A model generated the notes under the pieces. The model ran no database searches. It was not told the origin of the DNA and saw only the letters and a program-made list of their open reading frames with translations. DNA of 32,965 nt, taken from positions 1 to 32,965 of the forward strand of contig CALVGY010000004.1 in the NCBI GenBank assembly GCA_944327215.1, written 5' to 3'. The number at the start of each line of letters is the position of its first letter. The first letter of the stretch is position 1. Positions 1 to 32,965 of this stretch are shown piece after piece. A program made the translations under genes and the position numbers. The stretch comes from Candidatus Gastranaerophilales bacterium. Its GTDB lineage: Bacteria; Cyanobacteriota; Vampirovibrionia; Gastranaerophilales; Gastranaerophilaceae.

Positions 1-2123
1 ATATTTAATGCAATTTGTCCGTTATATTTTGTTGCAAGAGTCAAATCATCTGCCTTTAGCATTTCAAGCATTTGCATTTTTGATTCTTGATCACCTTCTG
101 TAGGTTTGTAAGCACTTGCCATACGACCTTCGATTAATTTTATATCTCTTTCATTGTTTTTGTGAGCCAATTCAACTTGTTTACCTTGAAGGTTTGTTCT
201 TTTAAATACTACCCCTCTTAAATCAGCTTCTGATGTTAAGCCTCCGGCCATTTCAATCATATCTTTTAATCTTTTGCCTTCAACAAATGTATAAACCCCA
301 GGCTTTTTAACAAAACCTGAAACTTTTACGGTTTTCATAACTTCGTTTCCACGCAAAGTTCTAAAAAATATTTTATCTTCCGGCATAATAGGAATTGCTT
401 TAATTCTGTCAGAATTAATCATAATATCGTATAAATAATAAACTTGAGTTGTACCGTCAGTACTTGTAATTTCAACAGCTACATTTTCAGCAGGAATTAG
501 TTTATTTGAATTTGCGGTACCTGCTGCCAATTGAACATCATTTTCTTCAACTGAACCTTTATATGAAATTTCAGGTTCTTTTGTATCTTCTTGCGGTTTT
601 GTATCAACATCGGATTCTAAAAATTGAATATCTGTCATTACGTCATTCAACATCATATTTGATGTGTAGGTAAGATGTTTTGGAGTATTTATACAGCCAT
701 ATACATCTACAAACATTGAATTTGTATTTTTATAAACATTAATAATATCCTTTGGCTGCAAAACAGGATCATTCATTCCTGCGAAAAATTCTTTTAAGAA
801 TACAGGAATTGTTTCAATTGTGTTATCTTTCCCTGAAATTCTTCTGATTACTGCCTGATTTATGAAAGTTTCTTCGAGCAATTCATCTTCACTTTTCAAA
901 ATATCAGATAATCTCATTCCCTCTTTATAAGCATAAGTTGCAGGATGTTTTACGTTACCCTGAATTGTTACAACATTTTCTGCAGTGTTGTATAATTCTC
1001 TAAATTCAACTGCATCACCGCTTTTTAATTTAGTATTTTTTGCATCATTCCAAGCAAGATTTTCTGCAGTACGTTGTTTTGAATTTGCATTATAACCTGT
1101 CAATGTAACCTCTGTTACTTGAGTTGCAGGTAATAGACCACCGGCATAAGTGATAACTTTTTGTAAGTTTTCACCGTTTTTAATTTCGTAAATACCAGGA
1201 ACTGTAACTCCGTTTTTGATAGCTACAACATCGCCGATTTTATCTACAAAGATTTTATCATTCGGCCTTAAAATAATCCCGTCATCATTACCTGAAAATA
1301 ATGCTTTATAAATATCTACACTTTTTGACTTATTATTTGATGTATATGTGATATTTCTTAAAGTACCGGTCTTTTTAACTCCTCCTGCTGCATTCAATGC
1401 ATCAAGGATTGAAGAATTATTTCCTACAAGAATTTTACCGGGTCTGTTTACTTGACCATATACAAATACTGAAAATTCTTGCCCCGAAGCAACTGTTAAT
1501 TTAACTTTTATGCTTTTATATTTTTGAGAAGCTAATCTGTTTGCTTCATTTTCAACTTCTCCGATAGTTCTGTTTTCAGCTTTTACAAGCCCAACACCTT
1601 GAATGAATATTGACCCTTTTGAATCAACTTCTGTTTTTGTATTAGGGTTTAACAAATTTGCGCCTGATATTGCCATAACATCAATAGAATCACCATATAA
1701 ATATACATTAACTTTTTCGCCAATACTTAATTTATAATTGCTATCAAACTTAGCAGCTGAACCGTTTACAGAGGATGTCGTAGATGTAAAAAGGTCATAT
1801 CCGACTTGTTGTAATGGAGTCCCTGAAATTTCACTTTCTTTCCCGTTAAAAAGTTTTTCTATCGGACTTAATGTAATTGCTTGTTGGTTTGTTTGTATAG
1901 AGGTTTGGTAATTATTACTAAATGCATTTGTATTTAATTCAACTTCTTCATTTTGAACTTGTCTTAATTTCGCAGACATATTTTGCGATTGCGATCCTTG
2001 ATATTGATTATTCATCTGAGATGTTGAAGTATTTGTTTGAACTTGGTTATTTATTGTCGCTGCAAATGTTGCTGCTTCTGTACAAAATGTCATTAGTAAC
2101 AATAGTGCAATTATTTTTTTCAT
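1..2123 (-). CDS. Polysaccharide export protein with multiple SLBB domains (3' end cut by window)
   Basis: The frame is open from ATG at 2123 to the window edge, at least 707 codons with no stop. AAAGGGAT lies just upstream as ribosome binding site. A signal peptide (MKKIIALLLLMTF...) is followed by a polar Gln/Asn-rich stretch. A Poly_export-type core begins near residue 129 (YKLSIGEKVNVYLYGDS) and runs to about 215. Up to five SLBB-like repeats follow near residues 216-262, 296-342, 382-425, 469-505 and 597-640, recognisable by the pattern V-x-G-x-V-x-x-P-G-x-Y. This is the build of Wza/KpsD/BexD-type outer-membrane or periplasmic exporters of capsule or exopolysaccharide. It is longer than Wza (about 380 residues) and closer to KpsD-like proteins. 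Partner genes (Wzc, Wzx/Wzy or ABC) would lie beyond position 1 and are not visible, so the substrate cannot be named. Confidence 0.85.
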   Translation of the reverse strand, partial: MKKIIALLLLMTFCTEAATFAATINNQVQTNTSTSQMNNQYQGSQSQNMSAKLRQVQNEEVELNTNAFSNNYQTSIQTNQQAITLSPIEKLFNGKESEISGTPLQQVGYDLFTSTTSSVNGSAAKFDSNYKLSIGEKVNVYLYGDSIDVMAISGANLLNPNTKTEVDSKGSIFIQGVGLVKAENRTIGEVENEANRLASQKYKSIKVKLTVASGQEFSVFVYGQVNRPGKILVGNNSSILDALNAAGGVKKTGTLRNITYTSNNKSKSVDIYKALFSGNDDGIILRPNDKIFVDKIGDVVAIKNGVTVPGIYEIKNGENLQKVITYAGGLLPATQVTEVTLTGYNANSKQRTAENLAWNDAKNTKLKSGDAVEFRELYNTAENVVTIQGNVKHPATYAYKEGMRLSDILKSEDELLEETFINQAVIRRISGKDNTIETIPVFLKEFFAGMNDPVLQPKDIINVYKNTNSMFVDVYGCINTPKHLTYTSNMMLNDVMTDIQFLESDVDTKPQEDTKEPEISYKGSVEENDVQLAAGTANSNKLIPAENVAVEITSTDGTTQVYYLYDIMINSDRIKAIPIMPEDKIFFRTLRGNEVMKTVKVSGFVKKPGVYTFVEGKRLKDMIEMAGGLTSEADLRGVVFKRTNLQGKQVELAHKNNERDIKLIEGRMASAYKPTEGDQESKMQMLEMLKADDLTLATKYNGQIALN

Positions 2124-2179
2124 TATTATCCCTTTTATATTTATTTTTATGTCTCTAAATTTTTAATTTATTTATATTT

Positions 2180-3259
2180 TTATGTAATAGCAATTTCCAT
2201 CAATGATTTAATTGCCGGCCATTCAAGCTTCCATAAACCTGATGCATCAAGTGCGTAATTACCAACACAGGCAAGTTTACAGTCTTTGCATTTATTTACT
2301 GTTTCAATAAATAAAGGATCTTTGATTACATCTTTCAATGGTCTGTTTCTTACGCTTATAAAAGGTTTTCTGTCATAGCAGCGCAACATATCACCATTTG
2401 AATAAATTACTGTAGCTATACGAGGCCAGTGGCATTCATAGTATGTTTTTTTGTTAATTATATAATCCATAAAGTAATATGAATTTCTTATCGGATAACC
2501 GTTTTTCTTCAATTCTTTTATTTTAATGAACATATCTGCCAACTGTTCATTTTCTAACTCTGTTTCTACAACATTATGAGCTTCTTCAGGTATTGATGCA
2601 GCTTTATTAACAGTGAAATATAATAAAATATCCGCATCTTTACAATATTGTGCCACTTCTTTAATTTGTTCAAAGTTAGTTTGAGTTGAAACTGTACAAC
2701 ATACATAAATTCTCATTTTTGGGGAATGAATTTTGTGATACTCAATACCGGACATAACTTTGTCACAAATCCCTGGCATATGTCTGATATCATCATGGGC
2801 TTTGCCTATAGCATCTAAAGATACAAACATCAAATCAGTATGCTTTGCAAATTCAGGATTTGATTCCAAATACCAGCCGTTTGTAGCTATTTTGGTATAA
2901 AGGCCTGCATCTTGAGAAGCTTTGCATATTTGGGCAATATCTTCTCTTAACAAAGGTTCTCCACCCCACAAGATACTGTCCATATAACCGATTTGACCTG
3001 CTTCTGTTAATAATCTTACGATTTCATCAGTTGGCATGTCATCTGTACCTTTTTTAGATTTCCAAAAACAAAAATCGCAATCGCAGTTACATCTGCTTGT
3101 AACCATTAATGAAAAACATAATGGTTTCGGCGTTTTCGAAAGTCTGCTTGAAATACATTCCAATGCTCCACCAAAAAGGTTTCTATAATATTTCAAACGT
3201 TCAAACGTCATTTTATTTCGTGATTCTAGCTTAATTTCCGGCTTTTTTTCAGTAATCAT
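2180..3259 (-). CDS. Radical SAM protein with SPASM-like C-terminal cysteines
   Basis: 359 residues from ATG 3259. An upstream in-frame TTG at 3283 is less likely because AGAGGG sits 6 nt before the ATG. The radical SAM [4Fe-4S] motif CX3CX2C is C57, C61, C64 (CNCDCDFC), followed by the SAM-contact segment ILWGGEPLLRED. Late cysteines include CHW, MLRCYDR and CKDCKLAC near the C-terminus, a SPASM/twitch-like arrangement that would hold a second cluster. Such enzymes modify peptides or proteins, or act in cofactor or lipid biosynthesis. No substrate peptide gene is evident next to it. The neighbour downstream is the polysaccharide exporter (57 nt away), upstream is fixX. Family is sure, reaction unknown. 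Confidence 0.85.
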   Translation of the reverse strand: MITEKKPEIKLESRNKMTFERLKYYRNLFGGALECISSRLSKTPKPLCFSLMVTSRCNCDCDFCFWKSKKGTDDMPTDEIVRLLTEAGQIGYMDSILWGGEPLLREDIAQICKASQDAGLYTKIATNGWYLESNPEFAKHTDLMFVSLDAIGKAHDDIRHMPGICDKVMSGIEYHKIHSPKMRIYVCCTVSTQTNFEQIKEVAQYCKDADILLYFTVNKAASIPEEAHNVVETELENEQLADMFIKIKELKKNGYPIRNSYYFMDYIINKKTYYECHWPRIATVIYSNGDMLRCYDRKPFISVRNRPLKDVIKDPLFIETVNKCKDCKLACVGNYALDASGLWKLEWPAIKSLMEIAIT

Positions 3260-3297
3260 TTCTACCCTCTTTTTACTCCTCAAAAAAAATAAATATT

Positions 3298-3318
3298 ATT
3301 CATGACAGTACCATGAAT
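3298..3318. repeat. 7-bp inverted repeat between fixX and the radical SAM gene
   Basis: ATTCATG (3298-3304) and CATGAAT (3312-3318) are separated by 7 nt. It lies 38 nt upstream of the radical SAM start codon. It could be an operator or a weak hairpin after fixX; nothing in the sequence decides between these. Confidence 0.3.
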
Positions 3319-3394
3319 AAAAAACCATAGCAACTAAAAATAGACAAATGGCTATCAATAAGTTGTATAACTTTACAATTAAAAAGCTCGGGAT

Positions 3395-3673
3395 TTAACC
3401 TTGTTTAAAAGTAACTCCTTTATTACCTTTTGGGTACTTCCAACCGAGAGATGAACTTTCACAAGCTATTCTGCAAGCTCCGCATTCCAAACAATTTTCA
3501 TAATTTACAATTAATTTGTTATTGTTTTCATCCCATTCGTATACTTTCGCAGGACAAATAACAGTACAAATTTTTGATTGGCAAACCCTGCAACACTCCT
3601 GCACAGGCTGCAAATGAGAAACTTCATCAGGTGAATATTTAACAGTATATAATTTATCTTCTATATCACTCAT
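3395..3673 (-). CDS. fixX: Ferredoxin-like protein FixX
   Basis: 92 residues from the ATG at 3673, which overlaps the fixC stop codon as ATGA, the usual sign of translational coupling. The frame extends upstream to 3712 but those codons lie inside fixC. Cysteines: CRVCQSKICTVICP, then a full CX2CX2CX3C (ENCLECGACRIAC) for a [4Fe-4S] cluster near the C-terminus, ending SSLGWKYPKGNKGVTFKQG as in FixX proteins. FixX passes electrons between the ETF-type flavoprotein FixAB and FixC. The length matches the family (about 95). Confidence 0.9.
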   Translation of the reverse strand: MSDIEDKLYTVKYSPDEVSHLQPVQECCRVCQSKICTVICPAKVYEWDENNNKLIVNYENCLECGACRIACESSSLGWKYPKGNKGVTFKQG

Positions 3674-4977
3674 TTTATTAAAATACTCCATAATAACTTG
3701 ACACCAGAACAAATATCTTTAAAAAGCTCCGATAACGGACGTTCTGTAAAAAATTCCTTTATGAAATCACGATATTTTTTACGTTTTGGCACACTATCAA
3801 CAGATGTAAACATTTCAAAGAACGAATTAATTTTTTGAGGATAATACCCTAAAAATTCAGAAGCCCTCTGTCCAATACCGCTCATCAAATGTTGATAAGT
3901 ACGCAAATCCTTCATAATAAAAGAATCTTCCAATTCCTGCTGATATTTAGAAAGTGCAGTTTCTGAATAATCTCCTTTGCCTAAAGCTATAATAGCAGTT
4001 TCACCTGCCAATTTCCCAGATATCATTGCAAGATTAGTTCCTTCCCAATGAAGATTATTTACAAACATTGCTGCATCACCACAAACCATTACACCTGCTC
4101 CAAAAAGGACAGGAACTTTTTTAAACCCGCCTTCCGGAATTAAATGCGCAGAATATTCAACTAATTCACCATCCTTTATTAAAGGTGCAATCTCAGGATG
4201 ACGTTTCATCTCATCTAAAAGTTCATAAGGACGCAAACCTTTTTCTATCAGCTCACTTAAGGTTATACCTAATCCGATGCTTACAGAATCATTGTTTGTA
4301 TACATAAAACCAAGCCCTAACATCCCAAGCATAGGCCCGCCAAAGATTTCATATATACAGCCCTCATCAGAGGAAACATGAAACCTTTCATTGATAACTT
4401 CTTGAGGCAATTTTATAACTTCTTTTACACTCAATGCAACATCTTCAGGCCTCAAATCACCACGAAGGCCAATCTGCTTTGCTAATAATGAATTTACCCC
4501 ATCTGCCAAAACAACTATATCACAATAATATTCTTCCAATTCTGTTTTTACACCAATGACACAGCCATCTTTTATAATTAAATCTCTGACGACAGTTTCT
4601 TCAACAAGAACAACTCCTTCTTTTGCAGCTTCCTCTGCCATCCAACGATCAAATTTGCCTCTTATCACAGAATAACTGACAGGATCTTCCGTTTTTTTCT
4701 TATAAGAAATAACCGTTGAATCCTCTTTTCCCAAAAGTGCATATTTATGTTCAACAGTTTTACGCTCTATTGGAGCTGTTTTTTCAAAATCCGGGAAAAT
4801 TTCTCGAGTAGGTTGAGCATAAATTGCCCCGCCAAAAACATTTTTACTCCCGCAAAATTTCCCGCGTTCAATTAAAACTACCTGTTTTCCAGCCCTTGCA
4901 ATCGTAACAGCGCAAGAAATCCCTGCAGGACCACCACCAACAACTATAACATCAACTTTATTTTCTTCTTTTGTCAT
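3670..4977 (-). CDS. fixC: FixC, electron-transfer flavoprotein:quinone oxidoreductase family
   Basis: 435 residues from ATG 4977, chosen over GTG 4986 because GGGTGA lies 6 nt upstream of the ATG. The FAD-binding Rossmann motif is GGGPAG at residues 14-19, followed by IERG at the end of strand 2. The second FAD motif MVCGDAAMFVNNLHWEGTNLAM is near residues 300-320. FixC is a membrane-associated ETF-QO-like flavoprotein that takes electrons from FixAB and reduces quinone, or takes part in flavin electron bifurcation. FixX follows with a 4-nt overlap. The expected fixA/fixB genes are not adjacent: rsmD lies upstream and divergent, so the partner must be elsewhere or different. The substrate role is inferred from family only. 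Confidence 0.9.
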   Translation of the reverse strand: MTKEENKVDVIVVGGGPAGISCAVTIARAGKQVVLIERGKFCGSKNVFGGAIYAQPTREIFPDFEKTAPIERKTVEHKYALLGKEDSTVISYKKKTEDPVSYSVIRGKFDRWMAEEAAKEGVVLVEETVVRDLIIKDGCVIGVKTELEEYYCDIVVLADGVNSLLAKQIGLRGDLRPEDVALSVKEVIKLPQEVINERFHVSSDEGCIYEIFGGPMLGMLGLGFMYTNNDSVSIGLGITLSELIEKGLRPYELLDEMKRHPEIAPLIKDGELVEYSAHLIPEGGFKKVPVLFGAGVMVCGDAAMFVNNLHWEGTNLAMISGKLAGETAIIALGKGDYSETALSKYQQELEDSFIMKDLRTYQHLMSGIGQRASEFLGYYPQKINSFFEMFTSVDSVPKRKKYRDFIKEFFTERPLSELFKDICSGVKLLWSILIK

Positions 4978-5005
4978 TAAAATCACCCAAATTCTCTATA
5001 TCTAA

Positions 5006-5034
5006 ACTATACACCAAATTATATTCATTGTAAA
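5006..5034 (-). promoter_or_regulatory. Predicted sigma-70 promoter of fixCX
   Basis: On the minus strand TTTACA (5029-5034) and TATAGT (5006-5011) are 17 nt apart. Transcription would start near 5000, leaving about 22 nt of leader that contains the GGGTGA ribosome site. It overlaps the presumed rsmD promoter on the other strand. Confidence 0.55.
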
Positions 5035-5036
5035 AT
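5008..5036 (+). promoter_or_regulatory. Possible rsmD promoter giving a leaderless mRNA
   Basis: TAAAAT (5031-5036) ends 7 nt before the rsmD ATG at 5044, with a weak TATACA (5008-5013) 17 nt upstream. No Shine-Dalgarno sequence precedes the ATG, so the mRNA may start at or just before the start codon. Confidence 0.35.
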
Positions 5037-5043
5037 AGTAAAT

Positions 5044-5565
5044 ATGATAATTACTGCAGGCAAATTTAAAGGACAAAAAATTTCCGTACCGGACGAAAGT
5101 ATTACCAGACCTACACTTTCAAAAGTTAGGATGGGAATTTTCAATACTCTGCAAGCTATGATAGATTTTGAAAAAAGTAATTTTTTAGATATGTTTGCAG
5201 GCTCAGGGATAATGGGCTTGGAAGCTCTATCCCGAAACTTTGATTGTGCAACCGCAATAGAAAAACATCCAAAAGCAATACAAATTATCAAAACTAATTT
5301 TAAAAAATTTAACCCAAGTCCAAAACTCTTAACAGGCGACAGCCTTAAAATTTGTGAAAATTTAAATGAACAATTTGATATAATTTATATTGACCCACCT
5401 TATTTTTCAGGGATTTATGAACATAGTCTGCAATCAATTAAAAATATTGCAAAAAATATTATTATTCTTGAACACGTTACAGAAGTTGATTTTGTCGGAT
5501 ATGAAATTCTCAAACAAAAAAAATATGGTGATAAATTTATAACATATCTCAAAAACTATAAATAA
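5044..5565 (+). CDS. rsmD: 16S rRNA (guanine(966)-N2)-methyltransferase RsmD
   Basis: 173 residues. The N-terminus MIITAGKFKGQKI and RPTLSKVRMGIFNTL matches the RsmD signature (xIxGGxxKGxxL...RPTxxxvRealFN). The SAM-binding motif LDMFAGSGIMGLEAL is at residues 48-62 and the N6/N2-methyltransferase motif IV is DPPY at 117-120. It methylates G966 of 16S rRNA in the 30S subunit. The start has no Shine-Dalgarno sequence. It is divergent from fixC and convergent with the adhesin gene. Slightly shorter than the E. coli enzyme (198) but with all core motifs. Confidence 0.93.
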   Translation: MIITAGKFKGQKISVPDESITRPTLSKVRMGIFNTLQAMIDFEKSNFLDMFAGSGIMGLEALSRNFDCATAIEKHPKAIQIIKTNFKKFNPSPKLLTGDSLKICENLNEQFDIIYIDPPYFSGIYEHSLQSIKNIAKNIIILEHVTEVDFVGYEILKQKKYGDKFITYLKNYK

Positions 5566-5571
5566 AAACGC

Positions 5572-5600
5572 AAAAAAAAAACCCGTATCTTTGATACGGG
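5572..5600 (-). terminator. Rho-independent terminator of the adhesin gene
   Basis: The stem CCCGTATC / GATACGGG with a 3-nt loop (5582-5600) is followed on the minus strand by a run of ten T (complement of 5572-5581). It has a T tail only in the minus direction, so it serves the gene ending at 5656. Confidence 0.8.
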
Positions 5601-5610
5601 AAGGAATGAA

Positions 5611-5642
5611 AAATAAACAAACTGCATAAGCAGTGTTTATTT
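5611..5642. repeat. Long imperfect hairpin in the rsmD/adhesin intergenic region
   Basis: AAATAAAC ... GTTTATTT forms an outer 8-bp stem around an inner ACTGC/GCAGT stem with an ATAA loop. It sits between the adhesin stop codon and its terminator, so it would be in the 3' untranslated RNA and may protect or mark that end. Confidence 0.5.
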
Positions 5643-5655
5643 TGAATAAACAAAC

Positions 5656-7683
5656 TTATTTTATCTTTGCTTCAAGAGCTTTCAAACGCGCCTCTTGTTT
5701 TTTATTATCATTTTGAATTTGTTTAATTGTCTCTTTTAACTGTTGATTTTCTTTTTCTAGCACTAAAATACGAGTATCCAATTCTTTTATAGCATTAATC
5801 ATTGCATAAAACATATCTTCAAAACGTATTTTTAAAAACCCGTCTTTTGCCTTGCTCACAGCATTTGGAAAAACTTTTTGCAAATCTTGGGCTATTACAC
5901 CTACATGCGGAGTTTTCTTGTCATCTTTTTTAAATGTATAATTGAAAACCTTTAATTGACGAATTTTATCAAGACCTGAGGTACTTTCTTTCCCTACATA
6001 TTTTAATCGACGATCTGAGTAGAATAAACTATACCATTTATCATACCAACCAATTTCTCCTTTTTCAGCCCCTAAATCCTTATTATTTAGATATGGTCTT
6101 AAATTATCGTCATCACCGTCCATATTATCAGATCTCACTACTGCCAAATCTCTACCATTAGCTCTACGCAATGCAACTGCACCACCTAAAAGATTTAATA
6201 AAACTTGTCTCCCAACTACTAATCTGCCGGGAATATATACTGTAGTGGCTGTATTCCCTAAATATATAACATTATTTAACGAGCTTGTTGGGCTATCTTT
6301 ATAAGGATCAGAATTAGCACCAATACAAGTTACATTATTTCCTGTTGCATATTTACAAGCATTTGCACCTATTGCAATATTGTTTGTCCCTGCAGCTTTA
6401 GCACCATCACCTATTGCTATTGAAGATTCCCCTGCAGCTTTAGCACTATATCCAACCGCAATTGCACTAGATTCACTAGCAATTCCCCAAGTACCTATTG
6501 AAATTGAATTATTACCTCTTGCTTGAGTAGTAAAAGCATATTGTCCAATGCTTCCTATTGCAATTGAACTAGAACCTGCTGCGTAAGAATTATGACCTAT
6601 CGCAATTGAATAATCTCCTTGTGCTTGAGAGGTAGCAGTGGAACTTTCTGATAAACCTCCTAATGCAATTGAATGAAGACCTGATGCAGTAGAATTACCA
6701 CCTATAGAAATTCCAGCATTACCAGTTGCATTTGCAGCATTACCGATTGCAACGCCGGAATTTCCACTCGCTTGTGAACTATAACCGATTGCTATTGTCC
6801 CTTCTTCATTTGCAGTTGGGAATCCCCCCAATGCTACAGAATATTTTCCGTATGCCATTGCATTAAATCCGATAGCTGTTGATCTTTCAGCATTAGCCTG
6901 AGACTGTGCTCCAATGGCAGAGGTATTCTTCTCTAATGCCTTTGCTTGACTTCCTATTGCTGTTGAAGATGTGTTCGTAGCTTCTGAAGAGTCACCGATT
7001 GCTATAGAATTATTCCCGCTTGCTGTTGTTGAAGTATTATTAATAGGGAGAGTAGAACCGATTGCTATAGATGTCATTCCAGATGATTTTGCTTTATTGC
7101 CTATTGCGATAGAAGCTTGTTCTGATGATTGAGATTGACTGCCCAACGCTATTGATACAGCCCCTGTTGCAGAACTTTTATATCCGTATGCTGTTGATGT
7201 ATCCCCTGATACTTTAATATCTGCTCCTACACCGGTACTGTTACTACCTGGGGTAGTTGTGGTTGTGCCTAATAAAATACCTTTATTTACCATTCGTAAA
7301 CGACCTACAACATCCTCGTTTGATTTAAATAATATATGGTCCTTGGTCCCAGCGGTATTAATTAATAAACGAGCTCCGGTATCTGTGTCTAATGCTTTTG
7401 CTTGTCCGATCATTGCAATTTGGGCATTACCTATCCCGTAATAGGCATCTGAGCCGTTATCTGCCCAAACCCAAGGAGAAGATTGATCCAGTTTATTCCT
7501 TGTCGTCATGACAGGTGCCATTGCAGCCATGATGATACTTAATATCAACATGACTACCATCATTTCTGCCAATGTAAATCCTAAATTGGATTTACGAAAC
7601 ATGTTTATATGGGCAAAACCCTTGTTAGGAGTGCTTAGAGTGCCCCCCCCCCCGAAGATATTTTTATTTAATGAATTTTTCAT
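5656..7683 (-). CDS. Chimeric surface adhesin: type IV prepilin N-terminus, YadA-like head repeats, S74 self-cleaving chaperone
   Basis: 675 residues from ATG 7683 (AAGGAG 5 nt upstream; an in-frame GTG lies at 7689). A 35-residue leader ends SNLG, followed by FTLAEMMVVMLILSIIMAAM, a prepilin peptidase site with Glu at +5 and a hydrophobic helix. After about 100 residues come some 20 YadA/Hia-head-type repeats of about 14 residues (SIAIGxxAxAxG; DNA about 6330-7200), which in trimeric adhesins form a left-handed beta-roll. The C-terminus is a peptidase S74 intramolecular chaperone: SDRRLK has Ser556 and Lys561, spaced like the Ser/Lys dyad of endosialidase, then HVGVIAQDLQKVFP and a coiled coil (about 635-675). 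Inference: a trimer anchored by or assembled with type IV pilus machinery. The poly-G tract in the leader is described separately. Single gene with its own terminator. Confidence 0.85.
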   Translation of the reverse strand: MKNSLNKNIFGGGGTLSTPNKGFAHINMFRKSNLGFTLAEMMVVMLILSIIMAAMAPVMTTRNKLDQSSPWVWADNGSDAYYGIGNAQIAMIGQAKALDTDTGARLLINTAGTKDHILFKSNEDVVGRLRMVNKGILLGTTTTTPGSNSTGVGADIKVSGDTSTAYGYKSSATGAVSIALGSQSQSSEQASIAIGNKAKSSGMTSIAIGSTLPINNTSTTASGNNSIAIGDSSEATNTSSTAIGSQAKALEKNTSAIGAQSQANAERSTAIGFNAMAYGKYSVALGGFPTANEEGTIAIGYSSQASGNSGVAIGNAANATGNAGISIGGNSTASGLHSIALGGLSESSTATSQAQGDYSIAIGHNSYAAGSSSIAIGSIGQYAFTTQARGNNSISIGTWGIASESSAIAVGYSAKAAGESSIAIGDGAKAAGTNNIAIGANACKYATGNNVTCIGANSDPYKDSPTSSLNNVIYLGNTATTVYIPGRLVVGRQVLLNLLGGAVALRRANGRDLAVVRSDNMDGDDDNLRPYLNNKDLGAEKGEIGWYDKWYSLFYSDRRLKYVGKESTSGLDKIRQLKVFNYTFKKDDKKTPHVGVIAQDLQKVFPNAVSKAKDGFLKIRFEDMFYAMINAIKELDTRILVLEKENQQLKETIKQIQNDNKKQEARLKALEAKIK
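7643..7653 (-). repeat. Poly-G (11) tract inside the start of the adhesin gene
   Basis: Eleven consecutive C on the plus strand, i.e. G11 in the coding strand, encode GGGG at codons 11-14 of the adhesin. It is the longest G/C homopolymer I see in this AT-rich window. Length change by slippage would shift the frame right after the start codon, the pattern of phase-variable contingency genes. Confidence 0.9.
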
Positions 7684-7760
7684 ACTCACTCCTTTATGAA
7701 ATTAATATTTAATCCTTATTATAATTATAACTTATTAAATAAATTTTTACAATATTACAT

Positions 7761-7798
7761 AAAAAAAGTAATCCGAACATTTTTGTTCGGATTACTTT
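7761..7798 (-). terminator. Rho-independent terminator after HU
   Basis: A 14-15 bp stem (AAAGTAATCCGAACA paired with TGTTCGGATTACTTT) and short loop end, on the minus strand, in a run of T (complement of 7761-7767). It lies 24 nt after the HU stop codon. Confidence 0.85.
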
Positions 7799-7821
7799 CT
7801 CAAATTTTCAATGATTAATAG

Positions 7822-8094
7822 TTATTTAACCATTTCTTTGAATTTTTTACCAGCTGAAAATGCAGGAACTGTTTTTGCAGCAATTTTTAAAGGAGCACCT
7901 GTTTGAGGGTTTCTTCCTGTTCTTGCAGCTCTCTTACGTGGTTCAAATGTTCCGAAACCTACTAATGTTACCTTTTTACCTTTTGATACAGTTTTTTCAA
8001 TTGTTTCTAAAGTTGCTGCAATAATATCTGCAGTTGCTTTTTGAGAAACTTTTGCTTTTTTTGATACTTCTTTTACTAATTCTTCTTTGTTCAT
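7822..8094 (-). CDS. hup: HU-family DNA-binding protein
   Basis: 90 residues from ATG 8094, preceded by a perfect AAGGAGG. The frame opens further upstream, but MNKEELVKEVSKKA is the canonical HU N-terminus. The beta-arm signature GFGTFEPRKRAARTGRNPQTG is complete and the C-terminus AFSAGKKFKEMV is typical. It is a homodimeric nucleoid protein that bends DNA without strong sequence preference. A strong promoter and strong terminator bracket it as a single gene. HU rather than IHF is likely from the basic, generic arm, but the two cannot be fully separated by sequence alone. Confidence 0.95.
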   Translation of the reverse strand: MNKEELVKEVSKKAKVSQKATADIIAATLETIEKTVSKGKKVTLVGFGTFEPRKRAARTGRNPQTGAPLKIAAKTVPAFSAGKKFKEMVK

Positions 8095-8172
8095 TACGAA
8101 CCTCCTTTTACCTTGTGCATACAGCAATTGAAACCATTCTCTCTTTGCATGCTCTTAATATCGACAAAATTT

Positions 8173-8200
8173 ATTATAGCATTTTATTTAAATTTGGCAA
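8173..8200 (-). promoter_or_regulatory. Strong sigma-70 promoter of the HU gene
   Basis: On the minus strand TTGCCA (8195-8200), 16-nt spacer, TATAAT (8173-8178) with extended -10 (TGC before TATAAT). The start would be near 8166, leaving about 70 nt of leader before the HU ATG. Confidence 0.75.
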
Positions 8201-8292
8201 GTGTTTTTACAAAAAAAAATTATATCCTTTAAATATACACTGGATTTGCGCAATTATAGACAGCTAAAATATAGATATATTAACAATTTCTA

Positions 8293-9165
8293 CTAATTAT
8301 AAGAATTTTCATTCACCCTCGCAAATTTAACATCCTTGTAAAAATACTGCAATATTTGGTATGCATTATATCCCTGTTTTGCCAGATTATTAGCTCCATG
8401 CTGCGACATGCCGACTCCATGCCCGTTCTTTTTTACATTATCATCAAATGATGGAACTGAACGCAAGTATGGAAGAGAGCTCCCCCAGTTGTCAGCACTT
8501 GTTTGACCGCCTGCTGAAGCTGAATAATATGCATTTATAACTTTCATATTATAAGTAAGAACAATACCTTTTGTTTGATCTACTGCATAATTTGTATCTG
8601 CAGTTTCTCTTGATGCACCGCCATATGCCTGATCTTCAGGAGTATCCTTCAAATCATAACCATATTTTGCACGCTTGCCTAAATTTGCTAAAGCATAGCT
8701 CCTTGCGGCAATTGCTTGTGCTTTATGAGCTTCTGTTGCCCAACCTGATGGCATTTCAGATGGAACTACACCTTTTATGTAATCTTCTAACGGAACATTA
8801 TTTATTACTGTCAGTTTCCCATTCTTATTTTGTATCATTATTACACCACGGTACCAGTTACCTTTGGCACTCACAAAGCCGTTATCAAAAGTTCGAACAA
8901 CTATATTATCCGAATTAATTTTATAATAAGTACCGTTGTAATAAATTGCCATCAAGTTATGATAAGGTTTTATTACATAACCTTTCATAGCTTCCAAATC
9001 ACATATAGTATTATTCGTATTTGCATCAATTATCTTACCATTAATTGACGTTCCGACAGCAGTAGAATCTACATCTGTCTGCAAACCAATTTTAATCGCA
9101 TAACACGGATTGATAAATATAAAATTACAAATTAATATAGAAAATAGTATTATAATCTTCTTCAC
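8293..9165 (-). CDS. SpoIID/LytB-domain exported protein
   Basis: 290 residues from GTG 9165; an in-frame ATG at 9183 is the alternative. Neither has a Shine-Dalgarno sequence. GTG is preferred because TATAAT (9172-9177 on the minus strand, extended by TG) would start RNA at about 9165. Signal peptide KKIIILFSILICNFIFINPCYA. The SpoIID/LytB domain occupies roughly residues 110-285: LEDYIKGVVPSEMPSGW with the conserved Glu, EAHKAQAIAARSYAL, then YYSASAGGQT and GHGVGMSQHGANNLA. The family cleaves or stimulates cleavage of peptidoglycan glycan strands (SpoIID is a lytic transglycosylase in sporulation). No sporulation genes are nearby; in non-sporulating bacteria the role is probably in cell-wall remodelling. 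The last residues (VNENSYN) are short of any extra domain. Confidence 0.88.
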   Translation of the reverse strand: MKKIIILFSILICNFIFINPCYAIKIGLQTDVDSTAVGTSINGKIIDANTNNTICDLEAMKGYVIKPYHNLMAIYYNGTYYKINSDNIVVRTFDNGFVSAKGNWYRGVIMIQNKNGKLTVINNVPLEDYIKGVVPSEMPSGWATEAHKAQAIAARSYALANLGKRAKYGYDLKDTPEDQAYGGASRETADTNYAVDQTKGIVLTYNMKVINAYYSASAGGQTSADNWGSSLPYLRSVPSFDDNVKKNGHGVGMSQHGANNLAKQGYNAYQILQYFYKDVKFARVNENSYN

Positions 9166-9171
9166 AAGCTC

Positions 9172-9177
9172 ATTATA
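9172..9177 (-). promoter_or_regulatory. -10 box of the SpoIID/LytB gene
   Basis: TATAAT on the minus strand preceded by TGT (extended -10) and ending 6 nt before GTG 9165. No good -35 was found. It implies a leaderless or nearly leaderless mRNA. Confidence 0.4.
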
Positions 9178-9227
9178 ACACATATTTCAATAAATGTGTT
9201 TAAACCATTAGATTGATTTTTTATTAG

Positions 9228-9839
9228 CTATTTTTCAACAGACTCAACATTTGCTTTAACTCTTTTAGCAGTAGTTTCTCCGAATTTTTGGCCTATTGAA
9301 TATGCAGTCATTGAACCACCGACAAATAACAAACCTTTTATAATTGCGCCTGCTTTACCTTTTAAATTATGTTTTTCTAAATATTTAAACAAAGGTTTTA
9401 ATACTTGAGTTTTAGAAAGCTTTTCTACACCATTTTTTACAGAACTAGACTTTACAGCAGTATCATAATACTTTTTAATCATACCTTCACCGGCAAACAT
9501 TGCAGATAATGCTGCAACTTCTGTGACACCTGTTTGAATTTTATCATCAGACATTGCAGTTTTTAAGACACCAGATGCACAAATCAAAGGGTTTACATGA
9601 TCCGCTGCAAATTGTACAGCTTTACCCGCATATTCAAAAGCTTTATGTTCATTAGCTAGTTTTGAAAATACACTCACAGCACTTCTTGCAGAACTTGCAA
9701 CCATACCATCATATTTAGAAACTTCCTGAACTAAACCTGCTGCCTGTCCAAGAGCAACAGTACTTCTGCCGACATCACCATCTTGAGTTTTGTCGACATT
9801 CCTAAACGCAAATATACATGATGCTATTGGACTGAACAC
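9228..9839 (-). CDS. Hypothetical protein, Ala/Gly-rich, probable membrane association
   Basis: 203 residues from GTG 9839, with AAGGTG 8 nt upstream. I do not recognise the family. The N-terminus (FSPIASCIFAF) is mildly hydrophobic. The body is rich in Ala, Val, Lys and Ser with helical heptad-like stretches (AGLVQEVSKY, SAVSVFSKLANEHKAFEYAGKAVQF). A hydrophobic Gly-rich segment near residues 160-185 (AGAIIKGLLFVGGSMTAYSIG) could insert in a membrane, followed by a basic tail. It is a single gene divergent from the exported protein at 10004. Codon and base use match the neighbours, so transfer is not suggested. Confidence 0.7.
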   Translation of the reverse strand: MFSPIASCIFAFRNVDKTQDGDVGRSTVALGQAAGLVQEVSKYDGMVASSARSAVSVFSKLANEHKAFEYAGKAVQFAADHVNPLICASGVLKTAMSDDKIQTGVTEVAALSAMFAGEGMIKKYYDTAVKSSSVKNGVEKLSKTQVLKPLFKYLEKHNLKGKAGAIIKGLLFVGGSMTAYSIGQKFGETTAKRVKANVESVEK

Positions 9840-9921
9840 TATAATACACCTTTTTAACTACACTACAAATATATAAAGTTTTTTTTTACAAAAAAATTGC
9901 TTTAATAAAAATTTTTTTTAC

Positions 9922-9934
9922 ATTTGTTACAAAA
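9922..9934 (-). promoter_or_regulatory. 13-mer shared with position 24667 (possible operator)
   Basis: ATTTGTTACAAAA is identical to 24667-24679. Both copies lie 80-90 nt upstream of a minus-strand gene for an unknown protein (starts 9839 and 24577). The core TTTGTnACAAA is a near palindrome. The DNA between it and 9839 is A/T runs only. Confidence 0.25.
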
Positions 9935-9967
9935 TAAATGAACAAAATTAAAATTAATAACGTTCTA

Positions 9968-9995
9968 TTGATAATGGAGAAAAAACTGTTATAAT
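9968..9995 (+). promoter_or_regulatory. Promoter of the envelope locus starting at 10004
   Basis: TTGATA (9968-9973), 16-nt spacer, TATAAT (9990-9995) with extended TG. The -10 box ends 8 nt before ATG 10004, so the mRNA would begin within a few bases of the start codon; no Shine-Dalgarno sequence is present. Confidence 0.65.
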
Positions 9996-10003
9996 ATATA
10001 ATT

Positions 10004-10588
10004 ATGAAAAAATTACTATTATTACTTGCTTTATTAATATTTACAGGCTCTATTCAAGCAGAAGAACTTCCAAATGTTCAACTTGATATAAGAGACTATA
10101 ATGCTATTGAAATCCCTTCAGGCACTTTTATACCTGTAATTAATACTCAGGAAATTTCAACTCAAAACTGTTCGGAAGGTTATAAAGTAAGATTTATTGC
10201 AACTAACGATATGTTTCTACATGATACAAATATAATCCCAAGAGGAACAGAATTTTTTGGCTACATAGAAAAGATTAATGCCCCCGTTGTTGGGACAAAT
10301 GCAGCTATGAAAATCAAAATCACCAAAATGCTTTATAAAGATGGATACGAAGTTTCGATACGTGGCTATTTATACACGTCAAATGACAACATATTTGGCG
10401 GAGAACTGACTCCACCTGCAAAGCTTTTAAGAATTGCTCAACGTCAAGTAAGAGTAAAAAAGACAACTCTTCAAATGCGACCCGGCAATGTTCGTCAAAT
10501 GGGGAAACATACAACAATTGAGTCAGGATCAAATGAAATAATAGTTCTCACAGCTCCAGCAAAAATTACTCACACCTTAACAAATTGA
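10004..10588 (+). CDS. Exported VirB10/TrbI-like beta-barrel-type protein (copy 1)
   Basis: 194 residues. Signal peptide MKKLLLLLALLIFTGSIQA, cleaved before EELPN. The rest resembles the C-terminal domain of VirB10/TrbI: IEIPSGTFIPVINTQEIST at the start, then NIIPRGTEFFGYIEKI, and the following strands MKIKITKMLYKDGYEVSI. That pattern (PxGTxIPxxxxxxIxS... PRGSxxxGxxxxx) is shared with the next gene, so the two are paralogues. No N-terminal membrane anchor other than the signal peptide and no conjugation genes nearby, so a type IV secretion role is not supported. Placed 47 nt before a related gene and upstream of tonB-exbBD, it probably acts in the periplasm or outer membrane. Function unknown. 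Confidence 0.75.
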   Translation: MKKLLLLLALLIFTGSIQAEELPNVQLDIRDYNAIEIPSGTFIPVINTQEISTQNCSEGYKVRFIATNDMFLHDTNIIPRGTEFFGYIEKINAPVVGTNAAMKIKITKMLYKDGYEVSIRGYLYTSNDNIFGGELTPPAKLLRIAQRQVRVKKTTLQMRPGNVRQMGKHTTIESGSNEIIVLTAPAKITHTLTN

Positions 10589-10613
10589 CTTTATATTGAT
10601 GGTAAAATAAAAT
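10585..10613 (+). promoter_or_regulatory. Promoter overlapping the stop codon of the preceding gene
   Basis: TTGACT (10585-10590), 17-nt spacer, TAAAAT (10608-10613). The TTGACT contains the TGA stop of the previous gene (10586-10588). Transcription would start near 10620, which argues for ATG 10635 rather than ATG 10617 as start of the next gene. Confidence 0.55.
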
Positions 10614-10634
10614 AATATGAAAAGGAAGGTTAAT

Positions 10635-11378
10635 ATGGATAAAAAATTCACACTTACACTAACTGCAATACTTTTAACAACAACAGCAGCATTTGCAGCT
10701 CCAAATTATAATTATGGGCAGAATTCAGCTGCACCACAATACCAACAAAGTTTTTATCCGACACAAACCTTAAGCGGAAATCAAACATTGAAAGGCCGAG
10801 TTGTAACAGTTCCTGCCGGACAAACATTTCCTGCAGTCGTTACAACACCTTTAAGTTCGCAAAATTTAACAACAGGACAAAGTGTATCAATTGCACTTGG
10901 CAGTGATTTTTATTATAACGGGAATCTGATTGCACCTGCCGGAAGTTCCATAACAGGAACTGTTTTGGAAGTTTCCAAAGCAAAACACGGAAGCTTAAAT
11001 GGGAAATTAATGCTCAGATTTACTCAAATTGTAACACCTTACGGTATTCAAATTCCTATATCAGCAGTCGTAAAAACAAATGATAATACCGGAATGCTAA
11101 TTGGCGGAACCAAAATGGATGTCGCAAAAGATTATGGTAAAGACTTAGCTGTTGGAGCTGGAGCTGGAGCTCTCGCAGGTGTTATAATTTCACCGCTTGC
11201 AGGCGGCGATATAGGCAAAGGAACTGCCCTTGCAACAGCTGTCGGAGCAGGCGGCGGATTGGTTAAATCAATTTGGGATAAAGGTAATGACGTTGAAATT
11301 CCGGCGAACTCCGCAATACAACTTGTACTTACCCAGCCGATTACTGTTAACCCTGCAATGTTTAATACAAATTACTAA
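10635..11378 (+). CDS. Exported VirB10/TrbI-like protein with glycine-zipper segment (copy 2)
   Basis: 247 residues from ATG 10635, with AAGGAAGG 5 nt upstream; ATG 10617 has no such site and precedes the likely RNA start. Signal peptide MDKKFTLTLTAILLTTTAAFA, then a Gln/Tyr/Asn-rich linker. The VirB10/TrbI-like part covers about residues 50-150: LKGRVVTVPAGQTFPAVVTT, SIALGSDFYYNGNLIAPAGS, SITGTVLEVSKAKHG. A Gly/Ala-rich segment (LAVGAGAGALAGVIISPLAGG... about 170-210) looks like a glycine zipper that could pack in a membrane. It ends in IPANSAIQLVLTQPITV, another strand pair of the same fold. Likely part of an envelope assembly with its paralogue and with TonB/ExbBD downstream. Confidence 0.78.
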   Translation: MDKKFTLTLTAILLTTTAAFAAPNYNYGQNSAAPQYQQSFYPTQTLSGNQTLKGRVVTVPAGQTFPAVVTTPLSSQNLTTGQSVSIALGSDFYYNGNLIAPAGSSITGTVLEVSKAKHGSLNGKLMLRFTQIVTPYGIQIPISAVVKTNDNTGMLIGGTKMDVAKDYGKDLAVGAGAGALAGVIISPLAGGDIGKGTALATAVGAGGGLVKSIWDKGNDVEIPANSAIQLVLTQPITVNPAMFNTNY

Positions 11379-11448
11379 GTAAATCGGGTGATAATTTTAT
11401 TTTTGTTTTAAAATAGAATTAATCAGTCAGAAAATTTAAGGGGAGAGA

Positions 11449-12627
11449 ATGTCCTTACTAGGGAAATATACAGACAATTACATAGAAGATAAAGAACAAG
11501 ATGAGAATCTAGACTATACACCACCTTCTGTTTTGAAAAATGATGAAGAAATCAGTTTGAAAAAATCAATAATTATTTCAACCCTTCTTCACCCTACAGT
11601 GATTGGTATCAGTTGGCTTATTGTTGTTCTGTTAGCTTTAATGGGTATCACATTTACTATTTTTGAAAAACCAAAACCAAAAGTAAATGATATTGAATTT
11701 GTGCTAGTTGATAAGGAAGAAACACCTATTAACAAAAACACACCTTATCGTGCGGATATAAATTCAAGAGCCGGCGGACACCATGACCCGACAAGGAAAG
11801 TTTCTATGCCATCACCGGCACCGGGAGCACCAAAAACAGCTGCGAAACCAGCAAAAAAAGCTGCTGCACCTGCACAAAATCCGTTACAAAAAATTATGAA
11901 ACAAGTAACCCAACAGGTTCAATCACCAGTACCTAAAAAAGCTCAACAACAAGCAGCACCTGGGCCTAAAAAAGTTGAACAAGCAAAACCGGCGCCACCG
12001 ACAGCTCGTCCATCACTTAAACCGCCAACAACACCAAGACCTGTTGCAAAACCATCATCTCCATTTGCCGTACCGGTTCCAAAAGGAGGAACAGGTTCTG
12101 GCAGATACGCTACAGGCCCAATTAGCGGTTCAGGGACATCAGCAAAAGGCGGCGGAGGCGGAGGGTCAACATCTTCCGGCAGAGGATCTTATGCTCCTGC
12201 ACCATCTCTTGCTCCAACAGGAGGATCAGGGACAAAACTTGCTAAAGGCGGTGGAGGCGGAACCGGCGGAATTGGCAACCCAGGGCCTGGGAACCCTAAC
12301 GGAAGACCAGGAATTGATGCGGTTAGAGAACCTGATTTCGGCCCTTATATGAGAGAACTTCAAAGACGTATAAAGATGAATTGGGATCCGCCAAAAGGAA
12401 ATGAAAGCAAACGTGTTGTTTTACTTTTCAAAATCGCAAAAGACGGAAGATTGCTTTCATGCAGCGTATTCAAATCATCAGGATTACCGGGAGCTGATAA
12501 AGCTGCAATAAACGCGGTTCAAGCAACAGCACCTTTCAGACCGCTTCCGGCTGAATTTAAAGGGAACAGTATTGATATTCAATTTACGTTTGATTACAAC
12601 GTATTTGGAGCTTCAGGATATAACTAA
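11449..12627 (+). CDS. tonB: TonB family protein with Pro-rich and Gly-rich linker
   Basis: 392 residues; AAGGGGAG precedes the ATG. A 40-residue acidic cytoplasmic N-terminus is followed by one membrane helix (about 50-72), then a Pro/Ala/Lys-rich spacer (about 115-205) and a Gly/Ser-rich spacer (about 210-290, with GGGGGG and GTGG runs). The C-terminal TonB domain begins near 294: PYMRELQRRIKMNWDPP, VVLLFKIAKDGRLLSCSVFKSSG, DKAAINAVQATAPFRPLP. TonB/TolA-type proteins span the periplasm and transmit proton-motive force from ExbBD to outer-membrane partners. The long spacer suits a wide periplasm. TonB versus TolA cannot be fixed because no receptor or tolB/pal is in view. ExbB follows after 48 nt. 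Confidence 0.88.
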   Translation: MSLLGKYTDNYIEDKEQDENLDYTPPSVLKNDEEISLKKSIIISTLLHPTVIGISWLIVVLLALMGITFTIFEKPKPKVNDIEFVLVDKEETPINKNTPYRADINSRAGGHHDPTRKVSMPSPAPGAPKTAAKPAKKAAAPAQNPLQKIMKQVTQQVQSPVPKKAQQQAAPGPKKVEQAKPAPPTARPSLKPPTTPRPVAKPSSPFAVPVPKGGTGSGRYATGPISGSGTSAKGGGGGGSTSSGRGSYAPAPSLAPTGGSGTKLAKGGGGGTGGIGNPGPGNPNGRPGIDAVREPDFGPYMRELQRRIKMNWDPPKGNESKRVVLLFKIAKDGRLLSCSVFKSSGLPGADKAAINAVQATAPFRPLPAEFKGNSIDIQFTFDYNVFGASGYN

Positions 12628-12675
12628 AAATAAAAGAGCATTAAATTAATAACAATAGAAAAAGAGAGGATAATT

Positions 12676-13326
12676 ATGGAACTACTATTAAATTCAATTA
12701 AAATGGATTGGCCGGTACTATTACCGATTTTAATTTGTTCAATTCTGGTTGTTGCAGTTGTAATCAACAGATTTTCTTTTTACAAGAAAAACAAAAGAGA
12801 TGTTGTATTATTTATCCCAAGATTGAAAAAAGAACTTGCAAAAAACAATCTTGATGGAGCTGAAAATTTAGCAGTACAATGCGGCGGAGCCATCGGAGAA
12901 GTAACTGAAGAAGCTGTTAGAATATTTGCAGAACAAAAAAGCGGATTTTCAAGATCTTTTGATATCGCAGCATCTTTAGAATCAAGAAAATTAGAAAGTC
13001 ACTTAACTATCTTAGGTACAATCGGTGGTGTTGCACCATTCTTAGGTTTGTTCGGTACTGTTGTAAGAATTCTTTTCACATTCCAAGATTTAGCAGCTCA
13101 AGGAAACCAATCAGCAGCAGTTGCTTCAGGTATCGCATCAGCTCTTATCGCTACAGCTTTCGGTCTTGGGGTTGCGATTGTTGCAGTAATTTTTTACAAC
13201 TCATTCCAATCAATTGTTAAACGTTATGAAGATGATTTCCAATTAATCAAATTGTTGTTCTTAAGCTTTGTAGATTCAAACGATGAATCAACAACTCCAA
13301 GCAATGCAAACATCTCACTTTCATAA
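12676..13326 (+). CDS. exbB: MotA/TolQ/ExbB proton channel family protein
   Basis: 216 residues; AAGAGAGGA lies upstream of the ATG. Three membrane segments: about 14-32 (LLPILICSILVVAVVINRF), 110-132 (LTILGTIGGVAPFLGLFGTVVRI) and 148-172 (ASGIASALIATAFGLGVAIVAVIFY), the standard ExbB topology. The signature LGLFGTVVRILFTF and the ALIATAFGL helix are conserved. It forms the pentameric channel that with ExbD uses the proton gradient to move TonB. It lies in tonB-exbB-exbD-exbD order. Confidence 0.92.
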   Translation: MELLLNSIKMDWPVLLPILICSILVVAVVINRFSFYKKNKRDVVLFIPRLKKELAKNNLDGAENLAVQCGGAIGEVTEEAVRIFAEQKSGFSRSFDIAASLESRKLESHLTILGTIGGVAPFLGLFGTVVRILFTFQDLAAQGNQSAAVASGIASALIATAFGLGVAIVAVIFYNSFQSIVKRYEDDFQLIKLLFLSFVDSNDESTTPSNANISLS

Positions 13327-13399
13327 CGCAAAAAATGATACTATAAGAAAAGAAAGGGAATTACGAAAGTTTTAAGCTCTCGTAAACGATATAAAAACA

Positions 13400-13849
13400 A
13401 TGTCGATGAAAACTAATAAGGGTAAAGAAGCCCTCTTTACAGAAATAAATATTACACCTTTGACAGATATCTTTTTAGTACTGTTAATCATAATGATGGT
13501 CGTAGCTCCGACTTTTCAATCAAATGACAGTTCCATAACTATCCCTGAGATTAACAGCGGAATTTCAATCGAGCAGAAAAATGCAACTGTATCTGTCACA
13601 AAAGACGGGAAAATGTACTTGAACGGGAATTTCGTTACTGAGGACAATCTCACAAACGAACTTGTCACTCTAAAAGCACAGCTTGAAAAACCTGAATTAG
13701 TTGTCAAAGCTGACGAAAAAGTCAAAAGTGCCAAAATAATGGAAATTATGAATGCGGCACAAGATGCAGAGTATAAAAAACTTATCGTAGCAGGGGAACC
13801 CTTAAGTAAAAAAGAACAAAAGAACCTTGAAGAAGAAAATAAAAAGTAA
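13400..13849 (+). CDS. exbD: ExbD/TolR family protein (first copy)
   Basis: 149 residues. No clear Shine-Dalgarno sequence before ATG 13400 (a second ATG is at 13406). One membrane helix starts after EINITPLTDIFLVLLIIMMVVAP; the Asp in TPLTDIFLV is the proton-carrying residue of the family. The periplasmic part is the usual small alpha/beta domain, with a charged Lys/Glu C-terminal tail (KKEQKNLEEENKK) missing in the second copy. The 73-nt gap from exbB is the largest in this operon. Confidence 0.9.
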   Translation: MSMKTNKGKEALFTEINITPLTDIFLVLLIIMMVVAPTFQSNDSSITIPEINSGISIEQKNATVSVTKDGKMYLNGNFVTEDNLTNELVTLKAQLEKPELVVKADEKVKSAKIMEIMNAAQDAEYKKLIVAGEPLSKKEQKNLEEENKK

Positions 13850-13872
13850 ACTTCTAAATATTTGGAGAAACT

Positions 13873-14265
13873 ATGGCACGAAACAGAGATACATTTAATG
13901 AAATAAACATAACACCATTAACAGATATTTTTCTTGTTCTGTTAATTATTATGATGGTAATAGCCCCAATGCTTGACCAACAAGGGTTGAATTTGACAGT
14001 GCCAGAAAATGTTGCCCAAGAACAGGTTCAAAATAAAGAAACAAAAATCATGACAGTAATGGTCTCAGCAGATGACAAGTTTTACCTTGACGGAGCAGAA
14101 ATTCAACCTGACAAACTTGAATCCGCAATATCTGCCCAAGTAAAAAATTATCCTGACGGTTTGCTGATAAAAACAGATGCTGATTCTTCACACGGTGCAA
14201 TGGTTAAAGTTATGGATAGTGCAAGAAATTCCGGTGTTACAAGCATATCAGTTGATCAGATTTAA
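13873..14265 (+). CDS. exbD: ExbD/TolR family protein (second copy)
   Basis: 130 residues; TTTGGAGAAACT precedes the ATG. N-terminus FNEINITPLTDIFLVLLIIMMVIAP is nearly identical to the first copy, including the key Asp, while the periplasmic domain has diverged (NLTVPENVAQEQ, GLLIKTDADSSHGAMVKVMDSAR). The tandem pair suggests an ExbD heterodimer or two alternative channel forms. Start is 24 nt after the first copy's stop. Confidence 0.9.
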   Translation: MARNRDTFNEINITPLTDIFLVLLIIMMVIAPMLDQQGLNLTVPENVAQEQVQNKETKIMTVMVSADDKFYLDGAEIQPDKLESAISAQVKNYPDGLLIKTDADSSHGAMVKVMDSARNSGVTSISVDQI

Positions 14266-14444
14266 ACATTCCAATCAGGATTTCCGTCTGCAACGTCAAA
14301 GAATTTTTGCATTTTTTCCGCAACAGATTTATCACTTTTTTGCGGGAAAATGGTATTAGGCTTTGTCATATCAACATTGGCCATTTCGTCATATTTGTTA
14401 ATTTTTTCTTTAATAATATCAAAAGGAATTATCTTTATAGTCAA
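14262..14444 (-). CDS. Small hypothetical protein, 60 residues
   Basis: Starts at TTG 14444 with a good GAGGAGAG site about 7 nt upstream, and ends 4 nt inside the end of the convergent second exbD. Hydrophilic, charged (Lys, Asp), no membrane segment or signal peptide: begins TIKIIPFDIIKEKINKYDE and ends DVADGNPDWNV. Not recognised. Composition and ribosome site make it more credible than an antisense shadow; the TTG start keeps confidence moderate. Confidence 0.5.
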   Translation of the reverse strand: MTIKIIPFDIIKEKINKYDEMANVDMTKPNTIFPQKSDKSVAEKMQKFFDVADGNPDWNV

Positions 14445-14588
14445 TTTTCTCTCTCCTCATGTATAAAAAAACATGTAAGCTAAGAGGATTTCAGGAAACT
14501 TATTTTTATTTACAAATCTTAAATTTTTTAAAATAAACTTGTTAAGTTATTCGTCTGATATGTTATAGCTATTTTTCCAATTTTGAGT

Positions 14589-14594
14589 TATAAT
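14589..14594 (+). promoter_or_regulatory. Probable -10 box of ftsH
   Basis: TATAAT ends 34 nt before the ftsH ATG, with GAGAGAGGTG as ribosome site in between. No convincing -35 at 16-18 nt was found. Another weak -10 (TATAGC, 14564-14569, extended TG) lies upstream. The rest of 14445-14588 holds no gene; it has a short CATGT/ACATG repeat at 14459-14476. Confidence 0.4.
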
Positions 14595-14628
14595 AAAAAA
14601 GTTAAAATTTATTGAGAGAGGTGTTTTA

Positions 14629-16524
14629 ATGAATAAAAGTCAATCTGCAGGAATGTATATAGTATTAGCAATCGTTGTATTGCTGTTTGTTTCCTCCGTA
14701 TTTTTGTCAAGTCCGACAACCAAAGTCACTGAAATTTCATATTCAAATTTCTTAGAAAGACTTGATAAAGGAGAATTTAAAAAAGTTGAAAAAGCAGATG
14801 ATTTTTTATTTGCAATTCCAAAAGTACAACCTAAAACAGAAACTCCAAAAACAACAACAGCAATGGACAACCCATTTGGAATTCCTGTAGAAAAAGCTCC
14901 TGCCTTAAAATACAAAGTTTTAACACCTGCATTTGACCCTGATTTAATGAAAAAGTTAGATGCCTCTGATGCTGAAGTTCAAATCACAAGGGCTTCTGAT
15001 TCATCAAAAACACTTGGAAACGTTTTGAGCTATCTATTGCTTCCAATACTATTTTTAGTATTTTTAGCAGTAATGGCAAAAAGCATTCAAGCAGGCGGTT
15101 CTCAAGCAATGTCTTTTGGGAAAAGCAAAGCAAAAATGCTTCTTGACAGCAAAGTAAAAACAACATTCAAAGATGTTGCAGGGATTGATGAAGAGAAAAA
15201 AGAACTTGAAGAAATCGTAGACTTTTTGAAAAACGGTGATAAATATATAAAATTAGGAGCAAGAATTCCTAAAGGCGTTCTTCTTGTAGGCCCTCCGGGA
15301 ACAGGTAAAACATTAATGGCAAAAGCTGTTGCAGGAGAAGCAGGCGTTCCGTTCTTCTCAATAAGCGGTTCTGATTTCGTTGAAATGTTTGTTGGTGTAG
15401 GTGCAAGCCGTGTAAGAGATTTGTTTGACCAAGCTAAAAAACATCAACCTTGTATTATATTCATCGACGAAATTGATGCCGTAGGCCGCCAACGTGGCGC
15501 CGGAATGGGAGGCGGTCACGATGAACGTGAACAAACTCTTAACCAATTATTGGTAGAAATGGACGGGTTTGATGAAAATACAAATATCATCGTAATCGCT
15601 GCAACAAACAGACCTGACATTTTGGATAACGCGTTATTAAGACCTGGAAGATTTGACAGACAAATTTATATCAACGCACCTGATGTTAGAGGTAGAGAAG
15701 AAATCTTAAAAGTTCATGCAAAAAATAAACAGCTTGAATCTGAAGTTGATTTAAAAACTCTTGCAAAACGTACCCCAGGATTTACCGGTGCTGATTTACA
15801 GAACTTACTTAATGAAGCAGCACTTCTTGCGGCTCGCAATAACAAAGATAAAATTTCAATGGAAGATATCGACAATTCTATTGACAGAGTAATCGCAGGT
15901 ATTGAAAAGAAAAGTAAAGTAATGACTGATGAAGACAAAGAATTAACTTCATACCACGAAGTAGGTCACGCACTTCTTGCAAGACTTTTGAAAGATGCCG
16001 ACGAACTTCACAAAGTATCTATAATTCCACGTGGGTATGCATTAGGTGTAACTTGGACAAAACCTAAGGATGAAAAAGTTCATACAAATAAAGCTAAATT
16101 GTTAGCTCAAATTACAGTTTCATTAGGCGGCCGTGCAGCAGAAGAAATTGTATACGGCAAAGACAGAGTTAGCACAGGCGCATCTCAAGACTTGATTAAT
16201 GTAACTAATATCGCAAGAAAAATGGTTACAGCCTGGGGTATGTCTGATAAATTAGGCAATATGGCATACGGTAAAAACCAAGAAAATGTATTTATGGGCA
16301 GAGACTTTGGACACCAAAGAGATTATTCAGAACAAGTGGCATTTGAAATTGACGAAGAAATGAAAAGAATCGTTGATGAAAAATATGATGAAGCTAAAAA
16401 AATCTTAAACGAAAATAGAGATATGCTTGAAGCTATTTCAAAAGAACTTCTTGACAAAGAAACTATTGATGCAACAGAATTTGACGAAATAATGAACAGA
16501 GTAGAAAGTGAAAGACAAAGTTAA
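14629..16524 (+). CDS. ftsH: ATP-dependent zinc metalloprotease FtsH
   Basis: 631 residues. Membrane helix about 7-26, a periplasmic/lumenal domain to about 125 with a Pro/Thr-rich insert ([14 protein letters not shown]), second helix about 130-150. AAA+ module: Walker A GPPGTGKT at 221-228, Walker [13 protein letters not shown], second region of homology [21 protein letters not shown]. The zinc protease site is HEVGH at 443-447 with the third-ligand region [23 protein letters not shown]. It degrades membrane and short-lived soluble proteins as a hexamer. The end overlaps the next gene by 17 nt, so ftsH heads an operon with two corrinoid-protein relatives. Confidence 0.97.
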
Positions 16525-17173
16525 ATATATTCTGGAAGCCCCGATAAAATCGGCTCATAAAATTTTAAAAGAAGACTATGACATAATAGGTTTGATTGTT
16601 GAAGATGAAGAGGATGAAGAAATTTTAAAAAATCTTCTTCCTCTCATAAAAAAACCTATTATGCTTAGATGTACAGGAGATGACACTAAAGATCAAGAAT
16701 TATTACCCAAATTTATTAAACTTCTTGATAGGGAAAGCATTATAGCTTATGTAAATGAAAATACTTACAAAAAGATTTTGCCATCAGTTATAACCGGCAA
16801 TCACAAACTTGTTATAAGAACCCCAATTGACATAAATCTTGCAAAAGAAATGAATATTTTGACATCAGATTTAGGCCTGCCGCTTGACAAAATCATAATA
16901 GACACAGATATAGGAGGGTTAGGCTACGGTTTTGAATATGGCTACAGCATAATGGAAAAAATAAAACTGGAAGGTCAATCAAAAGATAAATATCTTGATA
17001 TGCCTTTAATTTCATTCGCAGCAGAAGAAACTGCCAAAACAAAAGAAGCTCGAGATGAAAAATTAGGGCTTTTCTTGGAAATATCTGCAGCAGCAGGTGT
17101 AAAAGCTGCAGGGGCATCTTATATAGTTTTAACAAAGCCTGAAGCTTTAAATACAATGAAGGAGCTTGAATGA
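16508..17173 (+). CDS. Shortened relative of the corrinoid iron-sulfur protein small subunit (AcsD/CdhD-like)
   Basis: 221 residues from GTG 16508, inside the 3' end of ftsH. It looks like part of the TIM-barrel of the CO dehydrogenase/acetyl-CoA synthase delta subunit family: [59 protein letters not shown] (the barrel strand with the family's DPxxGxLGYGxEY pattern) and [17 protein letters not shown]. The full subunit is about 310 residues, so the N-terminal part is missing. The next gene, overlapping by 4 nt, encodes the matching large-subunit relative. In the Wood-Ljungdahl pathway these carry the methyl group on cobalamin, but no other genes of that pathway are here. Fold assignment fairly sure, activity not. 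Confidence 0.75.
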
Positions 17174-18291
17174 CAGAACTTTCAGGATTACAAATTTTCA
17201 AATACCTTCCGGCTGCAAAAAAAGCAGAGCACACAAACTGCAAAACTTGCGGCTCACCTACCTGTATGGCATTTGCGCTCAAACTTGCAAAAAAACAAAC
17301 AGATATTGAAAAATGCCCATACGCCCCTGATGCACTAAAACAAATTTATATACAAAGTTCCAAACAACCGCAAAAAACTGTTGAAATAAACGGGGTTAAA
17401 ATCGGCGGAGAAAATGTTCTTTATCGTCACGAAAAAACATTTATAAATAAAACCGCAATAGCAATAATAATTGATATGGCCAAATCCGATTGGCAAAAAA
17501 AATATCAACAAATAAAAGATTTTGAAATAACCCGCGTTAATGAAAAAATTAAAGTAGATTTAATAATAACCAAAAATGGAACTTTGTCTGATACCATATC
17601 TTATGAAGATTTCAAAAAATTACCTTTAACAGAAATTATTGATGAAAATTTCAATGAAACATCAGAAAAACTAATCAATATAAGAAAAAAAGCAATATTA
17701 GAAAAAGATGAAAAATATTCAAATCCCGCTTACGTATACTTTAATCACACAGACAATTTAAAATTACTCTGTGCAAAAGCAAGTTTCTATATCTGTAAGT
17801 ATGCAAATATGCTTGTTTTTGAGGATTTTGATGAAACGCTTATAACATCTTTAATGACTATACGCCAAAATATATTTACAGATCCTCAAAAACCTCTGCA
17901 GGTTGAATCAAAAATATATGAATTTAACAATCCTGATGAAAATTCTTTAATATTTATGACAACAAATTTTGCCCTGACATTTTTTGCTGTCGCAAATGAG
18001 TTGGAAAGTCTTCCTGTCCCTTCATATCTGATAGTAATTCCGGCGGAAGGAATGAGTGTATTAACAGCCTGGTCTGCAGAAAAATTTACTGCAAAAATTG
18101 TTGCTAATACTTTGAAAAAATTTGATTTTGCAAATAAAGTTAAAAACCACAAAATTATTATCCCGGGACTTCTTGCACACATGAAAGATGAATTGGAAGA
18201 AGAAATAAAAGATTTTGAAATAATCGTAGGTACAATAGAAGCTTTTGCAATAAGCGATTTTGTAAAAAATTTAAAAATTAATCAGGAGTAA
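17170..18291 (+). CDS. Relative of the corrinoid iron-sulfur protein large subunit (AcsC/CdhE-like)
   Basis: 373 residues, start overlapping the previous stop (ATGA). The N-terminus LSGLQIFKYLP...NCKTCGSPTCMAFALKLA matches the AcsC [4Fe-4S] domain, with C24, C27, C32 and C49 in CX2CX4CX16C spacing. The middle replaces most of the family's barrel and is diverged. The C-terminal part resembles the corrinoid-binding domain: VPSYLIVIPAEGMSVLTAWSAEKFTA, KIIIPGLLAHMKDELEEEI, EIIVGTIEAFAISDFV. Family length is about 445, so it is shortened by about 70. With the AcsD-like neighbour it may still form a cobamide-carrying methyl-transfer complex, perhaps feeding a methyltransferase other than acetyl-CoA synthase. 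Translational coupling to ftsH is unusual. Confidence 0.8.
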   Translation: MTELSGLQIFKYLPAAKKAEHTNCKTCGSPTCMAFALKLAKKQTDIEKCPYAPDALKQIYIQSSKQPQKTVEINGVKIGGENVLYRHEKTFINKTAIAIIIDMAKSDWQKKYQQIKDFEITRVNEKIKVDLIITKNGTLSDTISYEDFKKLPLTEIIDENFNETSEKLINIRKKAILEKDEKYSNPAYVYFNHTDNLKLLCAKASFYICKYANMLVFEDFDETLITSLMTIRQNIFTDPQKPLQVESKIYEFNNPDENSLIFMTTNFALTFFAVANELESLPVPSYLIVIPAEGMSVLTAWSAEKFTAKIVANTLKKFDFANKVKNHKIIIPGLLAHMKDELEEEIKDFEIIVGTIEAFAISDFVKNLKINQE

Positions 18292-18481
18292 ACTCTAATA
18301 AATCAGAAACTTTGCAGTTGAAATATTTGCACAACAAATCAAGAGTCTTGGCATCATAAGCACTGGTTTTATTATTTCTCCACCTTGATATTGTATTTCT
18401 GCCAATTCCTGTTTGTATAGCAATATCCTTTGCCGTAACTCTATTTTGCCAAATTAAATCATCTAATTTACAAGTAATCAT
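18278..18481 (-). CDS. Small Xre/Cro-type helix-turn-helix repressor
   Basis: 67 residues, almost entirely one HTH_3/XRE domain: TAKDIAIQTGIGRNTISRWRNNKTS is the helix-turn-helix and YDAKTLDLLCKYFNCKVSDLLEF the following helices. No sensor domain. No Shine-Dalgarno sequence; TATAAT ends 6 nt before ATG 18481. It is divergent from the 63-codon gene at 18577, with a 22-bp palindrome between that is the likely operator. The 3' end overlaps the AcsC-like gene by 14 nt on the other strand. Similar single-domain regulators are known in prophages, toxin-antitoxin pairs and immunity control circuits. Confidence 0.9.
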   Translation of the reverse strand: MITCKLDDLIWQNRVTAKDIAIQTGIGRNTISRWRNNKTSAYDAKTLDLLCKYFNCKVSDLLEFTPD

Positions 18482-18487
18482 AATAAA

Positions 18488-18493
18488 ATTATA
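18488..18493 (-). promoter_or_regulatory. -10 box of the Xre gene
   Basis: TATAAT on the minus strand, 6 nt before the ATG, predicting a leaderless mRNA. The -35 region is weak. Confidence 0.4.
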
Positions 18494-18510
18494 AATTTAT
18501 TTTAATCATC

Positions 18511-18539
18511 TTGACAGTTTGCACCTTATATGATATCCT
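18511..18539 (+). promoter_or_regulatory. Strong promoter of the 63-codon gene
   Basis: A consensus TTGACA (18511-18516), 17-nt spacer and TATCCT (18534-18539). Transcription would start near 18546, within the palindrome at 18539-18560, the ideal place for repression. Confidence 0.7.
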
Positions 18540-18560
18540 ATGCACTATATATAGTGCATA
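18539..18560. promoter_or_regulatory. Perfect 22-bp palindrome, probable Xre operator
   Basis: TATGCACTATATATAGTGCA plus TA reads the same on both strands. It covers the predicted transcription start of the 63-codon gene and lies 58 nt upstream of the divergent Xre start codon, consistent with binding of an Xre dimer that blocks the rightward promoter. Confidence 0.7.
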
Positions 18561-18576
18561 ATGTTAAAGAAGGTTT

Positions 18577-18768
18577 ATGGTTTGTATGATTTATTGGATT
18601 TTAGATTTTATTGAGGAGTTTGACAGGTGCTTATTTTTTACGGTTAAAAAGATTTTTCTATACAATATACTGGCACAACTTGAAAATACAGTTCCGGATA
18701 ATACAACCTACCAACTTAAAAATTGGCAGTATGATTTAGCAGATATTATAGAATTTTATTATCTCTAA
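18577..18768 (+). CDS. Small protein of 63 residues under the palindrome-controlled promoter
   Basis: AAGAAGG lies 3-4 nt before ATG 18577; a second ATG at 18586 is possible. The N-terminal half is hydrophobic and aromatic (MVCMIYWILDFIEEFDRCLFFTVKKIFLYNIL), the second half polar (ENTVPDNTTYQLKNWQYDLADIIEFYYL). Not recognised. Setting (own strong promoter, operator, divergent Xre gene) supports a real gene, possibly the regulated effector of a small two-gene unit. Confidence 0.6.
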   Translation: MVCMIYWILDFIEEFDRCLFFTVKKIFLYNILAQLENTVPDNTTYQLKNWQYDLADIIEFYYL

Positions 18769-18801
18769 CAAAAATTTTTATGTTTATACGTTATTTTGGA
18801 T

Positions 18802-19215
18802 ATGGAAATTAAAAATATACATTACAAACAAAATTTTAACGGATTATATTTCAAAAAAGTTTCCCCACAAATAGAACAGGCTTTTAGGGAATGTCCCGCA
18901 ATTAAAAATATCTCCAAGAATAATGATGTTTTTATTTCACAATTCCAATGCGAGAAAGAAGAACCATACGGCAGAATTCTTGAATATGGGTATAATTGCA
19001 AAATCAAAAGTTTACCAAATTTGTTCTGCAATAAACCCGAAGTAATCTTTAACGGGATATCTGAAATAGCGCTTGATTTATCTAAATTTAAAAATCCCAA
19101 AGAAGTTCAACAAACAGTAACAAATGACATCATTGAAGAAATTAGCTATATTGATAATGTAAAAAATTTTATCGAAAATTTTTCCACAGTGATAAAAAAA
19201 GATTTTAATATCTAA
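18802..19215 (+). CDS. Hypothetical protein of 137 residues
   Basis: ATG 18802 is chosen; an in-frame TTG at 18796 is possible and the ribosome site is poor (GGAT right before). No signal peptide or membrane segment. The N-terminus IHYKQNFNGLYFKKVSPQ is followed by a mixed charged/hydrophobic domain (PYGRILEYGYNCKIKSLPNLF, KPEVIFNGISEIALDLSKF) and a helical C-terminus. Cysteines are scattered, not in a metal motif. It starts 33 nt after the 63-codon gene and may be co-transcribed with it, and so also under the palindrome. Family not recognised. Confidence 0.65.
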   Translation: MEIKNIHYKQNFNGLYFKKVSPQIEQAFRECPAIKNISKNNDVFISQFQCEKEEPYGRILEYGYNCKIKSLPNLFCNKPEVIFNGISEIALDLSKFKNPKEVQQTVTNDIIEEISYIDNVKNFIENFSTVIKKDFNI

Positions 19216-19233
19216 AATTATCTAATCAATTTA

Positions 19234-20013
19234 TCAGATAATATGTGAAAATGATAAAAAGTAATCTGAAATAATATTAACCAACATTGGCAAAATCCAA
19301 ACCATTATAGCAGCTCCCAAAACAGGCTTGAAAAGAAAGCTTAATTGAAAAACGTTCACCTGAGGAGCAGTCTTTGAAATTACCCCTAAAATAATATCTT
19401 GCCCCAAAGTAGCCAACAATATTGGAGATGCTATCTGAAGCCCCATAAATAAAACATTTGACGATAATTCAACCATATAATCAAGATTTACAAGCTTTGC
19501 TAAAGGAATTAAAGTTGCATCTAAAGGAAATATCTCAAAACTTCTCATGAAAGCATTCAAAATCCAATAAACCCCGCCAAGATTTATAAAAATTATTAAA
19601 CCTAAAAATGAAAAGCACTTACCAACAATAGAAACTTGAGAAGATGTTGTAGGATCCAAAACCATAGCAGATGACAATCCCATTTGCATATTTACCATAT
19701 CACCGCCCGCATCTATTGCCAGAAGAATTAATTGTCCAATATAACCCAACATTGCACCTACAACCATATTTAAAAATATAGAAAGGACAAAAGATTCTTT
19801 AATAATATGTACATCAGGTTTGACAGTACAAGTTAAAATAATTGAAAAAATTAATGCCAGACTAAGTTTCACCATGCCAGGAATTTCTTTACGGTTAAAC
19901 ACAGGAGCTAGTCTAAAAAAGCCCAAAAGCCTTGCAAATATAAAAATTCCCGCGGCCAAATATGCATTCAGCATCGGAAACATTTTCATTAATTCTGTTA
20001 TAAGAGCTTCCAA
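19234..20013 (-). CDS. fliR: Flagellar export gate protein FliR
   Basis: 259 residues from TTG 20013, with AGGGAG 8 nt upstream inside the end of fliQ. Six hydrophobic segments of the FliR/SctT family; typical strings are IFARLLGFFRLAPVFNRKEIPGMVKLSLALI, GAMLGYIGQLILLAIDAGGDMVNMQMGLS, and LATLGQDIILGVISKTAPQVNVFQLSFLFKP. FliR with FliP and FliQ forms the helical export gate of the flagellar secretion system. Last gene of the minus-strand set. Confidence 0.94.
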   Translation of the reverse strand: MEALITELMKMFPMLNAYLAAGIFIFARLLGFFRLAPVFNRKEIPGMVKLSLALIFSIILTCTVKPDVHIIKESFVLSIFLNMVVGAMLGYIGQLILLAIDAGGDMVNMQMGLSSAMVLDPTTSSQVSIVGKCFSFLGLIIFINLGGVYWILNAFMRSFEIFPLDATLIPLAKLVNLDYMVELSSNVLFMGLQIASPILLATLGQDIILGVISKTAPQVNVFQLSFLFKPVLGAAIMVWILPMLVNIISDYFLSFSHII

Positions 20014-20017
20014 TTAA

Positions 20018-20506
20018 CTATCTCCCTAAAATTGTGTTTGTTTCTACGAAATCAGGTTTTGGCATCGGTGTTTGCGGACTCGGAATATATTTTGTTTTCT
20101 GTTGATTATCAACATAAGGAACTTTACCCGGATTTTTCATCATTTCATTAATTGATGGCTGATTTTTAAATTTATCATTCATCTCATGTTCAAATGGAGA
20201 AGTATATTTGTAATAATCTGCCGGCAAAACGTAAGAATCACTTTTTGAAACGAGATTAAACGCCATTGCAAACCCTTCATTTACAAAGCCTTTTAACATG
20301 TTTATAAAACCTATTCCGCCAATAACTATAACAAGAAAAACCCCGAGAATTTTTGGCGCAGCAGCGATTGTCTGCTCCTGAACCTGAGTAACAGCCTGTA
20401 AAATCCCGACTACAAGACCTATTCCGGCAGCTACAAGAACGCAGGGCATAGAAATAGCCAGCATTATTAAAAAACCTTTTGCTAAGTATTCAATTAAAAC
20501 TTCCAT
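20018..20506 (-). CDS. fliQ: FliQ with an unusual C-terminal extension
   Basis: 162 residues from ATG 20506 (GGAAAGGG 5 nt upstream; TTG 20521 is an in-frame alternative). Residues 1-85 are FliQ: two helices with GLVVGILQAVTQVQEQTIAAAPKILGVF between. The family normally ends near residue 90. Here about 75 more residues follow, polar and Pro-rich (VLPADYYKYTSPFEHEMND, NPGKVPYVDNQQKTKYIPSPQTPMPKPDF), with no stop or frameshift visible. The tail might contact the switch or export apparatus. Four nt separate it from fliR. Confidence 0.92.
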   Translation of the reverse strand: MEVLIEYLAKGFLIMLAISMPCVLVAAGIGLVVGILQAVTQVQEQTIAAAPKILGVFLVIVIGGIGFINMLKGFVNEGFAMAFNLVSKSDSYVLPADYYKYTSPFEHEMNDKFKNQPSINEMMKNPGKVPYVDNQQKTKYIPSPQTPMPKPDFVETNTILGR

Positions 20507-20570
20507 TTTTACCCTTTCCAAGAATGTCTTGTATATCTACCATGTATTCTAAATATTTTTTGTTCTTTCA

Positions 20571-21212
20571 TCAGTTATAACTTGTAACAAGTCCTTGTAC
20601 AATCAAAGCCCAGCCATCTACCGCAATAAATATCAATAACTTAAACGGCAATGAAATAATCGTCGGAGATAACATAAACATACCGAGTGCTAATAATATA
20701 TTCGCTACAACAAGGTCTAGTACAATAAACGGAACAAATATAATAAAGCCGATTTCAAATGATGTTTTTAATTCGCTTATGATAAATGCAGGAGCAACCT
20801 GCCATACTGTGATTTCTTCAGGATTTTTCGGCGCTTTGCCATTCGATTTCTCAATGAAAAATGCCAAATCACTTTCCCTTGTCTGCTTCATCATAAATTC
20901 TTTTAAAGGTTTTGACCCCTCATTTATCGCCTCTATAACATTTTGATTTTTATGATACGGAACGGAACCCATTTCATACATCTTTTGAAACGTAGAACCC
21001 ATTGTATAAAATGTTAAAATCATTGCAAGCCCTATGATTACAATAGAAGGTGGAACCTGTTGAGTACCAAGCGCTGTTTTTAACATTGAAAATACTATAA
21101 CAAATCTCAAAAAACTTGTCATACAACAAAATACTAACGGTAACAACGAAAATACCGTCATTAATATTAGCATTTGTAAAACTGGGTTCATATCTTTTAT
21201 AATTGTATCCAT
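20571..21212 (-). CDS. fliP: Flagellar export gate protein FliP
   Basis: 213 residues; AAGGAAA 9 nt before the ATG. Conserved FliP strings: MTSFLRFVIVFSMLKTALGTQQVPPSIVIIGLAMILTF near the start, the central periplasmic region with ESDLAFFIEK, then PAFIISELKTSFEIGFIIFVPFIVLDLVVANILLALGM and LPFKLLIFIAVDGW. Shorter than E. coli FliP (245) because there is no cleavable signal peptide domain; the first helix begins at once. Fits the operon order fliO-fliP-fliQ-fliR. Confidence 0.95.
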   Translation of the reverse strand: MDTIIKDMNPVLQMLILMTVFSLLPLVFCCMTSFLRFVIVFSMLKTALGTQQVPPSIVIIGLAMILTFYTMGSTFQKMYEMGSVPYHKNQNVIEAINEGSKPLKEFMMKQTRESDLAFFIEKSNGKAPKNPEEITVWQVAPAFIISELKTSFEIGFIIFVPFIVLDLVVANILLALGMFMLSPTIISLPFKLLIFIAVDGWALIVQGLVTSYN

Positions 21213-21227
21213 TATGTTTTTCCTTTT

Positions 21228-21608
21228 TTATAGTTTGTTTATCAAATCTTTAAAAACTTTCTTTGGTTGATGTGCAGCATTTATATTAACAATTGTCGGA
21301 AGCTCATCAACGCCTTGCATTTCATCTGATTTGGAACTTATTATTTCATTATTACATTTGCTTTTGATATCAAGTTTTGATATTAAAGAGGTTTTATCAA
21401 CATCAGATGCAACAAGAAATCTTTCGTTGCCTGCTCGAATTACGTAAATATTTTTGCGAGGGCCTAAACCTATACAATCCTCAATATCAAGAAATTTTGA
21501 TTTTGATACTGATGAATAGGAGAACTTTTTATACACAAAAACAGCTAAAAAAATCATTCCGATCATTGCTGCTGTATAAACTATAAAATTTATCAAATAT
21601 ACGCTCAT
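21228..21608 (-). CDS. fliO: FliO-like flagellar export assembly protein
   Basis: 126 residues; AAAGGGAT upstream of the ATG. One N-terminal membrane helix (about 5-26), then the small soluble domain typical of FliO: DCIGLGPRKNIYVIRAGNERFLVASDVDKTSLISKL. The C-terminal tail is polar. FliO helps FliP assemble in the export gate. Its position directly before fliP (15-nt gap) is the main support; FliO is poorly conserved, so the call also rests on context. Presence of FliO favours a flagellar rather than an injectisome system. Confidence 0.82.
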   Translation of the reverse strand: MSVYLINFIVYTAAMIGMIFLAVFVYKKFSYSSVSKSKFLDIEDCIGLGPRKNIYVIRAGNERFLVASDVDKTSLISKLDIKSKCNNEIISSKSDEMQGVDELPTIVNINAAHQPKKVFKDLINKL

Positions 21609-21653
21609 TTTTTATCCCTTTATAATTTTAAATTGCTTATATCCCAAAAATTT

Positions 21654-22859
21654 TTATATATCCTCATCTTCTAATTCAAAATCGCTGTAGTCAAATTCAT
21701 CTTCCTCACTTGCCGGCTGTTCACCTTGCTGAGGCTGAGGAGCTGATTCTGATTGAGAATTTGAATTGTCATTGATTTCAAATGAATCATTTAATTCATC
21801 TTCCAAACCGTTTGATTGTTGAACTTCAGCTGAAGGAAGCTCATTTGTCGGTGTTTGAACTATTACTTCATCTATTTTTACGCCATATCTGTCATTTACA
21901 ATAACAAGTTCTCCTCTGGCAATCGGTTTGTTTTCCACACTCAATGTTACCTTGTTATCATATATTGAAGTAAGATCTACAACCAAACCTTCTTCTATCT
22001 TTTTTAAATCGCCAAGAGTTATTTTTACCGTATCGAATTGAGCGCCCATCTCAACTTCAATACTGTCCCAAAGACTTGAATTCTCTCCTGCCATATTATC
22101 TTCTCCTTCCTCATTTTCCACCGGTATTACCAGTCCTAAATTCGGGTTTAAATTTATTTCCTTCTCATAATCCTTGAACTTTATTACCATATGATTAATA
22201 TCACTGTTGTCAAAAACAACGATATCATCAACTTCAATATTTTTTACATCTTTTAACTTGAATTTTGTACTGCCAATTTTGACTGAAACATTAATTATAC
22301 TTGTAGAAAAAGCTCCATAATCAAACTTGTCTCCTTGGGATACAACAGTTTCCGGGTTTAACAACTCTTCAGGCAGCGTAATTATAAATTTTGCAACTCT
22401 ATTTTTTTCAATATCTTTTATCAAAAAAGTTAAATGCACCACATCAAAATTAGTTCTTTTTAAAGTCGGAGGCGCCGGGGAAAGAAATTGAGATGTCATA
22501 TTAAACATATAATCATTGAAAGCAGTAATAATCTTTGCTTCCAAATCGGTTAATTTATTTAAATTAAATCTTGAGTTTGGTTTCCCTAAAATTTTGTCTA
22601 AAATTATCTCTACAGCTTTTTCAGATGTTCTGAAAAACATATCATGCAACTTATCTATACGAATTTTAGTTACAAAATATGCATCCTTATCCATTAATGT
22701 ATTTATATTCTTGCTTATGCCGGCCAAGATAAATTGAAATCCGGGGAGAAAAAATTCATCACAAGCAGCTTGAACAGCCGGCGGATATGTCTTTGCAAAC
22801 CAGTTGTACTGCGCATACAATTCTTTATAATCTATTGAGTTGATTTTTTGATTAATCAT
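21654..22859 (-). CDS. Flagellar motor switch protein with two SpoA domains (FliM/FliN-like)
   Basis: 401 residues; the ribosome site is weak (AAGGGA about 14 nt away). The N-terminal 180 residues are helical with some similarity to the FliM/FliY middle region. Two SpoA domains follow: about 187-245 (INVSVKIGSTKFKLKDVKNIEVDDIVVFDNS) and 265-335 (VEMGAQFDTVKITLGDLKKIEEGLVVDL... ARGELVIVNDRYGVKIDEVI). The second is the better FliN match. A 60-residue acidic/Gln-rich tail ends FDYSDFELEDEDI. Two SpoA domains in one chain resemble SctQ of injectisomes more than standard FliM or FliN, which carry one each. As first gene of the fliOPQR set it presumably builds the cytoplasmic ring. Confidence 0.82.
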   Translation of the reverse strand: MINQKINSIDYKELYAQYNWFAKTYPPAVQAACDEFFLPGFQFILAGISKNINTLMDKDAYFVTKIRIDKLHDMFFRTSEKAVEIILDKILGKPNSRFNLNKLTDLEAKIITAFNDYMFNMTSQFLSPAPPTLKRTNFDVVHLTFLIKDIEKNRVAKFIITLPEELLNPETVVSQGDKFDYGAFSTSIINVSVKIGSTKFKLKDVKNIEVDDIVVFDNSDINHMVIKFKDYEKEINLNPNLGLVIPVENEEGEDNMAGENSSLWDSIEVEMGAQFDTVKITLGDLKKIEEGLVVDLTSIYDNKVTLSVENKPIARGELVIVNDRYGVKIDEVIVQTPTNELPSAEVQQSNGLEDELNDSFEINDNSNSQSESAPQPQQGEQPASEEDEFDYSDFELEDEDI

Positions 22860-23034
22860 AATTAATCTGCTATCCCTTGTTCAAGTCTGTTATAATGAGC
22901 TTTCCCCATAAATACAATAGACTATTTGCTAATAGTACACATCAATCATTTAATGGATATTTTCAAAAAATCAAATGAAAATTTACGAAAAACTGAAACT
23001 GTTTTTAAAATTTTATTTATTATACTATTAAACT
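22860..23034. other. Divergent intergenic region between the flagellar set and hemW
   Basis: 175 nt of AT-rich DNA. It must hold the promoter of the five-gene minus-strand set, but no clear -35/-10 pair was found for it. On the plus side only the hemW -10 box is clear. Confidence 0.5.
23021..23026 (+). promoter_or_regulatory. -10 box of hemW
   Basis: TATACT ends 8 nt before ATG 23035. No Shine-Dalgarno sequence lies between, again pointing to a leaderless mRNA. The -35 is unclear. Confidence 0.4.
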
Positions 23035-24123
23035 ATGACCAAAAATGTTTACATCCACATTCCGTTTTGCAAATCCAAATGTAAATATTGTTCATTTGTA
23101 TCTTTTTGCGCTCTGAATTTAAAACCTCAATATCTGGAAGCTTTAAAAAAAGAAATTACTCATTCTTACAAACAAGAAGAATTAAACACTCTTTACTTTG
23201 GAGGCGGAACACCCTCATTATTAACTCCGGATGAATTTTCTCAAATTATTAACCTTTTTAAAATAAATTCTTCAACAGAAATTACAGCAGAACTCAATCC
23301 GGAAACAATTTCAAAAGATTATTTAGAACAACTTAAACAAACTAAAATAAACAGATTAAGTTTTGGCTGCCAAACTTTTAATGACACAATTTTAAAAGAT
23401 ATAGGACGCCATCATTGTGCAAAAGATGTTGAAAATGCCGTTGATATGGCACAAAATGCAGGATTTAAAAACATCGGTCTTGATTTTATATACGGGCTTC
23501 CAAATCAAACCACAGAAATGTTTGCAAAAGATTTAGAAAAAGCCACGTCTTTGAATATTCAACACATTTCACTCTACGGATTAAAAATAGAACAAGGTTG
23601 TTATTTCTATAAAAACCGTCCTGAAAATCTTCCGGATGAAGATATTCAAGCCGATATGTATTTAAAAGCTATAGAAATTTTAAAACAACATAAGTTCAAC
23701 CACTATGAAATAAGCAATTTCGCAATTCAAGGATTTGAATCCCGTCATAATTTAAATTACTGGGACAATAACAATTATTACGGCTTTGGCGTAGCCTCAC
23801 ACGGGTATGAAAACGGAACAAGATATTTTAATACCTCAAACATAAAAGAATATATAAATAACCCACTTGTTCATAAAAGCTCTCATAAACTGTCTGAACA
23901 AGAGAAATTGGAAGAGGAAATATTCTTAGGATTTAGAAAATCAAGCGGTATAAATATTGAAAAAATAAATCGAAAATTTAATATAGATTTCCTCAAAAAA
24001 TACGCCACCACACTAAATAAGTACCTTTCTTATAAGTATCTAAAAGAAACTAATACAGGTTTTACACTAACTAAAGAGGGTATCTTAATAAGTAATGTTA
24101 TACTTTCAGAATTTTTGGAATAA
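23035..24123 (+). CDS. hemW: HemW-type radical SAM heme chaperone
   Basis: 362 residues. Radical SAM motif C12, C16, C19 (FCKSKCKYCSF), then LYFGGGTPSLL, ELNPETISKDYL, INRLSFGCQTFND, IGLDFIYGLPNQT and the HemW hallmark RHNLNYWDNNNYYGFGVASHGY. The C-terminal winged HemW_C domain follows (EEEIFLGFRKSSGINIE... TLTKEGILISNVIL). HemW binds heme and delivers it to respiratory enzymes; it is distinct from HemN by the HNxxYW motif and the lack of N-terminal extension. Single gene ending in a two-way terminator. Confidence 0.93.
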   Translation: MTKNVYIHIPFCKSKCKYCSFVSFCALNLKPQYLEALKKEITHSYKQEELNTLYFGGGTPSLLTPDEFSQIINLFKINSSTEITAELNPETISKDYLEQLKQTKINRLSFGCQTFNDTILKDIGRHHCAKDVENAVDMAQNAGFKNIGLDFIYGLPNQTTEMFAKDLEKATSLNIQHISLYGLKIEQGCYFYKNRPENLPDEDIQADMYLKAIEILKQHKFNHYEISNFAIQGFESRHNLNYWDNNNYYGFGVASHGYENGTRYFNTSNIKEYINNPLVHKSSHKLSEQEKLEEEIFLGFRKSSGINIEKINRKFNIDFLKKYATTLNKYLSYKYLKETNTGFTLTKEGILISNVILSEFLE

Positions 24124-24146
24124 AAAACCCGCATTTGCGGGCTTTT
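24122..24146. terminator. Bidirectional terminator between hemW and the convergent small gene
   Basis: CCCGCATTTGCGGG (24128-24141) has an A run before and a T run after, so it can end transcription from both directions. It starts directly at the hemW stop codon. Confidence 0.85.
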
Positions 24147-24175
24147 TATAAATTATGAAAATATTATCTAATCTT

Positions 24176-24577
24176 TTACTCTGATTTTGGTGTATCAGTT
24201 TTTGGTGTTTCAGACTTTGGAGCTTCCTTTGAAGCACCTTTACCTCTAATTTTAGACCATAAATTATCAGCACTTTCACCAATTGAACGGAAGAACTTTT
24301 GGACTTTTTGCATAATTCCTTCAGGATTTTTAACTTTTTGGATTGCACCTTTATGAACTGCAACACCTAAACCAATATAAACTGCTGCTAACAAGGCTAT
24401 AATTGTTCCGAGAACAGCACCTTTATGACTTTTTTTCTTTTCACTCGGTTCAAATGCGTCAGATGGCATATCTGCTCTTACTTGATTTGTCGTAAACTTT
24501 CCGGGTGAATTGATTAAATCATTAACATTCATTGATGTATCACCGCGAAAACTAATACCGGAAACAGAATTAATCAT
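24176..24577 (-). CDS. Small one-pass membrane protein of unknown function
   Basis: 133 residues; perfect AAGGAGG 6 nt before the ATG. The N-terminus INSVSGISFRGDTSMNVND is followed by a polar stretch, then one membrane helix (about 52-73, GAVLGTIIALLAAVYIGLGVAV). A basic helix (KVQKFFRSIGESADNLWSKIRGK) and a Pro/Lys/Thr/Ser repeat tail (PKSETPKTDTPKSE) finish it. Not recognised. The strong ribosome site and isolated position suggest good expression. It shares an N-terminal style (short linker with ISFRG or NFNG) with other small proteins in this window. Confidence 0.75.
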   Translation of the reverse strand: MINSVSGISFRGDTSMNVNDLINSPGKFTTNQVRADMPSDAFEPSEKKKSHKGAVLGTIIALLAAVYIGLGVAVHKGAIQKVKNPEGIMQKVQKFFRSIGESADNLWSKIRGKGASKEAPKSETPKTDTPKSE

Positions 24578-24666
24578 AAGGAACCTCCTTTATAAACACA
24601 CTGTTACTTTAACATTTAAAAACAACTGATAACATTATTTTGACGAAAATAAATTCTTTTTTCAAT

Positions 24667-24679
24667 ATTTGTTACAAAA
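24667..24679 (-). promoter_or_regulatory. Second copy of the 13-mer ATTTGTTACAAAA
   Basis: Identical to 9922-9934 and likewise about 90 nt upstream of a minus-strand gene of unknown function (start 24577). The 172-nt region 24578-24749 otherwise shows only A/T runs and the ribosome site of the gene at 24750. Confidence 0.25.
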
Positions 24680-24749
24680 CTTTACACAAAAATTGGAATA
24701 TTTTTTTTTTAAGTGTCATCTTATTGATTAGAGAATAGGAGAAATAGGC

Positions 24750-27700
24750 ATGGGATTTCAACAAGATACTATAATTTATATTGATGATCAAGACAAATTA
24801 GATGCAAGTGTTGCGGCTAACGCGTTTGCAGATAAAGATGTAAAAAACAGAGCTTACGTAAATACTCTCGGAGCAGAGCTTGCTATGAAATATTTGGCTT
24901 CTGAAAACATCAACGTTTCAGATATATACAACATTCACTCTATCAAAAAAATTCTTGAAGAACTTGATATTTCAGATGTAATGCTCCCAAACATTCATAT
25001 TGACGTGAGAGTGGTCTTTGATGATAATGCTATATTTATTCCGAAATCTCATTTTAAATATAACCTTGAACCTGATATATACCTCGTTTTTAATCTGGCA
25101 AAAGATTTTTCGCATGTTAAATTCTTAGGATTTTTTGAACCAAAACTTATTAATAAAAACAATCAAAATGAAGATTATTATTTTATTGAAAAAGAGAAAT
25201 TAAACCCTGTATCTAATTTAAAAAATTATATTGAAAACTTTAAAGGCAATACTACCTCTGGAGCATCGCAAGAAGATATTGACAATTCCGAAAGAATAAT
25301 AATGGCAATGGCCGACAATGACATTTCTGAAGATGAAAAACAATATTTGATAAAACAATTAACAAAAAGTGCAGAACTCAGAGACAAGTTTATTGAATAT
25401 GAAAATTTTGAAACACTTTCCTACAAGGCCATGACAGATCCTCAAATAAAAAGGAAAGAAATAGAAGAAATCGAAAACAACAATGAAAAAACAATAGAAA
25501 ATCATGTTGCAACGGATTTGAATGCTGCATTACAAGACTTGGGACAAACTTCTGAAAATATTGATGTTCTTGACAGCATTGAAGATTTTGAAAATCTTGA
25601 TCTTGCTCCTGTAGACGGAGATCTTGAAGATTTAACCATAAATAATACAATTGATTTAGCACCAGAAAATAATGAAAATAAACAAGAAACTGAAACAAAA
25701 GACAATAACCTTCTTGAAAACATCGCAGATATAGGAACCGCTGCGGCCACCGGAGCGGTTGCAGGCGCTGCAGCAGGAGCAGCAGGAAGTGCTATTGCAG
25801 GAGCGACAGATTCTATAGCGAATGCCGCAGAAGTAATTACAGGTACAACAGAAGCCGTAACAAATATCGCTCAAACAGTTGGAGATGTTACAGGAGCAAT
25901 TGCTGATACCGTAGAGAATGAAAAAGATTTAAAAGCTGAAGACACAATTGATAATTCTCTTGACATTGTCAATTCTGATATTGAATTGTCTAAAGATCTT
26001 ATAAAAAACAAAACAGAAGCACCTGAGCCTATCACTTTTGACAACATTGATACATCTGAACTTGATAATTTAGAAGCTAAAAGTTCTGATGACAATTTTA
26101 CTGATGATGAAACTATTTCTTTTGACAATATTGATATTGACACAGCTTCAAATAAAACTGATTTCATAGACCAAATTGATAATAAAATTTCATTTGATGA
26201 TGTTGCAACAACTGATAATGAAGAATCTAATACAGATGTTGATGAAACTATTCAAAATGAACAAGATTCAATATCACTTGAGAATATCGATACATCTTTA
26301 ATTGATGATTCAAACACTATATCAAACCTTGAAGATACACAACCAATAGTATTGGATGATATTGATACATCAAATATTACAGATGATTTAAATATAAATG
26401 CAGATAGTAATGCAGAAGATTCTTTTGACACTCAAACTGATTCTGAAATAGATGATGCGAATGCTACAAACTTAGACATAAACAGCAGCGAAAATTCTGT
26501 ACAATCTGATGACGATTTAAAAGAATTAAATGAGCTTCCAGAAACTGACGACGGCTTAAAGCTAATTTTAGATGACAACTCAGCAGAAAAAGAACAAGAA
26601 CTAAATATTGAGCCACTTAATAACAAACAAAAAGATACACAAACTGATGATAATGACGATCTTAATTTCGAATTTTTAGATGATGATACGTTTGACACAA
26701 CAGCAGAACTTCCGGAAACTCCTATTACAAATACATCATCTTCAAACGGTTTTGGGAAAAATTTATTGGACAATATGTATGAAGAAAATCTAGATAACAT
26801 ATCAACAGACGATTTTAATCTTGAAGAAACTCCTTTAAGCCATAACGTTGAAGAAATAACTTCCGATGAACTTCTATCCCAAATTGACGACATACTAAAC
26901 ATTAATGATACATCATCAGCTCAAAACCAATCAGCACAACAAGAAAATAGGTCTACAGAATATGCTGACGATTCAATTATGCCAAGCTCTGAAGATGATT
27001 TGTCTGAAATTCCGAATATTGACGATCTAATATCATCTCCAGAAATAGATAAAACGCCTGAGACACCGGTAACACCTATCTCTAAAGTTCAACCGGAAAT
27101 ACTTGAAACAACCGATACAGAAGATAGTCAACATGACACTGATACCATATCAAATGAAACAGCTTCTGATAATACAAATGTATCCACTTCAAATGAAGAA
27201 ACCGCAGATACAGCGTTAGATGAATTATTGAGCCTTTCAGAAGACAATTCCGAAGAAAACGCAGAAAACTCTGATTACAAACTAGGTGACCTATTTAACG
27301 ATACAGATCCTACATCAGATCCTGATTTAGATGAAATAAACCCTGAAATTGTGGATACGAATAATGAAACTCCAATTCCCGGAGCTGCATTTTTAAAACC
27401 TAAAAAACAAACAAACAAAAAAACTCTGATAACAGCTGCTGCACTTATAACAATAATTGCAGGAGCATCCGCATTTGTTCTTTTAAAGCCTAAAACAGAC
27501 TCAGCTTCTGATATAGAATCAGCGGCTCCTCAATCAGCAGATATCTTAGACAACCCAAATCAAACAGCTGATAATAATGAAAATATTTTAGAAACAAATG
27601 CTCCAACAATTAATAATACAACAGACAAAAAAGTTCAAAAAACTAAACAACAAGTAAAAGAATTAAAAAATACTGCTGTTAAAAAACCTATTCCATCAGA

Positions 27701-28046
27701 ATCATATCTGGAGGTTCAAAAGCTTGTCTGGGATGTACCTGACACCCTATCTTACAGCCCGAAAATGCAAAATTATTTACGCACAGCAGGCAAAAGTATA
27801 AAGCTTTCACTTTCAACAGATTTACTTTTAGCAAGTGAATATGCTTACTCTAATCAAGTTAAAGTAGGATTAAAATTAAGTAAAGATGGGGCTATACAGG
27901 AATCAAACATAATTTCAAGCAGCGGGTCAACAGAAATTGATAACATTGTGTTACAATCTGTTAAAGATACTTTAAACGTCGTAAAACCGCCCAGTACAGA
28001 GATTAGCACCCCTGATTTCAATTTGAACCTTATCATATACTTTTAA
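24750..28046 (+). CDS. Giant acidic one-pass membrane protein with TonB-like C-terminal domain
   Basis: 1098 residues; AGGAG lies 9 nt before the ATG. Residues 1-210 form a folded-looking N-terminal domain with no recognised family. An Ala/Gly-rich stretch follows (about 324-392, GAVAGAAAGAAGSAIAGA), then some 500 residues of Asp/Glu/Asn/Ser/Thr-rich sequence containing a recurring motif ISFDNIDTS (near 428, 456, 480, 508, 533). One membrane helix is at about 893-912. The last 110 residues resemble a TonB C-terminal domain: QVKVGLKLSKDGAIQESNIISSSGSTEIDNIVLQSVKDT. No signal peptide, so the 890-residue acidic part should be cytoplasmic and the TonB-like end periplasmic. First gene of a set with a sigma factor and an ATPase, suggesting an envelope-linked signalling or scaffold role. 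Confidence 0.75.
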   Translation: MGFQQDTIIYIDDQDKLDASVAANAFADKDVKNRAYVNTLGAELAMKYLASENINVSDIYNIHSIKKILEELDISDVMLPNIHIDVRVVFDDNAIFIPKSHFKYNLEPDIYLVFNLAKDFSHVKFLGFFEPKLINKNNQNEDYYFIEKEKLNPVSNLKNYIENFKGNTTSGASQEDIDNSERIIMAMADNDISEDEKQYLIKQLTKSAELRDKFIEYENFETLSYKAMTDPQIKRKEIEEIENNNEKTIENHVATDLNAALQDLGQTSENIDVLDSIEDFENLDLAPVDGDLEDLTINNTIDLAPENNENKQETETKDNNLLENIADIGTAAATGAVAGAAAGAAGSAIAGATDSIANAAEVITGTTEAVTNIAQTVGDVTGAIADTVENEKDLKAEDTIDNSLDIVNSDIELSKDLIKNKTEAPEPITFDNIDTSELDNLEAKSSDDNFTDDETISFDNIDIDTASNKTDFIDQIDNKISFDDVATTDNEESNTDVDETIQNEQDSISLENIDTSLIDDSNTISNLEDTQPIVLDDIDTSNITDDLNINADSNAEDSFDTQTDSEIDDANATNLDINSSENSVQSDDDLKELNELPETDDGLKLILDDNSAEKEQELNIEPLNNKQKDTQTDDNDDLNFEFLDDDTFDTTAELPETPITNTSSSNGFGKNLLDNMYEENLDNISTDDFNLEETPLSHNVEEITSDELLSQIDDILNINDTSSAQNQSAQQENRSTEYADDSIMPSSEDDLSEIPNIDDLISSPEIDKTPETPVTPISKVQPEILETTDTEDSQHDTDTISNETASDNTNVSTSNEETADTALDELLSLSEDNSEENAENSDYKLGDLFNDTDPTSDPDLDEINPEIVDTNNETPIPGAAFLKPKKQTNKKTLITAAALITIIAGASAFVLLKPKTDSASDIESAAPQSADILDNPNQTADNNENILETNAPTINNTTDKKVQKTKQQVKELKNTAVKKPIPSESYLEVQKLVWDVPDTLSYSPKMQNYLRTAGKSIKLSLSTDLLLASEYAYSNQVKVGLKLSKDGAIQESNIISSSGSTEIDNIVLQSVKDTLNVVKPPSTEISTPDFNLNLIIYF

Positions 28047-28049
28047 TTA

Positions 28050-28058
28050 TGTTATAAT
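28050..28058 (+). promoter_or_regulatory. Internal extended -10 promoter before the sigma gene
   Basis: TGTTATAAT (extended -10) in the 37-nt gap after the giant gene; RNA would start near 28065, just before AAGGA. The -35 is weak (TTATCA). It would let the sigma and ATPase genes be made apart from the giant protein. Confidence 0.45.
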
Positions 28059-28083
28059 GTGATAAGAACAAGGAAACTGTGTA

Positions 28084-28659
28084 GTGGAATTAGCTCAGGA
28101 TAAAATTGATTTAATAGCAAAAATTATAAAAAGTAATAGAAAATTCGCTAATAATGAAGATTTGTATGATGATTTCTTAAACGAAACCTGCAAACGTTCA
28201 TTGTTAATTGTAAAAACTGTTACCTCAGATGAAACTTTAGAAGCTTATTTGAGAAAAATTGTAACAACTTCTATTCTAAATGTCTTAAAAAATGAAGGCA
28301 GATTAAGAAGAACCAAAAGTGGATATATGTCTACCAAAGAAGTTCCATTAGAATCTGCAGTAACTTCTTCTTTACCGGATTATTCTCAAATCCAAATCAA
28401 TTATGACCCTGTAAATATCCAAGAAACTCCTGAAGATATTGCTGTAAAAAAAGATATTTTACAAAAAATAATTGATACTGTTAATAAAATTGATGAAGAA
28501 AATCCTGATAAAAATTATTACAAAATTTACTATCTCAGATATGAAAAGGGAATGACTCAAAACGAAATCGCAAAAGATTTAGATCTTTCCCAATCAGAAG
28601 TTTCTAAAAGATTATTTAAATTAATGGATAAAGTTAAACAAGCATTTAACCAGGATTAA
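28084..28659 (+). CDS. Sigma-70 family RNA polymerase sigma factor (ECF-sized)
   Basis: 191 residues from GTG 28084; AAGGA about 10 nt upstream. Residues 1-90 show region-2-like character (DLYDDFLNETCKRSLLIVK, EAYLRKIVTTSILNVLKNEGRLRR). A linker of about 40 residues is followed by region 4: KIYYLRYEKGMTQNEIAKDLDLSQSEVSKRLFKLMDKVKQAF, a clear sigma-4 helix-turn-helix. Size fits extracytoplasmic-function sigma factors. No typical anti-sigma (zinc-binding ASD) gene is adjacent. The following zinc-ribbon ATPase starts 5 nt later and the preceding membrane protein ends 37 nt before, so either might control it. Confidence 0.85.
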   Translation: MELAQDKIDLIAKIIKSNRKFANNEDLYDDFLNETCKRSLLIVKTVTSDETLEAYLRKIVTTSILNVLKNEGRLRRTKSGYMSTKEVPLESAVTSSLPDYSQIQINYDPVNIQETPEDIAVKKDILQKIIDTVNKIDEENPDKNYYKIYYLRYEKGMTQNEIAKDLDLSQSEVSKRLFKLMDKVKQAFNQD

Positions 28660-28664
28660 ATAAA

Positions 28665-31634
28665 ATGAAATGTCCTATATGTAAAAAAACAATTCCTGAC
28701 AATGCATTAAAATGTCCTTATTGTAAGGCTCGTACAGGTTTAATTTGTAAAAATTGCAATACGGTTAATTCCGTGTTTGATTTTACCTGCAAAAATTGCG
28801 GAAAAGAAATTCTAAAACTTTGTCCAAATTGTAAAAGTGTAAACTTCCCAAACGTTGAAAGATGCCGCAAATGTGGGCATAAATTTGAAACTGAACCAAA
28901 ACCCAAAGCAGTTGTATCTGACAAAATTAACCTTGAATATCCTGCAAATTTGGTATCACAACAAAGTGCAAGAAATATACTTATAAAAGGGATTTTATCA
29001 AAAGATAAAAAAATACTTTCTCTCAGCGGAGAAAAAGGTTCAGGGAAAAGTCTTGTTCTCAAAGCTATAATGCAAAGTTTACAAGAAAAAAATATTTCTT
29101 GGCTTTACGGCAAATGCACTCCTTTAACCCAAATTACACCGGGAGGACTTGTCCAAGATATTTTGCTTAACGTATTTAATCTTCCAAATTTTTGTATTAA
29201 CAATCTGGATTTCAAAAAAAACGCATCACAATATTTTAAAAATGAATTCCCGATGTTAAGCAATAACGAAGTATTCGATTTACTCAACTTTCTTTACCCG
29301 ATTAAAGAAGGAACTTTCGAAAACATTGTCGCCGCAAAAAATAAAACTTTTGAATTTTTAAACAAAATATTTGACAAAATGACAAGCTTAAACAAATTTG
29401 TATTTGTCATTGATAATTTTGATTTTATAGACGGTTTTTCTTATGAATTTATAAGCAAATACATTAAAAAAGAAAATATTTGGCCTAATTTAAAACTTTT
29501 ACTTATATACAATGAACCAAAACCTTCCAAGGGATATTTTTATTTTCCAGAAAATAATAAAGAAAAATTATACCTTGATGTAGGTCTGGCACCTTTGGAA
29601 TACCAACAAATGCTTTTACTGGTCGATCAAAAAAACAAAAAAGTTGACGGATTTCCAAATCTTTCAAACCCTGAACTGCAAGAAATTTATAAAATCAGCA
29701 ACGGAAACCCATCTTATATCAATCATGCATTGAGCTTATGTTTTGACTGCCAATTATGCGAAAAAGAATTTGAAATTTCAACGACATTCACAGGTCTTTT
29801 AGAATATAGACTAAAACTGCTTGAAGAACTTAACCCAATAGCATACGATATTTTGGTAGGCTCAGCAATCATAGGTGACAAAATTAATGTTAATCTGGTA
29901 AAAGAAATTTTCGGAGTTGACGATAATACGTTTAGAGATATTTTAATTTATCTCAAAAAAATGGATTACATTAACCATATAAATGACATTTACTGTGAAT
30001 TCAGCTCTCTTACACTATGGGAAACTATTTTAAAAACATCTAAAAATGCTGACAAATATGAAAAAATTAATAAAAAAATTCTTGAATATTTTGCAGGCTT
30101 TACACTCAATTCTAACGCAATTTTAGGAGTCATTGCTCAAAACCTTAAACAACCACGCTTGGCACTTGATATATGGACTAAAAACACAAAGCTTGCTGCA
30201 TATATAGGTGATTTAAACTTGTATGCGATTTCTCAAAAGCAATCAATGGCATTAATCAATGAACTGGATGAAGCCGCAACTTTAAAAATCAGATACAATA
30301 TCTCGGAACGTCTAGGGAAACTTCTTTCTAATTCCAACCCGACAGAGGCAATAGAATATCTTCCGGATGCAATTTCAAATGCTCAAGCGGTTGGAGACAG
30401 CCCTAAAGAGATTGAACTTCTTGCATATATGTCATATTGCTGTCGCAAAACAGGAAATTACTTTGGGGAAGTTGAATGTGTAGATGCAGTTTTGAAAAAA
30501 GCAAAACCGGAAAACAGCCTTGATATAGCTCTTTTAAAATGTACAAAACTAAATGCTCTTCTAAATATCGGGAACTGCGGACAAATTGTAAATATGATAG
30601 ACACAGAAATAATGCCGGTATTTGACGAGTTTTTTGCAAAAAAACAAAATTTAAAAAATCCTCAAATGCTTTTTGTCTATGAAACATGGCTAAAAACATA
30701 CTTAATACTTGCAAATGCCCTTGTACTGCAAGGAAATGACAGATCTTTTGAAGTCCTTACAATTCTATTTGACATAATCGATAGAAACAATATAAAAGAT
30801 GAATTGTTTACTTGCAAATGTAAATTAACTCTTGCTCTTGCAAATACATTTAAAGGTAATTTTAAAGCTTCTGAACAAATGCTTGAAGAAGTTCTAAAAT
30901 CATACAGAGAAAATATTATGGATAATGAAACAATTATCCGTTGGAATTTTATCAATATCATAAATAATTTCTTGAGAAAACAATATGACGGAATGCAAGA
31001 AGATCTATTCCAAATTGTAACTTTTGCAAACAATAATGGAGATAATTTTACTAAAAACATTTTAAAAACATTGCTTGGCAAAATGTTTAAAGACAATGAA
31101 AATTCAAAACAAGCAATGGAAATTTATAATGACCAAATTGCGTATTTTGCAAAAGAAAAAATGGCACTGGGAGCTCTTTTAACTTGGCTTTTAATAGCTG
31201 ACGCAACACTTGTTACAGAAGGGCCTAAAAACGCTTTAGAAATTGCAGAACAAGCCTTAGACGTCGCACAAAATCCTAAAATTGATAATTATTTCTTTAC
31301 CGTTCTATTCAAAATGGTAATTGCAAAATGCTGTATTACACTTTCTGATTTCGATACAGCAAAAATGCATATAGAAAATGCTATATTTATAGCTAAAAAA
31401 TTCAATATGAACGACCTTTTATCAAGATTGTTCCTACTATACGGAACATACTTCCAAGAAATAGGCCTTGTAAAATCTCCACAACAAGTTGAATACCTCA
31501 AAGCTGCGGAAAAAATGTATAAAGAATCTGAAGCACTTATAAAAACAACAGAAAACAGATATGTATACAGCGAACTTCAAAAAGCAAAAGGGGTTTTAAC
31601 ATCCTTCTGCCGCATGAATTACATTAAATTATAA
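28665..31634 (+). CDS. Zinc-ribbon STAND-like ATPase with helical repeats
   Basis: 989 residues. Residues 1-74 contain three zinc-ribbon pairs: C3/C6-C17/C20, C28/C31-C42/C45, C53/C56-C67/C70 (DZANK-type). Next an AAA/STAND-type P-loop ATPase (about 95-360): Walker A GEKGSGKS at 122-129, Walker B FVFVID at 245-250, a winged-helix-like part after it (LLEELNPIAYDILVGSAIIG). From about 450 to the end are helical TPR-like repeats (FKGNFKASEQMLEEVLKSY, SDFDTAKMHIENAIFIAKKF). STAND ATPases are signal-gated switches that cluster on activation. The resemblance is to AAA_16-TPR proteins such as those fused to cyclases or LuxR domains, but here the output would be separate, probably the sigma factor encoded 5 nt upstream. 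Start ATG 28665. Confidence 0.82.
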   Translation: MKCPICKKTIPDNALKCPYCKARTGLICKNCNTVNSVFDFTCKNCGKEILKLCPNCKSVNFPNVERCRKCGHKFETEPKPKAVVSDKINLEYPANLVSQQSARNILIKGILSKDKKILSLSGEKGSGKSLVLKAIMQSLQEKNISWLYGKCTPLTQITPGGLVQDILLNVFNLPNFCINNLDFKKNASQYFKNEFPMLSNNEVFDLLNFLYPIKEGTFENIVAAKNKTFEFLNKIFDKMTSLNKFVFVIDNFDFIDGFSYEFISKYIKKENIWPNLKLLLIYNEPKPSKGYFYFPENNKEKLYLDVGLAPLEYQQMLLLVDQKNKKVDGFPNLSNPELQEIYKISNGNPSYINHALSLCFDCQLCEKEFEISTTFTGLLEYRLKLLEELNPIAYDILVGSAIIGDKINVNLVKEIFGVDDNTFRDILIYLKKMDYINHINDIYCEFSSLTLWETILKTSKNADKYEKINKKILEYFAGFTLNSNAILGVIAQNLKQPRLALDIWTKNTKLAAYIGDLNLYAISQKQSMALINELDEAATLKIRYNISERLGKLLSNSNPTEAIEYLPDAISNAQAVGDSPKEIELLAYMSYCCRKTGNYFGEVECVDAVLKKAKPENSLDIALLKCTKLNALLNIGNCGQIVNMIDTEIMPVFDEFFAKKQNLKNPQMLFVYETWLKTYLILANALVLQGNDRSFEVLTILFDIIDRNNIKDELFTCKCKLTLALANTFKGNFKASEQMLEEVLKSYRENIMDNETIIRWNFINIINNFLRKQYDGMQEDLFQIVTFANNNGDNFTKNILKTLLGKMFKDNENSKQAMEIYNDQIAYFAKEKMALGALLTWLLIADATLVTEGPKNALEIAEQALDVAQNPKIDNYFFTVLFKMVIAKCCITLSDFDTAKMHIENAIFIAKKFNMNDLLSRLFLLYGTYFQEIGLVKSPQQVEYLKAAEKMYKESEALIKTTENRYVYSELQKAKGVLTSFCRMNYIKL

Positions 31635-31636
31635 GG

Positions 31637-31981
31637 TCACGTAACAGCATTAACAAGCTCTCCTAACATAAACATATTATCAGAAGCCAATTCCATATTA
31701 TCTAAAGTTGTATTTTTGGAAGGAGGAACTTTTTTGCTACATAATGCATAAATTATTGTCCCTAAAAACAGAGCACCACTAGCGATGTAACAGCCTATTT
31801 TAAATTTATCAGACTTCGTTTTTTTATTATGTTGTCCTTGTTCCCTCCAAGGGTGATTTTTAGGTAATTTACCTTTATTAATAAATTTAACATTAGACCG
31901 CATAGGATAAACTTGCCATGAAGAAGAACTCACAGGCGTATATAAATTATATGGAGCTAATCTACTTACATTACTAACCAT
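31637..31981 (-). CDS. Small one-pass membrane protein of unknown function
   Basis: 114 residues; TAGGTAGG about 7-9 nt before the ATG. The N-terminal 55 residues are polar and Ser/Asn-rich (VSNVSRLAPYNLYTPVSSSSW), followed by a basic segment (QHNKKTKSDKFK) and one helix (about 62-82, IGCYIASGALFLGTIIYALCS). The short remainder ends MFMLGELVNAVT. Not recognised. Convergent with the ATPase gene, 2 nt apart. Similar layout to the protein at 24176. Confidence 0.65.
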   Translation of the reverse strand: MVSNVSRLAPYNLYTPVSSSSWQVYPMRSNVKFINKGKLPKNHPWREQGQHNKKTKSDKFKIGCYIASGALFLGTIIYALCSKKVPPSKNTTLDNMELASDNMFMLGELVNAVT

Positions 31982-32084
31982 AATATAACCTACCTATTAA
32001 TTATAAAAATTTATTTATACAAAAATTGCTCTTACTTTATAAAATATTTAAATTTATGAAGCAAAGGAGTTACTTGAAAATGTA

Positions 32085-32113
32085 TTGACAAAATCAAGAA
32101 AAAGAGTTAGCAT
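32085..32113 (+). promoter_or_regulatory. Promoter of the Cys/His-rich gene
   Basis: Consensus TTGACA (32085-32090), 17-nt spacer, TAGCAT (32108-32113). The transcript would begin near 32120 and carry AAGGAGG directly before ATG 32135. Confidence 0.6.
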
Positions 32114-32134
32114 AATTTTAAGGAGGTTAAAATT

Positions 32135-32455
32135 ATGCACGAATGTAATCATGAACATCATTGCAACCACGAAGGACATAACTGCGGACACGGAGCAGGA
32201 CATTGCCAAAGTCAAGGTGAGGGTCATCATTGCCACAACCACGAAGAAGGCTCTCACAGCTGCCACGGAGGCGGCTGCCAAGGTAAAGGTCAATGGGGCG
32301 GTAAAAGAGAAGGCGCAGGCAGAAAATGCGAAAATCCTAAAATTCCGTTTAACAGAAGATTAAATGAAGAATTAATTAACAAATTAAAAACTTACGCATC
32401 AGAAAACGGAATAACAGAAACTGAAGCCTTAGAGCGCGCAATACAAAATTTATAA
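32135..32455 (+). CDS. Cys/His-rich metal-binding domain joined to a ribbon-helix-helix-like DNA-binding domain
   Basis: 106 residues; perfect AAGGAGG upstream. Residues 1-48 contain 14 His and 7 Cys (HECNHEHHCNHEGHNCGHG...), a strong metal-binding tail. After GGKREGAGRKCENP (55-68), a motif common before small ribbon-helix-helix domains of phage and bacterial regulators, comes IPFNRRLNEELINKLKTYASENGITETEALERAI (70-104), a MetJ/Arc-like strand-helix-helix unit. Inference: a metal-responsive repressor or metallochaperone, perhaps for Ni, Zn or Cu; no metal transporter or enzyme is adjacent to name it. Alternative: a metal store in which the second domain only dimerises. Confidence 0.8.
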   Translation: MHECNHEHHCNHEGHNCGHGAGHCQSQGEGHHCHNHEEGSHSCHGGGCQGKGQWGGKREGAGRKCENPKIPFNRRLNEELINKLKTYASENGITETEALERAIQNL

Positions 32456-32475
32456 TAAATATCTGATTAAATCAA

Positions 32476-32515
32476 AAAAAATTCCCGCTTATTATTTAAA
32501 GCGGGAATTTTTATT
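32476..32515. terminator. Bidirectional terminator
   Basis: AAATTCCCGCTT and AAAGCGGGAATTT form a 12-bp stem around 32481-32510 with an A run before and T run after. It separates the Cys/His-rich gene and the convergent GGGtGRT gene. Confidence 0.85.
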
Positions 32516-32528
32516 ATAATTCAATTTC

Positions 32529-32965
32529 TTATTTTCTAAGAGCTTGGTCAACAGCAACTGCAACTGCAACAGTAGCACCTACCATTGGGTTGTTGCCCAT
32601 ACCGATAATACCCATCATTTCTACGTGAGCAGGAACAGATGAAGAACCTGCGAATTGAGCATCACCGTGCATTCTACCCATAGTATCTGTCATACCGTAA
32701 GAAGCAGGACCAGCTGCAACGTTATCTGGGTGAAGAGTTCTACCAGTACCACCACCTGATGCTACTGAGAAATATTTTCTACCATTTTCCCAGCACCATT
32801 TTTTGTAAGTACCTGCTACCGGGTGTTGGAAACGAGTTGGGTTAGTTGAGTTACCAGTGATTGATACATCAACACCTTCTTTAATCATAATTGCAACACC
32901 TTCTGATACATCATCTGCGCCGTAGCATCTGATTTCTCCTCTTTCACCGTCTGAGAATCTTTGTT
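32529..32965 (-). CDS. GGGtGRT family protein, 5' end cut by window
   Basis: The frame stays open to the window edge, so ATG 32888 is internal; 145 codons are visible. The eponymous motif ASGGGTGRTLHPDNV is present, followed by AGPASYGMTDTMGRMHGDAQFAGSS and MMGIIGMGNNPMVGATVAVAVAV. The family is about 330 residues, so slightly over half is missing. Its biochemical role is not established to my knowledge. Nothing in the visible part departs from the family. Confidence 0.85.
   Translation of the reverse strand, partial: QRFSDGERGEIRCYGADDVSEGVAIMIKEGVDVSITGNSTNPTRFQHPVAGTYKKWCWENGRKYFSVASGGGTGRTLHPDNVAAGPASYGMTDTMGRMHGDAQFAGSSSVPAHVEMMGIIGMGNNPMVGATVAVAVAVDQALRK

Follow-up and report, generated by a model that had tools for sequence, protein, structure and literature searches.

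Trimeric adhesins on a pilin-type anchor: a probable phase-variable family in Candidatus Gastranaerophilales

How does a cell display a predicted adhesin that starts as a type IV prepilin, continues as a YadA-like head and ends in a self-cleaving S74 chaperone, and is such a protein always made? The question is raised by one gene in a 32,965-nucleotide stretch of Candidatus Gastranaerophilales DNA (contig CALVGY010000004.1 of assembly GCA_944327215.1), here called the window. The gene lies on the minus strand at 5656-7683 and, from the ORF list and Pfam, encodes 675 amino acids plus a stop codon. The longest program-called ORF at this locus opens at a GTG (7687-7689, minus strand). The ATG at 7681-7683, which is preceded at a distance of 5 nt by a Shine-Dalgarno-like AAAGGAG (7689-7695, minus strand), is the likely start codon and gives the 675-residue protein. 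Residue numbers (Gly35, Ser556, Lys561) are counted from this ATG. We consider it probable that the gene belongs to a multi-copy group which, in Candidatus Gastranaerophilales, encodes trimeric adhesins that are pilin-anchored and phase-variable.

A Pfam search of the protein returned N_methyl (2.9e-07, 30.2 bits against a cut-off of 21.2), YadA_head in 12 stretches (4.5e-37) and Peptidase_S74 (1.2e-15), all above the curated cut-offs. Most of the architecture in the original prediction is thereby borne out. The proposed prepilin start is present as SNLG35/FTLAEMM, the S74 domain carries the proposed Ser556 and Lys561, and the proposed C-terminal coiled coil is a confident helix in the structure model. 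A pilin-type anchor does stand where a barrel would be expected, and the YadA_anchor barrel was found neither in the protein by Pfam nor elsewhere in the genome. The prediction had also counted about 20 SIAIG-type repeats of 14 residues; glycines are indeed spaced 14 residues apart, but the strict SIAIG-type motifs number 15. The domain order, which was to be sought in other genomes, recurs across the genus and the order. It is therefore neither a chance arrangement nor an assembly join, and an artefact fusing two genes was ruled out.

The neighbors of the gene are the housekeeping genes rsmD, HU and spoIID. Elsewhere in the window we observed minus-strand flagellar export and switch genes (fliR, fliQ, fliP and a gene for a FliN-domain protein) at 19237-22859. 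The CdhD family (CO dehydrogenase/acetyl-CoA synthase delta subunit) is matched by two adjoining genes at 16508-18288, and an Fe-S motif is present in the second of them.

The class III leader (7579-7683, minus strand) is unusually long at 35 residues, ends in SNLG and holds the G-run described below. It is followed by the prepilin N-terminal helix FTLAEMMVVMLILSIIMAAMAPVMT (7504-7578, minus strand), which matches N_methyl and carries Glu5. About 25 residues are modelled as helical. In the AF2 monomer the helix spans residues 3-25 and is followed by low confidence. It looks short, and the model shows no clear globular pilin module after alpha-1. These features suit a reading in which the helix is merely an inner-membrane anchor, the heads are periplasmic or shed, and the pilus machinery is irrelevant; processing by prepilin peptidase is, moreover, only predicted here. 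We consider this reading unlikely, as Phe1 and Glu5 of the class III motif are invariant in 30 aligned proteins and the same genome carries a secretin, PilB/GspE and PilC/GspF consecutively in one operon on contig C33. The hypervariable tip and chaperone described below also follow a logic that suits a surface adhesin.

The absence of a prepilin peptidase had been named as a result that would count against a pilin-type route, and a genome search found none in this draft assembly. Exactly one is present in 31 of 33 congeneric genomes. In relatives, pilD lies near ruvA, and in this genome contig C15 ends within ruvA on the pilD side (match to 24378 of 24380). Because nearly all congeners have the gene and ruvA is broken at the expected site, we judge the missing peptidase to be an assembly gap and rejected a true absence of PilD. 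An earlier study describes type IV pilus genes, pilD among them, in a member of the Gastranaerophilales order (PMC5877343).

The middle of the protein is a YadA-like beta-roll head with 14-residue repeats (6256-7236, minus strand), assigned from Pfam, Foldseek and the model, and it is the variable part. The AF2 monomer starts and ends with a helix and has a confident beta-roll; its S74 body is poorly resolved (pLDDT ~36-58). The best solved Foldseek matches of the head are the trimeric adhesin heads of BpaC, CbpF, BoaA and YadA. Modelling the S74 segment alone also gave a poor result (pLDDT 61.6), and the C-terminal coiled coil was again a confident helix.

The S74 intramolecular chaperone and its C-terminal coiled coil occupy 5659-6018 (minus strand), as placed by Pfam, profile match and a motif census. 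Catalytic Ser-Lys pairs of known S74 proteins are five residues apart (MyRF S587/K592 and endoNF S911/K916; PMC8326128), and Ser556/Lys561 has the same +5 spacing. All 96 distinct S74 domains of the family, which were located by a different motif, contain SDxxxK. A profile of the family S74 parts matches the MyRF ICA structure 7dc3 as well as phage fibres. We anchored an alignment of 91 sequences on the cleavage serine. Positions -20 to -1 are nearly unconstrained at 3.7-4.0 bits per residue, and the Ser, Asp, Arg, Leu and Lys of the S74 start are invariant, with 0 bits at Ser and Asp. The conservation cliff thus falls at the predicted self-cleavage point, with a hypervariable part that would be retained and a constant chaperone that would be discarded. 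The hypervariable segment just before the site (6019-6255, minus strand), delimited by the conservation profile, is the predicted C-terminal tip after self-cleavage. Two cleavages of the adhesin, at the prepilin site and at S74, are plausible.

The original prediction mentioned neither a G-run nor cassette-like variation. The coding strand of the leader contains a run of eleven Gs (G11; C11 on the plus strand) at 7643-7653, which lies 30 nt past the ATG. At the length assembled here the gene is in frame (ON), and gaining or losing a single G (G12 or G10) leads to a stop 15-19 codons after the ATG. An in-frame ATG (Met28) lies 3' of the run, just before FRKSNLG, and has no good ribosome-binding site; a start at Met28 is a possible way around the run in this gene.

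In many copies across the family, the leader places the same run about 30 nt after the ATG, with a length of 9, 10 or 11. The run is present in 34 of 95 S74-type leaders (24 G10, 7 G11 and 3 G9) and absent from 61; lengths were read from draft metagenome assemblies, one genome per species, and the 34 leaders are related, so the counts are not independent. Twelve of the 34 are in frame (ON) and 22 are out of frame (OFF), an ON share of 35% against about one-third expected if phase were random. In 34 of 34, the frame can be restored by a nearby tract length. Between the run and the prepilin, all 34 leaders keep the pilin frame open, 65 of the 68 alternative frames are closed, and 26 of the 34 have no ATG, GTG or TTG before the prepilin motif. 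Because only the pilin frame is kept open and most leaders lack an internal start codon, the interval is coding, and ribosomes must cross the run to translate it. Of the 13 OFF genes that no contig or locus end truncates, 12 are intact through to the end of S74, which speaks against decay and for reversible switching. Taken as a whole, the family G-runs bear the signature of slipped-strand phase variation, from which we infer slippage. Two family leaders, L031 and L098, have an interrupted run (GGGGAGGGGG and GGGGGAGGGG, respectively) and are out of frame; these are possibly locked-off copies.

As G10 dominates, the OFF majority could be due in part to consensus assembly, or to expression through slippage during transcription or on the ribosome. 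This dominance and the intactness of OFF genes would also fit a run that acts as a slippery site for programmed transcriptional slippage or frameshifting, with OFF genes being dose-limited and yielding a fixed low fraction of full protein. We find that improbable: a fixed programme would favor one register, but all three lengths (9, 10 and 11) are found, and 12 genes read in frame with the length they have.

We then considered runs outside the S74-type genes. The window genome has 11 runs of at least 9 Gs, and 8 of these are in the 5' leaders of prepilin genes. Apart from the run in the window gene, the remaining 7 belong to other pilin-like proteins of the GFTLAEV/GFTLPEV type. These seven prepilin-like genes have G9-G10 leaders, most out of frame, and are found on contigs C25, C33, C45, C58 and C68 (three genes on the last) of the window genome, G000 (loci L151, L153, L154, L156 and L157). 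Members of this class have an in-frame ATG and a promoter-like TTGNNN-TATAAT between the run and the prepilin motif. This arrangement may possibly allow short-leader or leaderless expression, and the effect of the run is less certain in this class because both elements come after it.

The other three runs are outside prepilin genes. A C10 run lies on the coding strand of a GT2-like glycosyltransferase (G000:C50:2188-2197; locus L155), whose 302-codon frame is open only at C10 and is truncated by C9 or C11; this is likely a second class of phase-variable gene. A G10 run (G000:C30:18507-18516) is intergenic, after the stop codon of an ExbB/MotA-like gene and before the ATG of an OmpA/MotB-like one, and is kept in another species (L205:2560). 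The last is a G13 at a contig edge. Run lengths across 638 kb from relatives have a bimodal distribution that dips at 8 and peaks at 10 (4 runs of 7, 1 of 8, 3 of 9, 17 of 10 and 3 of 11). A chance origin was rejected on the basis of these lengths and the stereotyped position. We also observed that about 40 of 50 distinct G-runs in the fetched loci, including those in unrelated contexts, are preceded (5') by TC and followed (3') by C, which might point to how G-runs arise.

These runs bear on a rival reading of the locus, in which the gene encodes a single constitutive adhesin that uses a new, barrel-free route for YadA-like heads, does not switch, and has a G-run that only encodes a poly-Gly linker. 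The architecture and machinery are as first claimed, and the majority of S74-type leaders have no run, both of which agree with it. It is nonetheless quite improbable. The run is kept as DNA in differing frames and positions, and in the 22 OFF leaders it is out of frame; runs also occur in a glycosyltransferase and between genes. A Gly linker has no need of G-only codons (GGG makes up 67 of the 444 Gly codons tallied in window ORFs) and leaves the OFF copies unexplained. We therefore rejected a poly-Gly linker as the cause of the run, given the differing frames, the OFF copies and the runs outside prepilins.

Like the run, the gene itself is not confined to this locus. Its named relatives are mostly from metagenome assemblies of Candidatus Gastranaerophilales (Melainabacteria). 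Of 33 genomes of the genus, 31 contain relatives, the richest of them with 27 matching pieces. The arrangement pilin, head, S74 and coiled coil is shared by dozens of full-length proteins. YadA heads and S74 domains are also combined in phages and giant viruses, as a viral fold search showed, but a degraded prophage tail-fibre gene with a chance prepilin-like helix is hardly credible and a phage origin was rejected, given the housekeeping neighbors, the lack of relatives in viral contigs by protein scan and the order-wide multi-copy pattern.

The window genome holds a second copy of the adhesin, split over contigs C55 and C30, and the two copies differ in a cassette-like manner. The constant anchor cassette (7189-7609, minus strand) is 98.6% identical to the paralog on C55, and its central ~395 nt are essentially 100% identical, synonymous sites included. 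The heads are 70-81% identical and rearranged. From its serine codon onward, S74 matches the C30 paralog at 97% identity over 243 nt. Across genomes, the anchor (N-terminal) segments have a median identity of 85% within a genome versus 69% between genomes, and the S74 segments 91% versus 73%, with a few loci counted twice in these medians. The uniform ends within genomes have the pattern of concerted evolution, most simply by recombination between copies; recent duplication with head replacement is another possible source.

We lean, by a modest degree, toward two layers of surface variation on Gastranaerophilales prepilins. The poly-G run in the leader would set which copies are ON, and recombination between the constant anchor and the discarded S74 would swap trimeric heads and hypervariable tips. 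In the broader reading that we hold to be probable, replication slippage at the leader G-run would shift the frame, such that in the window gene G11 reads into the pilin and G10 or G12 stops soon after the run. Each cell would then express a random subset of the tract-bearing copies, and copies without a run would always be available. In an ON copy, homology suggests that the preprotein is inserted via its prepilin helix and cut after Gly35 by prepilin peptidase. Three chains would, again by homology, form their YadA-like heads in the periplasm with the C-terminal S74 as guide. With its invariant dyad, the S74 trimer is predicted to cut before Ser556 and leave with the coiled coil, and the trimeric head would keep its new C-terminus as a tip. 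The pilin helices may then enter a type IV pilus or T2SS-like filament, for which PilB, PilC and secretin are present, and so display the head. Recombination between copies would keep anchor and chaperone uniform, diversify heads and tips, and make leaders exchangeable. The outcome would be a switchable, diversifying repertoire of adhesins for gut surfaces, for other microbes, or for escape from phage or host immunity. The logic of the two layers would resemble pilin plus opacity variation in Neisseria, here in a Gastranaerophilales version with phage-fibre chaperone biology.

Several known systems share parts of this scheme. Raynaud et al. 2021 (PMC8179133) list pilin plus S74 (IPR012902-IPR030392) among the 15 commonest modular pilin architectures and take the S74 as a peptidase function. 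CofB is described as a trimeric tip pilin in PMC8179133 and PMC10191384. The phrase "new secretion solution for YadA-like heads" in the original prediction is therefore too strong, as pilin plus S74 was already counted among modular pilins in 2021 and both CofB and the MAT fibres of Bdellovibrio are known. Modular pilins (PMC8179133; review PMC10191384) and the adhesin share a class III prepilin start with a grafted domain, and T4P/T2SS-type machinery is present in the genome. Unlike the domain of that description, the adhesin S74 follows a YadA-like head and is consistent with a chaperone that trimerises and removes itself. The available descriptions of modular pilins (PMC8179133) include no phase-variable leader G-run or cassette diversification. 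The AF2 model of the adhesin shows no evident globular pilin module.

The YadA-type trimeric autotransporters (BpaC, BoaA, CbpF and YadA) share the head fold and the 14-residue repeats. However, they have a Sec signal and a C-terminal barrel, whereas the adhesin has a pilin-type N-terminus, a C-terminal S74 and no YadA_anchor. The S74/ICA proteins (endosialidases, T5 pb1 and MyRF; PMC8326128) have the same +5 Ser-Lys dyad and C-terminal coiled coil. MyRF likewise pairs a membrane anchor with S74, but the protein described here is by prediction a bacterial surface adhesin with its anchor at the N-terminus. The mosaic adhesive trimeric (MAT) fibres of Bdellovibrio (PMC10769870), for which cleavage at the serine is demonstrated, are a cell-encoded, multi-copy S74 family with diverse tips, as in the adhesin family. 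MAT proteins have a signal peptide, a conserved ~130-aa beta domain and no prepilin site, and the available text mentions no G-runs; the adhesin has a prepilin start instead.

Poly-G loci in Neisseria, Campylobacter and the pili of Bifidobacterium (PMC5320596, PMC6321876, PMC9187656) have intragenic runs of about 9-11 Gs that turn surface structures and glycosyltransferases ON or OFF by frame, as is proposed here; the Bifidobacterium case is poly-G switching of gut commensal pili (PMC9187656). In Gastranaerophilales, by contrast, the run is in prepilin leaders, extends across the whole prepilin repertoire and belongs to a non-photosynthetic cyanobacterial sister lineage. The openly accessible literature yielded nothing relevant on phase variation or S74 adhesins in Melainabacteria/Gastranaerophilales, and no paper there was found that combines pilin plus S74, trimeric tips, S74 fibres and poly-G switching.

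If this reading is correct, pilin-"peptidase" S74 fusions in the databases would be recast as self-trimming trimeric adhesins. The phase switch would be placed in the prepilin leader, a part removed from the mature protein, so that the G tract would cost the final fibre nothing. A common gut lineage known mainly from metagenomes would then have a sophisticated surface-variation system, which suggests how it may meet host mucus, other microbes, phages and immunity.
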